Assembly (NCBI RefSeq): GCF_002931555.1
Contig: NZ_PSTZ01000011.1
Coordinates: forward strand, 124,001-188,000
From: Pseudoclavibacter sp. RFBB5
GTDB lineage: Bacteria > Actinomycetota > Actinomycetes > Actinomycetales > Microbacteriaceae
DNA length: 64,000 bases
Reading direction: 5' to 3'
Position 1 is the first letter of the stretch. Each line of letters opens with the position of its first letter. The translations under genes were made by a program, and so were the position numbers. Below are positions 1 to 64,000 of the stretch, piece after piece. The notes beneath the pieces were generated by a model. The model did not search any database and was not told the origin of the DNA. It saw nothing but the letters and a program-made list of their open reading frames with translations.

Positions 1-2
1 TC

Positions 3-740
3 GCCGGGTCCGCTCGGCTCGCGATGGTGCTCCTCGCAGCCCTCGCGTTCATCGGGGCGATGGCCGGGTTCGGCATCCGGATGCACCCAAAGGCGGGCAC
101 CGTCGAGGGGCTCGGCCGCACCATCGCCCGCGGCATGACCTACCTCGTGCGGCACAAGCCGATCGCCATCGTCACCACGGCGGGCACCGTCAGCCAGATC
201 GCCGGCGGGGCGCTCGGCATAGCAGCGATCGCCATCTCCCTGGAGCGCACCGGCTCGGAGGCATCCGCCGCCTGGATCGTCACGGCCTACGCCATCGGCG
301 GCCTCGCCGGCGCACTGTTCATGGCCATCAGGACCTGGACCACGCGCGGCCCCGTCTGGGTCATGGGCATGGGCTTCGTCGCGACGGGCGCGTTCCTCCT
401 CATCGCCGTCCCAGCGCTCCCCGTCGGCTTCACGTTCGCCGCCGTCTTCATCGCCGGCCTCTTCGCGGCCCCCGCGAACGCCGCCATGATGCTGCTGCGT
501 GACAAGGAGAGCAAGCCGAACGTGCGCTCCCAGGTCTTCACCATCGGCGCAGGACTGCGCGTCACCGCCGCCGCGATCGGCGCCGCCGTCGCAGGCCTCA
601 TCGCCGGGTTCGACGCCGGATGGCTCGTCGCCAGCATGGCCATCATCTGGATCCTCTCCGGCGCCATCCTCTGGTTCTTCCCGAACCCGCCGGCACGCAC
701 CGGCGTCATCCCCGTGCAGAAGGGCCCGCGGGCACCGTAG
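3..740 (+). CDS. MFS-type transporter, C-terminal part (5' end outside window)
   Basis: The frame is open to the left edge, so only the last 240 or so residues are visible and the true start lies outside. Seen: about six hydrophobic segments separated by short charged loops, starting with a helix before the GFGIRMHPKAG loop and ending in a WFFPNPP-containing tail with no extra domain. This fits TM7-12 of a twelve-helix major facilitator permease. The substrate cannot be told from this half. The stop codon is followed within 30 bases by a palindromic repeat, and the next gene converges on it. Family assignment rests on hydrophobicity pattern and general resemblance, so confidence is moderate. 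Confidence 0.65.
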   Translation, partial: AGSARLAMVLLAALAFIGAMAGFGIRMHPKAGTVEGLGRTIARGMTYLVRHKPIAIVTTAGTVSQIAGGALGIAAIAISLERTGSEASAAWIVTAYAIGGLAGALFMAIRTWTTRGPVWVMGMGFVATGAFLLIAVPALPVGFTFAAVFIAGLFAAPANAAMMLLRDKESKPNVRSQVFTIGAGLRVTAAAIGAAVAGLIAGFDAGWLVASMAIIWILSGAILWFFPNPPARTGVIPVQKGPRAP

Positions 741-766
741 GGGCGCGGCGCGGGCCGCGACGCGCG

Positions 767-870
767 ATCACTGCCAGCCAATTGGCCCTGGATGCGAGCC
801 AGACCTCAATCGCTGCCAGCCGAATGGCCCTCATCGCGCCCTCGATGAGGGCCACTTGACTGGCAGTGAT
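767..870. repeat. Composite palindromic element, copy 1
   Basis: A lone arm at 767-790 is followed exactly 42 bases later by a hairpin. Its left arm is 809-836 and its right arm 843-870, with about 24 of 28 positions paired around a six-base loop. The arm core reads TGCCAGYCAAGTGGCCCT. It lies between two convergent genes (MFS end and CPBP end). A second copy with the same internal spacing is at 1514-1616. Confidence 0.85.
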
Positions 871-880
871 CGCGACGGGA

Positions 881-1426
881 TCATCCTGCGATGAGGCCAG
901 CCGCGAGGTTGGCTACGACATGCACGACGGCGCCCGGAACGAACGTGCCCGTCTTCTCGCGCAGCCAGCCGAGCATCCACCCCGCCGCGAACTGCACCGG
1001 GATGATCGGCCACAGGCGGACGTCGATGAGCAGCAGTGCAGAGTGCGGGAGCACGAACAGCGTCGATTGAACGAGGTTCCCGACGGCGAAACCGAGCCGC
1101 CGAACGAAGACTCCCCCGAGCAGACCACGGAAGAAGACTTCCTCACCGACCGCGCGCAGCACCATCGACACCGCGACACCGACCGACGTGACCCTGGTCA
1201 CCGTGACTCCGGGCGCGGCGAGCGCCTCCTCCGGGATGAGCACTATCGCGAGCCAACCGGTGAGGAGCAGCGGCAAGAGGAGCAGCGCCGCCAAGCGGTA
1301 GGCGGAGGCTGAGCCCCAGGATGCGCCGAGCCTGTCGAGCGCTGAGCGCAGCGTGCGGTGCTCCCCGCGCGACTGCACCAGCACGTAGACCAGCGCGGGG
1401 AGGCAGAACACGACGAACTCGACCAC
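881..1426 (-). CDS. CPBP-family intramembrane metalloprotease
   Basis: A 181-residue membrane protein with the CAAX-protease/bacteriocin-processing (CPBP, Abi) signature. EEVFFRG lies near residue 95, and a downstream His occurs in the LPHSALL segment, matching the Glu-Glu-x3-Arg and His motifs of glutamate-type intramembrane proteases. Five to six hydrophobic segments are visible. In known members these proteases cleave prenylated or bacteriocin-related peptides or act in immunity, but the substrate here is unknown. GTG is chosen as the start because a TAGGCT -10 box lies exactly six bases upstream, implying a leaderless mRNA. The gene stands alone, bracketed by two copies of the same palindromic repeat. 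Confidence 0.85.
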   Translation of the reverse strand: MVEFVVFCLPALVYVLVQSRGEHRTLRSALDRLGASWGSASAYRLAALLLLPLLLTGWLAIVLIPEEALAAPGVTVTRVTSVGVAVSMVLRAVGEEVFFRGLLGGVFVRRLGFAVGNLVQSTLFVLPHSALLLIDVRLWPIIPVQFAAGWMLGWLREKTGTFVPGAVVHVVANLAAGLIAG

Positions 1427-1432
1427 GGCCCG

Positions 1433-1438
1433 AGCCTA
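1433..1438 (-). promoter_or_regulatory. -10 box TAGGCT of a leaderless promoter (CPBP gene)
   Basis: TAGGCT on the minus strand is six bases before the GTG start, placing the expected transcription start at or next to the start codon. No Shine-Dalgarno sequence is present. Confidence 0.55.
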
Positions 1439-1513
1439 GCTGCGGGGTGGTGGCGCCCGCGGTATCCACCCGGTATCCGTCCCCACGCCCGCGCCCGCAG
1501 CATCCGTTCGGCA

Positions 1514-1616
1514 GTCGCTGCCAGTCAAGTGGCCCAATCGCCGCCGCACGACTCCATCGCTGCCAGCCAAGTGGCCCTTCAGCCTCTGCCAGAGGGGCTA
1601 CTTGACTGGCAGCGAT
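1514..1616. repeat. Composite palindromic element, copy 2
   Basis: Same build and orientation as the element at 767-870. A lone arm starts at 1514 and a hairpin starts 42 bases later (left arm from 1556, right arm 1593-1616). The arms read ATCGCTGCCAGCCAAGTGG and its near-complement. It lies between the CPBP promoter and the 3' end of the gntP-like gene. Confidence 0.85.
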
Positions 1617-1659
1617 CGAGTGCGGCGGCGGATGCGTGCGCGGGTGGGGTGGGGTGGGG

Positions 1660-3120
1660 CTACGCGAGGCCCACGATCAGCCAGACGACGGAGCAGAGCA
1701 GGAAGCCGACGAGGCCGAGCACCGTCGTGAGGACCGTCCAGGTGCGAAGGCCGTCCGCGACGCTGAGGCCGAGGTAGCGGGTGACGACCCAGAAGCCCGA
1801 GTCGTTGACGTGCGACAGGCCGAGGGCGCCGAAGGACATCGCGAGGGCGAGGAGCGCGACCTGGATGGTGGAGTAGTCGCCTCCGAGGACCGACGCGCTG
1901 AGCAGCCCGGCTGTCGTGAGGATCGCCACGGTTGCCGACCCCTGCGCGGCTCGCAGCGCGAGCGAGATCAGGAAGGCCAGGAGCATGAGGGGCATTCCTG
2001 TCGCGAGGAGCGTCTCGCTGAGCGCCGTTCCGATGCCGCTCTCCGTGAGCACGCGGGCGAACGATCCGCCGGCTCCGGAGACGAGGATGACGATCGCGAC
2101 GGGCGGCAGAGCCGATTCGATGACCTCGCCCAGCTGGGTTGCGTTCCATCCTCGACGGAATCCGAGGAAGAAGCTCGCGAGCAGCACTGTCACGAGCAGA
2201 GCGAACAGCGGTGCGCCGATGAAGCCGAGCACGTTGCGGACCGGGTCGCCGGCCGGGAGCAGCGTGGCTCCGACCGTGCCGAGGGCGATCATGAGGAGCG
2301 GGGTCAGGATGAGCGCCATGATCATTCCCGAGCTCGGGGGGGCGACCGTGCCGGTCTTCGTCGAGGTCGCGACCGCCGACGTCCCCGCGCCTGATCCGTC
2401 GACGATCGACTCGGTGCCCTTCTCGGTCCCGAACGCTGCGAAGGAGGCCGCGGTGCTCGGCAGCATGGTGATGTCACGACGGTTGAGCCACTTGGAGACG
2501 AAGTGCGCCACCACGGCGAGGGGCAGGCACACTGCGAGCCCCAGCATGGTCACCCAGCCGAGGTCGGCCCCGAGGATGCCGGAGCCGCCGACGATGCCCG
2601 GGTGCGGTGGTACGGACACGTGCACGGCGAGCATGATGCCGCCGATGGGGAGGCCGAACTTGACGGGGTTGACGCCTGCCGCCTTGCAGAAGCCGTAGAT
2701 GATCGGCACGAGGATGATGAAGCCGACGTCGAAGAACACCGGGATCGCGAGCACGAGGGCCGCCGCAGTGAGTGCGCCGGCGACGCGCTTCGGGCCGAGG
2801 ATCTTCGTGAACCGGCCGGCCAGGCTCGACGCGCCGCCGGAGATCTCGATGATCTTGCCGAGCATCGCGCCGAGTGCGACGAGGATGGCGACCGAGCCGA
2901 GCACTCCGCCCATGCCGGCGATGATCGATTCGATGACGCCGAGCTTCGCCGGCTCCAGGTCGGTTTCGGGGATCGTGACGAGCGGCAGCCCCGTCGCGAG
3001 ACCGACGAGGATGCTGACGATGAGCAGCGCCAGGAAGGCGTGCACCTTGAGTTTGATGATCAGCAGCAGGAGGAATGCGATTCCTCCGACGCCGATGGTG
3101 AGCAGCAGCAGTGTGGACAA
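1660..3120 (-). CDS. GntP-family permease (gluconate/four-carbon sugar acid:H+ symporter)
   Basis: A 486-residue polytopic protein with about twelve to fourteen hydrophobic segments and the GntP-family pattern: N-terminal LLTIGVGGIAFLLLLIIKLK, a conserved HPGIVGG-like region near residue 185, and a C-terminal helix. GntP transporters import gluconate and related sugar acids with protons. Here it is the third gene after otnK and ltnD (68-base gap), so threonate or erythronate is the likely substrate. The start is TTG at 3120, supported by AAAGGAGA five to six bases upstream. A polar Gly/Ser/Thr-rich loop at residues 235-262 is longer than in E. coli GntP. Confidence 0.88.
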   Translation of the reverse strand: MSTLLLLTIGVGGIAFLLLLIIKLKVHAFLALLIVSILVGLATGLPLVTIPETDLEPAKLGVIESIIAGMGGVLGSVAILVALGAMLGKIIEISGGASSLAGRFTKILGPKRVAGALTAAALVLAIPVFFDVGFIILVPIIYGFCKAAGVNPVKFGLPIGGIMLAVHVSVPPHPGIVGGSGILGADLGWVTMLGLAVCLPLAVVAHFVSKWLNRRDITMLPSTAASFAAFGTEKGTESIVDGSGAGTSAVATSTKTGTVAPPSSGMIMALILTPLLMIALGTVGATLLPAGDPVRNVLGFIGAPLFALLVTVLLASFFLGFRRGWNATQLGEVIESALPPVAIVILVSGAGGSFARVLTESGIGTALSETLLATGMPLMLLAFLISLALRAAQGSATVAILTTAGLLSASVLGGDYSTIQVALLALAMSFGALGLSHVNDSGFWVVTRYLGLSVADGLRTWTVLTTVLGLVGFLLCSVVWLIVGLA

Positions 3121-3188
3121 GTTCGTCTCCTTTGACGAGAACGACGGGGCGAGAGCGGGGGCTCACGCCGAGGGAGTGTCTGGGGGAG

Positions 3189-4088
3189 CTAGTCGGTGGT
3201 CTTCGGGGCGAGGGCGAGGATGACGGCCGAGTCGTCGGCCGCGCCGAGACCTTGCGCCTGCCCGAGGAGGTACAGCTGCTCGGCGGCGGCTGCGACCGGC
3301 GTGGGGAGTCCGACGGCGCGGCTCGCCTTGCCGACGATGCCCATGTCCTTCACGAAGATGTCGAGTCGGCTGAGTACCTCGGCGCCGTCCTCGTCGTAGG
3401 CCTCCAGGATGCGCGGCCCGCGGTTCGCGAGCATGAACGAGCCGGCGGCACCCGCCCCGAGCGTCTCGAGCGTCTTCTCGGGGTCGAGGCCGAGTCGCTC
3501 GGCGAGGGCGAGCGCCTCGGCGGCGGCGGCGATGTGCACGCCGCACAGCAGCTGGTTGACGGTCTTGAGCGCCTGGCCGTCGCCGGGGCGGTCGCCCACG
3601 ACGGTGAGCGTGGATGCGAGCAGCTCGAGCACGGGCTGCGCCTTCTCGCGGGCGGCAGGGGTCGCGCCGACGACGATGAGGAGGTCGCCCTGGCCCGCGC
3701 GGACGGGACCGCCCGACAGGGGCGCATCCACGAGCTCGACCGAGTGCTGCTCGAGGCGGGCGACGACCTCGGCGATGCCGTCGGTGCCGACCGTGCTCGT
3801 GAGGATGACGACTGCGCCCTCGTCGAGCTTGTCCGCGATGCCGTTCGCGCCGAACAGCACGTCGTGCAGCTGCTCGCCGTTGCGGACCGCGAGGAGGACG
3901 GCGTCGACGCCCGTGACGGCGCTGGCCGCGGAGTCGTGCGGCACGATGCCCGCGGCGGCCGCGAGGTCGAGGCGCGGCTGCGCGATGTCGAAGCCGTTGA
4001 CGGTCAGCTGGCTGCTGAGGCGCGTGGCCATCGGCAGGCCCATGGCGCCGAGCCCGAGGACGGCGACGGAGTAGGAAGAGGAGGTCAT
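3189..4088 (-). CDS. ltnD: L-threonate dehydrogenase-like (beta-hydroxyacid dehydrogenase family)
   Basis: A 299-residue NAD-dependent enzyme of the 3-hydroxyisobutyrate dehydrogenase family. Seen: Rossmann motif GLGAMGLPMATRL at residues 12-24, substrate loop DAPLSGGPVRAGQGDL near residue 121, and the catalytic Lys in KTVNQLLCGVHIAAAAEALAL near residue 180. The family oxidises 2- or 3-hydroxyacids. Its place between a DUF1537 kinase and a GntP permease fits LtnD, which oxidises L-threonate to 2-oxo-tetronate before phosphorylation. It could also be a tartronate semialdehyde reductase-like paralogue, but the neighbouring kinase favours LtnD. It lies 47 bases after otnK, and the Shine-Dalgarno is weak. 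Confidence 0.85.
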   Translation of the reverse strand: MTSSSYSVAVLGLGAMGLPMATRLSSQLTVNGFDIAQPRLDLAAAAGIVPHDSAASAVTGVDAVLLAVRNGEQLHDVLFGANGIADKLDEGAVVILTSTVGTDGIAEVVARLEQHSVELVDAPLSGGPVRAGQGDLLIVVGATPAAREKAQPVLELLASTLTVVGDRPGDGQALKTVNQLLCGVHIAAAAEALALAERLGLDPEKTLETLGAGAAGSFMLANRGPRILEAYDEDGAEVLSRLDIFVKDMGIVGKASRAVGLPTPVAAAAEQLYLLGQAQGLGAADDSAVILALAPKTTD

Positions 4089-4135
4089 GGTTGCTCGTTT
4101 CTCGGTGCGTGTTGAGGTCTCAGCGCTGTTGCTGA

Positions 4136-5623
4136 TCAGTTGGCTACGGGTGCGGATGCGGGTGCTGCCGCGCCGGCCGCGGGGACGACGCCGGTCGCGG
4201 CGCTCGCGTGGAACTTCTCGACGACCCGCGCGAGCGAGTCCTCGTCGCCGACGTTGCCGGCGAACACGACGTAGGGGATGCCGTCGGCCGGTCCCCCGAC
4301 CGCCTGCCAGAGGGAGACGATGCCCGGGAGCATGGGGCCGCGCACAACCGCGTGGCGGATCTCGAGGCCATTGGTGGCGACGTCGCTCGAGGTGATGCCG
4401 CCCTTGGCGATGACGAAGCTGGGCGGCGTCTCGCGGAGCGCGTGGGCGACGACCTCGCAGACGGCGGCCGAGACGTTCCTCGAGATGGCGAGCGACGCAT
4501 CCGCATCGTCGGTCTTCACGAGCTCGCGGCTCGTGTGGAGGATGACGTCCCCGACCGCGAGCGCCTCGATGACGCGCGCCTTGGCGTCGTCGAGGTGCGC
4601 CTCGCGATGGTCGGCGTCGATGATCGTCGAGACGGAGAGCTCGACGGTCGGGAGGTCGGGGTGCTCCTGGTGGAGGGCCGCGAGCTGGCGGGTCGTGAGG
4701 TCGACGTGCGAGCCGACGACGATGAGGCCGCCGGCGGCGGACGCGTCTGCGCGAGCGCGCGTGAGCTCGGCAGGTTCGAGGGGCGAGGCGATCTCCTGAC
4801 CGATGCGGGCGCGCACGAAGGGCGGCCCGACGCGGTACAGGAACTGCTTGCCGTCAGCCTCTGCAAGCTCGAGCCCGAGGGCGACGATGCGGATGTCGTC
4901 CTCGATGACCACGTCGACGACGATCGGCTGGCCGTCGCGCGCGTCCTGCAGCATGGCGGCGACCGCCTCCGGCCCGCTGCGGATGATGTCGAGCGAGAGC
5001 ACGGTGACGTCGGCGGCCGCCCAGCGGCCCTTCGTCTTCTCCTCGACCCACTCGGGCAGGGCCGAGCTGCGGAATCCGAACGTCGCGTCCTTCGCGAACT
5101 CCGTCTCGGCGACGGGCACGAGCTCACCGTTCTGGCGGTAGTAGTGGATGCCCCCGATGGTGACCCTGCCGGCGTCGGGGAAGGCGGGGACGATGAGGAC
5201 GCCGTCGGGAACTGGGCCGCCAAGCTCTTCGAGCGTCGCCGCGATGACGTCGGTCTCGAGCGGGTAGTGGCCGCGCAGCGTGCTGTCGCCGCGGCTCACG
5301 AAGGCGACGCGGCGTTCGAGGCGCTCGGCGGCGGCGAGGGCCGCCGTGACGATCTCGCGGTTGCGCGCGGCGGCGGACTCCGCGTCCAGGCTTCGGGTGT
5401 TGGTGAGCACGTAGACGGCGTCGCGGCCCTGCTCGAGCGCCCAGACGAGGTCGTCCTGCTCCCAGCGGGTGAGGACGGGGAGGTCGGCGACCGACTGCGT
5501 CCCCGTCGGGTCGTCGTCGAGCACGATGAGGGTCACTCCGGACTCGCGGACCCGGTCGGCGACCTCCGCGGCATCGACGTGCACTGGGGCGGGGTACTGC
5601 TCGAGCAGTCGGGTTTCATCCAT
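4136..5623 (-). CDS. otnK: 3-oxo-tetronate kinase (DUF1537 four-carbon acid sugar kinase)
   Basis: A 495-residue kinase of the four-carbon acid sugar family. Seen: N-terminal LIVLDDDPTGTQSVADLPV with the DDDPTG substrate/metal loop, SRGDSTLRGHYPLE in the first domain, and a C-terminal nucleotide-binding domain with FVIAKGGITSSDVA, ending in a small-residue-rich tail. OtnK phosphorylates 3-oxo-tetronate in threonate/erythronate breakdown. ATG at 5623 is preferred over a longer frame because AAGGGAG lies upstream and the longer version would translate the operator. It is the first gene of the operon. The expected aldolase/decarboxylase otnC and isomerase otnI are not nearby. Confidence 0.9.
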   Translation of the reverse strand: MDETRLLEQYPAPVHVDAAEVADRVRESGVTLIVLDDDPTGTQSVADLPVLTRWEQDDLVWALEQGRDAVYVLTNTRSLDAESAAARNREIVTAALAAAERLERRVAFVSRGDSTLRGHYPLETDVIAATLEELGGPVPDGVLIVPAFPDAGRVTIGGIHYYRQNGELVPVAETEFAKDATFGFRSSALPEWVEEKTKGRWAAADVTVLSLDIIRSGPEAVAAMLQDARDGQPIVVDVVIEDDIRIVALGLELAEADGKQFLYRVGPPFVRARIGQEIASPLEPAELTRARADASAAGGLIVVGSHVDLTTRQLAALHQEHPDLPTVELSVSTIIDADHREAHLDDAKARVIEALAVGDVILHTSRELVKTDDADASLAISRNVSAAVCEVVAHALRETPPSFVIAKGGITSSDVATNGLEIRHAVVRGPMLPGIVSLWQAVGGPADGIPYVVFAGNVGDEDSLARVVEKFHASAATGVVPAAGAAAPASAPVAN

Positions 5624-5643
5624 CAGAGAACTCCCTTGTAATC

Positions 5644-5700
5644 GGATATCAGATATCTTGCGCCCGATGAAGAGTGTTGTCAAGGAGATATCTGATATCT
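5644..5700. promoter_or_regulatory. Twin GntR-type operators upstream of otnK
   Basis: Two 15-bp palindromes, GGATATCAGATATCT (5644-5658) and AGATATCTGATATCT (5686-5700), are inverted copies of each other. Their centres are 42 bp apart, about four helical turns. They sit just upstream of otnK and downstream of the FadR-type regulator gene, so they are the likely binding sites of that regulator. Confidence 0.8.
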
Positions 5701-5724
5701 ACGCCGGGTTGCCCGGCCTCGGGG

Positions 5725-6432
5725 TCAGGCCTGAGGCTTGAGTACGTACTGCTGGAGGTCGTCCGCGGTCTGCTGCATGTGCGATTCCATCGCGACGCGG
5801 GCGGCGGCGGGCTCGCCGGAGCGGAGCGCCTCGAGGATCCCCGCGTGCTCGCGGATCGCATTCACCTGCACCTGCGGCACCGCCGAGGTCTCGTAGCGGC
5901 GCTCGTACAGGAAGCGGCCGAGCGGCTCGAGCAGCACACGCAGGAACGGGTTGCCGCTGGCCCGAAGCACCACGTCGTGGAACGCGATGTCAGCCGTCAC
6001 GAACGTGTGCACGTCCTCGGCGGCGGATGCGGCGCGCATCTCCTCGAGGTACGCCTCGAGTCGCTCGAGGTCGTCTTCCGTGCGCAGGGGCGCCGCGAGC
6101 TCGCACGCGCCGGTCTCGATCATCCGCCGCAGCTGCACCAGCTGCACCGACGCCTGCGCTTTGCCTTCCGTCGAGGTCGCGGCGCGCAGGAGCGGCTCGA
6201 TGCCGGTCCAGTCCTCCATGGGCAGCACGCGGCCGCGCGTGCCGGGGACCGGCTGCACGACCCCCTGCGCCTGCAGCGTCTTGAGCGCCTCGCGAAGGGT
6301 CAGACGGTTCACGCCGAGCCGCTCGGCAAGGTCGATCTCGCGCGGCAGCGGCGCCCCCTGGGGCAGCTCCCCCGAGATGATGTCATCCAGGAGCCGGTCG
6401 CTGACCGACTGAACAAGCGACGCTCTCGCCAT
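5725..6432 (-). CDS. FadR-subfamily GntR transcriptional regulator
   Basis: A 235-residue regulator. An N-terminal winged helix (residues 1-70, with LPREIDLAERLGVNRLTLREAL) is followed by an all-helical FCD effector domain. DIAFHDVVLRASGN, IREHAGILEAL and ESHMQ supply the Asp/His residues that usually bind a metal in this domain. ATG at 6432 is chosen because GGAGGTCACC precedes it; an upstream extension would run into the MerR gene. It is transcribed in the same direction as the otnK operon, with the twin palindromes in between. By position it probably represses that operon and responds to a sugar acid. Confidence 0.88.
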   Translation of the reverse strand: MARASLVQSVSDRLLDDIISGELPQGAPLPREIDLAERLGVNRLTLREALKTLQAQGVVQPVPGTRGRVLPMEDWTGIEPLLRAATSTEGKAQASVQLVQLRRMIETGACELAAPLRTEDDLERLEAYLEEMRAASAAEDVHTFVTADIAFHDVVLRASGNPFLRVLLEPLGRFLYERRYETSAVPQVQVNAIREHAGILEALRSGEPAAARVAMESHMQQTADDLQQYVLKPQA

Positions 6433-6505
6433 GGTGACCTCCGGTGGTGACCTCCGAACTCGCAATGGTAGTCGGCGGGGTGGTGGAGGTGGAGGTGGGG
6501 CCGCG

Positions 6506-7369
6506 TCACGGCAGCGTGACGGCGACTTCCACGGCGAGGTCGCTTTCGCCTTCGCCGACGACGCGCTGGCGCACCTCCTGCGACTGGAGCGCCACCCCGC
6601 GCTGCGCGAGCGCGTCGAAGAGGGCCACGACGGCCGGATGCACGGAGCCGTCCGGCAGGTCAGCGCCGTCCGCCCGCCACACGGCAACAAGCTCGGTCCG
6701 CGGCGGCAGTTCGTCGGCGAGGATGCGCTCGTCGTCCCACGACGCGTCTCCGGTTTCCGGATTGCGCGCGACCGGCCAGCAGAGCAGCATCTGCAGTTCG
6801 GGTGCCCTCGCCGGGCTGCCGGGGGCCTCCCGCAAGGACGTCCAGAACGCTGGCCCGGGCTCGAGACCGGCCTCGACGCAGTGCTGATACAGGTCGGCGA
6901 AGGCTCGATGCGCGTCCTCATCAGTCGGCGCGATCCCTTCCCTGCCAGCGCCATCCACGCCTGCGGCGTCCAGGTCGGCGGTCAGCTGAATCACGCGCGC
7001 CACGAAAGGCGTGGCCCCAAGATGCCGCTCCTCGACGGCGGCCGGGCGCGCGAATGCCGTGAGCACTGCATCCGCCGCCGTCATGGCTGTATCCTCGGCG
7101 TCGCGCTTCTGGAGCACTTCCGACCGGTGGCGACGCAGCACGTCGGCCGCGTCGCCGTCTCGAAGAGCCCCCGCGGCGGCAGGCAAGGGAACGCCGGCTG
7201 CCCTCAGCGTCTGCAGGAGGGCACCGTCGCGCACCTGCGACTCGGAGTACCTGCGGTACCCGGTCGCCGCATCCACCTCGAAGGGGACAAGCGCCTTCGT
7301 CTCGTCGTAGTGACGAAGCGCCTTGACGCTGATGCCGGTGGTGTTCGCGAATTCTCCGATGCTGAGCAT
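6506..7369 (-). CDS. MerR-family transcriptional regulator
   Basis: A 287-residue protein. The N-terminal MerR helix-turn-helix (IGEFANTTGISVKALRHYD, then YRRYSESQV) is followed by a dimerisation coiled coil at about residues 75-110. A roughly 170-residue C-terminal region resembles a small-molecule effector domain rather than a Cys-rich metal site; no CxnC metal-binding pattern is seen. Drug- or ligand-sensing MerR activators of the BmrR/TipA kind are therefore likelier than a copper sensor, despite the divergent copper ATPase gene. The start codon coincides with the predicted transcription start of its own promoter. Confidence 0.85.
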   Translation of the reverse strand: MLSIGEFANTTGISVKALRHYDETKALVPFEVDAATGYRRYSESQVRDGALLQTLRAAGVPLPAAAGALRDGDAADVLRRHRSEVLQKRDAEDTAMTAADAVLTAFARPAAVEERHLGATPFVARVIQLTADLDAAGVDGAGREGIAPTDEDAHRAFADLYQHCVEAGLEPGPAFWTSLREAPGSPARAPELQMLLCWPVARNPETGDASWDDERILADELPPRTELVAVWRADGADLPDGSVHPAVVALFDALAQRGVALQSQEVRQRVVGEGESDLAVEVAVTLP

Positions 7370-7375
7370 GACTCA

Positions 7376-7406
7376 AGCCTGCCGTCTCCGGTAACCGGAG
7401 AGTCAA
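7376..7406 (-). promoter_or_regulatory. MerR-type autoregulated promoter with dyad operator
   Basis: On the minus strand, TTGACT (7401-7406) and CAGGCT (7376-7381) are separated by 19 bp, the long spacer typical of MerR-activated promoters. The spacer contains the perfect dyad CTCCGGTTACCGGAG apart from its centre. The -10 box ends six bases before the merR-like ATG, so the transcript should be leaderless. Confidence 0.75.
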
Positions 7407-7444
7407 GCATGGGAATAGACCGAAGCCCTACCCGGTTTCCTCAG

Positions 7445-7464
7445 ATACCCCCAAGGGGTATAAA
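7445..7464 (+). promoter_or_regulatory. CsoR-like copper operator overlapping the copB promoter
   Basis: ATACCCCCAAGGGGTAT (7445-7461) is a dyad with seven-base perfect arms and a G/C tract, matching the A/T-flanked G/C tract of CsoR/RcnR operators. It overlaps TATAAA (7459-7464), a plausible -10 box, 38 bases before the copB start. No csoR gene lies in the window, so the repressor must be elsewhere. Confidence 0.65.
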
Positions 7465-7501
7465 CAACGGGCGCCACGTCGCGCGAGCCGAGGAGCAGCA
7501 C

Positions 7502-9628
7502 ATGAGCACACAGCACGAAGCGCACACCCACGAGCCGGGCCAGGCGATCACGCACGGCCAGCCTTCCCAGCACGAGCACGCAGGGCACGGAGGGCACGCA
7601 GATTCCGCGGCGCACACGGGTCACGAAGGCCACGCCGGCCACGGCGCGGATCACGTCGCCCAGTTCCGGCGCCTGTTCTGGATCAACCTCGTCATCGCCG
7701 TACCAGTGGTCGGCTTCTCGAGCATGTTCGCGATGCTCGTCGGCTACGAGATCCCCGACTTTCCCGGTGCGGCTTTCATCGCGCCCATCCTCGGCACCGT
7801 GATGTACGTCTGGGGCGGGCGCCCGTTCCTGACCGGTGCGATCAGTGAGCTCAGGGCACGCAAGCCCGGCATGATGCTGCTCATCGCGCTCGCGATCACC
7901 GTCGCGTTCGCCGCATCGTGGGGTGCGAGCCTCGGCCTCCTGCACCACGACCTCGAGTTCTGGTGGGAGCTCGCGCTGCTGATCGTCATCATGCTGCTCG
8001 GCCACTGGATCGAGATGCGCTCGCTCGCGCAGACCACCTCAGCACTTGACTCCCTGGCGGCCCTGCTGCCGGATAGCGCCGAACGCGTGGAGGGCGATCG
8101 CATCGTGCAGGTCTCCCCCGCCGAGCTGGCCGTCGGCGACGTCGTCGTGGTTCGCCCGGGTGGGAGCGTGCCGGCGGACGGCAGGATCACGGAGGGCAGG
8201 GCCGAGATCGACGAGGCGATGGTCACCGGCGAGTCGCGCCCGGTGTCCCGCGGCGTCGGCGACACCGTCACGGCCGGGACTGTCGCGACCGACTCCGGTC
8301 TGCGCATCCAGGTGACCGCGACTGGCGACAACACGACCCTCGCCGGCATCCAGCGGCTCGTCACCGAAGCACAGAACTCGACATCGCGAGCGCAGCGGAT
8401 CGCCGATCGGGCCGCCGCCTGGCTGTTCTGGTTCGCCCTCGGTGCAGCCGCCATCACGGCCATCGTCTGGACGCTCGTCGGCAACCCTGACGCCGCCGTC
8501 ATGCGAACCATCACCGTCCTCGTCATCGCCTGCCCCCACGCACTGGGCCTCGCGATCCCGCTCGTCGTGTCGATCGCCACAGAGAAGGCGGCGCGCAGCG
8601 GCGTCCTCATCAAGGACCGCCTCGCGCTCGAGAGCACCCGCACCGTCGACGCGGTCCTCTTCGACAAGACCGGCACCCTCACGAAGGGCGAGCCGACGCT
8701 CACCGAGATCGCGATCGCAGGCAGCTCCGCAAGCGCCCTCACGGCCGACGAGATACTCGCGATCGCGGCCTCCGCGGAAACCGACAGCGAGCATCCGCTT
8801 GCCAAGGCCATCGTCCGCGCGGCGGCCGAGCGCGGCCTCACCGTGCCGGCGGCGTCGAACTTCAGCTCATCACCGGCGGTGGGCGTCACGGCGACCGTCG
8901 ACGGTCGCGAGGTTCGTGTTGGCGGGCCACGCCTCCTCGAGGCGCTCGGCGCATCCGAGATCAGCGAAGCGGATGCATGGCGCGAAGACGGGGCGATCAT
9001 CCTGCACGTCGTGCGAGACGGCGCGGTCGTGGGCGGCCTCAAACTCGCCGACGAGATCCGCCCCGAGTCGCGCGAGGCCGTGGATGCACTCCACCGCCTG
9101 GGCATCGCGGTCGTCCTGATCACGGGTGACGCCGAAGCCGTGGCCCGAAGCGTCGGCGAGGAGCTCGGCGTCGACCGCATCTACGCCGGCGTGCGGCCCG
9201 AGGACAAGTCGGCGAAGGTCGCCGAGCTGCAGGCCGAGGGCAAGAAGGTCGCGATGGTGGGCGACGGCGTGAACGACGCCCCAGCACTGGCGCGCGCCGA
9301 CGTCGGCATCGCCATCGGCGCTGGCACGGACGTGGCGATCGCGTCCGCCGGGGTGATCCTCGCGAGCGATGACCCCCGCTCCGTGCTCTCCGTCATCACG
9401 CTGTCGCGAGCGAGCTACCGCAAGATGACGCAGAACCTCTGGTGGGCGGCCGGCTACAACCTGCTGTCGGTGCCACTCGCGGCGGGCATCCTCGCGCCCG
9501 TCGGGTTCATCCTGCCCATGTCGATCGGCGCCGTGCTCATGTCGCTCTCCACGATCGTCGTCGCCCTCAACGCGCAGCTGCTGCGCCGCGTGGACCTCTC
9601 CCCGGGTTCGAGCGCGCTCGTGAAGTAG
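7502..9628 (+). CDS. copB: CopB-type copper-exporting P1B ATPase
   Basis: A 708-residue heavy-metal P-type ATPase. Seen: a His-rich N-terminal tail (residues 1-55, more than a dozen His, no CxxC heavy-metal domain), actuator motif VTGESRPV near residue 243, the membrane metal site CPH (IACPHALGLAIP, near residue 343), DKTGTLTKGE with the phosphorylated Asp near residue 389, the HP locus SEHPLAKA and the hinge GDGVNDAPALA. CPH with a His-rich tail marks the P1B-3/CopB class, which exports copper to lower cytoplasmic load. The start is ATG after GAGGAGCAGCAC. A CsoR-like operator lies upstream, and the transcript is divergent from a MerR gene. Confidence 0.93.
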   Translation: MSTQHEAHTHEPGQAITHGQPSQHEHAGHGGHADSAAHTGHEGHAGHGADHVAQFRRLFWINLVIAVPVVGFSSMFAMLVGYEIPDFPGAAFIAPILGTVMYVWGGRPFLTGAISELRARKPGMMLLIALAITVAFAASWGASLGLLHHDLEFWWELALLIVIMLLGHWIEMRSLAQTTSALDSLAALLPDSAERVEGDRIVQVSPAELAVGDVVVVRPGGSVPADGRITEGRAEIDEAMVTGESRPVSRGVGDTVTAGTVATDSGLRIQVTATGDNTTLAGIQRLVTEAQNSTSRAQRIADRAAAWLFWFALGAAAITAIVWTLVGNPDAAVMRTITVLVIACPHALGLAIPLVVSIATEKAARSGVLIKDRLALESTRTVDAVLFDKTGTLTKGEPTLTEIAIAGSSASALTADEILAIAASAETDSEHPLAKAIVRAAAERGLTVPAASNFSSSPAVGVTATVDGREVRVGGPRLLEALGASEISEADAWREDGAIILHVVRDGAVVGGLKLADEIRPESREAVDALHRLGIAVVLITGDAEAVARSVGEELGVDRIYAGVRPEDKSAKVAELQAEGKKVAMVGDGVNDAPALARADVGIAIGAGTDVAIASAGVILASDDPRSVLSVITLSRASYRKMTQNLWWAAGYNLLSVPLAAGILAPVGFILPMSIGAVLMSLSTIVVALNAQLLRRVDLSPGSSALVK

Positions 9629-9640
9629 CTGCACTGGGTG

Positions 9641-9705
9641 GTCGCTGCCTGTGTCCCCAACCGCCTGCGAGTCCGGAGCGGTTGGGAACACCGGCAGCGA
9701 TCGAC
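9641..9705. repeat. Long-stem palindrome with TCGCTGCC/GGCAGCGA tips
   Basis: Left arm 9641-9664 (begins GTCGCTGCCTGTG) pairs with 9678-9705 (ends CGGCAGCGATCGAC) around a 13-base loop with few mismatches. It lies between copB and the ydeP-like gene. It may terminate copB transcription, but there is no T-tract. Its tips match those of the repeats at 809-870 and 1556-1616. Confidence 0.8.
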
Positions 9706-9752
9706 TTCAGTCCCCCCGCGTAGACTGAGCGCATTCCCCGGGAGGAGCAACG

Positions 9753-12113
9753 ATGCCCGAACCGAAGCATCCAGAGAAGCACGCGAAGCCCGTCGACGGC
9801 GTAGCGCGCATCGTCGAGAACATCGACGAGACCGCCGCCATGTTCTCCGAGCCGAAGATCACGGCCGTCGGCATCCCCGCCGTGCTCAACTCGCTCAAGG
9901 TCACGACGGCACAGATGGGCGCGACACGCACGGCCCGCACCCTGCTGCGCATCAACCAGAAGGACGGCTTCGACTGCCCCGGATGCGCGTGGCCGGAGGG
10001 CAAGCACCGCAGCCCCGCCGAGTTCTGCGAGAACGGCGCCAAGGCCGTCGCCGAGGAGGCCACGAAGCGGCGCATCCCGCCGACCTTCTTCGCCGAGCAC
10101 TCCGTCGAGGAGCTGCGCACGTGGGACGACTACTCGCTTGGCCAGCAGGGCCGCCTGACGCATCCCATGCTCCTCGACGAGGGCGGCACGCACTACCGCG
10201 CCGTCAGCTGGGACGAGGCGTTCGACATCATCGCCGACGAGTTCGCCCAGATGTCGAGCCCGGACGAGGCCATCTTCTACACCTCGGGCCGCACCTCCAA
10301 CGAGGCGGCGTTCGTCTACCAGCTGTTCGTGCGCGGACTCGGCACCAACAACCTCCCCGACTGCTCGAACATGTGCCACGAGTCGAGCGGCTCAGCCCTC
10401 GGCGAGACCCTCGGAATCGGCAAGGGCTCGGTGAGCCTCGAGGACATCCACGAGGCCGACCTCATCATCATCGCCGGCCAGAACCCCGGCACCAACCACC
10501 CCCGCATGCTGACCGCGCTCGAGAAGGCGAAGATCAACGGCGGCAAGATCATCGCCGTGAACCCGCTGCCGGAGGCTGCGCTCATGCGGTACGAGAACCC
10601 GCAGACCGTGCGCGGCATGGTGCTCGGCGGCACCGCACTGAACGACCTGTTCCTGCAGATCAAGCTCGGCGGCGACCAGGCGCTCTTCCAGGCGCTGGGG
10701 CGCATCCTGCTCGACGCCGAGGAGGCCAACCCCGGTACCGTGTTCGACGCCGAGTTCATCGCCGCCAAGACGGAGGGGGTGGATGCGTACCTCGAGTCGC
10801 TCCGGCGGCTCGACTGGCCGGAGGTCGAGACGGCCACGGGCCTCACCGAGGCTGAGATCCGCGAGGCCGGCGAGATGCTGCTCGCCTCGAAGTCGACGAT
10901 CGTCTGCTGGGCCATGGGCCTCACGCAGCACAAGCACTCCGTGCCGACCCTCCGCGACTGCGTCAACCTGCTGCTCCTGCAGGGCAACATCGGCAAGCCG
11001 GGTGCGGGCGTCTGCCCCGTGCGCGGGCACTCCAACGTGCAGGGCGACCGCACGATGGGCATCTTCGAGAAGATGCCCGAGTCGTTCCACGACAAGCTCG
11101 ACGCTGAGTTCTCGTTCGCCTCCCCCCGCAAGCACGGCTACGACACGGTCGAGGCGATTCGCGCCATGCGCGACGGCAAGGCCCGCGTCTTCATGGCGAT
11201 GGGCGGCAACTTCTCCCGCGCGACGCCGGACACGGCCGTGACCGAGGCCGCCATGGAGTCGCTCGCCCTCACCGTGCAGGTGTCGACGAAGCTCAACCGC
11301 TCGCACGTCGCGACGGGACGCCGGGCCCTCATTCTCCCCACCCTCGGCCGCACCGAACGCGACCGACAGGCGGGCGGCACGCAGCGCGTCACCGTCGAGG
11401 ACTCCATGAGCGCGGTCCACGCCTCGCGCGGACGCCTCGAGCCGGCCAGCGATGAGCTGCTGAGCGAGGTCGCGATCGTGACGATGCTCGCCGAGCGGGT
11501 CCTCACCAGATCGCGGCCGAACGTGCCGCAGGTGAACTGGGCCGAGCTGCGCGCCGACTACGCGAACGTGCGATCGTCCATCTCCCGTGTCATCCCCGGT
11601 TTCGAGGACTTCGAGGCGAAGATCGACGAGCCGGGTGGGTTCATCCTGCCGAACGGCCCGCGCGACGGCCGCGACTTCTCGAGCATCGGCGGCACGGCGA
11701 AGTTCACCGTGAACGAGCTCGAGTACCCGAAGGTGCCGGAGGGTCGCCTCCTGCTGCAGACGCTGCGCTCGCACGACCAGTTCAACACCACCATCTACGG
11801 CAAGGACGACCGGTACCGGGGCGTGAAGAGCGCCAGGCGCGTCGTGTTCGTCAACGAGGCGGATGCGCGCGACCAGGGCCTCGCGGACGGGGACCACGTC
11901 GACATCGTCTCTGAGTGGCCGGGCCGCGACGGCACCGTCGAGGAACGCCGGAGCGACCGCCACCGCATCGTGGTCTACTCGACGCCGCGCGGCTGCGTCG
12001 CCGCGTACTACCCGGAGACGAACGTGCTCGTGCCGCTCGACTCGACCGCCGACGTCAGCAACACGCCGACGTCGAAGTCGATCGTCGTCCGGCTGGAGAA
12101 GCTCGCCTCGTAG
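9753..12113 (+). CDS. FdhF/YdeP-family molybdopterin oxidoreductase
   Basis: A 786-residue molybdopterin-binding oxidoreductase of the formate dehydrogenase alpha/YdeP type. Seen: the family signature FDCPGCAWPEGK near residue 72, cofactor-binding stretches SGRTSNEAAF, IIAGQNPGTNHPR and FMAMGGNFSRATPD, and a C-terminal dinucleotide-binding domain with LQTLRSHDQFNTTIYG. YdeP in E. coli is linked to acid resistance, and the electron donor of this subfamily is not firmly known. The start has GGGAGGAG, and a TAGACT -10 candidate lies at 9721-9726. No FdhD, FdhE, small subunit or molybdopterin biosynthesis gene is adjacent, so it is an orphan catalytic subunit. Confidence 0.88.
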   Translation: MPEPKHPEKHAKPVDGVARIVENIDETAAMFSEPKITAVGIPAVLNSLKVTTAQMGATRTARTLLRINQKDGFDCPGCAWPEGKHRSPAEFCENGAKAVAEEATKRRIPPTFFAEHSVEELRTWDDYSLGQQGRLTHPMLLDEGGTHYRAVSWDEAFDIIADEFAQMSSPDEAIFYTSGRTSNEAAFVYQLFVRGLGTNNLPDCSNMCHESSGSALGETLGIGKGSVSLEDIHEADLIIIAGQNPGTNHPRMLTALEKAKINGGKIIAVNPLPEAALMRYENPQTVRGMVLGGTALNDLFLQIKLGGDQALFQALGRILLDAEEANPGTVFDAEFIAAKTEGVDAYLESLRRLDWPEVETATGLTEAEIREAGEMLLASKSTIVCWAMGLTQHKHSVPTLRDCVNLLLLQGNIGKPGAGVCPVRGHSNVQGDRTMGIFEKMPESFHDKLDAEFSFASPRKHGYDTVEAIRAMRDGKARVFMAMGGNFSRATPDTAVTEAAMESLALTVQVSTKLNRSHVATGRRALILPTLGRTERDRQAGGTQRVTVEDSMSAVHASRGRLEPASDELLSEVAIVTMLAERVLTRSRPNVPQVNWAELRADYANVRSSISRVIPGFEDFEAKIDEPGGFILPNGPRDGRDFSSIGGTAKFTVNELEYPKVPEGRLLLQTLRSHDQFNTTIYGKDDRYRGVKSARRVVFVNEADARDQGLADGDHVDIVSEWPGRDGTVEERRSDRHRIVVYSTPRGCVAAYYPETNVLVPLDSTADVSNTPTSKSIVVRLEKLAS

Positions 12114-12319
12114 ATGCGGGCAAGCTCCGAACTCGCTCCGAGCCCTCTCCGGGCCGGCCTGAATCTCGACTCCCGCTTCACATGCTCAGAGAGCTGACAG
12201 GCGAACGGGACCGGTCCGTGACTCCATTTTCGGGGCGGAGTCAAGCCGGTTCCTTAGTGTACGAAAGATCGGGCGGAGGGGCGCCCGGACACTTCTGGCC
12301 CTCCTCCGTCCCCTGAACG

Positions 12320-12345
12320 CGGGACCCGAGATTCGGGTCCGCGCC
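12320..12345 (+). other. Hairpin in the leader of the lipoprotein gene
   Basis: CGCGGGACCCGA pairs with TCGGGTCCGCG across a three-base loop with one bulged G. It ends about eight bases before the AGAGGAGGA ribosome-binding site, so it could influence translation or end readthrough. No T-tract follows. Confidence 0.5.
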
Positions 12346-12362
12346 ATGAGAGGAGGACGATC

Positions 12363-12992
12363 ATGTCCACTCGACAGGAATCCGATCCAGGACTGACCCC
12401 GCGCCGGGTCTTCTCTGTGCTCGCCGCCACGGCGGGGGCGTTGGTGCTCGCGGGCTGCCAAGTTGCAGCGCCACCTGCCACCTCGGCTCCGCCGGCCGTG
12501 ACCGAGACGGTCACGGTGACCGAGACGGCCGCCCCGGCCGAGCCCGCCGACGGCGACACAGATGACAGCGACACCGGGACGGACGGCTCGTCGGAGACCG
12601 GCTCAGACGTCTTCGATCCGGACGGAAGCATCGAGGGTGCAGAGAGCGTCGCGGAGATGTTCTTCACCGCAGTGGATGAGGGCGACTGGGTGACGGTCGC
12701 CGACAAGTCAGGCGACCCCGAGATCGTGTCGCGTATCCAGAACAACAGCGACATCCGCGACGCCTTGACCCAGTACGCGGGTTCGCCGGTCACCTGCGTC
12801 CATCGTGATGATGACCGCATCCAGCAGACCCTGAGCGACGCCTTCACCGTGATCGACGACACCTACGCGTGCACGCGCGTCGACGTCGAACCGCTCGACG
12901 CGGAGTTCTGGACCTTCCCGACGCTCTTCATCTCCGTCGATTCCGCCGGCGAGATGATGATCGTGTACCGCACGATCACCTACTGGGACTGA
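12363..12992 (+). CDS. Predicted secreted lipoprotein, function unknown
   Basis: A 209-residue protein with a lipoprotein signal peptide: a charged N-terminus with LTPRRVF, a hydrophobic stretch, and lipobox LAGC with the modified Cys near residue 33. A low-complexity linker rich in Ala, Thr, Pro, Asp and Ser follows to about residue 85, then a folded C-terminal domain of about 115 residues with three Cys (TCVH, YACT). The domain looks like the small NTF2-like or DUF domains often displayed on actinobacterial membranes, but no named family is recognised. Start ATG is preceded by AGAGGAGGACGATC. It is alone, with a hairpin in its leader. Confidence 0.8.
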   Translation: MSTRQESDPGLTPRRVFSVLAATAGALVLAGCQVAAPPATSAPPAVTETVTVTETAAPAEPADGDTDDSDTGTDGSSETGSDVFDPDGSIEGAESVAEMFFTAVDEGDWVTVADKSGDPEIVSRIQNNSDIRDALTQYAGSPVTCVHRDDDRIQQTLSDAFTVIDDTYACTRVDVEPLDAEFWTFPTLFISVDSAGEMMIVYRTITYWD

Positions 12993-13024
12993 GCAGCAGG
13001 GATGGTTCGGCCGGTGCGGATGGT

Positions 13025-13303
13025 TCAGCGGCGGCGGATGCGGATCGGCCCCTTGGCCGTCGCGCCGTCGACCACCTCGCCGCCCTGGGTGATGTCGACC
13101 TCGCCCGACTCGACGAGTCGCCGCGCGGCGGCCCGCGCCGCCTCCATCTCATCTCGCCACTCGTCGCCGCCGACAACTCGGGCCGCCTCCGATGGGCAGA
13201 TCGTGGCCCCTTCGGCGCGCTTGTCCAAGAGATCGAGAATCACCCGCTCGAGCTCGCCTCCTGCGCGATCGGGGCCGCTCTCGGGGCCGCCCGCCGCGCT
13301 CAC
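13025..13303 (-). CDS. DUF3253-family small protein
   Basis: A 92-residue protein matching the DUF3253 pattern: ATICPSEAARVVGG, WRDEMEAARAAARRLVESG, then ITQGGEVVD and a closing KGPIRIRRR. The family is a small winged-helix-like fold of unknown role. The GTG start overlaps the stop of the upstream alpha/beta hydrolase by four bases (GTGA), so the two are translationally coupled. The basic C-terminus could contact nucleic acid, but this is conjecture. Confidence 0.8.
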   Translation of the reverse strand: MSAAGGPESGPDRAGGELERVILDLLDKRAEGATICPSEAARVVGGDEWRDEMEAARAAARRLVESGEVDITQGGEVVDGATAKGPIRIRRR

Positions 13304-14121
13304 AGCAGCCGCTCCGCCAGCACCTTCGCCGTCGCTTCGGGATGCACGCGGTGGCCAACCGACTCGGCGACCTCGACGAGCTCCGACCCAGGCAGGGTCT
13401 CGGCAAGCCGCTTCGCTGCGCTCGCGAGGAACGGGAACGTGTCGCCGCCCACGACGATCGTCACGGGCACCTGCACGGCGACCATCGCCTCCGTGGGCGT
13501 CGACACCTGTCGCACGAGCTGCGCGTCGTAGACGGTCGACTGCGCGAGCGGCACGAGCCCAGGGAAGATCGGGCTCTGCTTGATCTGCTCCACGAGGGCA
13601 GGGTCAAGGCCCACGCCTTCGAGCTGGAAGGTGGAGACGGCCGTCGCCTCGTCGCCGTCGTCGACGAGGCGCTGCAGACGCTCGGCGAGATCGGCGGCAG
13701 GCTCGTGCTGTCCGAAGCGGAACGGAGGCTCGGAAAGGAAGAGATGCCGCACGGGCACACCCAGCGACGCGGCGAAGAGCGCGAGCACGGCGCCAGAGGA
13801 ATGCCCGATGACACTCACCCGACCGCCGACCGCGTCGATGACGGCCGCCAGGTCTTCAGCTTCGCGCTCCGGTGCCGAGGGTTTCGTGTCGCCGCTGTCC
13901 CCGCGAGCGCGACGGTCGTAGGAGACAGCCGCAAATCCCGCCCGGACGAGCGCCATCGCGAACTCCGTCACATCGCGCGCCGTCGAGAAGGCACCATTGA
14001 CGATGACCACCACAGGCCCCTCCCCGCGGATCTCGTACGCGATGCGGGTCCCGTCGGCGGAGGTGGCGACCTCGCGGTCGACGCGCACCCCACCCAAGTC
14101 GTTCTGTTCTGCTGCAACCAT
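13300..14121 (-). CDS. Alpha/beta-fold hydrolase
   Basis: A 273-residue alpha/beta hydrolase. Seen: an early VVIVNGAF strand-loop for the oxyanion hole, YDRRARGDSGD, nucleophile elbow GHSSGA (Ser near residue 108) and a C-terminal His in ESVGHRVHPEA. There is no signal peptide, so it acts in the cytoplasm on an unknown ester, amide or C-C substrate. The start at 14121 is chosen because AGGGGAG precedes it; an upstream in-frame extension has no ribosome-binding site. It is the first gene of a two-gene unit with the DUF3253 gene. Confidence 0.85.
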   Translation of the reverse strand: MVAAEQNDLGGVRVDREVATSADGTRIAYEIRGEGPVVVIVNGAFSTARDVTEFAMALVRAGFAAVSYDRRARGDSGDTKPSAPEREAEDLAAVIDAVGGRVSVIGHSSGAVLALFAASLGVPVRHLFLSEPPFRFGQHEPAADLAERLQRLVDDGDEATAVSTFQLEGVGLDPALVEQIKQSPIFPGLVPLAQSTVYDAQLVRQVSTPTEAMVAVQVPVTIVVGGDTFPFLASAAKRLAETLPGSELVEVAESVGHRVHPEATAKVLAERLL

Positions 14122-14318
14122 GTTCCTGCTCCCCTGCGCCCGCAAGTACCGGCCTCGGTGCCCGCACTCGACTACGACGACAGTCTGCACCCGGCCACCG
14201 ACAAAACCAGGCGAAAGCCCCCGACGCATACGTCGAGCCCCGCACTGCAGTCCATCCCTGCAGCGCGAGGCTCGGCGCCATCCACGCTCTGTCGCGGTCT
14301 ATTGTCCCCCGCGCAGAG

Positions 14319-15533
14319 CTACTTCACGTAGCCATTCGGGTTGAGCACGTACTTCTTCGGCGCTCCCGCGTCGAAGTCGGCGTACCCCTTCGGAGCCTCG
14401 TCGAGCGTGATGGGGGTCGCCTGCACTGCATCCGCGATCTTCACCTTGTCGAAGAGGATCGCCTGCATGAGCTGGCGGTTGTACTTCATGACCGGGCACT
14501 GGCCGGTCGTGAACGACAGCGACTTCGCCCAGCCGAGGCCGAGACGGATCGACAGCGAGCCGACCTTCGCGGCATCGTCGACGCCGCCCGGGTCGCCCGT
14601 CACATACAGGCCGGGGATACCGAGCGCTCCGCCGGCCTCCGTCACCGTCATGAGCGAGTTGAGCACCGTCGCGGGCGCCTCGTGCCCCGCATCCGAGCCG
14701 TGCCCGCGGGCCTCGAAGCCCACCGCATCCACACCGCACTCGACCTCCGGCACGCCCAGGATCTGCTCGATCTGCTCGCCCGGGTCGCCCTTCGAGACAT
14801 CGACCGTCTCGCAGCCGAAGGATCTCGCCTGCGCCAGACGGTCCTCGTTGAGGTCGCCGACGATGACGCACGCTGCGCCCAGCAGCTGGGCGCTCACCGC
14901 GGCCGCGAGGCCGACGGGCCCAGCACCCGCGATGTAGACGGTCGACCCTGGTCCGACACCCGCGGTGTATGCACCGTGGAACCCGGTCGGGAAGATGTCG
15001 GAGAGCATCGTCAGGTCGAGGATCTTCTCCAGCGCCTGGTCCCGGTCGGGGAACTTGAGGAGGTTCCAGTCGGCGTACGGCACGAGCACATACTCAGCCT
15101 GCCCGCCAACCCAGCCGCCCATGTCGACGTAGCCGTACGCGCTGCCGGGACGGTCGGGATTGACGTTGAGGCAGATGCCCGTCTTGCCCGCCTTGCAGTT
15201 GCGACAGCGCCCGCAGGCGATGTTGAACGGCACCGAGACGATGTCACCGACCTTGATGAACTCGACGTCCGGCCCGACCTCGATGACCTCCCCCGTGATC
15301 TCGTGCCCGAGCACGAGGTCGACCGGGGCAGTGGTGCGGCCGCGCACCATGTGCTGATCGGAACCGCAGATGTTCGTGGTCACGGTGCGGAGGATGGCGC
15401 CGTGCCGCACCTGCCGGCCCACGTTCGCCGGGTTCACGCCCGGCCCGTCCTTCAGCTCGAACTCGGGGTACGGGATGTCGATGACCTCGACCTCGTTCGG
15501 CCCTTTGTACGCGACAGCTCTGTTGCTCGCCAT
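14319..15533 (-). CDS. fdhA: Glutathione-independent formaldehyde dehydrogenase
   Basis: A 404-residue zinc-dependent medium-chain dehydrogenase. Seen: catalytic zinc Cys in TNICGSDQHM and His-Glu in LGHEITGE, the four structural zinc Cys in CGRCRNCKAGKTGIC, and Rossmann motif GAGPVGLAAA. The long insert and the end KKYVLNPNG match the Pseudomonas-type formaldehyde dehydrogenase, which oxidises formaldehyde to formate with tightly bound NAD and no thiol cofactor. ATG at 15533 follows AAAGGAGAGATC; an upstream in-frame Met lacks a site. A sarcosine oxidase-like gene (17261) and a YdeP-type oxidoreductase (9753) nearby suggest a one-carbon theme. Confidence 0.88.
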   Translation of the reverse strand: MASNRAVAYKGPNEVEVIDIPYPEFELKDGPGVNPANVGRQVRHGAILRTVTTNICGSDQHMVRGRTTAPVDLVLGHEITGEVIEVGPDVEFIKVGDIVSVPFNIACGRCRNCKAGKTGICLNVNPDRPGSAYGYVDMGGWVGGQAEYVLVPYADWNLLKFPDRDQALEKILDLTMLSDIFPTGFHGAYTAGVGPGSTVYIAGAGPVGLAAAVSAQLLGAACVIVGDLNEDRLAQARSFGCETVDVSKGDPGEQIEQILGVPEVECGVDAVGFEARGHGSDAGHEAPATVLNSLMTVTEAGGALGIPGLYVTGDPGGVDDAAKVGSLSIRLGLGWAKSLSFTTGQCPVMKYNRQLMQAILFDKVKIADAVQATPITLDEAPKGYADFDAGAPKKYVLNPNGYVK

Positions 15534-15790
15534 GATCTCTCCTTTGAGTTGAGCGGATGCTGCGTGCGGTGCGCGCGGACGCGCAGCCCTGCGAACGTCT
15601 CTGTTACGCAGTGTTTCGAGGCTATGGTCCGCCCCCACGCCGCGCCAGGATCAGGGGCGGATGAGGGGTGGATGCACAGGCGCGTGTCCGGGTGACCGAC
15701 CGCGGCCTTCCCACTGGTCCATCCGGAATAGCCGCGACGATCCCGTGGTTGTTGTAGCTGCAAGCACCCCCTTGGAAGGAACAGCACAGC

Positions 15791-16648
15791 ATGGCAATTG
15801 TCATCACCGGCGCGACCGGACAGCTCGGCACCCTCGTCATCGACAGCCTCCTCGAACGAGGTGCGGCTCCCGCCGACATCGTCGCGGGCGGGCGCAACGT
15901 GGAGCGCCTCGAGCAGCTCGCCTCGAAGGGCGTCCGCACTGCCGTCATCGACTACGCCCGCCCCGAGACAGCCGCGGAGGCGATCAGCGCCGGCGACACC
16001 GTGGTGCTCATCTCCGGCAACGAGGTCGGGACCCGCGTCGCCCAGCACGAGACGATCATCGACGCGGCGAACGACGCAGGTGCGGCCCGGATCATCTACA
16101 CGAGCGTCCTCGGCGGCGACCCAGACGCCCTCATCCTCGCCCCGGAGCACGTCGCCACCGAGTCCCTCATCCGCGAATCGGGCCTGCCCTACACCGTCGC
16201 CCGCAACGGCTGGTACACCGAGAACTACGTCGCCGAGATCGCCCAGGGCGAGACCACGGGCGTCATCGCGAACAGCGCCGGCAAGGGCCGCGTCGCGAGC
16301 GCGTCGCGAGCAGACTACGCGTCGGGCATCGCCGCAGTCGCCCTCGAGGACGGCCACGACGGCAAGGTCTACGAGTTCTCCGGCGACAAGGCCTGGGACT
16401 TCGACGAGTTCGCGAAGACCCTCGCCGACGCCATCGGCCGCGACGTCGAGTACCGCGCCCTCACCACGGAGGAGCACGCGGCGGCCCTCACTTCGAACGC
16501 CGTCGACGAAGGCACGATCGGCTTCATCACCGGACTCGACGCCAACATCCGCGACGGCGCCCTCGGGCTCACGACCGGCGACCTCTCCCGCGTGTCCGGG
16601 CGACCGACGACCACCCTCGCCGAGACGCTCCGCACCCTGACCGCGTAG
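15791..16648 (+). CDS. NmrA/QorB-like NAD(P)-binding oxidoreductase
   Basis: A 285-residue atypical short-chain dehydrogenase. N-terminal VITGATGQLGTLV is the NAD(P)-binding glycine motif, followed by IIYTSVLGGDPDALIL, YTVARNGWYTENY and a C-terminal NmrA-like substrate domain. It resembles quinone oxidoreductase QorB (YtfG), which reduces quinones with NADPH. Sensor-type NmrA proteins without catalysis are an alternative. GGAAGGA is nine bases before ATG. It is divergent from fdhA across a 257-base gap in which no clear operator was recognised, and is followed by the hairpin array. Confidence 0.82.
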   Translation: MAIVITGATGQLGTLVIDSLLERGAAPADIVAGGRNVERLEQLASKGVRTAVIDYARPETAAEAISAGDTVVLISGNEVGTRVAQHETIIDAANDAGAARIIYTSVLGGDPDALILAPEHVATESLIRESGLPYTVARNGWYTENYVAEIAQGETTGVIANSAGKGRVASASRADYASGIAAVALEDGHDGKVYEFSGDKAWDFDEFAKTLADAIGRDVEYRALTTEEHAAALTSNAVDEGTIGFITGLDANIRDGALGLTTGDLSRVSGRPTTTLAETLRTLTA

Positions 16649-16712
16649 CGCCGCGAGCTCGGCGCGCAGCGTGCCGCCGCGACCCGAGGCTCTCGACCCT
16701 CGACTTGCCCGC

Positions 16713-16780
16713 TTTCGGGATGGGTTACACGCACGCAGATGGGTTGCAGAGCATCCGCGTGCGCGAACGCCATCCCGAAA
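16713..16780. repeat. Long-stem palindrome beside the hairpin array
   Basis: Outer arms TTTCGGGATGG (16713-16723) and CCATCCCGAAA (16770-16780) pair perfectly. Inner CGCACGC and GCGTGCG segments extend the stem. It shares the CGGGATGG...CCATCCCG tips with the tandem hairpins that start about 80 bases later. It lies 65 bases after the qorB-like stop codon. Confidence 0.8.
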
Positions 16781-16860
16781 CGGAAGCGGCAGCTAGAGAC
16801 GGCGGCGGCAGCCGCCGAGGCGACACGGTGCAGCCCGCCGCCGGTCCCGCAGGGCCAGGC

Positions 16861-17216
16861 GAGCCGGTAAGGCGAGCACGCACGCCACACCCGACTCGGG
16901 ATGGAGAACTCACTTCGTTGCGGGAACTTTCCCAGCACGAAGCGATGTTCCCATCCCGAGACGCCCCGGGGAGCAGGCGAGCCGGTAAGGCGAGCACGCA
17001 CGCCACACCCGACTCGGGATGGAGAACTCACCTCGTTGCGGGAACTTTCCCAGCACGAAGCGACGTTCCCATCCCGAGACGAACACGGGGAACAAACGAG
17101 CCGGTACGGCGAGCACGCACGCAACGCCCCACTCGGGATGGAAAACTCACCTCGTTGCGGGAACTTTCCCAGCACGAAGCGATGTTCCCATCCCGAGACG
17201 AGCACGGGGACGGGGC
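16861..17216. repeat. Three tandem ~118-bp units, each a long hairpin
   Basis: Units start at 16861, 16979 and 17098 (periods 118 and 119) and are about 90 percent identical. Each opens with GAGCCGGTAAGGCGAGCACG and contains a stem of about 60 bases running from CTCGGGATGGAGAACTCAC to its imperfect complement ending TTCCCATCCCGAG. The array fills most of the 612-base gene-free gap between the convergent qorB-like and solA-like genes. No open frame in the gap looks genuine. It is not CRISPR: there are no unique spacers. Confidence 0.9.
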
Positions 17217-17260
17217 GGGGCAGGCGTTCGGCCGCACGGCCGAGCGGATGCGCGGAGCGG

Positions 17261-18436
17261 CTACCGCAGGGGCTGCGCGGCGAGCGAGCGCGGCCGGTTC
17301 AGGGAGAACAGCTCGGGCGCCGCGCCCGGGCCGTTCTCGGCGAGGTCGGCACCGAGTCGCCCGATCGACGGCACGAACTTGAAGCCCTCCCCCGCGAATC
17401 CGGCGAGCACGACGATGCGGCCGACTCTGTCGACCACGAACCTGGCGTCGTCGGTGGTCGTGTAGGTGCAGCTGATCGGTTCGGCGCTCTCAGCGTCGAC
17501 GCCGGGCAGCCAGTCGCGGGCGTACTGCCTGATCGCGTCGAGCTGCGCCGGCACCGGCAGGAAGTCGCGCGAATCGGGGTCCACGATGGGCCCAACTCCG
17601 TGCCAACCCGCTTTGATGCCCTCGCCCGGCGTGAGCATCCCGTAGACGGGGGAAAGCCACCCCTCGTACCCGGGGCGGCCGAACGCCGGGAGGTGGTTGA
17701 AGCTCGGCCAGTCGATGTAGCCGTTGAACTCGCGGAAGTGCACGGGTGCTTCCTGCGTGACCCGCATCCGCGGCAGCTCGACGATGCCGGCGAGCAGCGT
17801 GCGGGTCCACGCGTTGACGGCCGAGACGACGACCTTCGCCGTGATCGTCTCGCGCGCGTGGCCGCGGTGCTCCGGCGCCTCACCCCACGAGTGGGCCTCG
17901 ACGACGACCCGATCGGTCTCCTCCACGACGCTCACGGCGCGCTTGCCCCAGCTCAGCTCGGCCCCACTCGCCGCGGCCAGCTCAGCCATGCTGGTGAGCG
18001 CATCGGCGGCCCGGACCCGGCCCGCTCTCGGCAGGTGCAGCACCTCGGTATCGAAGCGGATGCCCGGCCACCGCTCGCCCGCGTCCTTCGTCGAGAGCAG
18101 CTCGGCCGCCTCCCCTCCCGCGGAGATGACGGCGTGGACGTCCGGGCTCGCAGCCCCCGGCCCGTGGTTGACGAGGCCGACGAGGTCGAGGACCTGCCGG
18201 CCGGAGTCGAGCTGCAGCTCGGTCCACAGCGCGCGCGACTCGTGCAGCATCGCGACGAGGTCAGGCTGCGTGTACGAGGTGTTGAAGTTCCGGGTCGCAC
18301 CGTGGGACGCGCCCTGGTGGTGGCCGGGCTGGAACTGCTCGAGCAGCCGGACACTCCTGCCGCGCCTCGCCAGCTGCCACGCGGTCGACAGCCCCATCGC
18401 TCCGCCGCCGATGATGAGCACGTCAACGTCAGTCAT
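17261..18436 (-). CDS. Sarcosine oxidase / N-methyltryptophan oxidase-like flavoenzyme
   Basis: A 391-residue FAD amine oxidase of the DAO/SolA family. Seen: IIGGGAMGLSTAWQLARRG at the N-terminus, the GASHGATRNFNTSY flavin region, CTYTTTDDARFVVDR with a Cys near residue 326 in the position of the covalent flavin Cys of monomeric sarcosine oxidase, and GFAGEGFKFVPSIG near the C-terminus. Family members oxidise secondary N-methyl amines, giving H2O2 and formaldehyde or an imine. It is divergent from a TetR gene, an APC permease and a saccharopine dehydrogenase-like gene, which fits amine import and oxidation. The exact substrate is unknown. Confidence 0.87.
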   Translation of the reverse strand: MTDVDVLIIGGGAMGLSTAWQLARRGRSVRLLEQFQPGHHQGASHGATRNFNTSYTQPDLVAMLHESRALWTELQLDSGRQVLDLVGLVNHGPGAASPDVHAVISAGGEAAELLSTKDAGERWPGIRFDTEVLHLPRAGRVRAADALTSMAELAAASGAELSWGKRAVSVVEETDRVVVEAHSWGEAPEHRGHARETITAKVVVSAVNAWTRTLLAGIVELPRMRVTQEAPVHFREFNGYIDWPSFNHLPAFGRPGYEGWLSPVYGMLTPGEGIKAGWHGVGPIVDPDSRDFLPVPAQLDAIRQYARDWLPGVDAESAEPISCTYTTTDDARFVVDRVGRIVVLAGFAGEGFKFVPSIGRLGADLAENGPGAAPELFSLNRPRSLAAQPLR

Positions 18437-18457
18437 GACGCAACGCTACTCGCACTC

Positions 18458-18482
18458 ACCCGGGTCACTTCCTGGGTACGAT
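18458..18482 (+). promoter_or_regulatory. TetR operator candidate and leaderless promoter
   Basis: ACCCGGGT (18458-18465) and a second GGGT at 18474-18477 form an ACCC...GGGT dyad in the 52-base gap between solA-like and tetR. TACGAT (18477-18482) is a -10 box exactly six bases before the tetR ATG, so that mRNA is probably leaderless. The dyad would let TetR control both divergent genes. Confidence 0.55.
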
Positions 18483-18488
18483 TGCCGA

Positions 18489-19031
18489 ATGCTCACCGTC
18501 TCCGGTCAGCGGGAGAAGATTCTCACCGCGTACATGAACCTGCTCGTCGACTCCGGCGTGCGCGGGACGACCCTCGAAGCCGTGGGCACGACCTGCAAGC
18601 TGTCGAAGGCCGGCGTCCTCCATCACTTCGCGTCGAAGCAGGCGCTTGGCGAGGCGCTTCTCGCCGAGCTGCAGGCGCAGGCGCGGGTCGACGCCGACAA
18701 CATGCTCGGCGACCTCGACAACGCCGTGTCGTACTACATCGTCTCCTCGCAGGATCGCGACAGCCTCCTCGAGCGTCTCGTCGAGGCCGTCTACCGCCTC
18801 GCGCAGACCGGTGACAAGGATGCGCTGGATGTGCTTCGCCAGTGCCGCGAGGGCTGGTTCGACGCGCTCGTCCGGGCCATCGGCGACCCAGCGGTCGCGC
18901 GCCTCGTGCTGTTCGTCGGAGACGGCATGAACCACAACGCGCTGCTCAGCGTCGGAGCGGGCAGCGAGAAGTTCATCAACGCGGAGTCGACGGCCGAGAT
19001 CATGGGCGCGATCGAGAAGCTTCGCGCGTAG
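18489..19031 (+). CDS. TetR/AcrR-family regulator
   Basis: A 180-residue regulator. The N-terminal TetR helix-turn-helix (LLVDSGVRGTTLEAVGTTCKLSKAGVLHHF) is followed by a helical ligand domain. The LSKAGVLHHFASKQAL recognition helix region is typical. It lies between a divergent amine oxidase-like gene and a downstream APC permease gene, and the dyad in the 52-base gap suggests that it represses solA-like and itself. The ligand is probably an amine or amino acid. Confidence 0.88.
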   Translation: MLTVSGQREKILTAYMNLLVDSGVRGTTLEAVGTTCKLSKAGVLHHFASKQALGEALLAELQAQARVDADNMLGDLDNAVSYYIVSSQDRDSLLERLVEAVYRLAQTGDKDALDVLRQCREGWFDALVRAIGDPAVARLVLFVGDGMNHNALLSVGAGSEKFINAESTAEIMGAIEKLRA

Positions 19032-19186
19032 CGAGCCGCCCAGGCATTCTCCCCTGGCATCCGCTCACGTCTGGAAACACAACCGTTACGACGGGATGCG
19101 AGAAATCCCTCGGCGCGTCACCGACCGAATGGTAAGTTCAGCACCACTCCGCGAACGCGGCAGGCCCTTTGATGCGGGAGACAATG

Positions 19187-20710
19187 ATGACCAACGCACA
19201 ACCCGGCCCGATCACCGAAGCACTGGCGACGCAGACGCCAATCGGTAAGGGCCTCGCCCCAGCACGACTCGGCATCTGGGGGTCGACCGTCATCGGCCTC
19301 GCCTCGACCGCCCCGCTCTTCTCCCTCGCCGCGACCCTCGGCTTCGTCGTCATCGCCGTCGGCGAGCAGGCGCCGATCGCGTTCATCCTGGCGTTCATCC
19401 CGATGATGTTCACCGCATTCGCGTACCGCGAGCTCAACAACGAGCTCAACGACTGCGGCACCGTCTTCACCTGGGCCGCGAAGGCCTTCGGCCCCCGCAC
19501 CGGATGGATGTCCGGCTGGGCCCTCGCGGTCGCCGGCATCCTGGTCATGGCGAACCTCGCCGAGATCGCCTCCGTCTACATCCTGCTGCTCATCGGCGAC
19601 GGCTCCCTGGCCGAGAATCGCGTGGTCGTCACCCTCTTCGGTGCGCTCATCATCGCGGTCATGACCTGGATCTCGATGCGCGGCATCGAGCTCGGCGAGA
19701 AGATGCAGGTGGTGCTGCTGATCATCCAGTACGCCGCCATGGCCGCGTTCGTCGTCGGCTGCCTCATCGGCTACGCCAACGGCACCGCCCCCGACCCGAC
19801 CCCCGTGAGCATCGACTGGTTCAACCCGCTCCTCGCCGACGGGCACGGCATGGTGCAGGCCATCATCCTCGCCCTCTTTATCTACTGGGGATGGGACACC
19901 TGCCTCGCCCTGACCGAGGAGACCAAGGACCCCAAGAAGACGCCGGGCCGCGCAGCGGTGCTCTCGACGGTGCTGCTGCTCATCACCTACGTCGGCATCA
20001 CGATCGTCGTCATGATGTACGCCGGCCTCGGCGACACCGGCACCGGCCTCGCGAACGAGGAGAACGCCGACGACGTCTTCTCCGTGCTCACCGACCTGGC
20101 GATGGGCCCGTGGGGCTGGTTCCTCGTGCTCGCCGTCGCCGTCTCGTCGCTGTCGTCCTCGCAGACGACGATCCTCCCCACCGCGCGCGGCACCTTCGCG
20201 ATGGGCGTCTACAAGGCCCTGCCCGCACGCTTCGCCGTCGTCAGCGAGAAGTCGAAGACCCCGACCTTCTCGACGCTCCTGATGGGCATCGTCGCGATCG
20301 TCTACTACGTCGGCATGAGCTTCGTCTCGAACAGCGTCCTCCAGGACTCCATCCTCTCCATCGGCCTCGCCATCGCGTTCTTCTACGGCATCGCGAGCTT
20401 CGCCTGCATCTGGTACTTCCGCACGAGCCTCTTCTCATCGGCACGCAACTTCGTGTATCGCTTCCTGTTCCCGCTGCTCGGCGGGGTGTTCATGGTGTGG
20501 GCGTTCGTCCAGTCGGCAATCGACATGGCGAACCCCGAGTACGGCTACACGACCTTCTTCGGCCTCGGCAGCGCGTTCGTCATCGGCATCGGCTCGTTTG
20601 TTATCGGCTTCATCCTCATGTTCGTCTGGGCCGCCATGCCCGGATCGAAGGACTACTTCGAGAAGCGAACCATCAACCGCCACTCGGCGATCCTCGCCCC
20701 CGAGGACTGA
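19187..20710 (+). CDS. APC-superfamily amino acid/amine permease
   Basis: A 507-residue permease with about twelve to fourteen transmembrane helices. The APC signature lies at the N-terminus: LGIWGSTVIGLASTAPLFSL, equivalent to the conserved unwound helix 1, then FAYRELNNELNDCGTVFTW. The start is ATG at 19187, six bases after GGGAG; two earlier in-frame candidates have poorer spacing. It is flanked by TetR and a saccharopine dehydrogenase-like gene, so the substrate may be an amino acid or polyamine. A strong hairpin follows its stop. Confidence 0.88.
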   Translation: MTNAQPGPITEALATQTPIGKGLAPARLGIWGSTVIGLASTAPLFSLAATLGFVVIAVGEQAPIAFILAFIPMMFTAFAYRELNNELNDCGTVFTWAAKAFGPRTGWMSGWALAVAGILVMANLAEIASVYILLLIGDGSLAENRVVVTLFGALIIAVMTWISMRGIELGEKMQVVLLIIQYAAMAAFVVGCLIGYANGTAPDPTPVSIDWFNPLLADGHGMVQAIILALFIYWGWDTCLALTEETKDPKKTPGRAAVLSTVLLLITYVGITIVVMMYAGLGDTGTGLANEENADDVFSVLTDLAMGPWGWFLVLAVAVSSLSSSQTTILPTARGTFAMGVYKALPARFAVVSEKSKTPTFSTLLMGIVAIVYYVGMSFVSNSVLQDSILSIGLAIAFFYGIASFACIWYFRTSLFSSARNFVYRFLFPLLGGVFMVWAFVQSAIDMANPEYGYTTFFGLGSAFVIGIGSFVIGFILMFVWAAMPGSKDYFEKRTINRHSAILAPED

Positions 20711-20722
20711 TCCCCGAGGCAA

Positions 20723-20748
20723 GGCGCCCTGCAGTTCCGCAGGGCGCC
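20723..20748 (+). terminator. Terminator hairpin after the APC permease gene
   Basis: Perfect ten-base stem GGCGCCCTGC/GCAGGGCGCC around a six-base loop, 13 bases after the stop codon. It is followed by CTCGCTTGCTC rather than a pure T-tract. Typical of high-GC terminators. Confidence 0.75.
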
Positions 20749-20836
20749 TCGCTTGCTCACCACGACCTACCAACCGCACGGTTTACCCCCGCGAACCGGG
20801 CGCCATCCATCGCACGTGATCAACGAAAGGCCAATC

Positions 20837-22075
20837 GTGCACATCCTCATCATCGGTGCAGGAGGCGTCGGCGCAGCCGCCGCCCGCATCGCGAAGCGCC
20901 GCAGCTTCTTCGACTCCTGCCTCATCGCCGACTACGACCCCACCCGGCCAGAAGACCTCGTCGCCGAACTCGACGACACCCGCTTCCAGGCGGCGCAGAT
21001 CGACGCATCCGACCCCGCAGCCGTCGAGACCCTCGTCCGCGACAACGGCATCACGCACGTCCTCAACGCCGTGGACCCACGCTTCGTGATGCCCATCTTC
21101 ACGGGCGTCACCGCAGCCGGCGCGACCTACCTCGACATGGCGATGAGCCTCTCGAAGCCGCACCCCGAGCATCCGCACGAGCAGACGGGTGTGAAGCTCG
21201 GCGACGAGCAGTTCGAGCACGACGCGGCGCTCAAGGAGCGTGGCGTGCTCGCCCTCTGCGGCATCGGGGTCGAGCCCGGTCTTTCCGACGTGTTCGCCCG
21301 CTACGCCGAGGACGAGCTGTTCTCCGAGATCGACGAGCTCGGCGTGCGCGACGGCGCCAACCTGACCGTCGAGGGCTACGACTTCGCCCCGTCGTTCTCG
21401 ATCTGGACGACGATCGAGGAGTGCCTCAACCCGCCCGTCATCTACGAGCGCGAGCGAGGCTGGTACACGACACCGCCCTTCAGCGAGGCTGAAGTGTTCG
21501 ACTTCCCAGAAGGCATCGGCCCCGTCGAGTGCGTCAACGTCGAGCACGAAGAAGTGCTGCTCATGCCGCGCTGGACCAACGCGAAGCGCGTGACCTTCAA
21601 GTACGGCCTCGGCCAGGAGTTCATCGACGTGCTCAAGACGCTGCACATGCTCGGCCTCGACAGCACCGAGCCCGTCAGCGTCAAGGGCCAGCAGGTCTCG
21701 CCCCGCGACGTCGTCGCCGCGGTCCTCCCCGACCCGGCCAAGCTCGGAGACCGCATGCGCGGCAAGACGTGCGCCGGACTCCTCGTAACCGGCAAGGGCA
21801 AGGACGGCGAGCCCAAGCAGGTGTACCTGTACCACGTGGCCGACAACGAAGAGACGATGGCGAAGGACAACTCGCAAGCCGTCGTCTGGCAGACCGCCAT
21901 CAATCCCGTCATCGCGCTCGAGCTGCTCGCGACGGGCGTCTGGTCTGGCGCGGGAGTGCTCGCGCCGGAGGCATTCGACGCGAAGCCGTTCCTCGAGCTG
22001 CTCGGCGGCGCCGAGCCGTCCGGCTACGGTTCGCCGTGGCACGTGCAGGACCGCAGCGCCGAGCGCACGGCGTAG
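20837..22075 (+). CDS. Saccharopine dehydrogenase-family oxidoreductase
   Basis: A 412-residue protein with Rossmann motif ILIIGAGGVGAAAARIA at the extreme N-terminus and the family's FVMPIFTGVTAAGATYLDMA and ALCGIGVEPGLSDVFARYA segments. The family includes saccharopine reductase/dehydrogenase and carboxynorspermidine dehydrogenase, which form or cleave secondary amines from aldehydes and amino groups with NAD(P). GTG at 20837 is six bases after GAAAGG; an upstream ATG would read through the terminator region. Linked to an APC permease and an amine oxidase-like gene, it fits lysine or polyamine breakdown. Confidence 0.87.
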   Translation: MHILIIGAGGVGAAAARIAKRRSFFDSCLIADYDPTRPEDLVAELDDTRFQAAQIDASDPAAVETLVRDNGITHVLNAVDPRFVMPIFTGVTAAGATYLDMAMSLSKPHPEHPHEQTGVKLGDEQFEHDAALKERGVLALCGIGVEPGLSDVFARYAEDELFSEIDELGVRDGANLTVEGYDFAPSFSIWTTIEECLNPPVIYERERGWYTTPPFSEAEVFDFPEGIGPVECVNVEHEEVLLMPRWTNAKRVTFKYGLGQEFIDVLKTLHMLGLDSTEPVSVKGQQVSPRDVVAAVLPDPAKLGDRMRGKTCAGLLVTGKGKDGEPKQVYLYHVADNEETMAKDNSQAVVWQTAINPVIALELLATGVWSGAGVLAPEAFDAKPFLELLGGAEPSGYGSPWHVQDRSAERTA

Positions 22076-22092
22076 ACCGCCAGCTCGTCAGC

Positions 22093-22179
22093 TCGACTGT
22101 CCAACATCAGTGCGATATCGGGTCGAAAGCGCCGTTTCGGCGCCGCTTGGCCCGATATTGCACTGATGTTGGACAGCGA
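22093..22179. repeat. Long-stem palindrome between convergent genes
   Basis: Left arm 22093-22122 (begins TCGACTGTCCAACATCAGTG) and right arm 22151-22179 (ends TGATGTTGGACAGCGA) pair over about 29 positions with one bulge and one mismatch. An inner GCGCCG...CGGCGC extends the stem. The tips TCG(A)CTGTCC/GGACAGCGA resemble those of the elements at 809-870, 1556-1616 and 9641-9705. Confidence 0.85.
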
Positions 22180-22193
22180 CTCCGCAGCAGGTC

Positions 22194-22242
22194 CTCGATC
22201 TCGGCGCGGTCGGGATGCTCGGCGCGGTCGGGATGTTCGGCG
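22194..22242 (-). repeat. Duplicated fragment of the ribokinase 3' end
   Basis: Positions 22194-22224 repeat 22389-22420 inside the ribokinase gene with a single one-base gap (31 of 32 bases). The part CGGTCGGGATG is repeated once more in tandem to 22242. It is a non-coding relic of the SIPTAAEIEQL-encoding tail. Confidence 0.8.
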
Positions 22243-22290
22243 GCCGGGCCGGCACGCCCCACTCCGAGCCTGGCCGCGTGTGCCGCCCGG

Positions 22291-22367
22291 TGGCCAACTT
22301 CCGTGCTGTACGAGGCCCTGGCGCGACTACGGACGCTGCGAGCGCCAGTTCATCACGCGAGTTGGCC
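22291..22367. repeat. Palindrome next to the ribokinase stop
   Basis: TGGCCAACT (22291-22299) pairs with AGTTGGCC (22360-22367), and CTGGCGC (22318-22324) with GCGCCAG (22342-22348), giving an interrupted stem. It ends four bases before the ribokinase stop codon and is flanked by the two copies of the ribokinase tail. Confidence 0.6.
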
Positions 22368-22370
22368 GCG

Positions 22371-23300
22371 TCAGCGCGCGAGGAGCTGCTCGATCTCGGC
22401 GGCGGTCGGGATGCTCGGCGAGGCGCCGCGCTTCGAGACGGCAAGGGCGCCGGCCGCCGCTCCGTACCGGATCGCGGCTTCGAGCGGCTGCCCGCTGGCG
22501 AGGGCCGCCCCGAGCGCGCCCGCGAAGGCGTCACCGGCCGCCGTCGTGTCGACTGCCTCGACCTCGATCACCGCGAACGTCTCGACGTTGTCCCTGGTCA
22601 CGAGCGTCGTCCCGGCTCCACCCCGCGTGATGAGCACAGCGCCGACGCCGCGGTCGAGGAACCAGCGCCCGGCTTCCGCGGCGCTCGCCTCGCTGTCGAC
22701 GACGATGCCCGTGAGCATGCGCGCCTCGGTCTCGTTCGGTGTGACGATGTCGACCGACGCCCACACCTTCTCGTCGAGGGGGATGGCGGGCGCCGGGTCC
22801 AGGATGGTCATGATCCCTGCATCCCGTGCCGTGCGCAGGATGCTCTCGGTCAGCCGCTCGGGCGTCTCCAGCTGGGTGAGCAGCACCGAGCTCGTCGCCG
22901 CGGCGTCGCCGATGCCCTGCAGCACCATGGACTCGTCGAGGGCATCGTTGGCCCCCGGCACGATGACGATCGAGTTCTCGCCGGTCGCATCCACGCGGAT
23001 GTGCGCGATCCCGGTCTCGCCAGCCACGGTTCGCACGCCGTCGACTGCAACCCCGGCGGACCGGAGCTCTCGCAGGACCATCTCGCCGAAGGTGTCGTCA
23101 CCGACGCACGCGATGAATGCAGTGGGTGCCCCCGCTCTGGCGGCCGCGACAGCCTGGTTCGCGCCCTTGCCGCCGAGGGCGAGGCTGAAGCTCTCGCCGC
23201 GCAGCGTCTCGCCAGGCTCGGGCGCGCGCGTCGAGAAGGCAGTGAGGTCGGCGGAGACACTCCCGACGACAAGCACCCCGACTCGTTCCAAGCTGCTCAT
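22371..23300 (-). CDS. rbsK: Ribokinase (PfkB family)
   Basis: A 309-residue sugar kinase. Seen: the PfkB N-terminal signature LGGKGANQAVAAARAG near residue 38, ILDPAPA and VTPNETEA in the middle, and C-terminal DTTAAGDAFAGALGAAL with the catalytic Asp. DTTAAGDAF and NQAVAAA are typical of ribokinases, which phosphorylate D-ribose to ribose 5-phosphate. Other pentose or nucleoside kinases are possible. ATG at 23300 overlaps the upstream DUF6157 stop by four bases (ATGA). No ribose transporter or LacI repressor is adjacent. Confidence 0.88.
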   Translation of the reverse strand: MSSLERVGVLVVGSVSADLTAFSTRAPEPGETLRGESFSLALGGKGANQAVAAARAGAPTAFIACVGDDTFGEMVLRELRSAGVAVDGVRTVAGETGIAHIRVDATGENSIVIVPGANDALDESMVLQGIGDAAATSSVLLTQLETPERLTESILRTARDAGIMTILDPAPAIPLDEKVWASVDIVTPNETEARMLTGIVVDSEASAAEAGRWFLDRGVGAVLITRGGAGTTLVTRDNVETFAVIEVEAVDTTAAGDAFAGALGAALASGQPLEAAIRYGAAAGALAVSKRGASPSIPTAAEIEQLLAR

Positions 23301-23707
23301 GCGCGCTTCGAGCGCATCGCCTTGAGCTGCTTGAGCGACTCGTCGCCCGCCTTCTCCTCGTACTCGTCGGTGCCGAGCGGAACAAGCGCGATGCGCGCCT
23401 CCCCGTCGGAGTGAATTCCCCAGCCCCAGCGCTTCCCGAGCGGCGAAGCGCGCAGGCACGCCTGGTCCTTCGCGAAGAACGCAGCGCGGGCCGTCTCGCG
23501 CTCCTCGTCCGGGATCGCGTTGCGGACGGCGTAGGTCTCGAACAGCACATCATCCGACGTGTACTCGTACGGATGCTCGCTGACGAGCTTGTGCTGCAGG
23601 CTCGCGATCGTCGGCCCCTTCGCCGACTCCGGCGGCGCCTCAGCCTCGTCGACGGGGCAGTCGTCGGCGATCTGGATGAACGTGCTGGTGTAGTTCGTCG
23701 TCCCCAT
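23297..23707 (-). CDS. DUF6157-family protein
   Basis: A 136-residue soluble protein matching the uncharacterised DUF6157 family: TNYTSTFIQIADDCP at the start, HPYEYTSDDVLFETYAVRN in the middle and SPLGKRWGWGIHSD near the end. The function is unknown. It is co-transcribed with ribokinase through a four-base overlap. A TAGGCT -10 box exactly six bases before ATG predicts a leaderless mRNA. Confidence 0.85.
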   Translation of the reverse strand: MGTTNYTSTFIQIADDCPVDEAEAPPESAKGPTIASLQHKLVSEHPYEYTSDDVLFETYAVRNAIPDEERETARAAFFAKDQACLRASPLGKRWGWGIHSDGEARIALVPLGTDEYEEKAGDESLKQLKAMRSKRA

Positions 23708-23713
23708 GGGCAG

Positions 23714-23719
23714 AGCCTA
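23714..23719 (-). promoter_or_regulatory. -10 box TAGGCT of a leaderless promoter (DUF6157-rbsK)
   Basis: TAGGCT on the minus strand, six bases before the ATG, with no Shine-Dalgarno. Confidence 0.55.
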
Positions 23720-23817
23720 CGGGTCCGCGGTGCCGGGGACCAGGGAGGCGGATCGCGCGCGGCAACGCAGGCGTGACACGAGCGTGACCGGTCGTACCGC
23801 GCGGGGCCGCGCCACGC

Positions 23818-24912
23818 TCACCGATGGCGCGATCGCACGACGTCACGCGCCTCGCGCTCCTCCCGCTCCACCGCGCGTGGCCGCGATCCTGCCAGCCACT
23901 GCCCGAGCCCTCGGTGCTCTGAACTGCGGAACGCGAAGACCAGAGCGGTGACGCCGAGGACGAACTGCAGGAGTCCGCCGAACTCCCAGAGGGCGAGCAG
24001 CGTGAATCCGCCGATGCCGAACAGCAGACGCGCCGTTCGTCGCGCAATGATGCCCATGAATCCGACGGCCTCCGCCTCGCGCGCACGGATCAACACGGCA
24101 CGCTCACCGAGCGTCACCCCACCCGCATACACCGAGACCGCCTGCAGCAGGAAGGCGACGACCAGCGACAGGGACCGTGTCCAGGATGCGCTCACGTCGA
24201 CACCGAAGACGCCCTGCAGCACCAGCGCGGTCAGGCTCGCAAGGATCTGCACGAGTCCGAGCATCGTGAGGTCAGCGACCATCGCGAACAGACGACGGCC
24301 GAGCGTCATCTCGACGGGCACCTCGATCAGCTCGCCGGGCAGGCGGTCGGCGGCGCCACGGTGCGCACGGCCCATGACCAGCAGCCCGACGATCGCGCCG
24401 AGCAGTGCACCCGTCGTGTTCGTGACAAGGTCGCCGGTGTCGAAGAAGCGATACGCGCATGGGAACGCCCCGAAGACCCCGGTGAGCTGCGTCACCTCGA
24501 CGAGCAGCGACACGGCGAAGCCGACCGCGGTGGATGCGAGGATCCCAAGACCGAGAAGCGCGCGGGCCAGGAAGCCGAGCGGCACGAACAGCACGACATT
24601 GAGCGCAAGCTGCAGGAACGCGCGATTCGTCAGCAGCGACGAGCTCTCACCCTGCAGGCGGATGACATCGGTCACGGAATCGAGCGGGTTCCAGATGGGC
24701 GAGCGGCACGTGTACGCCCCGTCGGGCAGCGGGAACAGCGTGTACGCCCAGATCGCCACGAAGAAGAAGCCCGCGGCCACCCACCCCAGGAAGCGGGTCC
24801 GCGAGAATCCGCCGCTGCGACGGTAGCTGGCCACGATGAGCGGCACGAGGACGAGGAAGTTCAGGAGGAGCCCCGCGGTGAGAGCCAGCACGGTGGAGAC
24901 GGCGATGTTCAT
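23818..24912 (-). CDS. VanZ-RDD fusion membrane protein
   Basis: A 364-residue polytopic protein joining two domains. Residues 1-190 resemble VanZ: YTLFPLP, an extracellular PIWNPLDS loop, NVVLFVPLGFL, SLLVEVTQL and FDTGDLVTNTTGALLGAIVG. Residues 205-330 resemble RDD: GRRLFAMVADLTMLGLVQ, then GGVTLGERAVLIR. VanZ proteins can give low-level glycopeptide resistance or alter the cell envelope, and RDD proteins include possible ion antiporters. ATG at 24912 is preferred because the alternative start 54 bases upstream lacks a site and adds a polar tail. The C-terminus is rich in Arg and Glu. Confidence 0.85.
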   Translation of the reverse strand: MNIAVSTVLALTAGLLLNFLVLVPLIVASYRRSGGFSRTRFLGWVAAGFFFVAIWAYTLFPLPDGAYTCRSPIWNPLDSVTDVIRLQGESSSLLTNRAFLQLALNVVLFVPLGFLARALLGLGILASTAVGFAVSLLVEVTQLTGVFGAFPCAYRFFDTGDLVTNTTGALLGAIVGLLVMGRAHRGAADRLPGELIEVPVEMTLGRRLFAMVADLTMLGLVQILASLTALVLQGVFGVDVSASWTRSLSLVVAFLLQAVSVYAGGVTLGERAVLIRAREAEAVGFMGIIARRTARLLFGIGGFTLLALWEFGGLLQFVLGVTALVFAFRSSEHRGLGQWLAGSRPRAVEREEREARDVVRSRHR

Positions 24913-25023
24913 AGCTCGCTCATTCTGCTCGGGATGCGAGACCACCGCGTCACCCGACAGGCGCACCGCAGGTCATCCGCTGGGTGCACACGGCCCTCGG
25001 CTCGGCTGTGGTGGGGACGCGAA

Positions 25024-25052
25024 GAAGGCCGGATGCGTGGCATCCGGCCTTC
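25024..25052 (-). terminator. Terminator hairpin after yceI
   Basis: Perfect 13-base stem GAAGGCCGGATGC/GCATCCGGCCTTC with a three-base loop, about 80 bases past the YceI stop on the minus strand. Followed by TTCTTCG on that strand. Confidence 0.75.
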
Positions 25053-25130
25053 TCGTGCGCGTTCGGGGGGAACGCGCGACACGATCGGGGGAGATCGTGC
25101 CTCAGCCGCCGAAGCGACCAGGTTCTGCGA

Positions 25131-25688
25131 CTACTGGGCGAGCGTCGCCTGCACGTCGAGGTTGATCGTGACCGTGTCACCGAGCGTGAGGCCGCCGGCC
25201 TCGGTCGGTGCGTTCCAGTTGACGCCGAAGTCCTTGCGGTTGATCTTCGTGACCGCCTCGAAGCCGAGCTTCTTCTGGCCGTAGCCGTCGGTCGTGATGC
25301 CACCGAACTCAACGTCGAACGTGACCGGCTTGGTGACGCCGCGCAGCGTGAGCTCGCCGTCGACCTTGACCGAGTCGCCCTCGACGCGCGTCGCGGAGGA
25401 GGCGAACGTGAAGGTCGGGAACTCCTCGGCGAGGAAGAAGTCGGAGGTCGCGAGGTGCTGGTCGCGTGCGGGCTGCTTCGTGTTGACGGATGCGACCTCG
25501 ACCTCGGCGTTGACCGTGGACTCCTCGATGGTCTCGCCGGTCGTGATGACGCCCGAGAAGGTCTCGAAGCCGCCACGGACCTTGCTGATGGCGAGGTGGC
25601 GGACGACGAAGCCGACCTCCGTGTGGGTGGGGTCGATGTTCCAGGTGCCGGCGGTCCAGCCGTTGATGTCTGCTGCGCTGATGCTCAT
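25131..25688 (-). CDS. YceI-family lipid-binding protein
   Basis: A 185-residue YceI-like protein: WTAGTWNIDPTHTEVGFVVRHLAISKVRGGFETFSG at the start, then FPTFTFASSATRVEGD and LTLRGVTKPVTFDVEF. YceI folds are lipocalin-like barrels that bind isoprenoids or fatty amides. No signal peptide is present, so this one appears cytoplasmic. ATG at 25688 follows AGGAGAAGAC. The upstream gap (25746-25790) is AT-richer than its surroundings, but no clear -35/-10 pair or operator could be settled. Confidence 0.9.
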   Translation of the reverse strand: MSISAADINGWTAGTWNIDPTHTEVGFVVRHLAISKVRGGFETFSGVITTGETIEESTVNAEVEVASVNTKQPARDQHLATSDFFLAEEFPTFTFASSATRVEGDSVKVDGELTLRGVTKPVTFDVEFGGITTDGYGQKKLGFEAVTKINRKDFGVNWNAPTEAGGLTLGDTVTINLDVQATLAQ

Positions 25689-25851
25689 GTCTTCTCCTGA
25701 AGGCTCGGGTGTTGTCTCGGTCAAGTCCTGGACAACGTAACACATTGTTGCGGATACAAGTTATTCAAACGCATAGAGATGTGACGGTATTCCGACCGGC
25801 AGGAGAAACTTCGGTGAACTCGTCGACGACCCCACCGAACGCGGCGAACAG

Positions 25852-27141
25852 CTAGGCCTGCTGCTGCTTCGCGGCAGCGCTCACCGACTTCATGAAGCGC
25901 AGCACGTTGTCGTCGACGAAGATGTCGTTCGGCTGCAGGGGTCGCGACAGGTGCAGCCCATCGAGGGCGCGGATGCGCGACAGCGCCACGTAGGTCTGCC
26001 CGGGCGAGAAGGCCCTCGCGCCGAGGTCGACCACCGCACGGTCGTAGGTCTTCCCCTGCGACTTGTGGATCGTGACCGCCCACGCGAGGCGCAGCGGGAA
26101 CTGTGTGAACTCCCCCACGACGTCGCGCGACAGCTCACGCGTATCCGGCGAGTACGAGTACTTCAGCTTCTCCCACACAAGCGGTTCGACCTCGTGCTCG
26201 TCACCGTCGATCTCGACGTAGACGGTCTTGTCGATGCGCGTGACCTCGCCGATGGAGCCATTCACCCAGCGCCCGTCGGAGTCGTTGCGCAGGAACATGA
26301 CCTGCGCGCCGACCTTCAGGTCGAGGCGCTCGTCGGCGGGGAAGTTGCGCCCGCCGAACTCGCCGGAGATGTCGGCGTTGGCGGTCATCGACGCGCCCGG
26401 CAGGCGCTCGAGGTTCTGCGCGTTGATGCGCGACACCTGCGCGTTGCGGGACGCGAGCGTGATGGTGCCGTCTGCCGGGGCGGGCCTGGCGCCGACCGTG
26501 TTGAGGCGGTTCGCCATGTCGGCCGTGACCTGCCCGTACCTGACGGCGGTGAGGATGTTCTTGAACTCGTCCTCGTGCTGCCGGTGGATCTCACGCAGCG
26601 CGTGGATGCGCAGCTCCGCCTCCTGCCACACCTTCGCGTCGAAGAACCAGAGCGAACGGTAGTGGTCGCGGAAGTACGCACGCTCGTCCGGGTCGGACGG
26701 CGGGACGGGTGCCAGCTGGAACGGGTCCCCGAACATGACGAGCTGCACGCCGCCGAACGCCTCGTTCTTGCGCTGCCTCGCCTGCCGCAGCGAGCGGTCG
26801 ATGGCGTCCATGAGGTCGGCGCTCACCATCGACACCTCGTCGATGACGAGGGTGTCGATCTTGTTGAGCAGCTTGCGGACGTCGCCGTTCTGCTCGATCG
26901 GCGCATCCCCGATGACGCCAATCGGCAGCTTGAAGAGCGAGTGGATGGTCTGCCCACCCACGTTGAGGGCCGCGACTCCGGTCGGCGCCGCGATGACCAG
27001 CTGCTTCGAGGTGTGCCACGCCAGGTGGTTGAGCAGGGTCGACTTGCCGGTTCCGGCGCGACCCGTCACGAAGAGGTGGTCGCGCGTGTGCTCGATGGCG
27101 TCGAACACACCCTGCTGCTCCGGGGTGAGGACGATCGTCAC
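25852..27141 (-). CDS. Pif1/RecD2-like superfamily 1 helicase
   Basis: A 429-residue ATPase with helicase motifs in order: Walker A FVTGRAGTGKSTLLNHL near residue 25, IAAPTGVAALNVGGQTIHSLF (motif Ia), Walker B LVIDEVSMV near residue 97, GDPFQLAPV (motif III), LRLAWAVTIHKSQGKTYD (motif V) and TYVALSRIRALDGLHLSRPL (motif VI). This is the Pif1-like 5'-3' helicase set without extra domains. Such proteins act at stalled forks or G-quadruplexes. The GTG start overlaps the CopD-CtaG stop by four bases (GTGA), so it is translationally coupled to a membrane copper protein, an odd partnership. Confidence 0.9.
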   Translation of the reverse strand: MTIVLTPEQQGVFDAIEHTRDHLFVTGRAGTGKSTLLNHLAWHTSKQLVIAAPTGVAALNVGGQTIHSLFKLPIGVIGDAPIEQNGDVRKLLNKIDTLVIDEVSMVSADLMDAIDRSLRQARQRKNEAFGGVQLVMFGDPFQLAPVPPSDPDERAYFRDHYRSLWFFDAKVWQEAELRIHALREIHRQHEDEFKNILTAVRYGQVTADMANRLNTVGARPAPADGTITLASRNAQVSRINAQNLERLPGASMTANADISGEFGGRNFPADERLDLKVGAQVMFLRNDSDGRWVNGSIGEVTRIDKTVYVEIDGDEHEVEPLVWEKLKYSYSPDTRELSRDVVGEFTQFPLRLAWAVTIHKSQGKTYDRAVVDLGARAFSPGQTYVALSRIRALDGLHLSRPLQPNDIFVDDNVLRFMKSVSAAAKQQQA

Positions 27142-29312
27142 TGCTTCGCCCCCTGCTCTGCGTCACGCTCAAGCTGCGCCTCGTGCTCGCGCCGGTCCTG
27201 CTTGCGCTTCTCGAGTGCCGCTGTGCGGTCGGCCATCACCTTCAGCTGCGCGTTGTACGCCTCGAGCTCGGCGTCGCCGTCCCGGTCCGCCTTCCGGTCG
27301 CGCCGCTTGGCTTCCCGATCGTCGGAGCGAGACCACGAGAACGCGACCAGCATGGCGAGGATGACCGTCGGCACCTCGCCGACGCCCCAGGCGATGGCGC
27401 CGCCGATCTGCTGGTCGGTGATCGCATCCGCACCCCACGGCCTGCCCATCGCCCCGTACCAGTCGGCGAGCAGCAGCCCCGTTCCGCTCATGATGCTGAG
27501 GCCGAAGAACGCGTGGAACGTCATGACGAGCACCAGCGCGATGAGGCGCATCGGATAGGGAGCTCGGGTGCCGATCGGGTCGATGCCGATGAGGGCGTTC
27601 GCGAACAGGTAGCCGACGATGAGGAAGTCGGCGATCATCCACATGTGCCCGACGTGGTCGGTCACCGCCCAGCGGAACAGCGGCGTGTAGTAGAAGACCA
27701 GGAGCGAGCCGGCGAAGACGACGGCGGAGACGATGGGGTGCGAGAAGAACTTCGCCCACTTCGAGTGCACGAACTTCAGCGCCCATTCCCGGGTTCCCAT
27801 GCTGCCGTCGTGTCGCGCGTGCACGGCGCGAAGCAGCAGCGTCATGGGCGCTGACAGCACGAACATGATCGGCACCAGCATGGTGAGGAACATGTGCTGC
27901 GTCATGTGGAAGCTGAAGACGAACTTGCCGTAGACGATGAGCGAGCCGTTGACGAGGTAGAGCAGGATCAGGATGCCGAGGACAAACGAGATCGTGCGCC
28001 CCAGCGGCCACTCGTCGCCGCGGCGGCGGAGGCGCAGCACGCCAGCGATGTAGAAGAACAGCGCGAAGAGGCACAGGGTTGTCCACATGGGGTCGAGGCG
28101 CCACTCGGTGAGCAGGCGGAAGGGCTCGAACTCGGGCGGAAGAGGGTCCCCCGTCAGCAGCTGCGCGGGCGTCGGCGACGCGAGCTGGTCGGCCGTGACC
28201 TCGGTGACGGGCGACGGCGTGCGGCCCAGAGCTGCCGCCGCACCGGATGCGATACCCATGAACGCGAGCTCGAGCGAGACGAGCCACACGAGCGGCTTGC
28301 GAGTGGAGGCGCCCTGTTCGACCGCGGCGCGCATCCGGTTGATGAGTCCCCGTCGCTGCGCCCAGCCGATGAAGCCGAGCGCGATCAGCACAACCGCCTT
28401 CACGATGACGATGACGCCGTAGGGCGTGACGAGCTCGGCGAATGAGCCGATGTTCGCGACGCTCGCGACGACCCCGGACGCGGCGACCACGATGAAGGCG
28501 ATGAGCGCGAGTGTCGAGTAGCGCTCGAGCACCGCCAGGCGACGGACGTCGGGCAGGCGCGGAGCGAGGATCGCCACGACGAGCAGCCCGCCGAGCCAGA
28601 GCGCCGCACCCATGTAGTGCAGGGTGATGCCGCCGACGACGGTCTCGTGGTTCGCTGCGCCCGCGGCGTGGCCCTGCGCTCCGAGCGGCCACAGGCAGAA
28701 GAACGAGAACGCCGCGGAGAGGCCGACCATCCAGGCGCTGCGACTCGCGAACACGACGATCGACAGCACGAGAACCATGCCGACCGCAAGCACCCAGGCC
28801 TGGCCGAGTTCCAGCGAGGTGAAGAAGAACAGGAGGCCCTGGCCGAAGGCCGCGTCGAACGAGAACGCCGCGTTGGAGATCTGGAGGTACGTGAGGAACG
28901 CCGCGGCGAACGTGGAGACCACCCAGGCGGCGGCACCAGACGACGCGATGGTCATCGCCCGCTCGAACTCGGGCTGCTTTCGGCTCGCCGCCCACGCGGC
29001 GAGCACCAGCGCGCCGATCGTGACCGACGCGGACAGGTTCAGGGCAAGGCGCGCGATCGGCACGCCCCACATGACGACGGGGCCCGGGTCGGAGACGATC
29101 AGGGCCTTCGCTCCGCCGCCGTACGCGAGGCCCCAGACGACCGCGACGAGGGCGGCGAGGAGGAAGAGCGCGGGGCCGAGGACAACCATCCGCTTCGTGT
29201 GGAGCGACCAGGAGTCCGCATTCGCGCGGTTGCGCTCAGCCTTGCTGGCGGTCTTGTCCGCGGCTGCCGCCGTCTTCTCGTCTCTGGAACCGGGGACGAG
29301 GGGCGTAGGCAT
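27138..29312 (-). CDS. CopD-CtaG fusion: copper transport / caa3 oxidase assembly protein
   Basis: A 724-residue membrane protein with two parts. Residues 20-350 are CopD-like, with about eight helices, HYMGAALWLGGLL and His-containing copper-export motifs. Residues 400-670 are CtaG_caa3-like, with LTEWRLDPMWT, FHMTQHMFLTMLVPIMFVL and HAFFGLSIMSG. The C-terminal tail is highly charged (Lys/Arg/Glu/Asp), predicted helical. CtaG helps insert copper into cytochrome oxidase and CopD moves copper across the membrane, so the fusion probably supplies copper to the oxidase. The start is uncertain between two ATGs six bases apart; TACACT lies eight bases upstream and no Shine-Dalgarno is clear. Confidence 0.9.
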   Translation of the reverse strand: MPTPLVPGSRDEKTAAAADKTASKAERNRANADSWSLHTKRMVVLGPALFLLAALVAVVWGLAYGGGAKALIVSDPGPVVMWGVPIARLALNLSASVTIGALVLAAWAASRKQPEFERAMTIASSGAAAWVVSTFAAAFLTYLQISNAAFSFDAAFGQGLLFFFTSLELGQAWVLAVGMVLVLSIVVFASRSAWMVGLSAAFSFFCLWPLGAQGHAAGAANHETVVGGITLHYMGAALWLGGLLVVAILAPRLPDVRRLAVLERYSTLALIAFIVVAASGVVASVANIGSFAELVTPYGVIVIVKAVVLIALGFIGWAQRRGLINRMRAAVEQGASTRKPLVWLVSLELAFMGIASGAAAALGRTPSPVTEVTADQLASPTPAQLLTGDPLPPEFEPFRLLTEWRLDPMWTTLCLFALFFYIAGVLRLRRRGDEWPLGRTISFVLGILILLYLVNGSLIVYGKFVFSFHMTQHMFLTMLVPIMFVLSAPMTLLLRAVHARHDGSMGTREWALKFVHSKWAKFFSHPIVSAVVFAGSLLVFYYTPLFRWAVTDHVGHMWMIADFLIVGYLFANALIGIDPIGTRAPYPMRLIALVLVMTFHAFFGLSIMSGTGLLLADWYGAMGRPWGADAITDQQIGGAIAWGVGEVPTVILAMLVAFSWSRSDDREAKRRDRKADRDGDAELEAYNAQLKVMADRTAALEKRKQDRREHEAQLERDAEQGAKQ

Positions 29313-29390
29313 GATCATCAAGTGTAGATCGTCGCCGCCGGACGGGCTCTTCATCCACAGGCGGATGCGGTGTGAGCCGCGCACACGAAC

Positions 29391-29422
29391 GCGGGGCCGC
29401 TTCCGAGTGGAAGCGACCCCGC
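29391..29422 (-). terminator. Terminator hairpin after HU gene
   Basis: Stem GCGGGGCCGCTTCC/GGAAGCGACCCCGC with one mismatch and a four-base loop, 20 bases past the HU stop codon. Confidence 0.8.
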
Positions 29423-29441
29423 GTGCATTCAGGCGCGAACG

Positions 29442-29729
29442 CTACTTGGCTGCAGCCTTGAGCTTCGAGCCAGCCGAGATCTTGACGCCCTTGGACGCGG
29501 CGATCTGGATGGCTTCACCCGTCTGAGGGTTGCGGCCGGTGCGCGCGGCACGAGCGGTCTGCTCAACGGAGAGCCAGCCCGGGATCGTGACCTTGGTGCC
29601 CTTGGCAACGTTCGAGGCGAGCTCGCTGAAGAGTGCGTCGAGGACGCTTCCAACAACAGCCTGGCTCTGGCCGGTCTCAGTCGCGATCGCGGCAACGAGT
29701 TCGGTCTTGTTCACAGTCTTGTCTGCCAT
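29442..29729 (-). CDS. hup: HU-family nucleoid-associated protein
   Basis: A 95-residue histone-like protein. NKTELVAAIATETGQSQ at the N-terminus, FSELASNVAKGTKVTIPGWLSVEQT in the middle, and the signature ARTGRNPQTGEAIQIAASKGVKISAG for the DNA-contacting beta-arm. It lacks the long Lys/Ala C-terminal tail of mycobacterial HupB, so it is a short HU. It bends and compacts DNA as a dimer. AGGAGGACATATG gives a strong ribosome-binding site, and a hairpin terminator follows. Confidence 0.95.
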   Translation of the reverse strand: MADKTVNKTELVAAIATETGQSQAVVGSVLDALFSELASNVAKGTKVTIPGWLSVEQTARAARTGRNPQTGEAIQIAASKGVKISAGSKLKAAAK

Positions 29730-29985
29730 ATGTCCTCCTTAGGACGCGGCCCCGCCCTTGCGAGTGCAGCATGTTGGGTTCAGAAGTCCTGCAGTTCCGC
29801 GGGATTCCGCGGCAGGACCTTCGTCAACCTACCAAAGCGAAGGCCCGTGGCATGCAGATTCGCCTGACACGCCGTGTCTTGCCACCGAATTCACCGGTTC
29901 ACGACCCCTCTGGACCGGATCGATGCCCGGATCGACGCCAATATCCTCAGAACCGCAGGCAGTGCCGCACGACGTGCGATCCGGA

Positions 29986-31704
29986 TCAGCGTCGCTTGAT
30001 CTCCGGGAAGTCATCATCGCGCCACTCATGCTCGAGCCGGTTGCCTTCCGCCTCGATCTCCCGGTTGCGAAGCTCGACTCGGCGGATCTTGCCGGATGCG
30101 GTCTTCGGCAGCTCGAAGAACTCGAGTCGTCGGACCCTCATGTACGGCGGCATGACCGACCGTGCGTGCCTGAGCACCTCGAGGGCCGTCTGCCGGTTCG
30201 CCTCCCACCCCGCTGCGAGGGTCACGTAGGCCTTCGTGATGTTGAGCTTCGTCGCGTCCGGCGCCCCGACGACCCCAGCCTCGGCGACGGCGTCGTGCTC
30301 GAGCAGGAGGCTCTCGACCTCGAACGGCGAGACCTTGAAGTCGGAGGACTTGAAGACGTCGTCGGTGCGCCCGACGAAGGTGATGCATCCGTTCTCGTCG
30401 CGAGTCGCGACGTCGCCCGTGTGGAAGTAGCCGTCGCGCACCGCGTTGTCGGTCGCCGCGGGCGAGCCGAGGTACTCGGTCATGAGGTTCACGGGGCGCT
30501 CGCCGCGCATGTCGAGGCAGATCTCGCCCTCGTCGCCAGCCACCCCGGTGAGGGGGTCGAGCAGCACCACGTTCATGCCGGGCAGCGGATGCCCCATCGC
30601 ACCGGGCTTGATGACGGACCCGGGCGCGTTCGCGATGAGGGCGGTGGTCTCGGTCTGCCCGTAACCGTCGCGGATCTCGAGGCCCCACCAGTCGTGGATG
30701 CGCGCGATGACCTCGGGGTTGAGGGGTTCGCCGGCGGAGAGCAGTTCCCGCATGGCCCGGGGCTTCTCGGTCCTGCCGTGCTGCACCAGGATGCGCCACA
30801 CCGTCGGCGGCGCGCAGAACGAGGTCGCACCCGCCCTGTCGAGCTGCTCGAGCAGCAGCCCCGCATCGAACCGCTCGTAGTTGACGACGAACACGGTGGC
30901 CTCCGCGTTCCAGGGCGCGAAGAAGCTGCTCCAGGCATGCTTGCCCCAGCCGGCCGCGCTGATGGCGAGATGCACGCCGCCCGGCTCGACGCCGATCCAG
31001 TACATCGTCGAGAGGTGCCCGACCGGGTACGATCGGTGCGAGTGGACGACGATCTTCGGGTGGCTCGTCGTGCCGGAGGTGAAGTAGATGAGCGCGGCGT
31101 CGTCACTTGCCGTCTGCTTCACGACCGGCGCATCCGAGGCGTCGTAGACGTCGTTGAAGTCGAGCCACGAGTCGCGAGCTGCGCCGTCGAGACCGGCACC
31201 CACCTGCACGATGCGGTAGCTGCCGAGCACGTTGTCGAACTTGGCCGCGTCGGCCTCTTCGGCGATGACCAGCCGCACCCTGGCTCGCTCGACTCGGTCG
31301 TCGAGGTCGTGCGGGCCGAGCACAACCGAGGTGGGCAGGATCACGGCGCCGAGCTTCAACGCGCCGAGCATCGCCTCCCACAGCTCCCGACGGTTGCCGA
31401 GCATGAGCATGACGACGTCGCCGCGGCCGATGCCCTGGGCTTCGAGCCAGTTCGCGACCCGGTTGGAGCGGCGACGGAGGTCGTCGAAGCTGTACTTCGC
31501 CTCGCTGCCGTCGGCTTCCACGATCCACAGCGCTGTGCGGTCGTTGCCCTCGGCGATCTCGTCGAACCAGTCGAGCGCCCAGTTGAAGGTGTCGCCCACG
31601 TCTGGCCACTCGAACTCACGGCTCGCTCGCTCCGCATCCGTGCGGAGGGCGAGCAGCTGGTCACGTGCGCTGCGGAAGGCGGAGGCACCTCGAACATCTG
31701 ACAT
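29986..31704 (-). CDS. AMP-forming acyl-CoA synthetase
   Basis: A 572-residue adenylate-forming enzyme. Seen: P-loop ALIYFTSGTTSHPKIVVHS near residue 223, DGYGQTETTALI, GYFHTGDVATRDENG, GRTDDVFKSSDFKVSPFEVE hinge and LPKTASGKIRRVELR with the catalytic Lys. The N-terminal FNWALDWFDEIAEGNDRTAL layout resembles medium-chain or aromatic acyl-CoA synthetases rather than acetyl-CoA synthetase. It activates a carboxylic acid via acyl-AMP. No other fatty-acid gene is adjacent. ATG at 31704 is chosen; one nine bases upstream is also possible. Confidence 0.9.
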   Translation of the reverse strand: MSDVRGASAFRSARDQLLALRTDAERASREFEWPDVGDTFNWALDWFDEIAEGNDRTALWIVEADGSEAKYSFDDLRRRSNRVANWLEAQGIGRGDVVMLMLGNRRELWEAMLGALKLGAVILPTSVVLGPHDLDDRVERARVRLVIAEEADAAKFDNVLGSYRIVQVGAGLDGAARDSWLDFNDVYDASDAPVVKQTASDDAALIYFTSGTTSHPKIVVHSHRSYPVGHLSTMYWIGVEPGGVHLAISAAGWGKHAWSSFFAPWNAEATVFVVNYERFDAGLLLEQLDRAGATSFCAPPTVWRILVQHGRTEKPRAMRELLSAGEPLNPEVIARIHDWWGLEIRDGYGQTETTALIANAPGSVIKPGAMGHPLPGMNVVLLDPLTGVAGDEGEICLDMRGERPVNLMTEYLGSPAATDNAVRDGYFHTGDVATRDENGCITFVGRTDDVFKSSDFKVSPFEVESLLLEHDAVAEAGVVGAPDATKLNITKAYVTLAAGWEANRQTALEVLRHARSVMPPYMRVRRLEFFELPKTASGKIRRVELRNREIEAEGNRLEHEWRDDDFPEIKRR

Positions 31705-31765
31705 GCGTGCCATTCTCACGCACGCCACCGACATTGCGCCGCCGATCCGGATGCGCGCGCGCAGA

Positions 31766-32002
31766 TCAGCGCGGCGGCAGGTAGTCGAGGAGCTCGCCCG
31801 GCTTGCATTCGAGCACGGCGCAGAGCCTCGCGAGCGTCTCGAAGCGGACCGCCTTGGCGCGGTTGTTCTTCAGAACCGACAGGTTGACGACGCTGATGCC
31901 CACCCGCTCCGACAGGTCGACGAGCGTGATGCCCCGCCTCGCCATGATCTCGCCCAGATGGCACACGATGTAGTGGGGCTCCTCGAGGGGCTCCGGCACC
32001 AT
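31766..32002 (-). CDS. Small XRE/Cro-CI family regulator
   Basis: A 78-residue protein that is essentially one helix-turn-helix: IMARRGITLVDLSERVGISVVNLSVLKNNRAKAVRFETLARLCAVLECKPGELLDYLP, the pattern of the YozG-like group. The ATG shares one base with the stop of the upstream DUF2975 gene (TGATG), so the pair is translationally coupled. Such a regulator commonly accompanies a DUF2975 membrane protein. It probably represses the pair through the dyad at 32637-32672. Confidence 0.9.
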   Translation of the reverse strand: MVPEPLEEPHYIVCHLGEIMARRGITLVDLSERVGISVVNLSVLKNNRAKAVRFETLARLCAVLECKPGELLDYLPPR

Positions 32003-32625
32003 CAGACGAGGCCTTCCTGGTCCTGCTCGAGGCGCGCGCCACGACGCATGATGAGGTTCACGACGAGCAAGATCACCAGGATGAGGAGGAACGTCCACGT
32101 CTGGTCGAGGATGGTCGGCTCAGGCGCGTCGGACCCGCTCCACCCGAGCTTCGCGATCGCCCAGTTCGTACCGAGGAGCTCGAAGAACCCTGGCGCCGCG
32201 AGTGCAGCGACGACCAGCCCAGACGACCAGTCGAGGAGGCGGATGCTCTTGCGTCCGAAGAAGTCGCCTTTGGCGAGGTTCCTGGCAAAGAGCAGGAGCA
32301 TCCACACTGCGGCGAGGCTCAGGACGGCGCCGATGATCTGTCCGATGAGGAGCAGAACAAGCGCACCTGTCGGGAGGAGATCCCCGGCGACGAGGATCGT
32401 CGAGGCACCGTCGAGGGGCACATCAGCCCCGACGGGGGTGGGCAGTGAGACGGATGCCCCTTCGAACGACGCGTTGACGCGCACGCTGCCGTCGACGAAG
32501 TAGCCGATGACGTTCTCGAGGGGCTTCAGGATGACGAGGCCGGCGGCAGCGATGCCGAGCGGCCAGAGGTAGCCGAGCTCCTTCGCTTCGCGGTCGGTGC
32601 CTGCCGGGTTCTGTCGTGCGTTCAT
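32002..32625 (-). CDS. DUF2975-family membrane protein
   Basis: A 207-residue membrane protein with four predicted helices, at roughly residues 20-45, 85-115, 130-155 and 170-190. A polar extracytoplasmic loop VNASFEGASVSLPTPVGADV lies between the first two. The pattern fits DUF2975, a family of unknown role normally encoded with a small XRE regulator, as here. ATG at 32625 is preceded by GGAGGAAGATC. The promoter region carries an ATATCGTTT/AAACGATAT dyad. Confidence 0.85.
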   Translation of the reverse strand: MNARQNPAGTDREAKELGYLWPLGIAAAGLVILKPLENVIGYFVDGSVRVNASFEGASVSLPTPVGADVPLDGASTILVAGDLLPTGALVLLLIGQIIGAVLSLAAVWMLLLFARNLAKGDFFGRKSIRLLDWSSGLVVAALAAPGFFELLGTNWAIAKLGWSGSDAPEPTILDQTWTFLLILVILLVVNLIMRRGARLEQDQEGLV

Positions 32626-32636
32626 GATCTTCCTCC

Positions 32637-32672
32637 ATATCGTTTCTCGATATGCATAACGATAAACGATAT
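32637..32672. promoter_or_regulatory. Dyad operator upstream of DUF2975-XRE
   Basis: Perfect nine-base arms ATATCGTTT (32637-32645) and AAACGATAT (32664-32672) flank an ATGCAT centre with two further TATCG-type half-sites. It is a strikingly AT-rich island in high-GC DNA, just before the ribosome-binding site, and is the likely target of the XRE protein. Confidence 0.7.
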
Positions 32673-32711
32673 GGCTGGATGCGCAACCCCTGGCTCGCAT
32701 CCCGGAACGCA

Positions 32712-32745
32712 CGAAACCCCCGAGCGGAGACGCTCGGGGGTTTCG
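32712..32745 (-). terminator. Terminator of the rpmB-rpmG-rpsN operon
   Basis: Perfect 15-base stem CGAAACCCCCGAGCG/CGCTCGGGGGTTTCG with a four-base loop, 34 bases past the rpsN stop. Confidence 0.9.
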
Positions 32746-32779
32746 GGGAAGCACTACGCCATTGCTGGCGGGCTGGTGG

Positions 32780-33085
32780 TTACCAGCTCGACTTCGTGAT
32801 TCCTGGAAGCTCACCGCGGTGAGCCATGTCGCGGAAGCGGACACGCGAGATGCCGAACTTCGAGACGTGGCCGCGGGGGCGTCCGTCGATGCTGTCGCGG
32901 TTGCGAACGCGGACCGGCGAAGCGTTGCGGGGAAGCTTCTGCAGGCCGAGGCGTGCTGCCTCGCGCGACTCGTCGGTGCCGTTCGGGTCGACAAGAGCCT
33001 TCTTCAGCTCTGCGCGGCGTTCCGCGTAGCGCTCGACGATGACCTTGCGCTGCTCGTTCTTGGCGATCTTGCTCTTCTTGGCCAT
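32780..33085 (-). CDS. rpsN: 30S ribosomal protein S14 (zinc-free form)
   Basis: A 101-residue S14: [23 protein letters not shown] at the start, then [45 protein letters not shown]. It lacks the two CxxC pairs of the 61-residue zinc-binding S14, so it is the long C-minus type. Last gene of the rpmB-rpmG-rpsN operon, two bases after rpmG, and followed by a strong terminator. Confidence 0.97.
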
Positions 33086-33087
33086 GT

Positions 33088-33258
33088 TTAGCGCTCCTCT
33101 CGGAATTCGACGTGCTTGCGGATGACCGGGTCGTACTTCTTCAGCACGAGGCGGTCAGGCGTGTTGCGACGGTTCTTCTTCGTCACGTAGGTGTAGCCCG
33201 TTCCAGCGGTGGAGCGGAGCTTGATGATCGGACGTACGTCCTGGCTCTTCTTCGCCAT
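33088..33258 (-). CDS. rpmG: 50S ribosomal protein L33 (zinc-free form)
   Basis: A 56-residue protein reading [19 protein letters not shown], then [20 protein letters not shown] and ending [15 protein letters not shown]. This is L33 without the CxxC zinc ribbon. Its ATG shares one base with the rpmB stop (TAATG) and its stop is two bases before the rpsN ATG. Such C-minus paralogues are used under zinc limitation in some actinobacteria. Here no Zur-like box was recognised upstream, so these may be the normal copies. Confidence 0.97.
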
Positions 33259-33494
33259 TAGAACTTGACTCCCTTCGCACGAAGCTCAGCGACGACGGAC
33301 TCGATGCCGCGTGCGTCGATGACCTTGATGCCCTTAGCCGAAAGCGTCAGCGTGATCGTGCGCTTCATGGAAGGCACGAAGTACTTCTTCTTCTGGATGT
33401 TCGGGTCGAACCGACGGTTGGTCCGTCGGTGCGAGTGCGAGATGTTGTGACCGAATCCGGGAACCGCCCCGGTCACCTGGCACACTGCTGCCAT
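33258..33494 (-). CDS. rpmB: 50S ribosomal protein L28
   Basis: A 78-residue L28: [39 protein letters not shown], ending [16 protein letters not shown]. It has one Cys (Cys5) and no CxxC pairs, so it is the zinc-free form. ATG follows GGAGGAAACA. First gene of the operon, served by the promoter at 33616-33645 with a leader of about 115 bases. Confidence 0.97.
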
Positions 33495-33615
33495 TGTTTC
33501 CTCCGTAGATACCGCGGGAACCAGAAGGCCCCGCCCAAGATCTCTTGTCTGCGTCAGTGGCGGTTGCACACCAACACGGTCGCGCCCGAGGGGAACCCAG
33601 ACGCACCAAGGGTCG

Positions 33616-33645
33616 AGCTTAGGCGACACGCCCGGCAAAGCGCAA
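33616..33645 (-). promoter_or_regulatory. Sigma-A-like promoter of the rpmB operon
   Basis: Minus strand TTGCGC (33640-33645), 18-bp spacer, TAAGCT (33616-33621). It lies in the gap between rpmB and the divergent carboxylesterase. Confidence 0.6.
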
Positions 33646-33674
33646 GCTTGGGCCGCAAGAAGGCGCGGGATCGG

Positions 33675-35033
33675 ATGCAAGACTCGAGCATGGCCTCTTC
33701 CCCCAGCTTCTCCCCTCCCTGCGGTCCTGTCACGGGATGGACCGAGGAGTGGACCGGCGAGGTGCCGCTGGTGCGAGCCACGGGCATCCGGTACGCCGCG
33801 GCACGCAGGTTCGAGGCCCCACGACCAGCAGCCGACCACACCGAGGTCTTCATGGCGACGAGCTGGTCGCCGGCCTGCCCGCAGCCCCCCATGCCCGTGC
33901 TCGAGGAGGTGCTCGGCGGCGGCATCGGCGAGCTCGGCGTGGACGAGGACTGCCAGCGGCTCTCGATCACGCTGCCCGGCGACCTCGCGCCCGGAGAGCA
34001 GCTGCCGGTGATGGTGTGGATCCACGGCGGCTCGTACGTCTCGGCCGCCGGAGACGCCGCGGTCATGGACCCCGCTCCTCTGGTCGCGGAGCAGCGCGTG
34101 GTCGCTGTGAACGTGACGTTCCGGCTCGGCCTGTTCGGGTTCCTGGGTGGCTCGGATGCGCGCCCCGCCAACCTGGGGCTGCTCGACATCGTCGAGGCGT
34201 TCCGCTGGGTGCAGCGCAATATCGCGGCGTTCGGCGGCGACCCCGGTCAGGTCACGGCGTATGGGCAGTCCGCTGGCGCGCACGCGATCGCGCAGCTGAT
34301 GGCACTGCCGGAGGCTCCGAGTCTGTTCCGGCGGGCGATCATCCAGAGCGCACCGCTCAACGTCGAGGGTGGCCGCGAGGAGATGCAGGGCAGGATGCTC
34401 GAGGCGACCGCCGAACTCACTGCCGAGAGCCCCGTGGCGGCGGTGGTGCGCGCGCAGGCCGCAGCGCTGCGCGCATCCGCCGAGTACGGCCTGCAGGGTG
34501 CGATGTCGTTCAGTCCGCAGCACGGCTCGGATCCGCTGCCGGACACTGCAGGCGTGCTCGCGGGTCGCGATGCGAACGCCCCCGCGATCGATCTGCTCAT
34601 CGGGTACACGTCGGAGGAAGCGCTGCTGTTCGTGCCGCGCATCCCCGCGACCAAGCGGCTCAGCGAGCTGCCTGTCGTCGGCAAGCCGTTGACGAGGGTG
34701 GTCGTGAGCGCGCTCACGTGGCTCGTCTACCGGCGCGACGCGGCCCGGTTCGCGAGGCGGCACGTGCGGGCCGGAGGGCGCGCATCCACCTACGTCGTGA
34801 GCTGGAAGGCGCCGCACAACGTGTGGGGCGCGTGCCACATGATCGACCTGCCGCTGCTCTTCGGCGGCGAGCGGACATGGAGTCGTGCCCCGCTCGTGCG
34901 AGGCGCCAGCTGGACTGAGATCAACCGTGTTGGCAGGCGGATGCGTGCCGTCTGGGGCGACTTCGCGCGCGGCACCCTGCCCGCCGAGGCCGACAGCATC
35001 CCGGGCGCCGCGAGCTTCCGCCGCCGTGGCTGA
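33675..35033 (+). CDS. Type-B carboxylesterase family protein
   Basis: A 452-residue esterase of the cholinesterase/carboxylesterase fold. Seen: [15 protein letters not shown] (oxyanion hole), [10 protein letters not shown], nucleophile elbow [15 protein letters not shown] (Ser near residue 200) and [21 protein letters not shown] near the C-terminus, supplying the catalytic His. [11 protein letters not shown] matches the conserved EDCLyLNv strand. No signal peptide is seen. The start at 33675 is chosen because GCGGGA lies four bases upstream; Met at 33690 is an alternative. The substrate ester is unknown. Confidence 0.88.
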
Positions 35034-35099
35034 GCGCCGCCGCTGAGCACCGCCGCTCCACTGCCCCACGCCTTCTCGCCCCGCTCCGCGCGCTTCCCA

Positions 35100-35195
35100 T
35101 TCGCGAGTCGGCGGAAACGGTCGCGAAGAGCCGGCCAGAACGACCGCTTGAGGCATCTCGCGGACCGCACTCGACCGTGTGAGGCGACTCGCGAA
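35100..35195. repeat. 96-bp palindromic element between convergent genes
   Basis: TTCGCGAGTCG (35100-35110) pairs perfectly with CGACTCGCGAA (35185-35195). A second paired ACGGTCG/CGACCGT segment lies 6-8 bases further in on each side. The middle is not base-paired in an obvious way. It fills most of the 175-base gap between the carboxylesterase and DUF554 genes. Confidence 0.75.
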
Positions 35196-35208
35196 CGCTG
35201 ACCTGCCG

Positions 35209-35937
35209 CTAGGACAGGAACGCGAGTGCCACCGGCGCGATGATGAGCGCCGGCAGCAGGTCGCCGACCGGGATGGCCCTGAGCGGGACGAGTCGCACCC
35301 CGAGAGCGATCAGGATGAGCCCGCCGACGGCCGAGAGCCCGTCGATCTGGGCATCGCTGAAGACATCGCCCGCCAGGAATCCGACGAGTGTGAAGGCGCC
35401 CTGGATGATCCCGACCGGGACCGCGGCGAACAGCACCCCCTTGCCGAAGGTCGAGGCGAAGGCCATCGCGGCAAATCCGTCGAGCACCGCCTTGACGTAG
35501 AGCTGGTCGGCGCCGAGCCCCAGGCCGTCGGAGATGGGGCCGAGGATGGCAAGCGGGCCGACGCAAAAGAGGAGCGTGGCGGTCACCATGCCGTCGACGA
35601 AGCGGCCGTCGCCATCGGATTCGGACTTCAGTCGACCGCGCACCCAGACCGCCAGCCCCTCGAGGCGATCCTCGATGCGCAACCACGACCCGAGCAGAGC
35701 GCCGAACACAAGCGACAGCAGGATGATGATCATCGCGAACGGGCCGGCCGCATCCGCGAGCGCTGCAGACCCCATGTCGGCGACGCTCATGCCCCCGAGG
35801 ACGATGACGAACAGGCCGAGCACCGCGGTCACCGTCGTCTTCGTGCGCTCCTTCAGGCGGTCACCCAGGAGGATGCCGAGCACGCCGCCGACGAGGATGA
35901 GCGCGACGTTCACTAGCGTCCCTGACCCGATGATCAC
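35209..35937 (-). CDS. DUF554-family membrane protein
   Basis: A 242-residue protein with about seven hydrophobic segments: [22 protein letters not shown] at the N-terminus, [21 protein letters not shown] in the middle and [24 protein letters not shown] after it, the DUF554 (YdfK/YqgA) pattern. It is a putative transporter or channel of unknown substrate. The GTG start at 35937 has a CATAAT -10 box exactly six bases upstream, so the mRNA is probably leaderless. Confidence 0.88.
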
Positions 35938-35943
35938 CGTCCG

Positions 35944-35949
35944 ATTATG
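35944..35949 (-). promoter_or_regulatory. -10 box CATAAT of a leaderless promoter (DUF554)
   Basis: CATAAT on the minus strand, six bases before the GTG start; no Shine-Dalgarno. Confidence 0.55.
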
Positions 35950-36049
35950 GTGCAGGCCTCGAACGGCGCGAACGCGAGAAGTCTTGAGCGGCCTGAACCG
36001 CAAGAGCCGACTGCACAAGGTCAGGTCGGCGCGCCCCACTACGTGCAGA

Positions 36050-36838
36050 TCAGACTGGCAGATGCATCCCCCGGGAGCCGCCCCTCGCAGCCGTCAGCGT
36101 CGCCTGGAACCGGTATGCGCTGGCCCGGTAGTTCGAAGTGCTCAGATGCAAGGGCGCTCCATGCTGGTTGTAGCTCAGCTCCTCGCCGACGAGAACCGGA
36201 TCGCTGGCGTCGATGCCGAGCGCAGAAGAGATGCTCCCCGCGAGCGCGGCCGAGACGATGAAGTCGCTCCGTGACGGTGTCGCACCATGGCTGCTCATCA
36301 GCTCGTAGAGAGAGCGATCGACGAAGGACTCGCCATCGAGCCCGGGTGTCAGCCACAGCGCTATGACCGATCGTTCCACGCAGATCGGCTCCCCCTCGAG
36401 GAGACGAATCCGCTCGAGCTCCAAGACACGGTCGGAATCGCGCGGCTGCAGGCGCTGACGCTCTTCGTGGCTCGCGAAGCGCGTCAGCTGATGCGTGACC
36501 TGGGTCTGCACCGCGAGGCCGCGGCGCCTGGCCATCTCCGTGAAGCTGAGCAGCTGACGCGGGGGCGGACCGTACGGCACGTTCGTGATGAACCAGCCCG
36601 ACTGCGGGGCGGGTGCGACATCGCCCTGCGCTGCGAGCAGGTTCAGAGCTTTGCGAAGCGTCGACCGGCTCACCTCGAAGTGCTCGCTGAGCACCCGCTC
36701 CGGAGGCAACCGCCCAGAGGGTCCTACCTCCTGCGACCGGATGTACTCCAGGAGACGCCCCGCGACGGTCTGCGTGAGCAGGGACGTGGACGACCCCGCC
36801 GGGGGCCCTAGCTGTTCTGCACGCTCGATGTGCTCCAT
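36050..36838 (-). CDS. HutC-type GntR regulator with UTRA domain
   Basis: A 262-residue regulator. The winged helix (residues 20-90, LPPERVLSEHFEVSRSTLRKALNLLAAQG) is followed by a UTRA effector domain (RDSDRVLELERIRLLEGEPICVERSVIA, then SDPVLVGEELSYNQHGAPLHLSTSNYRA). UTRA domains bind sugar phosphates or small acids. The gene is divergent from a PTS/deglycase operon across 140 bases with repeated GACCAA elements, so it most likely represses that operon and is released by its phosphorylated substrate. No clear ribosome-binding site precedes the ATG. Confidence 0.88.
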   Translation of the reverse strand: MEHIERAEQLGPPAGSSTSLLTQTVAGRLLEYIRSQEVGPSGRLPPERVLSEHFEVSRSTLRKALNLLAAQGDVAPAPQSGWFITNVPYGPPPRQLLSFTEMARRRGLAVQTQVTHQLTRFASHEERQRLQPRDSDRVLELERIRLLEGEPICVERSVIALWLTPGLDGESFVDRSLYELMSSHGATPSRSDFIVSAALAGSISSALGIDASDPVLVGEELSYNQHGAPLHLSTSNYRASAYRFQATLTAARGGSRGMHLPV

Positions 36839-36852
36839 ACGAGCACACTACA

Positions 36853-36975
36853 GACCAAAGCAATCCAATTGGCACGAACTGTGTCAAGCCATTCCGTGAC
36901 GAGTCCGCTCCTGCCTAAACTCCGAGGCAGTTTGACCGACCAAGAAAGACCAATCATGCATACGGAAAGGACCAA
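36853..36975 (+). promoter_or_regulatory. Divergent control region with GACCAA repeats
   Basis: GACCAA occurs at 36853, 36938, 36948 and 36970, the middle pair 10 bp apart on the same face. A CCAATTGG palindrome is at 36865-36872. TAAACT (36916-36921) is a good -10 for the PTS operon, and TTGACA (36882-36887, minus strand) a good -35 for the regulator gene. These are likely GntR half-sites. Confidence 0.55.
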
Positions 36976-36978
36976 TGC

Positions 36979-37395
36979 ATGACGAAACAGCTCGTAGCCC
37001 TCGCCGGCCACGGCGACATCGCCGCAGGCATGCGAAGCGCCGCATCGCTCATCCTCGGGGAGCGAGACGACCTCCGCGCGTTCCCGCCATACAGCGGTGA
37101 CGTGGACGCCGTCCGACGCCACGTCGAGGCCCTCCTCAGCGAGGTGGGCAGCACCGGCACGCTCATCCTCGTCAGCGACCTCGTCGGCGGCAGTGTCAGC
37201 AACACGCTCCTCGAGTACCAGCAGGACCCCCGGGTGCACCAGATCACCGGCATGACGCTCTCACTCGTGCTCGAGTTGCTCACGACGCAGTCCATCACCA
37301 CAAGCGCCTCCATAGACCCGGCGCTGATCGACCGCATCCGCGCCACCGTGAGCGTCCTGCCCCACCCCCACACCGACCAGGAAGACGACTTCTGA
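36979..37395 (+). CDS. PTS mannose-family EIIA component
   Basis: A 138-residue EIIA-Man domain: LVALAGHGDIAAGMRSAASLILGE, with the phosphorylated His in AGHG near residue 11, then TLILVSDLVGGSVSNTLLEY. It receives phosphate from HPr and passes it to EIIB. AAGGACCAATGC precedes the ATG. First gene of a five-gene operon; the next gene starts at its last base. HPr and enzyme I are not in the window. Confidence 0.9.
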   Translation: MTKQLVALAGHGDIAAGMRSAASLILGERDDLRAFPPYSGDVDAVRRHVEALLSEVGSTGTLILVSDLVGGSVSNTLLEYQQDPRVHQITGMTLSLVLELLTTQSITTSASIDPALIDRIRATVSVLPHPHTDQEDDF

Positions 37396-37877
37396 TGATC
37401 CAACTGCTCCGAGTCGACCACCGGCTCATCCACGGCCAAGTGGTCATGTCGTGGGTGCGCACCCTGGACCCGACCGCCATCCTCATCGCCAACGACGACG
37501 TCCCCTCCGACGAGTTGCGCAAGAGCACGCTGAAGCTCGCGAAGCCCGCCGACGTGAAGCTCGTCATCAAGACGGTCGCCGACTCGATCGAGGCGATCAA
37601 CTCAGGCAAGACGGACAGCTACCGCCTGCTGATCCTGACCGACAACGTCGCAGACGCCATCCGCCTCGCCGACGGCTGCCCGACCGTGCAGCACATCAAC
37701 CTCGGCGGCACGAAGCGACTCGAGGGGACCACTCCCCTCACCAACACCGTCAATCTGACCGAAGACGAGACCGCCAGCCTGATCAGGCTGGCCTCCCGCG
37801 GCGTCGAGGTCGAAGCGCGCGCCGTCGCCACAGACCGGAAGGTTCCGCTCAGCGGCAGTGGGAGCGCACCCGCATGA
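37395..37877 (+). CDS. PTS mannose/fructose/sorbose-family EIIB component
   Basis: A 160-residue EIIB: LLRVDHRLIHGQVVMSWVR with the phosphorylated His of LIHGQV near residue 13, VQHINLGGTKRLEG and a closing Ser/Ala-rich tail. It carries phosphate from EIIA to the sugar during transport. It shares one base with the EIIA stop and overlaps the EIIC start by four (ATGA), showing tight coupling. Confidence 0.93.
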   Translation: MIQLLRVDHRLIHGQVVMSWVRTLDPTAILIANDDVPSDELRKSTLKLAKPADVKLVIKTVADSIEAINSGKTDSYRLLILTDNVADAIRLADGCPTVQHINLGGTKRLEGTTPLTNTVNLTEDETASLIRLASRGVEVEARAVATDRKVPLSGSGSAPA

Positions 37878-38656
37878 TGACCGCGCTCACGCTCTTCATC
37901 GCCGCGCTGGCGCTCGGGCTCATCGACCTCTTCCTCGGCCGCAACCTCGCCATCCGCCCCATCGTCACCGGAACCGTCGTGGGGTTCATCCTCGGCGACC
38001 CCGTCACCGGGATGGCCATCGGAGCGACCCTCGAACTCGCGTTCATCGGCCTCTTCACCGTCGGCGGCGCTATGCCGCCTGAGATCCTCACCGGCGGCAT
38101 GCTGGCGACAGCTCTCGCGATCAACGCCGGAGCCGGACCGGAGACGGCGCTCGTGCTCGCCTTCCCGATCGCCGCTCTCGGTCTCATCGTGAAGAACCTC
38201 CACTTCGTCTTCGTGGCCCCCGCGCTGCTCCACCGAGCGGACACCTACGTCGAGCGAGGCTCGATCCGCGGCGTCAGCGCCATGCACATCCTCTCCGGGT
38301 TCCTCTGGATCTTCTGGCTCGCCTGCGTGGTCGGCGTCTCCTACGCAGTGGGCAGCGACGCCATCGGTGCGCTCGTCGCCGCCATCCCAGAACCAGTGAC
38401 GGTCGGACTGCAGGTGGCGACGGGCATCCTCCCCGCCCTCGGCTTCGCGCTCCTCGGCCGGATGCTCATCAACAAGAGGGTCATGCCCTTCTTCTTCATC
38501 GGCTTCCTGCTCGTCACGTACGGAGGTATCCCGATCGTCGGCCTCGCCGCCGGCGCGGCCATGATCGCCTGGGTCCTCGTGGACGCAGAACGCCGCCGCA
38601 CCAGCGCGCAGCAGCCAGCACTCGCCATGAACGGAGCAGCAGACGATGACTTCTGA
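37874..38656 (+). CDS. PTS mannose-family EIIC permease
   Basis: A 260-residue membrane subunit with about seven to eight helices: LIDLFLGRNLAIRPIVTGTVVGFILGD and MAIGATLELAFIGLFTVGGAMPPEI match the EIIC-Man/Sor signature. Together with EIID it forms the translocation channel. The start overlaps EIIB by four bases, and its own 3' end overlaps EIID by eleven. Confidence 0.93.
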   Translation: MMTALTLFIAALALGLIDLFLGRNLAIRPIVTGTVVGFILGDPVTGMAIGATLELAFIGLFTVGGAMPPEILTGGMLATALAINAGAGPETALVLAFPIAALGLIVKNLHFVFVAPALLHRADTYVERGSIRGVSAMHILSGFLWIFWLACVVGVSYAVGSDAIGALVAAIPEPVTVGLQVATGILPALGFALLGRMLINKRVMPFFFIGFLLVTYGGIPIVGLAAGAAMIAWVLVDAERRRTSAQQPALAMNGAADDDF

Positions 38657-39530
38657 CACGACAGCACCAGGCACGCACCTCGACGAGGTCAGCCCTGAAG
38701 CACCGACGACGCAGACCGGCAGGATCACCACCGCGGTCCTGAACCGCATGTACCTGAGGTCTCTGAGCATCGAGGCGTCATTCAACTACGAGCGCCAGCA
38801 GGGCCTCGGGTTCGCCTACTCCATGATCCCCGCCGTCCGGGCGCTCTACGAGAAGGAGTCAGACCAGGCCGCGGCGCTCAAGAAGCACCTTGAGTTCTTC
38901 AACACCACCCCATACGTCGCCGGTGCGATCGTCGGCGTCTCCACCGCCGTCGAGGAGCAGCTCAGTCAGGACCCGAGCCTCGCACCATCCACCGCGAACA
39001 GCGTCAAGGCCGCCCTCATGGGTCCTCTCGCGGGCATCGGCGACTCGCTCTACTGGGGCACCATCCGGCTCCTCATCACCGGCATAGGAGTGTCGCTGGC
39101 GATGGCGGGGAACATCCTCGGGCCGCTCATCTTCCTCCTCGGCTTCAACCTGCCCGTGCAACTGCTGTCCTACCTGTACCTGCGATCCGGATACAAGTTC
39201 GGCACCAAGCTGCTGCAGCGCATCTCCGGCAGCGACGCCATGTCGAGCCTCACCTACGGGGCCGGCATCGTGGGTCTCATGGTCATCGGCGGGCTCACGG
39301 CCTCCATGGTCTCCGTGTACGTACCGCTGCAGTTCGAGGTCGGCGAGGGAGTCAGCTCCATCCAGACGGACGTGCTCGACGGCATCATGCCGGGCATCCT
39401 CGGTCTCGGCGCCTTCTGGCTCGTGTACTGGCTTCTCGGCAAGGGATGGAAGACGACCTGGGTCCTGCTCGCCATCTTCGCCGTCGGGCTCCTCGGCGCG
39501 CTGACCGGCGTGCTCGGCACCGCACCGTGA
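38646..39530 (+). CDS. PTS mannose-family EIID permease
   Basis: A 294-residue EIID: MYLRSLSIEASFNYERQQGLGFAYSMIPAVRALY at residues 35-68, KKHLEFFNTTPYVAGAIVG and VKAALMGPLAGIGDSLYWGTIRLL, with C-terminal helices. This is the full family pattern and completes a four-gene IIA-IIB-IIC-IID transporter. The 44-base gap to the SIS gene contains GAAGGAATCACATC as its ribosome-binding site. Confidence 0.93.
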   Translation: MTSDTTAPGTHLDEVSPEAPTTQTGRITTAVLNRMYLRSLSIEASFNYERQQGLGFAYSMIPAVRALYEKESDQAAALKKHLEFFNTTPYVAGAIVGVSTAVEEQLSQDPSLAPSTANSVKAALMGPLAGIGDSLYWGTIRLLITGIGVSLAMAGNILGPLIFLLGFNLPVQLLSYLYLRSGYKFGTKLLQRISGSDAMSSLTYGAGIVGLMVIGGLTASMVSVYVPLQFEVGEGVSSIQTDVLDGIMPGILGLGAFWLVYWLLGKGWKTTWVLLAIFAVGLLGALTGVLGTAP

Positions 39531-39574
39531 CCACCCACTGACTGATCGACCCACGAACTCGAAGGAATCACATC

Positions 39575-40648
39575 ATGACGACGATGCTGGACTGCATCAA
39601 CGAACAACCCCGCGTCTGCGAGCAGATCCTCGCCGACGAGGCCACCAGCTTCTCGGAGTTCGACCGCCTCATCGAAGACCGCCAGGTGAACCGCGTCCTC
39701 GTCCTCGCGACGGGGTCATCCCTCAACGCCGTGCACGCCGCCGAGCGCCACCTCGAGGTGGTCGGCGGCATCGTGACAAAGGTCGTCGAACCGTTCACGT
39801 ACTCGGAGTACGAGAGCCTGGACAACGACTTCGACCTGGTCATCGCGGTCTCCCAGCGCGGGACCAGCTCATCGACGATCGACGCGGTGAAGGCCGCGCG
39901 GGACCGCGTCGCGGCTCCCATCCTCATCGTGACCGCCGACACACGGAGTCCACTCGCTGCCCTCGGCGACTGCCGTCTGGACATCGGCTGCGGTGACGAG
40001 GCCGTCCGCTACTCGACGAAGGGCGTCACGGCCACCGTCCTGAGCCTGCTGCTCCTGTCCGTTCGACTCGCGGAGCACGGACGGCGTGAGATCCCCGCCG
40101 AGCTCGCGCGGCCCGGAATCGCCGCGGCGGTGGCCTCCATCGGTGGCGTCATCCAGCACGCGGAGCGGTACTACGAAGAGCACCGGAAGGAACTCGAAGC
40201 GGCGACCCGAATCTCCGTGCTCGGCTTCGGACCCAATGTCGGCACCGCCGTGGAAGCCGAGACGAAGATCATCGAGACAGTTCGCGTCCCCGTCCAGGGG
40301 ATGGAGCTCGAGGCGTACATGCACGGGCCGCTGTTCGAGCTGCGCCCCGAGTACACCCTCTTCCTCACCGAGGTGCCCGGCACCGCCTCAGCTGAGCGGC
40401 TGCGACAGTTCGCGGACTTCGCATCAGGTCACTGCGACCACGTCCACATCGTGACATCGGGGACCAGCACGGGCAGGGAGCGGGAACTGGCTCTCGACGA
40501 GCAGACCGCGGAAGAGCTCTCGCCGCTTCTGCTGATCCTCCCCTACCAGGTGCTCGCGTACCGGATGTCGGCGTCCCGAGGCATCGACCTCGTCGAGCCA
40601 GCGTTCCCCGACTTCCGCTCGGCCATGCGGACCAAGGTCGCGGGTTAA
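39575..40648 (+). CDS. SIS-domain sugar-phosphate deglycase/isomerase (fructosamine-type)
   Basis: A 357-residue protein with two SIS domains (about residues 20-165 and 200-340) but no glutaminase domain. Seen: VLVLATGSSLNAVHAAERHLE, DLVIAVSQRGTSSSTIDAVKAAR and the second-domain ISVLGFGPNVGTAVEAETKIIETVRVPVQGMELEAYMHGP. The C-terminal FELRPEY and late FPDFRSAMRTK are close to fructoselysine/glucoselysine-6-phosphate deglycases and GlmS-like isomerases. Placed last in a mannose-type PTS operon, it should cleave the imported sugar-amine phosphate. The exact amine is unknown. Confidence 0.87.
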   Translation: MTTMLDCINEQPRVCEQILADEATSFSEFDRLIEDRQVNRVLVLATGSSLNAVHAAERHLEVVGGIVTKVVEPFTYSEYESLDNDFDLVIAVSQRGTSSSTIDAVKAARDRVAAPILIVTADTRSPLAALGDCRLDIGCGDEAVRYSTKGVTATVLSLLLLSVRLAEHGRREIPAELARPGIAAAVASIGGVIQHAERYYEEHRKELEAATRISVLGFGPNVGTAVEAETKIIETVRVPVQGMELEAYMHGPLFELRPEYTLFLTEVPGTASAERLRQFADFASGHCDHVHIVTSGTSTGRERELALDEQTAEELSPLLLILPYQVLAYRMSASRGIDLVEPAFPDFRSAMRTKVAG

Positions 40649-40656
40649 CCCTCCTT

Positions 40657-40696
40657 GCACGAGGGGTGGCCAGATGTCCTGGTCACCCCTCGTTGC
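40657..40696 (+). terminator. Terminator hairpin of the PTS-SIS operon
   Basis: GCACGAGGGGTGGCCAG (40657-40673) pairs with CTGGTCACCCCTCGTTGC (40679-40696) with small mismatches. It lies between the SIS stop and the convergent VOC gene and may serve both directions. Confidence 0.8.
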
Positions 40697-40700
40697 GCCG

Positions 40701-41033
40701 CTACCCTTCGATCTCCTCCACGGAGAACACGTAGTAGGTGTGGCCGGGGGCCGTCACCTCGACGACTCTGCCGCCCGGGATGTCGCGGGGCTCGCCCGTC
40801 GTGACGTTCGCATGCTCCGCTCGCCACGCATCCACGTCGTCGACGAAGTACATGGGGCCGGCGGGCCCCCAGCCGGGCTCGTCGTCGAGCATCAGCTCGA
40901 TCTCGAGCTCCGGCATCTGCATAGACACGGTGTGCTCGCCTTCGCGCCACGCCTCTTCCCAACCCAGGTCGAGGTAGTGCTGGACGGCCGCCCCCAGGTC
41001 TTCGACGGGCTGGAACTGGAACGTCAGGATCAC
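40701..41033 (-). CDS. VOC/glyoxalase-fold protein
   Basis: A 110-residue single glyoxalase-fold protein: LTFQFQPVEDLGAAVQHYLDLGWEEAWREGEHTVSMQMP, GPAGPMYFVDDVDAWRAEH and GRVVEVTAPGHTYYVFSVEE. The bleomycin-resistance/glyoxalase fold binds small ligands or metal-chelated substrates; the reaction is unknown. GTG at 41033 follows GGGGAGACCACC, whereas a longer upstream frame has no site. Confidence 0.8.
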   Translation of the reverse strand: MILTFQFQPVEDLGAAVQHYLDLGWEEAWREGEHTVSMQMPELEIELMLDDEPGWGPAGPMYFVDDVDAWRAEHANVTTGEPRDIPGGRVVEVTAPGHTYYVFSVEEIEG

Positions 41034-41177
41034 GGTGGTCTCCCCAGTCGGCGTGCGGGCGCGGTGCTCCGAATGTAACCGCCGACGCACCTCCGACGCC
41101 ACGTGCCGACTCCGAATCGTGATGCACGAGACGAGCGTCGAGATCGTTCCGTGACCGGATGCGGGCCGTCCCATCCA

Positions 41178-41183
41178 TAGGGT
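41178..41183 (+). promoter_or_regulatory. -10 box TAGGGT of a leaderless promoter
   Basis: TAGGGT is exactly six bases before the ATG of the lipoprotein at 41190; no Shine-Dalgarno. Confidence 0.5.
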
Positions 41184-41189
41184 CGGTGC

Positions 41190-41933
41190 ATGCTCTCCCG
41201 TTGCCTCGCCCCTGCGTCGATGCTCTGCGGCGCCCTCCTGCTGCTGGTCGGATGCGCCTCACCCGAATCGGCGATCGTCCCGCAGACCGATGCCAGCGCC
41301 GCACCCGCCGCGAGCGCGGGCGGATCGGTGGCCGGCGAAGCTCCCTCGCAGGACGCGCTCGATGGCATCCCCATCGAGGAGATGACGCACCAGCCCGTGC
41401 CGGTGCAGATGACGCAGTGCCTCACGCAGCAGGCGAAGTGGATCGACCTGCCTGCGGGGAAGACGTCGTCAGACCTGTACACCCGCATCGCTGCGCACGA
41501 GCAGGAGCTGCTGTTCCTGCTCCCCGACGAGGTCGGCGGGTTCGACAACGTGGACGTCGCAGCCGGTCCCGGCCCGAGGGGCACGGTCGGCGTGTCCGTG
41601 GTCGGCTCAGCTGCGGCAGACCCAGCTGCGGTCTGGCAGGCGCTGCGAGACGCGACGCCGGAGGTCGACACCGCGGCGGCCGGCATCGAAGCGGAAGGAG
41701 CGTCGTTCGCTCCGAAGCTCGTGGACTTCTCGTACGCCACGCTCTGCAAAGCCGCTCTCGCGGTGACGTCCCTCTGGAAGGGCAACGACGACGGCCTGGT
41801 GTCCGTGCGCATGGATGTGGAGCTGAATCGCCTCATCCTGGGCATCGATGCTGCGACCCTCTCCGACTCCTACCGGCAGGAGCTCCTCGAGACGGCGCCC
41901 GCCGGAATCTTCGAGTTCGAGGACGTTCAGTAG
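41190..41933 (+). CDS. Predicted lipoprotein, function unknown
   Basis: A 247-residue protein with a lipoprotein signal (MLSRCLAPASMLCGALLLLVGC; lipobox LVGC near residue 22), an Ala/Ser/Gly-rich linker and a folded domain. Two Cys (QCLTQ, TLCKA) could form a disulfide. No named family is recognised. A leaderless promoter is predicted. The stop is seven bases before the end of the convergent MbtH gene. Confidence 0.8.
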   Translation: MLSRCLAPASMLCGALLLLVGCASPESAIVPQTDASAAPAASAGGSVAGEAPSQDALDGIPIEEMTHQPVPVQMTQCLTQQAKWIDLPAGKTSSDLYTRIAAHEQELLFLLPDEVGGFDNVDVAAGPGPRGTVGVSVVGSAAADPAAVWQALRDATPEVDTAAAGIEAEGASFAPKLVDFSYATLCKAALAVTSLWKGNDDGLVSVRMDVELNRLILGIDAATLSDSYRQELLETAPAGIFEFEDVQ

Positions 41934-41940
41934 TCGCCCG

Positions 41941-42126
41941 TCAAGGTTCGAGGCCGCGCTCAGGCCGCTCTGCGGCGAGGTAGACGCGGCATTCCTGAGC
42001 CGTCGCGGGGCCGAAGACGGACACCCAGCCCGCAGGGATGTCGGCGAAATCAGGCCAGAGCGAATGCTGTCGGTGCTGGTTCATGACCACGAGCATCTCG
42101 GTGCCAGTGTCGTCCCAGGCATTCAT
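41941..42126 (-). CDS. MbtH-family protein (orphan)
   Basis: A 61-residue MbtH-like polypeptide: MNAWDDTGTEMLVVMNQHRQHSLWPDFADIPAGWVSV, then GPATAQECRVYL. It keeps the family core (Asn, Gln-His-Ser-Leu-Trp-Pro, PAGW, and a Cys-containing xxECxxY helix). MbtH proteins bind and activate adenylation domains of peptide synthetases and are normally inside such clusters. No synthetase is in this window, so its partner, if any, is elsewhere. The gap upstream contains a hairpin. Confidence 0.87.
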   Translation of the reverse strand: MNAWDDTGTEMLVVMNQHRQHSLWPDFADIPAGWVSVFGPATAQECRVYLAAERPERGLEP

Positions 42127-42297
42127 CTGACGTGACTCTCGGCGCGGTCGTGTCGGCGTGCGCTGGCAGGGTGCATCTCGATCCTCGCTTCAGCGTGCAG
42201 GCGCATTCCTGAGCGGATTGCGATGCTGCGTTCTGCGGGGTCCAGGCAGATGCCGTCAGACTACGAGCGTCAGGAGTGAACAAGATGTGAAACGGGA

Positions 42298-42319
42298 CAC
42301 GCCCGAGAGACTGGGCGTG
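42298..42319. other. Hairpin upstream of selO
   Basis: CACGCCC (42298-42304) pairs with GGGCGTG (42313-42319) around an eight-base loop in the 242-base gap between MbtH and selO. Its role is unknown; it sits 37 bases upstream of the selO -10 box. Nothing else is recognised in the gap. Confidence 0.45.
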
Positions 42320-42355
42320 CTTCGAAGTTCTCATTGGACTTCCCGCCAGCGCGCT

Positions 42356-42361
42356 TAGCCT
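42356..42361 (+). promoter_or_regulatory. -10 box TAGCCT of a leaderless promoter (selO)
   Basis: TAGCCT ends seven bases before the selO ATG; no Shine-Dalgarno. Confidence 0.5.
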
Positions 42362-42368
42362 GACCCGC

Positions 42369-43835
42369 ATGACTGCGACCACGCATGCAGGTGTCACGTT
42401 CGGCAACCGCTTCGCTCGGGAGCTGCCCGAGCTGTCAGCGCCGTGGGAAGCCGAGCCCGCACCCGCCCCGCACCTCGTGCTGCTGAACGAGGCGCTCGCC
42501 GTCGAGCTCGGCTTCGACGCCGAGTTCCTGCGGTCGAGCGACGGCGTCTCTGTCCTGCTGGGCGCATCCGTCCCTGAAGGCGCGACCCCCGTCGCGCAGG
42601 CATACGCGGGGCATCAGTTCGGGCAGTACTCGCCGCGCCTGGGCGACGGTCGCGCACTCTTGCTGGGAGAGGTGACCGATACGCGCGGACGACTGCGGGA
42701 CATCCACCTCAAAGGTTCGGGCCGCACCGCATTCGCCCGCGGTGGTGACGGGCGCGCGGTCCTCGGCCCCATGCTGCGGGAGTTCATCGTCAGCGAGGCC
42801 ATGCACGCCCTCGGCATTCCCACCACACGATCGTTGAGCGTGACCCTGACGGGTCGCCAGGTGCAGCGCGACGACGTGCTCCCGGGCGCGGTCCTCACCA
42901 GAGTCGCGAGCAGCCACCTGCGCGTCGGCTCGTTCCAGTTCGCCCGAGCCACCGGCGACCTCGAACTGCTGCGGCGTCTCGCGGACCACGCCATCGCCCG
43001 CCACTTCCCGTCTGCCGCGAAGGCGGCGAATCCGTACCTCGCCTTCTTCGAGCGGGTCGTGTCCGCCCAGGCGAAGCTCGTTGCGCAGTGGATGCTCGTC
43101 GGCTTCGTGCACGGGGTGATGAACACTGACAACATGACGATCTCGGGCGAGACCATCGACTACGGACCGTGCGCGTTCCTGGACGCCTTCGACCCGGACG
43201 CCGTGTTCAGCTCCATCGACCTCCAGGGCCGCTACTCGTTCCGCAACCAGCCACATGCCGCGGGGTGGAACCTCGCGCGGTTCGCGGAGACGCTCCTCCC
43301 ACTCTTCGCGGACGACGAAGACGCGGCCGTCGCCCTGGCCGAGCAGGCGGTCTCCGGGTTCGGGCCGGTCTACCAGGAAGCGTGGGTCTCCGGCATGCGA
43401 AGCAAGCTCGGGCTTCCCGGCGATGTTGCCCCCGACACGTTCGAGCGCCTGCTCGGCGAGCTTCTGACCCTCATGCAGCGCAGCGGCGCCGACTACACCT
43501 CCACCTTCCGGGCGCTCGGTGCCTACGCTCGCGGCAACCGCACCCCAGCGCTCGACATCTTCGGGGAGGCGGGTCCCGCGTTCCGCACCTGGGCGCAGGC
43601 CTGGCTCGCGCTCTCCCCGAACGCGAGCGCAATGGATGCCGCCAACCCCGTCTACATCCCGCGCAACCACCTCGTCGAGGAAGCACTCGAGGCGGCTCTT
43701 GACGACGAGCTCGAGCCGACGAGGCGTCTGCTCGCAGCCGTGACCGCCCCGTTCGACGAACGGCCCGGCCTCGACCGCTACGCGACCGGAGCACCGCAGG
43801 ACTTCGGCGACTACGTCACCTTCTGCGGAACCTGA
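42369..43835 (+). CDS. selO: Protein adenylyltransferase SelO (YdiU family)
   Basis: A 488-residue pseudokinase-fold enzyme. Seen: [24 protein letters not shown] near residue 78, [33 protein letters not shown] (nucleotide-binding Lys/Arg), [32 protein letters not shown] (metal-binding Asn and Asp) and the C-terminal FCGT with Cys where other species have selenocysteine. SelO transfers AMP to Ser/Thr/Tyr of target proteins, with roles in oxidative stress. The transcript is predicted to be leaderless. Confidence 0.95.
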
Positions 43836-43934
43836 GCGCTGCGGCAGCCAGCAATGGATCTCCCTGTCGAACATGGACTTCTGCCTCTCGCCGAGTTCAA
43901 CCGAACGGCCGATCCGAATGTCGGTGCGTGTTCC

Positions 43935-43940
43935 TAGACT
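43935..43940 (+). promoter_or_regulatory. -10 box TAGACT of a leaderless promoter (histidine kinase)
   Basis: TAGACT is exactly six bases before the kinase ATG; no Shine-Dalgarno. Confidence 0.5.
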
Positions 43941-43946
43941 CAGCGC

Positions 43947-45263
43947 ATGACCGCTCCTCTCCCGAAGGCCCCGCACCTTGTGGACGAGCTGGCCCTCGAC
44001 GGAGCGCAGCACGGCGGCAGGCTGACCGAGCGCGACCTCCGGTCGGCGGGGCTGCCGGTCGACAACCCTCGCTGGCGTCCGTGGATGCGGGCCGTCGCGA
44101 TCTCGCTCGGGGCGCTGCTCGCCGGAGCCCTGCTCTTCATCCTGACGCTGGCCGTGCAGGTGGAGGACCCCGCCACAGACACGGAGTCCGGTGGGTTCAT
44201 CGCGTTCCTCATCGTGAACCTGGTCGGCGGTCTCGTGGCGTGCATCGCCGTCGGCCCGGTCCGGGGGTCTCGCGCAGGGAACCTGTGGATCGTCGTCATC
44301 GGCATGACCAGCTCCCTGGCCGTCGGGGCATGGCTGATCGCCGTGATGCGGCTCGGCGCGCGCCGTTCACTGCCGTTGGATGCACTGGTCGTGGCTCTCG
44401 TCGTCGGCGGCGGGGTCCTGTGGGACTGGTTCCAGTCCAGTGTCACCGGCCGCGCCCCCATTGAGGCGCCCCTCTTCTACATCATCCTCATCGCGCTGTC
44501 GACGATCATCGCGCTGCTCTTCGGGCGATCCCGCGGCACTCGCGCCGCACTCATCACGTCGTTGCGCGCGCAGGCCGCGTCGGCCGAACGCGAGCGAGCC
44601 GCGCTCGCACAGAGCCGGGTTTCCGACCTCGAGCGCGCACGGGCCGAGGAGCGGGCTGCCATCGCGCGCGACATGCACGATTCGATCTCGCACGACCTGG
44701 CCGTCGTCGCCACGCAAGCGGGAGCGCTCGCGTACCGCAGCGACCTGTCACCGGAGATCGTGCGGGAGACGGCCGCCACGGTGCGGGAGTCGGCGGCCCG
44801 GGCCAACACCCGTCTCCGTGAAGTGCTCACGGGCATGCGCGAGCCTGACGGGGCCGGTCGAGGCGATGCGCCCCTCCCCGACCTGCGAGCACTCGAGTCG
44901 CTCCTCTCCGAAGGGGCGCCCCACCAGAATCCCCCGTCGGTGACCTGGCGCGACATCGAGCCAGGTGACCTCTCGCGGCTCTCCGCAGAGCGCATCCGTG
45001 CCCTGCACCGCACCCTCTCGGAGCTCCTCGTCAACGCTGGAAAGCACGCTCCCGAGGCGGAGGTGCATGTCGTGCTCGAGGGCGGTGACACTCACCTCAG
45101 CGTCACCGTCTCGAACTCCTTCCGGCCACCGGCAGCGCCGGCCCTCGGCACCGGCTACGGCCTCCTGGGCGCCCGGGAGCGCATCCACCTGGTCGGGGGC
45201 ACCTTCGAGGCAGGTGCTGCCGAGAGCGGCGACTTCGTGGTGGAGGTGACGCTCCCTTGGTAA
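43947..45263 (+). CDS. NarL-type sensor histidine kinase
   Basis: A 438-residue two-component kinase. Residues 40-200 hold about five transmembrane helices with little extracytoplasmic domain. A coiled coil follows (AERERAALAQSRVSDLERARAEERAAIARDMHD), with His in RDMHDSISHDL as the phosphorylation site (HisKA_3). The HATPase domain includes ELLVNAGKHAP and GTGYGLLGARERI. The signal is probably membrane-derived. It overlaps the response regulator gene by seven bases. A leaderless promoter is predicted. Confidence 0.92.
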   Translation: MTAPLPKAPHLVDELALDGAQHGGRLTERDLRSAGLPVDNPRWRPWMRAVAISLGALLAGALLFILTLAVQVEDPATDTESGGFIAFLIVNLVGGLVACIAVGPVRGSRAGNLWIVVIGMTSSLAVGAWLIAVMRLGARRSLPLDALVVALVVGGGVLWDWFQSSVTGRAPIEAPLFYIILIALSTIIALLFGRSRGTRAALITSLRAQAASAERERAALAQSRVSDLERARAEERAAIARDMHDSISHDLAVVATQAGALAYRSDLSPEIVRETAATVRESAARANTRLREVLTGMREPDGAGRGDAPLPDLRALESLLSEGAPHQNPPSVTWRDIEPGDLSRLSAERIRALHRTLSELLVNAGKHAPEAEVHVVLEGGDTHLSVTVSNSFRPPAAPALGTGYGLLGARERIHLVGGTFEAGAAESGDFVVEVTLPW

Positions 45264-45979
45264 CTCGCGGGCAGGACAGCATCAGCGTGCTCATCATCGA
45301 CGACGAGGTGGGGATTCGAATGGGCCTCAGGCTCCTCATCGACGGCGCGGAACGCATTCGCGTCGTCGGAGAAGGCGTCAATGGCGACGAGGCGCTCACC
45401 CTCGCCGCCCACCACGACCCCGACGTCATCCTCATGGACGTTCGCATGCCCGGCCTCACCGGCATTGATGCAGTGCAGCAGCTCACCGACACCGGGTCCC
45501 GCGCGAAGGTCGTGATGCTCACCGCGTTCGACACGGAGGAGTTCCTGCTGGACGCGCTCCGGGCCGGCGCCGTCTCCTTCCTCCTCAAGGACGCCCCGCC
45601 GGAGGACATCGTCGGGGCGGTGCTCGACGCGGCACAGGGCAGATCCGTCTTCTCGCCGAGCGCCCTCGACCGGCTCGTTCGCGCCGCCGCCACCGGAAGC
45701 AACGGCGAAGCTCGCCCCCTCGAGGGCAGCGGCAAGCGACAGCGCGAGCCGGGCGCCACTCGCGATGACGGGGCGCTGGCCGGGGTCACGAGTCGCGAGC
45801 GGGAGATCGCGCGATACGTCGCGCAGGGCATGACCAACGCCGAGATCGCGTCGGCCCTGTTCGTCAGTCAGGCGACGGTGAAGACCCACCTGGCGAGCCT
45901 CTTCTCGAAGCTGCACGTCACCAACCGCGTGCAGCTCGCGTTGCTCGCCCTCGAATGGGATGCGGCTGAACACGCCTGA
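45257..45979 (+). CDS. NarL/LuxR-type response regulator
   Basis: A 240-residue regulator. Receiver domain: VLIIDDEVGIRMGLRLL with acidic pocket, phosphorylated Asp in DVILMDVRMPGLTG near residue 60, and TAFDTEE. A linker of about 45 polar residues follows, then the LuxR helix-turn-helix LTSREREIARYVAQGMTNAEIASALFVSQATVKTHLASLFSKL (the N-terminal part is V-T-S). The start is probably TTG at 45257, with GGAGG upstream inside the kinase gene; later starts would cut the receiver. The target genes are unknown. Confidence 0.9.
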   Translation: MVTRGQDSISVLIIDDEVGIRMGLRLLIDGAERIRVVGEGVNGDEALTLAAHHDPDVILMDVRMPGLTGIDAVQQLTDTGSRAKVVMLTAFDTEEFLLDALRAGAVSFLLKDAPPEDIVGAVLDAAQGRSVFSPSALDRLVRAAATGSNGEARPLEGSGKRQREPGATRDDGALAGVTSREREIARYVAQGMTNAEIASALFVSQATVKTHLASLFSKLHVTNRVQLALLALEWDAAEHA

Positions 45980-46038
45980 GGCGCCGAAGCCCGGCGTGTA
46001 CTCTGGGCGGCACAACCGAGATCGAGGGGAGCGCCGCA

Positions 46039-46524
46039 GTGACGAATGCTCCCTCCGCCGACGGCCCGCCCCGCGCACCCGCATTGAGCGCTGCCCTCAC
46101 CGCCTTTGCGGAAGCGAGGCAGGCGTCGCAGCATGAAGCGAGGCGTTCGCTCGGCATCGGCGAGATGGATGCGCGAGCCCTCGCGTTCTTGGCCCAGAAC
46201 CCCGGCTCCAGGCCCAGCGCCCTCCGCGCATACCTGGGTCTCACCTCCGCCGGTGTCTCGACCCTCTGCGACCGGCTCATCGAACGCGGCACCATCCATC
46301 GCGATACCGACCCCAGCGATCGGCGCGCGAGCCTCCTCACGGTCACTGTCGACCTCTCGTCGAGTCCGTGGAACCGCCTCAACGAATTCGACCGGAGCCT
46401 CGAAGCGGCACTCTCCGCCGAGGCGGACCCTGCAACGCTGCAGAGACTCGCCGAGCTGTTGACGCACGCGGTGAGCGTCACGACGCAGGAGCTCGAAGGG
46501 CCCGGGTCCACTCAGGCAGGTTAG
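46039..46524 (+). CDS. MarR-family transcriptional regulator
   Basis: A 161-residue winged-helix protein: LGIGEMDARALAFLAQNPGSRPSALRAYLGLTSAGVSTLCDRLIERGTIHRDTDPSDRRASLLTVT, which is the MarR recognition region with the DxSDRR wing. Short N-terminal and C-terminal helices supply the dimer interface. GTG start after GAGGGGA. The last four bases overlap the convergent gene. The two-component system lies just upstream on the same strand. The effector is unknown. Confidence 0.87.
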   Translation: MTNAPSADGPPRAPALSAALTAFAEARQASQHEARRSLGIGEMDARALAFLAQNPGSRPSALRAYLGLTSAGVSTLCDRLIERGTIHRDTDPSDRRASLLTVTVDLSSSPWNRLNEFDRSLEAALSAEADPATLQRLAELLTHAVSVTTQELEGPGSTQAG

Positions 46525-46904
46525 GGGCGGGCGTCGCCGTTCGCCGGTTGCGCCTCTGCGGGCGAGTGGAGCTCGGCGAGCAGCACGATCGACTTCGCCT
46601 GCAGGAAGGTGCACAGCGCTGAGATGACGGCCAGCTCCTGCGCGAGGGAATGCACGCTCGCCGCTGAGAGGTTCAGCGTATGCTCGCGGGGCTCCATCGT
46701 CACCGACCACTTCGGGCTCTCGCGGGTACCAGGTTGTAGGTAGAGCTCGGTGGGAACGTCCGTCAGCTGCACCCGCACGAGCCCCGTGTCATGGCCTTCG
46801 TCGCCGTCCTGCACGATGACCTTGACGACCCCCGGCTCGGCATAGCCGAGGCTCTCGAACTCCCGAGCCCATGACTCGAGTACTTCTTTGCTTCGATACG
46901 GCAT
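46521..46904 (-). CDS. Hypothetical protein
   Basis: A 127-residue soluble protein with mixed charge: YRSKEVLESWAREFESLGYAEPGVVKVIVQDGDEG near the start and PREHTLNLSAASVHSLAQELAVISALCTFLQAKSIVLL near the end. No named family was recognised. The N-terminal 'WAREFESLG' looks like a small-ligand or scaffold domain, but this is speculation. ATG after CGGAGGCCAGA. Convergent with the MarR gene with a four-base overlap. Confidence 0.7.
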   Translation of the reverse strand: MPYRSKEVLESWAREFESLGYAEPGVVKVIVQDGDEGHDTGLVRVQLTDVPTELYLQPGTRESPKWSVTMEPREHTLNLSAASVHSLAQELAVISALCTFLQAKSIVLLAELHSPAEAQPANGDARP

Positions 46905-46995
46905 TCTGGCCTCCGACCGGGGGTGACGGCTTACGACGTCCAGCATCCCTCATCCGGGGCACTTTCTCGAACACTCTTGCCTGCCAGCTGCTGGT

Positions 46996-47026
46996 TTGCC
47001 CGACCGCGCCAAGCATCGCCTAGGTT
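46996..47026 (+). promoter_or_regulatory. Leaderless promoter of trmB
   Basis: TTGCCC (46996-47001), 19-bp spacer, TAGGTT (47021-47026), then exactly six bases to the GTG start. No Shine-Dalgarno. Confidence 0.6.
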
Positions 47027-47032
47027 TGTCGG

Positions 47033-47773
47033 GTGTCAGACGCAGAAACCGCCCAGCCGGAGCAGCACCCCTCGCATCGTCCGATCTTCTCGTTCTCGCG
47101 GCGCAGCGGCCGCCTCACCGAGGGGCAGCTGAACTCGTGGAACACGCTCGGCCCGAAGTACCTCGTCGACGTCGAACGCGCCGAGCTCGACTTCTCCGTG
47201 AGTCCCTCGTTCCGGGTCGACCCGGCCGAGCTGTTCGGCAGGGACGCGCCGCTCGTCGTCGAGGTCGGATCCGGGACGGGTGAGGCCGTGGTCGCGGCGG
47301 CCGCCGAGCATCCGGAATGGAACTTCCTCGCCGTCGAGGTCTTCGTCGCCGGCCTCGCCCGCACGCTGCGCCGCATCGAGGACGCCGGCCTGTCGAACGT
47401 GCGTCTCGTCGAGGCGAACGCCGTCGAGGTGCTCGAGCACATGCTCCCCGCCGGCAGCATCGAGGAACTGTGGATCTTCTTCCCCGACCCCTGGCACAAG
47501 GCGAAGCACACGAAGCGGCGGCTCGTGCGCGAGGGCTTCGGCGCTGTCGCCGCGAACGCCCTGCGCCCAGGCGGCCGCATGCGGCTCGCCACAGACTGGG
47601 AGGACTACGCGTTCCAGATGCGGGAGGTGCTGGATGCGGCTCCCGAGTTCACGAGCGAGCATCCGGGCGACTGGGCCCCTCGGTTCGACGGTCGAACGCT
47701 CACCGTCTTCGAGCGGAAGGCAGCGAAGGCCGGGAGGCGCATCCACGACCTCAGCTACGTGACGTCGGAGTAG
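47033..47773 (+). CDS. trmB: tRNA (guanine-N7-)-methyltransferase
   Basis: A 246-residue SAM-dependent methyltransferase that makes m7G46 in tRNA. Seen: LVVEVGSGTGEAVVAAA (SAM loop) near residue 77, NFLAVEVF, EELWIFFPDPWHKAKHTKRRLV (TrmB signature with catalytic Asp) near residue 148, and LATDWEDYAFQM. The N-terminal 45 residues are an actinobacterial extension. GTG start, leaderless promoter predicted. The 3' end overlaps the convergent DHA2 transporter by 23 bases. Confidence 0.95.
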   Translation: MSDAETAQPEQHPSHRPIFSFSRRSGRLTEGQLNSWNTLGPKYLVDVERAELDFSVSPSFRVDPAELFGRDAPLVVEVGSGTGEAVVAAAAEHPEWNFLAVEVFVAGLARTLRRIEDAGLSNVRLVEANAVEVLEHMLPAGSIEELWIFFPDPWHKAKHTKRRLVREGFGAVAANALRPGGRMRLATDWEDYAFQMREVLDAAPEFTSEHPGDWAPRFDGRTLTVFERKAAKAGRRIHDLSYVTSE

Positions 47774-49361
47774 CCTCTGCGGCCGCCTCCTCCTCGCGCT
47801 TCCCGGAGCCGAGGCGCAACGTCGCGGCGAGGCCGAGCGCGAGGAACGCGGCGGCCGTGAACGCCGATGCGCGGGTGCCGTCGGAGAGCGCCGCCTTCGC
47901 GTCGTCCGCGAAATCGGCCGTCGCGGGGTTTTCGCCGAGGCCGGCGATGGCGCCGCCTGCCGAGTCGACCACCGCCGAGACCACCTGGTCTCGCTGTTCG
48001 GCGGGCACTTGGGCGTCGTCGAGCGAGGCACCGAGGGATGCGCCGGTGGTCGTGAAGAGGATCGTTCCGAGGATGGCGACGCCGAGCGCCGACCCCACCT
48101 GCCTGGACGTCGACTGCGTCCCGGACCCCTGACCCGAGAGCTCGACCGGAACATCCTGCAGCACAACTCCCGTGAGCTGCGCGGTGGCCAGGCCGACCCC
48201 GAAGCCGTAGACGAACAAGGCGGGGATGAGCCACCCCCACTGCGCATCCGGGGCGATGATGAATCCCGCCCACGCGATGCCGACGATCTCCGCGAGGATG
48301 CCGACGCGCACGATCGTGACCGCGTTGACCTTCCCGCTGCTCGCACCCGCGAATCCGCTCGCGACGAACGAACCCGCGGCGAGCGCCAGCAGCACGAACC
48401 CGGTCTGCAGGGCGTCGAAGCCGAGCACGAACTGCAGCCACAGCGGCAGCGACAGGATGATGCCGAACTCGCCGAGCGCAACCACCATCGCCGCGATGTT
48501 GCCGTTGCGGAACGACGAGATGCGGAAGAGGGAGAACTCGAGCAGCGATGACTCGCCCCGTCGAGACCGCCGCACGCCGCGGACGATGAACGTGATGAGG
48601 GCCAGCGCCGCGACGCCGAACGCGACGGGCACGGGCGAGATGGGGAGGGGCCACTCGAACGAGCCGATCGTGAACGTCTCGTTGACGGCCCACCACCCGT
48701 AGGTGCGGCCTTCGATGAGGCCGAAGACGAGGGCGCCGAAGGTGACCACGGAGAGCACCGCACCGACGAGGTCGAGTCGCTGCTGCGCGGGCTCTCTCGA
48801 CTCGTTGACGAAGAGGAGCACGCCGATGACGATGATGATGCCGAGCGGCACGTTGATGCCGAACGCCCAGCGCCACGAGAACTCCGTCGTGAGCCAGCCG
48901 CCGAGCAGCGGACCGACCGCGGCCATGCCGCCGATCGTCGAGCCCCAGACGGCGAACGCGATGCCTCGCTCTCGACCCCGGAAGGTCGCGTTGATGAGCG
49001 AGAGGGTCGTCGGGAGGATCATCGCCCCGCCGACACCCTGGACGAGGCGGGCGAGGATGAGCAGCCCACCCGTCGGAGCGAGTGCGGCTGCCACTGAGGC
49101 GACGGCGAAGATCACGACGCCGATGAGCATCAGCCGGCGGCGGCCGACGCGGTCGGCGAGACTCCCGAAGAGGAGCAGCAGCGACGCGAAGACGAGCGTG
49201 TACGCCTCCTGCACCCACTGCACCTCGGTCGACGTGATGCCGAGCTCGGTGACGATCGACGGGACAGCGACGTTCACGATCGTCGAGTCGACGATGATGA
49301 GCGCCACCGCGACGCTGATGAAGACCAGTCCAACCCACCGTCGACGTGCTGACTCGGCCAT
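47751..49361 (-). CDS. MFS drug exporter, DHA2 (EmrB/QacA) type
   Basis: A 536-residue fourteen-helix exporter. Motif A variant LLFGSLADRVGRRRLMLIG near residue 65, and motif C region AAVGPLLGGWLTTEFSWRWAFGINVPLG near residue 150. The DHA2 class expels drugs or metabolites by proton antiport. The start is ATG at 49361. Upstream is an AT-rich gap with an CGATT...AATCG dyad (49426-49441), typical of a regulator site. No dedicated regulator is adjacent. Confidence 0.9.
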   Translation of the reverse strand: MAESARRRWVGLVFISVAVALIIVDSTIVNVAVPSIVTELGITSTEVQWVQEAYTLVFASLLLLFGSLADRVGRRRLMLIGVVIFAVASVAAALAPTGGLLILARLVQGVGGAMILPTTLSLINATFRGRERGIAFAVWGSTIGGMAAVGPLLGGWLTTEFSWRWAFGINVPLGIIIVIGVLLFVNESREPAQQRLDLVGAVLSVVTFGALVFGLIEGRTYGWWAVNETFTIGSFEWPLPISPVPVAFGVAALALITFIVRGVRRSRRGESSLLEFSLFRISSFRNGNIAAMVVALGEFGIILSLPLWLQFVLGFDALQTGFVLLALAAGSFVASGFAGASSGKVNAVTIVRVGILAEIVGIAWAGFIIAPDAQWGWLIPALFVYGFGVGLATAQLTGVVLQDVPVELSGQGSGTQSTSRQVGSALGVAILGTILFTTTGASLGASLDDAQVPAEQRDQVVSAVVDSAGGAIAGLGENPATADFADDAKAALSDGTRASAFTAAAFLALGLAATLRLGSGKREEEAAAEATPTSRS

Positions 49362-49425
49362 GATGCTCCAACTTCTCGTGCAAGGGGGATGGTGACGACG
49401 AGGTGAGGGTACGCCTCCTTGCTTG

Positions 49426-49441
49426 CGATTTCGCTCAATCG
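49426..49441. promoter_or_regulatory. Short dyad in the DHA2 exporter promoter
   Basis: CGATT (49426-49430) and AATCG (49437-49441) around a six-base spacer, next to an AT-rich TTTAATTA stretch. Candidate operator or promoter. Confidence 0.35.
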
Positions 49442-49499
49442 TTTAATTACTTTTGGTGAGACGAGCCTCAGCTCTGGTCTCGCCGTTCCATTCCCGCCC

Positions 49500-49553
49500 T
49501 GACGGTTCGTGACGTCCCGGAGCACACCATTTGTTGTGTGTCATGAACCGTCA
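49500..49553. promoter_or_regulatory. Long dyad between divergent transporter genes
   Basis: TGACGGTTCGTGAC (49500-49513) and GTCATGAACCGTCA (49540-49553) pair at 13 of 14 positions. The 26-base centre contains CACAC...GTGTG. It sits in the 280-base gap between the DHA2 exporter and the DAACS symporter, which is otherwise free of genes. Confidence 0.6.
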
Positions 49554-49641
49554 CACCCGTGACACTCCCCCTGGTCAGGCGTAGCCTCGCTCAGTTCGCG
49601 GAATATCCCGCGAAATGAGAAATCGCATCGGGAGATCTTCC

Positions 49642-51138
49642 ATGTCGGCCAACACCCCCACAACAGCCGGAGCATCCGAAGCTGAGGTGACGCCGCGCCC
49701 CAAGAGCCGCGCGCGCAAGCTCCTCACGTCGTTCGGATTCCAGATCCTTGCCGCCCTCGTCCTGGGCGTCGTGCTCGGACTGGTCGCCCGCAACCTGGGC
49801 GATGACGCGGAAGGCAACCCCAACGGGCTCGCCGCGACGCTCGCCACCATCGGCAGCTCGTACGTCACCATCCTGACCGCCGCCGTCGTTCCGCTCATCC
49901 TCACCGCCGTCATCTCGAGCATCGCGCAGCTGCGCCTCGTGACGAACGCGGCCAGGCTCGCGGGCCAGACGCTCCTGTGGTTCGGCATCACCGCGCTCAT
50001 CGCGGTGACGATCGGCATCGTGCTCGGCGTGACCATCCAGCCGGGCAGCCGCGTCGACCAGTCGCAGCTCGAGACCGGCGAACCCTCCTCCGTCGGCACC
50101 TGGTGGAACTTCCTCACCGGGCTCGTCCCGCAGAACTTCCTCGGCATGGGCGTGCGCTCGCGCGTGGACGCAGACACCGGCGACGTGAACTCGACGATCG
50201 CGTTCAACGTGCTGCAGGTCATCGTCATCGCCGTCGTCATCGGCATCGCGGCGCTGCGCCTCGGCAAGCGCGCCGAGCCGTTCCTCGAGTTCACGGCGTC
50301 CGCCCTCGCAGTCATCCAGAAGGTGCTGTGGTGGATCATCCGCATCGCCCCACTGGGCACGCTGGGCCTCATCGCGAGCGCCGTCGTCAACTACGGCTGG
50401 GAGAAGCTCACGAGCCTCGCCTGGTTCGCGATCGCCATCTACATCGGCCTCGCGCTCGTCCTGTTCGTCGTCTACCCGATCCTCGTGAAGGCGCACGGCC
50501 TGTCCATCGGCCGCTTCTTCTCCGGCGTCTGGCCGGCAGTGCAGCTCGCGTTCGTGAGCCGCTCCTCCATCGGCACGCTCCCCCTCACGCAGCGCGTGAC
50601 CGAACGCAACCTCGGAGTGCCCCGCGAGTACGCATCCTTCGCCGTTCCGTTCGGCGCGACCACGAAGATGGATGGATGCGCCGCGATCTACCCGGCCATC
50701 TCGGCGATCTTCGTCGCCCAGTTCTTCGGCATCGAACTGTCGATCATGCAGTACATCCTCATCGTCATCGTGTCCGTCGTCGGCTCCGCCGCGACGGCCG
50801 GCACGACGGGTGCCACGGTCATGCTCACGCTCACCCTGTCGACACTCGGCCTCCCGCTCGAGGGTGTCGGCCTGCTCCTCGCCATCGACCCGATCCTCGA
50901 CATGGGCCGCACCGCGACCAACGTCGCCGGCCAGGCACTCGTGCCGATGATCGTCGCGAAGCGCGAGGGCATCCTCAACGAGAAGCTCTACAACGCGCCC
51001 CGCGGCGACGTCGCCTTCTCCGACGAGACCGACGAGGAAGTGGAGGAGACCATCCAGCGCTCCACCGGCTCGCAGGCCGACCGCGAGCAGGACGCCTTCG
51101 AAGGCGCGACCCTGCAGGATGCGGAACGCCGCAGCTAG
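49642..51138 (+). CDS. Dicarboxylate/amino acid:cation symporter (DAACS)
   Basis: A 498-residue symporter of the GltP/DctA family. Seen: ALVLGVVLGLVARNLG at helix 1, FVSRSSIGTLP (re-entrant loop HP1 serine motif; others SSSSxxTLP), PFGATTKMDG, and AIDPILDMGRTATNVAGQALV with the Asp and NxxxD-type residues of helix 8. It imports glutamate, aspartate or C4-dicarboxylates with Na+ or H+. GGGAGATCTTCC precedes the ATG. The C-terminus is acidic. Confidence 0.92.
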   Translation: MSANTPTTAGASEAEVTPRPKSRARKLLTSFGFQILAALVLGVVLGLVARNLGDDAEGNPNGLAATLATIGSSYVTILTAAVVPLILTAVISSIAQLRLVTNAARLAGQTLLWFGITALIAVTIGIVLGVTIQPGSRVDQSQLETGEPSSVGTWWNFLTGLVPQNFLGMGVRSRVDADTGDVNSTIAFNVLQVIVIAVVIGIAALRLGKRAEPFLEFTASALAVIQKVLWWIIRIAPLGTLGLIASAVVNYGWEKLTSLAWFAIAIYIGLALVLFVVYPILVKAHGLSIGRFFSGVWPAVQLAFVSRSSIGTLPLTQRVTERNLGVPREYASFAVPFGATTKMDGCAAIYPAISAIFVAQFFGIELSIMQYILIVIVSVVGSAATAGTTGATVMLTLTLSTLGLPLEGVGLLLAIDPILDMGRTATNVAGQALVPMIVAKREGILNEKLYNAPRGDVAFSDETDEEVEETIQRSTGSQADREQDAFEGATLQDAERRS

Positions 51139-51156
51139 CTTCGGCTCAAGCAGTCA

Positions 51157-51209
51157 ACGGGCGCTTGCCCTCGGAACCCCTAGCGGGGCATCCGGGAGCA
51201 GGCGCCCGT
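51157..51209. terminator. Recurrent terminator hairpin, copy 1
   Basis: ACGGGCGCTTGCCCTCGG (51157-51174) pairs with CCGGGAGCAGGCGCCCGT (51192-51209), 15 of 18 positions; the 17-base loop holds a CCCC/GGGG mini-hairpin. It separates the convergent DAACS and amine oxidase genes. A sibling is at 62018-62071. Confidence 0.8.
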
Positions 51210-51218
51210 CTCGCGTGA

Positions 51219-53228
51219 CTACTCGGCCGGCATGCGTCCGTAGCGTCGTTGTGCGGAGTGCGCGCAGCAGCTGCCGCTCTCACCGCGCTTCGACCAGTCG
51301 GGCACGTCCAGCGCGGGGTTGCGATCGAAGAACCCGTACGGCTTCAGCTGGAAGCGGTAGATGTCGACCGGCATGATCGGGAAGTCCTCCGGGCGTGGGA
51401 GGTGCGTCGGCCCGAAGGAATGCCAGACGACGATGTCGCCCCCATCCACTGACTCCGCATCACCGACGTACTCGGGCAGACCCGCACCACCCGCATGCTG
51501 GTTCGGATACTTGCCAGCAGGCCAACGCTCGTCGTCGTGATACCTCGTCACCCAGGTATTGTGGGCGGCGAACGTCGCCCGCTGGTAGACACTCGATTCC
51601 GGGTCGGCGAGCAGCGTCGGCCACCCCTCGCCGAGGAGCTCGTACTCCGTGGCCTTCCCTACGACGTTCTTCCGACGGTTCGAACCGATGTGCCAGGTCC
51701 GCCGGACGGACCGGTCGTCATCGAAACCACCCTCGACCTGGACTCGCTCGCGGTCCCAGGTGAAGGCGTTGCCGTAGGGATTCTGCTCTCCCATCGGGAT
51801 GCGCTTCACCTCCGACTTGTCGACGTAGTTGTCGGCACCGTCGATCTCGACGTCCAGCCGCGCGCAGAAGATGTGCTGGTGGACGGGCGCGAAGAGGCCC
51901 GGTGCGATCTCGAGGCGATGCGCTTCCGTGACCCCTGGCGTCCCGGAGCCGTTGAACACGAGCCCCGTGGCCTTCGCCTCCACCTCGATGGTGCCGTCGA
52001 GGTAGAGGTGCCAGTAGAAGCCGTAGTCATAGTTGCCGATGGTGGCGATGTAGGAGATCACCAGTCGTCGCTGCCGGCGAACGTCCGTGCCGTACCCGAA
52101 CTCGGTGTGCTTGTACAGAATCGACGCGTCCTCTTCATGCATGCACACGGCCTGCGGGATCCGGAGCGCGTTCCCGTGGTCGTCGTGGCTCATGCCGTCG
52201 AAGTAGTGGATGACGCCCAGGCAGTCGCACCCGAGCGAGAGCGCGTTCGCGCTCTTACCGAGGTAGTACTCCCCTGCGTCGAAGTAGCTGATCCAGTACC
52301 GGTTTCGCGACGTGTCTCCGTACGGCACGACCATCTCGGGCACCGAGCCGCGATACAGGATCGGTCGTCGCTCATCCCCGTCGAGGAAGCTCAGCTGATT
52401 GAGCACAAGCCCCTCGCGGGCGTTGAAGCCGACACGGAACTGCCAGCCCTCCCACTCGACGAGAGACCCGTCGACGCGGTAGCTCGGGCCTTCCGGCTGC
52501 GTTATCTCGATGGGTTTCAGCGTGCTGCGTGCTGGACCGACGTGTTCCTCGTCGTAGCGGCCGGAGGTTGCCGCGGTGACGACCTCCCCCTCGTCGTAGA
52601 CGCTGACGACCTCGCCGGCTGTCAGGTTGATGGTGACCAGAAGGCCCTCGACTGGGTGCGCCCAGGCGACATCGTCGGGGTGGTCTCGGAGGAAGGTCAG
52701 CGAGCGGATCATGCGGCGGCCGATCTCGTCTTCGTAGCCGAAGTAGCCGGGAGCGAGGGGTGAGCAGAACGCGTCGGCGATCCGGTCACCCAGTCCGCGG
52801 CGACGCATGGCCGCCTGCCACAGCTCGCTGGACTTCGCGATCTCCATCGCCCTGTCGTACTCCTCGAAGAGGTAGGCGGGCTGCCCGTAGGGAAACTCAC
52901 CGCTCGGGACGACCCCGCTGTGCGCGACGGTGCCCGCGTCGAGGTCGACGATGTGCTCCGTCGAGACGCCCGTGTCGATCTCGAGCACGACGTACTCGAT
53001 ACGGCGTCGCATCGGGGATCCGGGGACGAAGGCGCGCACGTAGTCCTTGTCCGGCTCGACGGGCATGATGCTCGGGAACCGGCTGTGTCCGGTCAGGAGT
53101 CCCGCCTCGTCGAGGATCGAACGCCCGCGATCGATCTCGGCCGCGGTCAGGCCGTCGAGTGGATGATGCGCCTCATCGAGGTGCGAGACCCGCTGGCCAG
53201 CGGTGTGCAGTGATTCTGTGTTCGTCAT
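51219..53228 (-). CDS. Copper-containing primary amine oxidase
   Basis: A 669-residue copper amine oxidase that converts primary amines to aldehydes with release of NH3 and H2O2. Seen: the TPQ precursor Tyr in IATIGNYDYG (residue 400), catalytic Asp in YFDAGEYYLG (residue 317), copper ligands HQH (450, 452) and His in GPTHLPRPED (609), and the pre-TPQ CDCLG motif. The length is close to Arthrobacter phenylethylamine/histamine oxidases. No signal peptide, so it is cytoplasmic. GAGGAGGCGCTC precedes the ATG. It follows a small membrane protein gene by 162 bases. Confidence 0.96.
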   Translation of the reverse strand: MTNTESLHTAGQRVSHLDEAHHPLDGLTAAEIDRGRSILDEAGLLTGHSRFPSIMPVEPDKDYVRAFVPGSPMRRRIEYVVLEIDTGVSTEHIVDLDAGTVAHSGVVPSGEFPYGQPAYLFEEYDRAMEIAKSSELWQAAMRRRGLGDRIADAFCSPLAPGYFGYEDEIGRRMIRSLTFLRDHPDDVAWAHPVEGLLVTINLTAGEVVSVYDEGEVVTAATSGRYDEEHVGPARSTLKPIEITQPEGPSYRVDGSLVEWEGWQFRVGFNAREGLVLNQLSFLDGDERRPILYRGSVPEMVVPYGDTSRNRYWISYFDAGEYYLGKSANALSLGCDCLGVIHYFDGMSHDDHGNALRIPQAVCMHEEDASILYKHTEFGYGTDVRRQRRLVISYIATIGNYDYGFYWHLYLDGTIEVEAKATGLVFNGSGTPGVTEAHRLEIAPGLFAPVHQHIFCARLDVEIDGADNYVDKSEVKRIPMGEQNPYGNAFTWDRERVQVEGGFDDDRSVRRTWHIGSNRRKNVVGKATEYELLGEGWPTLLADPESSVYQRATFAAHNTWVTRYHDDERWPAGKYPNQHAGGAGLPEYVGDAESVDGGDIVVWHSFGPTHLPRPEDFPIMPVDIYRFQLKPYGFFDRNPALDVPDWSKRGESGSCCAHSAQRRYGRMPAE

Positions 53229-53390
53229 GAGCGCCTCCTCGCGCGGTGCCGGCGCGGGACTCTCCCCGCCGGAGTGGAGCATCCGCGTCACCGCTTCCGC
53301 GTCGTCTTCGTTCTTGTCTGCATGTGCGTTCGGATACGCGTCTCGGCTCTCGGGACGCGACCTGGTTCTGGGTGGTCGAGGGAGAGACGG

Positions 53391-53837
53391 TCAGTGGCGG
53401 ATCAGCGTCGTGGCCATCCAGGCGACCATAACCGTGGACATCCCGAGCGCCGCGGCCCCGCCGCGCGTGAGGCCGTTTCTCTGCAGCAGGCCGACGCGGG
53501 CCGCCGCCCAGGCAGTCGCCGTGACGACGGCGGCTCCCTGGGCGATGCTGAAGCTCTCACGCCCGCCGTGATGACCGTGCGCAGCCGCGGCTTCGGGGTC
53601 GTGCGCGGAGAGGATCATCGCGAAGATCAGCGCGAACATCGCGAGGTCGTCGATGAAGTTCGGGAGCGTCATCGGGTCGCGGCGGAGGCGGCGCCCGCTG
53701 AACAGGCACAGCACGTACATGACGGCGGCCGCTCCGATGTGGACGATCATCTCCGCGCCGACGAGGCAAGGGATCATCGCGACGAGCACGAGCCCGTGGT
53801 GCATCGAACGAGCTGCGTCTGCCTGCTGCACGCGCAT
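53391..53837 (-). CDS. Small membrane protein, function unknown
   Basis: A 148-residue protein with four predicted helices: LVLVAMIPCLVGAEMIVHIGAAAVMYVLCLF (two), LPNFIDDLAMFALIFAMILSA, and two near the C-terminus. A loop with HDPEAAAAHGHHGG is His-rich. No family is recognised. ATG at 53837 follows GGAGCAGGT. It is upstream of the copper amine oxidase on the same strand. The His-rich loop and setting make copper handling imaginable, but this is speculation. Confidence 0.65.
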   Translation of the reverse strand: MRVQQADAARSMHHGLVLVAMIPCLVGAEMIVHIGAAAVMYVLCLFSGRRLRRDPMTLPNFIDDLAMFALIFAMILSAHDPEAAAAHGHHGGRESFSIAQGAAVVTATAWAAARVGLLQRNGLTRGGAAALGMSTVMVAWMATTLIRH

Positions 53838-53955
53838 ACCTGCTCCGTTCCTCTGCTGCCGTTCATGCTGACGATGGCGATGGACTCCGCGGGCCCCGTC
53901 GCCCTGCTCATACCCAAGCCGCTTCCTGTGCATCACGCAAACACCGGAATACGAT

Positions 53956-53965
53956 GAAGTGCATC
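53956..53965. promoter_or_regulatory. GAAGTGCATC element upstream of the amine oxidase unit
   Basis: One GAAGTGCATC copy, within GATGAAGTGCATC, lies 119 bases before the small membrane protein. The same decamer occurs twice at 60336-60345 and 60407-60416 (inverted), and related GCATCACTTC copies at 57771 and 57803. Confidence 0.5.
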
Positions 53966-54065
53966 AGATCAATGGATTCGACGTGCGCATCGCACCTTCA
54001 CGCACGGCGGGCCCCAGCGACGGCGCGGATGAGGCCGCTGAGACTCGCAGTGCTGCCACGAGGGG

Positions 54066-55247
54066 TCAGCTCGCACCCAGAGGACCGTCTCCGCCGTCGC
54101 TCACGAGATCGGCCACCGTCCACGCGGTCAGCGTTGCCGCGTCCAGGAGCGCACGCTCAGCGTCCACCCCGACGCACGCCGCGGCGAACTCCTTCTGATG
54201 GTTCGTGAACGGCAGCGAATCAACACCTATGTAGGGATGGATCGCGCGTACGACCTGCGACACATTCCCCATGTCCGTCGACGCCCGGTTCATCCGCCCC
54301 GCGACGTCCGGGTCGGCGAAGACTCGGCCACGCTCGAGCGCGTTGCGCTTGTACGCAGCGAGCGCACGCTCGTCGGTGGCGAACTCCGCATACGGTTCGC
54401 TCTCGGGGCGGACATGCAATGTCGCTCCCGTCGCCAGAGCACCCGCCTCGAAGCAGCGGCGAACCCGCTCCTCCAGCGAGGCGAGCTGCTCGAGGGTGCC
54501 GGCCCTGGTGTACCAGCGCCCCTCGGTGTGCTCAGGAATCGCGTTGGGCGCGTATCCGCCGACGGTCTGGATGCCGTGCACGCGAGTATCGGCTGGGAGC
54601 TGCTGCCGGAGCAGCCCCAACGCCACCTGGGCGATGATGAACGCGTCGTTGGCGTTGACACCCTGGTCCGGGTACGCGGCGGCATGCGCCGAGACCCCCT
54701 CGTACGTGATGTGGTTGTGGGCGACGGCGAACGGCCGCGCTTCTGCGACATCGACCGGCCCAGGATGCACCATCATCGCGAAGTCGAGGTCGGAGAACGC
54801 CCCGGCTTTGAGGAGCTCGATCTTGCCTCCCCCACCTTCTTCTGCCGGGGTTCCGTACACGCGCACTGTCAGGCCCAGGTCATCCGCCACCCGTGCCAGC
54901 GCGAGACCTGCGCCGACCGAGCTCGCGGCGATCAGGTTGTGCCCGCAGGCATGGCCCAGCCCCGGAAGCGCGTCGTACTCCGCCATGAGGCCGATCGTCA
55001 CGGGTCCGCTCCCCGCTTCTGCGAGGAATGCGGTCTCGTAGCCCAAGTAGCTCGGCTCGACGCGGAACCCCGCAGTCGCCAGCGCGTCACCGACCCACGC
55101 CGCAGCGCGGTGCTCCTCCCAGGCGGTCTCGGGATGCGCGTGCAGCGCCTCGGAGAGGGCGATGAGCGCCGTAGAAGCCCCATCGACCGTCCCGGCCAGG
55201 CTCGCCTTGAGGGTCGACACCGTGTCACTCGTCACCGGGGACTCCAT
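54066..55247 (-). CDS. M20-family amidohydrolase/peptidase
   Basis: A 393-residue M20 metalloenzyme, AbgB/amidohydrolase-like. Seen: metal ligands in MAEYDALPGLGHACGHN near residue 96, YGTPAEEGGGGK with the catalytic Glu near residue 137, the dimerisation domain with THVHGIQTVGGYAPNAIP-like sequence, and HPYIGVDSLPFTNHQKEFA. It removes an acyl or aminoacyl group from an amide. Its start overlaps the DUF1028 3' end by 23 bases, so it is the last gene of the FMO operon. Confidence 0.87.
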   Translation of the reverse strand: MESPVTSDTVSTLKASLAGTVDGASTALIALSEALHAHPETAWEEHRAAAWVGDALATAGFRVEPSYLGYETAFLAEAGSGPVTIGLMAEYDALPGLGHACGHNLIAASSVGAGLALARVADDLGLTVRVYGTPAEEGGGGKIELLKAGAFSDLDFAMMVHPGPVDVAEARPFAVAHNHITYEGVSAHAAAYPDQGVNANDAFIIAQVALGLLRQQLPADTRVHGIQTVGGYAPNAIPEHTEGRWYTRAGTLEQLASLEERVRRCFEAGALATGATLHVRPESEPYAEFATDERALAAYKRNALERGRVFADPDVAGRMNRASTDMGNVSQVVRAIHPYIGVDSLPFTNHQKEFAAACVGVDAERALLDAATLTAWTVADLVSDGGDGPLGAS

Positions 55248-55896
55248 ACGAGGGGGCGACGCCCGGGTTCAGGCCTCGGTTCACGTAGTCATCACGCTGG
55301 GGCATCCACGTGACGAGCAGGGAATCCAGCTCACCGATAGGTGCGCCGTCAGTCCAGTCGACCCGCAGATCAGTGACCCGCCAGCCTGCGTCTCGGACCA
55401 CCGAGAGTCCGGCTGAATGCACGGGGCCCGCCTCGCCACCAGCTTCGACCGCGGCGTGCATAGCCGAGAGCAGCCGTGCCTCCAGCTCCCCCTCCGAAGC
55501 GAGGAACGCATCGACCATGATCTGGGGGATGTCCAGCGACGCGAGCATGTTCCCTCCCGCGGCGACGCCTGGACCACACGCGTCGCCGTGGACACCGAGC
55601 GCCTCCGTCCCCGAATACGCCACCGAATTGCCGGTGGCGTCGACCACGAGCAGCTGTCGGAACGCGATGTGGTCGGCGGTCTCCACGACCGAACGCAGCG
55701 CAGCCTCTGCTCCGCGACCGTTGCGGAGGACGTCGAGGATCGCGGGTCCGAGCCGTGGATCGGTGATGTTCTGCGAGTTGACAGCACCCACCCCTCCCTC
55801 GAGGTGGAGGCACCGTGCGGCAACCGCCGGCGACGACGAGCAGACTGCGGACCCGATGGCCCCGCTGGCATCCCGGGCGACGATCGAGAAGGTCAT
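55225..55896 (-). CDS. DUF1028-family protein (Ntn-hydrolase-like)
   Basis: A 223-residue protein of DUF1028: N-terminal MTFSIVARDASGAIGSAVCSSSPAVAARC, then AVNSQNITDPRLGPAILDVL and GVHGDACGPGVAAGGNML. The family looks like Ntn hydrolases with an unknown amide substrate. It overlaps RidA by four bases (ATGA) and M20 by 23, so it is tightly coupled. Its association with RidA and an M20 enzyme suggests hydrolysis or deamination of a small N-containing compound. Confidence 0.88.
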   Translation of the reverse strand: MTFSIVARDASGAIGSAVCSSSPAVAARCLHLEGGVGAVNSQNITDPRLGPAILDVLRNGRGAEAALRSVVETADHIAFRQLLVVDATGNSVAYSGTEALGVHGDACGPGVAAGGNMLASLDIPQIMVDAFLASEGELEARLLSAMHAAVEAGGEAGPVHSAGLSVVRDAGWRVTDLRVDWTDGAPIGELDSLLVTWMPQRDDYVNRGLNPGVAPSYGVPGDE

Positions 55897-56327
55897 GCGC
55901 CGACTCCCGGAACCGGTGACGACAGGACGGCCGTGGCGTCGATCTCCACCAGCCACTCAGGTCGAGCGAGCGCGCTGACGACGATGCCCGTGGACACGGG
56001 ATGCACCCCCTTGAGCCACCGGCCCATGACCCTGTAGACCGGCTCGCGATATCGAGGATCGATGATGTAGACGATCACCTTGACGATGTCGTCGAGGGAG
56101 GAGCCTGCCTCCTCCAGGAGCATCGCGATGTTCGCCATGGCCTTCTCGGCCTGGGCTTCCACATCCCCGATCCCCACGGAGTCGCGCGTTTCGAGATCCT
56201 GACCGATCTGGCCGCGCAGGTAGACCACGCCCCCGGCGACCACCGCCTGGCACAGGTCGTTGTCGAGCGACTGCTCGGGGTACGTCTCCCGAGTATTGAA
56301 CTTGCGCAGACGGGTGTGCGTGGCCAT
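55893..56327 (-). CDS. RidA-family enamine/imine hydrolase-like protein
   Basis: A 144-residue Rid/YjgF-fold protein: GGVVYLRGQIGQD, AQAEKAMANIAMLLEEAGSSLDDIVKVIVYI and RYREPVYRVMG. The conserved Arg that stabilises the product acid lies in SALARPEWLVEIDATAV. RidA hydrolyses reactive imines or enamines made by amine-oxidising or PLP enzymes. The ATG shares one base with the FMO stop (TGATG), and the stop overlaps DUF1028. Its placement directly after an FAD monooxygenase points to imine clearance. Confidence 0.9.
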   Translation of the reverse strand: MATHTRLRKFNTRETYPEQSLDNDLCQAVVAGGVVYLRGQIGQDLETRDSVGIGDVEAQAEKAMANIAMLLEEAGSSLDDIVKVIVYIIDPRYREPVYRVMGRWLKGVHPVSTGIVVSALARPEWLVEIDATAVLSSPVPGVGA

Positions 56328-57658
56328 CAGAGAGCTCCTGCCGGTGTGGGTGCGGACTGTGATGCTGGGACGGGGGTGATGACGGCAGTGTCGACGTCGA
56401 GTCGCGCGGACTGGGCCGCGTGCTCGAAGTAGCTCTCCTGAATCAGGATGTGGTCGGCCAGGTAGCGCGCATCGTGCCACACGCCCCAGATGAAGCTCGA
56501 GCCGCGTCGCGATTGCCAGGGGAGCCCGAGGAAGTAGACGCCGGCCTCGGCGGAGACACCCCGCTGGTGCAGCGGGCGGCCAGCCTCGTCAAACGCCTCG
56601 ACCTGCAGCCATTCGTAGTCGCGGGCGAACCCGGTCGCCCAGATGATCGTGGTGATCCCGGCGTCCGCGAGGTTCAGCTGCGTCAGAGGATTCCTGAGGC
56701 TCTCCGGATCTGCGGGGCGCTGTCGGGCTGCCGGCTCCTCGGGGAAGTCGAGCCCGTTCCTAGCGATGAACTCGTCTGCCTCATCCAGCACGGAGAGATA
56801 GTTGGCGTCTCCGTTCGCGACGTTCGCGACCAGATCCTGGGCGAAGGTCACTGTGCCGTCGTTGAATGTCTTCGTACGCCCCGCGAGGACCACGCCCTCC
56901 GCAGCGAGCGCCCGGAAGTCAACCGTGTGCCCGCCTCGCGCGCCGCTGACGGCGATGGTGACGTGCTCGGCGCCTGCTGGCGGAGCAGCCATCTCCCACT
57001 TACCGAGCACCCCGAGCCACCAGACGAAGTCCTGGCCCCGGTAGGCGCGCGGCGGGCGGTCGTGGGGTCCGACCGAGAGGAACACCTGGCGGCCGGAGCC
57101 TTGCAGCTCAGAGGCGATCTGCACCCCGGACGAGCCGGCGCCGACGACGAGGACGTTGCCGGCCGGCAGCTGCGCTGGATTCTTGTAGCCGCTCGAGTGC
57201 AGCTGCGTGACGGCGCTGGCATCTGGGACCAGGGCCGGGATGACGGGGCGCTGGAAGGCGCCGGTCGCTGCGACGACGTACCGCGCCGTGTACGCGCCGT
57301 CGGACGTCTCCACGTGGAATCCGGGGCCACCCGCGATCCGTTTCACGGTGTCCACCGTGACGCCGGTGCGCACGGGGAGGTCGAACTTCCTCACATAGGC
57401 CTCGAAGTACTCGGCGACCTGGTCCTTCGTCGCGAACTCGTCCGGGGCGACATCCGCGAACTCGAGCCCGGGGAACCGGTCGTGCCACGCTGGCCCGTTC
57501 GCGACGAGCGAGTCCCAGCGGCCTGTTCGCCACTGCTGCGCGATCCGCTCCTTCTCGAGCACGACGTGAGAGACGCCTCGCGCCGCCAGATGCTCGCTCA
57601 TCGCGACGCCCGCCTGGCCCGCCCCCACTACAACGACTTCCACCTCATGGGCTGTCAT
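56327..57658 (-). CDS. Flavin-containing monooxygenase-like protein (CzcO type)
   Basis: A 443-residue FAD/NAD(P) enzyme: GAGQAGVAMSEHLAARG (FAD motif) at residues 12-28, VVVGAGSSGVQIASELQG (NADP motif) near residue 170, ATGF near residue 366 and VVAATGAFQRP. The sequence groups with CzcO-like monooxygenases, which act on N, S or Baeyer-Villiger substrates. First gene of FMO-RidA-DUF1028-M20; GGAGGTAGTC precedes the ATG. The substrate is unknown. Confidence 0.88.
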   Translation of the reverse strand: MTAHEVEVVVVGAGQAGVAMSEHLAARGVSHVVLEKERIAQQWRTGRWDSLVANGPAWHDRFPGLEFADVAPDEFATKDQVAEYFEAYVRKFDLPVRTGVTVDTVKRIAGGPGFHVETSDGAYTARYVVAATGAFQRPVIPALVPDASAVTQLHSSGYKNPAQLPAGNVLVVGAGSSGVQIASELQGSGRQVFLSVGPHDRPPRAYRGQDFVWWLGVLGKWEMAAPPAGAEHVTIAVSGARGGHTVDFRALAAEGVVLAGRTKTFNDGTVTFAQDLVANVANGDANYLSVLDEADEFIARNGLDFPEEPAARQRPADPESLRNPLTQLNLADAGITTIIWATGFARDYEWLQVEAFDEAGRPLHQRGVSAEAGVYFLGLPWQSRRGSSFIWGVWHDARYLADHILIQESYFEHAAQSARLDVDTAVITPVPASQSAPTPAGAL

Positions 57659-57770
57659 GACTACCTCCGCTGCGATTACGACTGAGACGTCACCCGGTCG
57701 CTCGGCGCTCGTGACTGCGTTGTGTCGAGTGCCGATGCCGACTGACTACGTCTACGAAACCGCACACGTG

Positions 57771-57812
57771 GCATCACTTCAAACAGCGGATGACGCTTCA
57801 CTGCATCACTTC
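57771..57812. promoter_or_regulatory. Two GCATCACTTC elements upstream of the FMO operon
   Basis: GCATCACTTC at 57771-57780 and 57803-57812, 32 bp apart (about three turns), on the plus strand. They share the GAAGTG core of the GAAGTGCATC elements (reverse complement GAAGTGATGC). They lie 113-154 bases before the FMO start, in the gap shared with the LysR gene's 3' end. Confidence 0.5.
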
Positions 57813-57832
57813 AATGCATGCAGAAAGTGCAG

Positions 57833-58735
57833 CTACGGCCCCTCATGGAGCGCATCGGCGACGGCACGCATCCGCGAGCTCAGGTGCGCGCCCTTCATCC
57901 TGGCGACCACGATGGTGAGCGCGTCTTGCTGACCCGTGATCGGGAGCGTCACGATCTCACCACCGTCGTAGGTGGCGTTCGAACTGGCTCGCTGATTGAG
58001 GATCGAGAAGCCATGGCCACGGGCCACGAGGGCTCGGATGGTCTCGTAGTTCCGCGACCTGTGCCGGATGCGCGGAGTCAGGTTCGCATCCGCGAGCAGA
58101 CCCAGGAAGTAGTCCCGGCTCTGCGGAATGTCCAGGAGCACGAAGTTCTCGCCAGCGAGGTCGGCGAGGGCGATCTCGCCCAGGTGGGCGAGCGGGTGTC
58201 CGCTGGACAGCAGCACGTAGGGTTCCGCGTGGCCGATGACTCGCGCCTCGACGTCCTCCCCGAAGCCGAAGTCGTAGCCGACAGCGAGATCCACCGCGCC
58301 AGCCTGCAGCAGCTCGCGCGCACCCTGGGTATCCACCTCCGAGACGTGGACTTCGAGCTCTGGATGCGCGACCTCGAGCCGTTCGAGAAGTCGCGGCACG
58401 ACAAACGGCGTCAGCGTCACGAAGCAGGCGAGCCGGACGACCCCGCTGTACTGCTTCGCATCCCCCCTCGCCTCCTCGATGGATTCATCGAGCTGCGAGA
58501 GGAGCGCCTGCGCGTTGCGCAGGAAGCGCGCGCCGTCGGCGGTGAGCGTGAGGCCCTTCGAGCGGCGCCGGATGAACAGCTGCGACGCGAGCTGCTTCTC
58601 CAGCACGGCGATCGAGGAGGACACAGCCGACTGAGCTACCAGAAGGTCATCCGCCGCCTTCGTCATGCTGCCGAACCTCGCGGCCGCGACGAAATATCGG
58701 AGCTGCTGGATTGTGACGTCGTTGCGTGCGGCCAG
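57833..58735 (-). CDS. LysR-family transcriptional regulator
   Basis: A 300-residue LysR protein. N-terminal helix-turn-helix IQQLRYFVAAARFGSMTKAADDLLVAQSAVSSSIAVLEKQL, coiled linker and a two-lobed effector domain (VRLACFVTLTPFVVPRLLERL, FVLLDIPQSRDYFLGLL). The natural start is probably CTG at 58735, five bases after GGGAGG; no ATG, GTG or TTG has a better site. It is 20 bases after aldehyde dehydrogenase, so it is co-transcribed with it. It is the obvious candidate to bind the GAAGTG elements. Confidence 0.9.
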   Translation of the reverse strand: MAARNDVTIQQLRYFVAAARFGSMTKAADDLLVAQSAVSSSIAVLEKQLASQLFIRRRSKGLTLTADGARFLRNAQALLSQLDESIEEARGDAKQYSGVVRLACFVTLTPFVVPRLLERLEVAHPELEVHVSEVDTQGARELLQAGAVDLAVGYDFGFGEDVEARVIGHAEPYVLLSSGHPLAHLGEIALADLAGENFVLLDIPQSRDYFLGLLADANLTPRIRHRSRNYETIRALVARGHGFSILNQRASSNATYDGGEIVTLPITGQQDALTIVVARMKGAHLSSRMRAVADALHEGP

Positions 58736-58755
58736 GGGGTCCTCCCGGACTGGAT

Positions 58756-60243
58756 TCAGTTGTGCTGGAACCAGGTTGTCTTCCACCCAACATAGTTGTC
58801 GACGGCGTGCACCGAGAGGTCCTTCCCGAAGCCCGAGCCCTTGAACCCGCCGAACGGAGTGGTAAGGCCAAGCGCATCCACGGTGTTGATGGAGACGGTG
58901 CCCGCGACGAGCGCGTTCGCCACCCGGTGCGCTCTGCTGAGGTTCGAGGTCCACACCGACGCGGCGAGTCCGTAGTCGGTGTCGTTCGCCGCACGGATGG
59001 CCTCCTCCTCCGTATCGAAGCCCTGGACCACAACGAGGGGCCCGAAGATCTCGTCGCGGTGCAGCGGGTGTGACAGCTCGAGTCCCGACACGATCGCGGG
59101 GCTGATGAAGGCCCGCGATCCGCCTCGTTCGTGCCGCTCTCCGCCGATCAGGTTCCCATCCCGCCCTGCTTGAGCGATGGCGGCAGCCACATCGTCAGCG
59201 TGCTGCTCGTTGACGAGCGCCCCATTGCCGACAGCGCTGTCAAGCGGATCGCCGGGCTCGTATGCCCTGGCCGCTTCAGCGAGCAGCGTGATGAACTCGT
59301 CGTGGATCGAGCGCTCCACGAAGATGCGCGAATTCGCTGAGCACACCTCACCCTGGTTGTAGAACGCGCCGAATGCCGCCTTCGCGGCGGCGGCCGCGAG
59401 GTCCTCCGTGTCGGCGAAGACCAGGTTGGAGCTCTTCCCACCGGCCTCGAGGCTGAGCCGCTTCAGGTTCGAGGCTCCGGAATAGCCCATGAGTCGCTTC
59501 GCGACACCGGTAGAACCGGTGAAGGTCAACGCATCGATGTCCATGTGTGTGCCAAGCGCTTCGCCGACGACCCGGCCCGGGCCCGTGACGATGTTCAGCA
59601 CACCCGCGGGCAGCCCGGCTTCGAGCGCGAGGTCGGCGAGGCGAAGGGCAGTCAGCGAGGTCGCCTCCGCCGGCTTCAGGACGACGCTGTTTCCCGACAT
59701 CAGAGCAGGAGCCAGCTTCCAGGATGCGATCTCGAGCGGGTAGTTCCACGGCACGATGGCGCCGACGACCCCGACTGGCACCCGACTGACGACGGCCGTA
59801 GAGCCGGGAGGCGTCGACGGAACCTCATCGGTGAGCTTGTCGGCGAGCTGCCCGTACCAGCGGAAAGTCTCCGCGGACCCCGGAACGTCGACGGTCCTCG
59901 TCTGGCTGAGGGGCTTTCCCATGTCGATGGATTCGAGGAGCGCGAGCTCATCGAGGTGCGCCAGCATGAGGTCAGCTAGCGCGATCAGCACTTCCCCTCG
60001 GGCCGCCGCGCTGAGACGGCTCCACACGCCGGATTCGAACGAACGCCGAGCCGCTTCGACGGCGAGTTCCACATCGGCGGCACCGCCGCGAGCCACTTCG
60101 ACGATGGCCAACCCCGTAGCCGGGTTGATGCTCGTGTACGTCTCCCCGCTGAGCGAGTCCACGCGCTGTCCGTCGATGAACGCTCGGCCGTCGATGTGCA
60201 GTCGGGCCGCTCGTTCGCTCCATGCCTTGGCTGTGGTTTCCAT
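58756..60243 (-). CDS. Aldehyde dehydrogenase (PuuC-like)
   Basis: A 495-residue ALDH. Seen: VPVGVVGAIVPWNYPLEIASWKLAPALMSGNSVVLKPAE, NAD motif FTGSTGVAKRL, catalytic Glu in LSLEAGGKSSNL near residue 262 and catalytic Cys in NQGEVCSANSR near residue 297. Amine-derived aldehydes such as gamma-aminobutyraldehyde are typical substrates for this subgroup. It should oxidise the aldehyde made by the copper amine oxidase 5 kb away. GGAGGAACCT precedes the ATG. Confidence 0.95.
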   Translation of the reverse strand: METTAKAWSERAARLHIDGRAFIDGQRVDSLSGETYTSINPATGLAIVEVARGGAADVELAVEAARRSFESGVWSRLSAAARGEVLIALADLMLAHLDELALLESIDMGKPLSQTRTVDVPGSAETFRWYGQLADKLTDEVPSTPPGSTAVVSRVPVGVVGAIVPWNYPLEIASWKLAPALMSGNSVVLKPAEATSLTALRLADLALEAGLPAGVLNIVTGPGRVVGEALGTHMDIDALTFTGSTGVAKRLMGYSGASNLKRLSLEAGGKSSNLVFADTEDLAAAAAKAAFGAFYNQGEVCSANSRIFVERSIHDEFITLLAEAARAYEPGDPLDSAVGNGALVNEQHADDVAAAIAQAGRDGNLIGGERHERGGSRAFISPAIVSGLELSHPLHRDEIFGPLVVVQGFDTEEEAIRAANDTDYGLAASVWTSNLSRAHRVANALVAGTVSINTVDALGLTTPFGGFKGSGFGKDLSVHAVDNYVGWKTTWFQHN

Positions 60244-60335
60244 AGGTTCCTCCGAGAACGGATAGCTGAGCCGCTGCGGCTCTTCGCCGGAACTCTACGC
60301 ACGACGTCGTCGCAACGGGCGCGCGAATTGGTGCC

Positions 60336-60416
60336 GAAGTGCATCACGAGCGGAGATGCAGGAGTCAGGGCGCGATGGGACCCAAACTGACTTCATCAGC
60401 TGGTTAGATGCACTTC
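60336..60416. promoter_or_regulatory. Inverted pair of GAAGTGCATC elements in a divergent promoter
   Basis: GAAGTGCATC at 60336-60345 and its reverse complement GATGCACTTC at 60407-60416, 71 bp apart. They occupy the 352-base gap between ALDH and the NCS1 permease, which otherwise shows nothing coding; a CATCAGCTGG segment lies between them. Confidence 0.6.
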
Positions 60417-60595
60417 GTCGAAAAAGAGCGCTGGACAGATCACCTCGGCGGGCGGAATCTTGACCTTGGACTCGCCCATCGGGTATCGAGCCCGATGCAC
60501 CAGCACCCACCCTCAAATGCTCCCGCCATCGACGCACACCATGCCCCACGCGTCGAGGCGGCGCGGCAACGACGCCGAGTCACGGAGTTCTCAAC

Positions 60596-62008
60596 ATGTC
60601 CGAAAAGACGCCAACGACCTCGCTGATCCAGTTCGAGACCAGGCACATCCTCCCCATCCCGGAGAACGAGCGGAACGGCTCGGTCTGGTCGCTCTTCGCC
60701 ATCTGGGTCGGCATCAATATGCTGCCACTGACCGTGGTCACCGGAGCCATCGCGAGCGGAAGCTTCGGTCTCTCCATCGGGTGGAGCATCGCCGCGATCC
60801 TCACCGGCAACCTGATCGGCGCACTCGGCGCCGCACTGCACGCCTCACAGGGGCCGCACCTCGGCATCCCCCAGATGTTGCAGGCCCGCGCACAGTTCGG
60901 CTACCTCGGAGGCAGCCTGCTCGCAGGCATCGCCCTACTCATGTTCCTGGGTTTCTTCGCGAGCATCCTCGTCGTCGCGAAGGACAGCCTGGTCGCCGTA
61001 TTCCCCTGGATCCCGGGACCGCCGCTGATCATCGCGCTCGCCGCGGTCGGCATCCTCATCGCGATCGTCGGCTACGACCTGCTGCAGAAGGTCATGACCG
61101 TGCTCTCCACCCTCATCGCCATCGCGGTGATCGTGGCAATGGTGGCGCTGATCATGCATCCCGAAGCAACCGTGCAGTCTCCAGACGCCGGCTTCACGGC
61201 GCAGGGCTTCTTCGGGATGCTCGCGATCGGGATCACCTGGCAGCTCGCCTACGCACCGTACGTCTCCGATTACTCGAGGTACCTGCCGAAGAAGACCGGC
61301 CCCGCCGCCGCCTTCTGGGCCACCTACCTCGGACTCGTGCTGAGCAGCGTCTTCGTCATGATCCTCGGCGTGCTCCTCGGAGCGGCCAATCCGGAGAACC
61401 CGCTCGCCGCGCTCGGCGAGGTGCTCGGCCCCCTAGGAATGGGAGTGCTGGTGATCTTCGGCCTGACGGCAGCCATCATTAATGCCGCTGAGCTGTACTC
61501 AGGAGTCATGTGCGCACTCACGGCGGTCCAGTCTGGCTTCCGCAGAGTCACCATCGACACTCGAACCAGGGTCATCACAACCGTCGTCTGCGGAGTCATC
61601 GCGACGCTGGGAGCCCTGGCCGGGGACAGCGACTTCATGCTCGTGTTCCAGAACTTCGTCACCCTGCTGCTGTCCGTCCTCATCCCCTGGTCGGCCATCA
61701 ACCTCGTCGACTACTTCATCGTCCGCAAGGGGGAGTACGCGGTGTACGAGCTCTTCGACCGCGCAGGCGGACGCTACGGGCGCTGGAACGTGATCGGGCT
61801 GGGAACGTACGCCATCGGCCTCGCCGCCCAGGCACCGTTCATGATCTCCGGCATCTACACGGGTCCGCTCGCAGAAGCCCTGGGCTACGTCGACGTCGCC
61901 TGGGTCGCCGGATTCGTCGTCAGCGGCGTGGTCTACCTGCTCGCGGTCCGGTTCTCCGAACGCCGCCGCTCTCGGCAGCTGGTCCTGGAAGAGACCCCCA
62001 CCCGCTAG
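60596..62008 (+). CDS. NCS1-family purine/cytosine permease
   Basis: A 470-residue NCS1 symporter with about twelve helices: ERNGSVWSLFAIWVGINMLPLTVVTG at helix 1, GPHLGIPQMLQARAQFGYLGG, ITWQLAYAPYVSDYSRYLP and IIGxxNxxE-like helix 8. It imports a nucleobase or related ring compound with Na+ or H+; cytosine, allantoin and hydantoin are candidates. CGGAGTTCTCAAC precedes the ATG. It is divergent from ALDH with two GAAGTGCATC elements between them. Confidence 0.9.
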   Translation: MSEKTPTTSLIQFETRHILPIPENERNGSVWSLFAIWVGINMLPLTVVTGAIASGSFGLSIGWSIAAILTGNLIGALGAALHASQGPHLGIPQMLQARAQFGYLGGSLLAGIALLMFLGFFASILVVAKDSLVAVFPWIPGPPLIIALAAVGILIAIVGYDLLQKVMTVLSTLIAIAVIVAMVALIMHPEATVQSPDAGFTAQGFFGMLAIGITWQLAYAPYVSDYSRYLPKKTGPAAAFWATYLGLVLSSVFVMILGVLLGAANPENPLAALGEVLGPLGMGVLVIFGLTAAIINAAELYSGVMCALTAVQSGFRRVTIDTRTRVITTVVCGVIATLGALAGDSDFMLVFQNFVTLLLSVLIPWSAINLVDYFIVRKGEYAVYELFDRAGGRYGRWNVIGLGTYAIGLAAQAPFMISGIYTGPLAEALGYVDVAWVAGFVVSGVVYLLAVRFSERRRSRQLVLEETPTR

Positions 62009-62017
62009 GCGGCAGCC

Positions 62018-62071
62018 GAACGGGCGTCTGCTCCCGGACCCCCTCAGGCGTCCGGGGGCAGGCGCCGGTTC
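62018..62071. terminator. Recurrent terminator hairpin, copy 2
   Basis: GAACGGGCGTCTGCTCCCGG (62018-62037, plus A) pairs with 62051-62071 (TCCGGGGGCAGGCGCCGGTTC minus the last base), 18 of 21 positions; 12-base loop. The core matches the hairpin at 51157-51209 base for base over most of CGGGCGYYTGCYCYCGG. Confidence 0.8.
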
Positions 62072-62166
62072 CGCTTTCGCAGCTCCCTTCGTGATCGACC
62101 TCGCCGCTGGGGCCGGAGCAGGGCGCGTCTCGGGATGCGTAGGGCCGGGCGTGCAACCCTTGCCGC

Positions 62167-62541
62167 ATGCGCGCATCCACCTGGACTCCCCTTGCGATCT
62201 TCTACCTCCTGCTCGCCATCGTCGGCGGGGCCGTGACCTGGACGTTCAACGTCATGGCGGGCATGGGGGGCAGCGCCTTCATCGGCGACTACTTCGGCAG
62301 CGGGCCCGCCGTCACGTCGATCGTCATCGATGTGCTGGTCGCCGCCACCGTGGGCGCGGTGTTCATCATCGTCGAGGGGCGCCGCCAGGGGATGCGCCGA
62401 CTCTGGGTCTACATCCTGTGCTTCGGCGTCGCGTTCGCGTTCGCCTTGCCACTGTTCCTCGCGATGCGCGAGCGCCACATCGCGGCGGGGCGCGGCCACG
62501 GCGCAGGCAACCGGATCACCGCAGAGCAACCCCACTCATAG
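62167..62541 (+). CDS. DUF2834-family membrane protein
   Basis: A 124-residue protein with three to four helices: FYLLLAIVGGAVTWTFNVMAGMGGSAFIGDYFG, VTSIVIDVLVAATVGAVFIIVEGRRQGM and LWVYILCFGVAFAFALPLFLAMRERH. This is the DUF2834 pattern with the EGRRxGMRxxW loop. Function unknown. The predicted start has no strong ribosome-binding site; TAGGGC lies about 28 bases upstream. Confidence 0.8.
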   Translation: MRASTWTPLAIFYLLLAIVGGAVTWTFNVMAGMGGSAFIGDYFGSGPAVTSIVIDVLVAATVGAVFIIVEGRRQGMRRLWVYILCFGVAFAFALPLFLAMRERHIAAGRGHGAGNRITAEQPHS

Positions 62542-62622
62542 CCGCTGAGGTTCCCGTGCGCTGAGCCCGCACGGAGGTCCGCCTGATTGGGTCACTGCAT
62601 AGCCAACTCAGAGGAGGCCACC

Positions 62623-63144
62623 GTGCGCAAGACGATCTGGTTCGCAGGCGGCATCGCGATGAGCATCCTGTACGTCCTCCTCGTCGGCTACCTGACACTG
62701 CAGGTGATCGGTCTCGCCGCAGGAGCGGCGCTCGGGCTCGACAACCAGCTGACGGCCGTGACGACCCCAGGCCCGGGCCTCCTCCAACTCGGTGGGATCG
62801 CCGCGGCGAGCGCCGGCGTGCTCTTCGGACTCACCCGGGCGACACGACGAGCGGACCCCGCGAACCGGTTCTCGCTGCGGCTTGGCTTCGCAGTCGCCAC
62901 CGCTGCGCAGGTCGTCGCCGCGGCCGCGATCCGCTCGCAGCGCTTCGAGGTCCTGGACCTCGACACCGGACCGGCGCCGTGGGTCGAGGGCTGGCTGACC
63001 ACGGGCGGCACCGCATCGGTTGTGCACCTCAGGCTGCTCGTGGCCGTTGGCCTGCTGTTCACTCGCCGCGCGCCAAGCGGCGTCAAGCCGCCGAGCATTG
63101 CTCGGCCAGCCAGGCATGAGCCAGCTGAGGGGCATCGCCCGTGA
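62623..63144 (+). CDS. Membrane protein, function unknown
   Basis: A 173-residue protein with about four helices: WFAGGIAMSILYVLLVGYLTLQVIGLAAGAAL, LGGIAAASAGVLFGLTRATRR, LRLGFAVATAAQVVAAAAI and VVHLRLLVAVGLLFTRRA. No family is recognised. The GTG start at 62623 follows GAGGAGGCCACC, whereas a longer frame 36 bases upstream has no site. Its last 62 bases are antisense to the S41 gene, an overlap that could reflect an over-long reading frame. Confidence 0.65.
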   Translation: MRKTIWFAGGIAMSILYVLLVGYLTLQVIGLAAGAALGLDNQLTAVTTPGPGLLQLGGIAAASAGVLFGLTRATRRADPANRFSLRLGFAVATAAQVVAAAAIRSQRFEVLDLDTGPAPWVEGWLTTGGTASVVHLRLLVAVGLLFTRRAPSGVKPPSIARPARHEPAEGHRP

Positions 63145-64000
63145 GTACGGACAGGTCAGGCTGGATGGGTTCCGGCATGACCGCGCCTGTCCGGTCCGTG
63201 TAGCGCGAGGTTGTGAGCAGGATCTCCGATCCGTCGGAGAGCATGAAGCCGTCGACGCCTGTCGCGAGCCCGTTGCTCTTCTCACCGAACGTGCGGACGT
63301 TGCTCTGCCCTGAGAAGCCTGCGAGCACCAGCTCGGCGGCGGAGGCCGTGTAGAAATCCTGCAGGACCGCGATCGGCTTGCCCGCGAAGGCATCCGCGTC
63401 GATGTCGGCATCGGAGTCGAAGCGCAGCTCGTAACCGGCGGTCGAGGTCGCGCTTTCCGTGGTTACCGTGATCGTGTTGTGCTCGCCGTTGCGGTCCACG
63501 AATCCCGCGACGTCGCGCGTGTCGAAGAGTGGCGAGACGGCCCCGAGCATCGGGAACGCACTCCCGCCCCAGTTGTCGCGCAGGTCGACGACGAAGCCGC
63601 ACGTCTGTGCATCCGCGAGCGCCGCCAACCCCTCGACCCCGGCTCGGGCATACTCCTCGGCGAGTGGGCCGTCGTGTCTGATCGCCGACACCGTGATCGT
63701 GACGGTGCGGCCCTGCGTCGCTTCGACCGTGGGCGGGGCGCTCGGTGCCTCCGTGTACGCCGCCTCCCGCTCATCGGCGGGAAGGAACCTCGCGTGCCGA
63801 CCACCGGCATCGAAGGTTGCCGCCGCGATCAGGTCGTACGCCTCCTCGAGGGTTGTGGCCGACGCGCCCGCGGCGAGGAGTGCATCCCGTTCAGCCGACC
63901 AATCTCCGCCCGAGTACAGGCCGTTCTCTTCCAGGACCTGAGCAGCCTCTTGGACGAGCGCCGCGGGGCTGACGGTCGGCGTGGGGACGGGCGCTGGCTG
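63083..64000 (-). CDS. S41-family (C-terminal processing) peptidase, 5' end outside window
   Basis: About 305 residues are visible, running off the right edge. Seen: CGFVVDLRDNWGGSAFPML near the middle, and DFYTASAAELVLAGFSGQSNVRTFGEKSNG with the TASAAE nucleophile Ser and nearby Lys-containing segment of the S41/CtpA family. The N-terminal part is a DAAALVQEA-like helical region of unknown type. It should be a secreted or periplasmic-facing protease, but the signal peptide is outside the window. It converges on the membrane protein gene with a 62-base overlap. Confidence 0.85.
   Translation of the reverse strand, partial: QPAPVPTPTVSPAALVQEAAQVLEENGLYSGGDWSAERDALLAAGASATTLEEAYDLIAAATFDAGGRHARFLPADEREAAYTEAPSAPPTVEATQGRTVTITVSAIRHDGPLAEEYARAGVEGLAALADAQTCGFVVDLRDNWGGSAFPMLGAVSPLFDTRDVAGFVDRNGEHNTITVTTESATSTAGYELRFDSDADIDADAFAGKPIAVLQDFYTASAAELVLAGFSGQSNVRTFGEKSNGLATGVDGFMLSDGSEILLTTSRYTDRTGAVMPEPIQPDLSVLTGDAPQLAHAWLAEQCSAA

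Follow-up and report, generated by a model that had tools for sequence, protein, structure and literature searches.

A clade-restricted family of REP-like palindromes in Pseudoclavibacter and its tandem array between two convergent genes

Introduction

Tagged interspersed palindromes have been described mainly in proteobacteria. REP-type repeats are portrayed as dispersed palindromes that follow gene ends, form clusters and sometimes occur in genes (PMC3733652; PMC1525189). The REP/BIME repeats of the GTAG and CGTC super-families are found for the most part near 3' ends, in gaps between genes that converge or run in the same direction, with some copies inside open reading frames; these repeats are 20-40 bp long with an unpaired tag at one end, the CGTC stems measure 8-9 bp, and CGTC REPs are also reported without a dedicated transposase (PMC3733652). 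REPINs rely on a RAYT transposase and are described as doublets of inverted repeats, 89 bp long in one case (PMC2817692; PMC3116915). The Rickettsia palindromic elements, of about 150 bp and often intragenic, are given as examples of palindromic repeats kept in frame in protein genes, and the same source characterises MITEs as small, dispersed elements with inverted repeats at their ends and no gene of their own (PMC10969869). Closer to the genomes considered here, REP-like families without a tag are mentioned for M. tuberculosis and D. radiodurans (PMC3733652), and a prediction tool is reported to have returned REP candidates in three actinomycete genomes (PMC12306157).

Here we analyse an array of palindromes in a stretch of 64,000 nucleotides (the window) from the actinobacterium Pseudoclavibacter sp. 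RFBB5, and the family to which its hairpins belong. We found no description of this family in the open-access literature searched.

Results

The array and its parts

The array lies in an intergenic gap of exactly 612 bases between an NmrA-like gene and a FAD-dependent oxidoreductase gene that converge on each other (Table 1). Both this gap length and the presence of three tandem hairpins with a fourth related one had been put forward in the original prediction, and the repeat comparison, the folds and the gene calls bear them out. Direct-repeat comparison gives three tandem units of 118-119 bp each (16849-17204), spaced by 118 and 119. The outer two are 92% identical to the middle one, in line with the predicted likeness of about 90%, and the 64-nt cores of the three differ pairwise at 2 of 64 positions. 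The predicted stem of about 60 bases did not hold up: the array hairpins are about 64-74 nt long, and their imperfect stem has some 30 pairs at most. Their predicted folds are very stable, at -44.3, -40.1 and -34.7 kcal/mol (z -8.8, -6.6 and -5.6; 0 of 200 shuffles as good), with -42.5 kcal/mol (z -6.7) for the fourth hairpin. A search of 16300-17500 against Rfam returned three miRNA models, all far below gathering, and no match near gathering.

The tandem copies might be an artefact of assembly, for which three identical copies confined to this assembly would have been the sign. The units, however, differ from one another, and the orthologous gap in P. terrae holds a class B hairpin plus one degenerate class A hairpin (the classes are defined below), which makes an artefact unlikely; clusters with other spacings also occur at other sites and in the assemblies of other species. 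We regard this explanation as highly improbable.

Table 1. Positions of the array, its flanking genes, two sites without an element, and the mazG copies (positions refer to the window unless a contig is given)
Feature	Position	Strand	Remarks
Flanking gene, NAD(P)H-binding/NmrA-like	15791..16648	+	ends 66 nt before the first core
Class B 64-bp palindromic core	16715..16778	no strand	pairing extends to 16713-16780; G000:C17:140715
Tandem unit 1	16849..16966	no strand	repeat comparison; direct-repeat match to 16967
Class A 64-bp core, copy 1	16896..16959	no strand	repeat, fold, genome model search
Tandem unit 2	16967..17085	no strand	repeat comparison
Class A 64-bp core, copy 2	17014..17077	no strand	repeat, fold, genome model search
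Tandem unit 3	17086..17204	no strand	repeat comparison
Class A 64-bp core, copy 3	17133..17196	no strand	repeat, fold, genome model search
Flanking gene, FAD-dependent oxidoreductase (DAO), converging	17261..18436	-	
Empty site in this strain	29362..29368	no strand	P. terrae +202 bp with core and second copy of the 7 bp; P. helvolus core nearby; AY1F1, AY1H1 none
Empty site in this strain	32703..32704	no strand	P. terrae +79 bp with core; P. helvolus, AY1H1 carry core; AY1F1 none
mazG loci	G000:C1:996848; G001:C1:967315-967684		L117, L180, L224-L228

The palindrome family

The core of the array is a near-palindrome of 64 bp with the tips TCGGGATGG and CCATCCCGA. A search of the strain's own genome with the array matched at many places, mostly with the hairpin alone. 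From the first loci, an extraction pattern that permitted 56 to 74 bp gave 47 distinct cores, 44 of them 64 bp long, two 63 bp and one 62 bp. Thirty-five cores align without gaps, and the search model was built from these. The model finds 59 cores in 37 regions of the strain's own genome (G000, 3.77 Mb; 150 scored candidates gave 118 matches, both strands counted), so that the unit's hairpin does recur elsewhere, as the original prediction had suggested looking for. The same search finds at least 74 cores in P. terrae (G001), where matches made up 148 of the 150 candidates scored, so that the count is a minimum.

The cores fall into two classes. Those of class A have the inner sequence CTTCGT...GGGAA...TTCCC...ACGAAG, and those of class B carry a second half-site, CGGGATGG, 19 bp inside each tip. 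The spans from left to right tip in the loci fetched from the strain's own genome and P. terrae follow these 19-bp steps: 142 of 149 are 64 (78 cases), 45 (49) or 26 (15) bp.

Relation to described repeats

In their habit the palindromes are REPs in the broad sense, with 58 of the 59 cores in the strain's own genome and 70 of the 74 in P. terrae located outside predicted genes. Like the GTAG and CGTC super-families as described in PMC3733652, they are interspersed, clustered and placed at 3' ends, with some copies in open reading frames, and, as for the CGTC REPs of that account, no dedicated transposase is found for them in a search for the Y1 type. The differences concern structure. The Pseudoclavibacter cores are 64 bp long with matching tips at both ends, and neither the unpaired tag at one end nor the stem of 5-13 or 8-9 bp of the tagged REPs is found in them. 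CGTC directly adjoins one end of 18/59 cores in this strain, 17/74 in P. terrae (and both ends of a further 1/74), 8/43 in P. helvolus (G002) and 3/37 in strain AY1H1 (G007); GTAG is not among the ten commonest tetramers outside the ends in these four genomes.

REPINs are of similar size, but they depend on RAYT, and a search for Y1 transposases (Y1_Tnp, PF01797) matched none of the ten genus genomes, including that of this strain, whereas the control matched in 5 of 14. This speaks against a RAYT-mobilised REPIN. The terminal inverted repeats formed by TCGGGATGG and CCATCCCGA recall MITEs; in contrast to those, the Pseudoclavibacter element is palindromic throughout, and no consistent target duplication is found at the compared sites. 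The Rickettsia palindromic elements resemble the core in mazG (see below) but are often intragenic, whereas here 1/59 and 4/74 cores lie inside predicted genes. The untagged families of M. tuberculosis and D. radiodurans likewise fall outside the tagged super-families, and the candidates from the three actinomycete genomes are likewise actinobacterial; both are likened to the present family by description only. Because the REP habit fits while the tag, the stem length and the Y1 transposase do not, we file the palindromes as a new untagged REP family.

Distribution

Counts of the tip pattern in the ten genus genomes are 59 in this strain, 70 in P. terrae, 56 in AY1H1, 44 in P. helvolus, 24 in AY1F1 (G006), one in G008 and zero in the remaining four; the reversed pattern, used as a control, is absent from all ten. 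The element-bearing Pseudoclavibacter are thus this strain, P. terrae, P. helvolus, AY1H1 and AY1F1, and the five other genomes of the genus have none or one. At two or fewer mismatches the tip pattern matched in 126 of 299 Microbacteriaceae genomes, three of which are element-bearing Pseudoclavibacter. Outside the genus it occurs 0 to 5 times per genome, and we take these matches as chance because the reversed control also reaches 5 and the palindromic inner sequence is absent at these places among the matches listed. Among relatives searched with one tandem unit, 6 of 60 genomes matched, this strain included, and the single one outside the genus matched over 34 bases only. Carriage by a phage or plasmid is likewise disfavoured: 101 bases of unit 2 match nothing among the plasmid records (72,556) or the phage records (50,697) searched. 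In a viral collection one contig matched the tips exactly; its inner sequence is unlike that of class A or class B.

Within the genome of this strain, the interval G000:C1:1-865930 (866 kb, 23% of the genome) contains no core, compared with 59 elsewhere, and in P. terrae the core matches, among those listed, are confined to contigs C1, C5, C6, C7 and C8. The parS clusters place the origin on contig C13 of this strain. Nine gene segments were mapped to the one-contig genome G003, some at several places or weakly, and because this mapping is partly ambiguous we make no claim of an origin bias of the elements. A search of six genomes for parS-like sites, at two or fewer mismatches, gave 8-13 in five of them and none in P. 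helvolus, where part of the assembly may be missing.

Turnover between species

Most element regions are shared between species: 34 of the 37 in this strain are partnered with an element region in P. terrae, two of the 34 sharing a single partner. The array itself is not. Its gap contains the cores B-A-A-A in this strain. In P. terrae it has a B core and a single degenerate A, in AY1H1 a single degenerate B, and in P. helvolus and AY1F1 nothing recognisable. To judge from these alignments, the array is a lineage-specific tandem expansion of the A unit. The original prediction had seen in the upkeep of so unstable a structure a sign of function; the array is not maintained between species, and its upkeep is therefore no argument for function.

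Presence and absence were compared at five further sites (29362, 32703, L195, L186 and L205; for the first two see also Table 1). At 29362, P. helvolus and AY1F1 differ by a clean 67-bp indel, made up of a single core and 3 nt and flanked on either side by AC. P. terrae alone has the core at L195, and P. helvolus and AY1F1 show short remnants there that resemble the tips; the core at L186 is shared by P. terrae, P. helvolus and AY1F1 and absent from this strain and AY1H1; at L205, an alignment of two genomes shows P. terrae to be 87 bp longer than this strain. Apart from the 7-bp repeat around the 202-bp difference in P. terrae and the AC around the 67-bp difference, both of which may be deletion footprints, nothing consistent flanks the elements at the other compared sites. 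The element at 32703 was probably ancestral and then lost. Across the compared sites, element loss is, as the sequences read, frequent, and no gain at a single site is proved. At 29362, 32703 and L195 a separate hairpin is conserved across the five species with a few substitutions, in those that lack the element as in those that carry it.

Two core pairs about 5 kb apart (L141/L142; G000:C13:22634-27940) correspond to a single pair in P. terrae (L185), an insertion or deletion between element pairs that recombination between them may have caused.

Placement relative to genes

Genes were called with our own codon-based gene finder, which was later retrained. With the first model, 46 of the 59 cores in this strain lie between convergent genes, 12 between tandem genes, one inside a gene and none between divergent genes; with the retrained model the numbers are 47, 11, 1 and 0. 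The 74 cores of P. terrae are distributed as 47 convergent, 23 tandem, four inside genes and none divergent. Within element-bearing regions, the gaps of at least 64 bp that are occupied in this strain (retrained model) number 27/49 convergent, 9/120 tandem and 0/58 divergent, and the corresponding gaps in P. terrae number 26/35, 15/58 and 0/33; because the regions were chosen for holding an element, these rates are not genome-wide, and the contrast between gap types, examined by Fisher tests, is what counts. Convergent gaps have been discussed as harmless and highly supercoiled places for REP-type repeats (PMC1525189).

Constraint and pairing

Between this strain and P. terrae, 42 orthologous cores are 90.1% identical, a value between those of aligned spacer (80.6%) and coding sequence (93.8%). 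Left out of this set are L124, a mispaired comparison of an A with a B core, and a core at L120 whose class is uncertain. The tips changed at 21 of 756 sites, the inner positions at 246 of 1932; conservation of the tips so far above that of the remainder favours a function today over a pure relic. At Watson-Crick pairs we count nine double changes versus 1.75 expected, all nine restoring pairing, and 66 one-sided changes; with the L120 core kept, there are nine double changes versus 1.8 expected, nine of them compensated. These counts replace an initial one on 44 cores (16 double changes versus 2.5 expected, 13 compensated), which included the mispaired L124. The strong covariation in the 35 cores of the model was likewise discarded: that set mixes classes A and B, and within one class and genome the signal is absent for A and modest for B.

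This is also the outcome when the fit of each core's arms to each other is compared with that of shuffled arms within one class and genome, using one core per cluster and 21 inner pairs. Own arms fit better in class B: 15.5 versus 14.7 in this strain (p 0.03), 16.3 versus 15.5 in P. terrae (p 0.0003), 16.9 versus 15.7 in P. helvolus (0/3000) and 16.5 versus 15.7 in AY1H1 (p 0.018). In class A they do not (14.2 versus 14.2, p 0.51, in this strain; 14.0 versus 13.8, p 0.23, in P. terrae). Because the fit is better in class B only, we consider the sequence of the tips, not pairing, to be the main conserved feature.

The original prediction had proposed a strong bidirectional terminator or a small RNA. 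As a terminator or a 3'-end mRNA hairpin, the RNA stem would stop or protect both converging transcripts, and the placement after gene ends with none between divergent genes, the stability of the predicted hairpins, the excess of compensated double changes and the fit of the class B arms are all consistent with this. However, the T-tract of an intrinsic terminator (at least five T within the next 12 nt) is found at 2 of 118 element sides; G-U mispairs do not exceed A-C mispairs on the transcribed strand in tandem contexts (12 versus 14 in 11 cores, 15 versus 26 in 23 cores); class A arms fit the partners in other copies equally well; 22 of the 49 convergent gaps in the element-bearing regions of this strain lack an element; and at three sites it is the separate hairpin that is kept in five species with or without the element. 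Given the missing T-tract, the lack of a G-U excess and that separate hairpin, a terminator or a small RNA is unsupported as the main role, for the small RNA in keeping with the Rfam result, and we think a terminator or 3'-end hairpin quite unlikely to explain the family.

An alternative explanation is that the palindromes maintain themselves neutrally, with template switching keeping the arms alike and slippage multiplying the copies in the absence of selection. Template switching at quasi-palindromes is described as homogenising arms and inverting spacers (PMC8604942) and as maintaining stems (PMC8794818). The class B arms of P. helvolus are mosaics of short block variants, and between this strain and P. 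terrae one core is inverted as a whole (L137) and another in its inner part (L132), as such a process would produce. Yet it leaves unexplained the dispersal of one sequence to 37 regions, as well as the slower change of tips than inner part and of cores than spacers, and we find it improbable as a full account.

A protein binding site, also named in the original prediction, would fit the conserved tips. They could be read by a sequence-specific protein, such as a nucleoid protein, a gyrase-type docking factor or a domesticated recombinase, which would recognise half-sites in 19-bp steps where converging transcription piles up supercoils. The slow change of the tips, the quantised spans, the near-fixed 64-bp length (44 of 47 extracted cores) and the convergent placement agree with this. 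The turnover of positions between species and the restriction to one clade do not. We hold such a site to be unlikely; among the live rivals it is nonetheless the one of greatest interest, since both the tips and the 19-bp steps have been preserved.

Copies inside genes

The mazG gene contains an in-frame core after the MazG domain in all five element-bearing species, where it encodes variants of DSGW..LGM..KPSGSEKAIPKP, and no core in the five other genus genomes. In P. terrae there are four such copies, all in frame, in 102-bp steps (34-codon repeats). The in-frame retention of an insertion in a coding gene is the habit of Rickettsia palindromic elements, to which this copy is similar (PMC10969869).

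A second open reading frame holds a core in frame in P. terrae and P. helvolus, and the copy in this strain has none (L205 at about 3000; L055 at about 1500; L221); the P. terrae copy is 87 nt longer than that of this strain, in frame. At 0.001, Pfam gives no match for the P. terrae protein, which we take to be phosphopantetheinyl-transferase-like.

Discussion

We consider it likely that the array is part of a clade-restricted, REP-like family of non-autonomous interspersed palindromes, with a spread, inheritance and secondary function of the following kind. The family would have spread in an ancestor by means of a trans-acting enzyme that recognised the conserved tips, and copies would have survived mainly at places where they harmed no promoter. 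Present copies would mostly be inherited vertically and lost by deletion, while slippage or unequal exchange may copy elements locally. Template switching, or exchange from copy to copy, would account for part of the continuing similarity of the arms, and selection on the tips for another part. Any function in the cell would be secondary: the elements might cap converging transcripts at their 3' ends or add a further roadblock to them, or might bind a protein or topoisomerase.

A more speculative possibility, which we doubt, is that the 64-bp core with its exact 19-bp-step half-sites serves as the docking site of a chromosome or recombination protein, specific to the clade, that acts at the meeting points of converging transcription ends, with the size of the array tuned locally, nearly a quarter of the chromosome avoided, and one copy recruited as a coding linker in MazG.

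The Pseudoclavibacter palindromes represent a compact and well-defined family within a genus of actinobacteria whose sister species lie at a useful distance; the family shows orthologous presence and absence and array expansion, and has no known mobiliser. The occupied and empty orthologous gaps form a natural experiment on the effects of repeats on transcript ends and supercoiling, and the core in mazG illustrates how a housekeeping gene can carry a palindromic repeat without loss of its reading frame.
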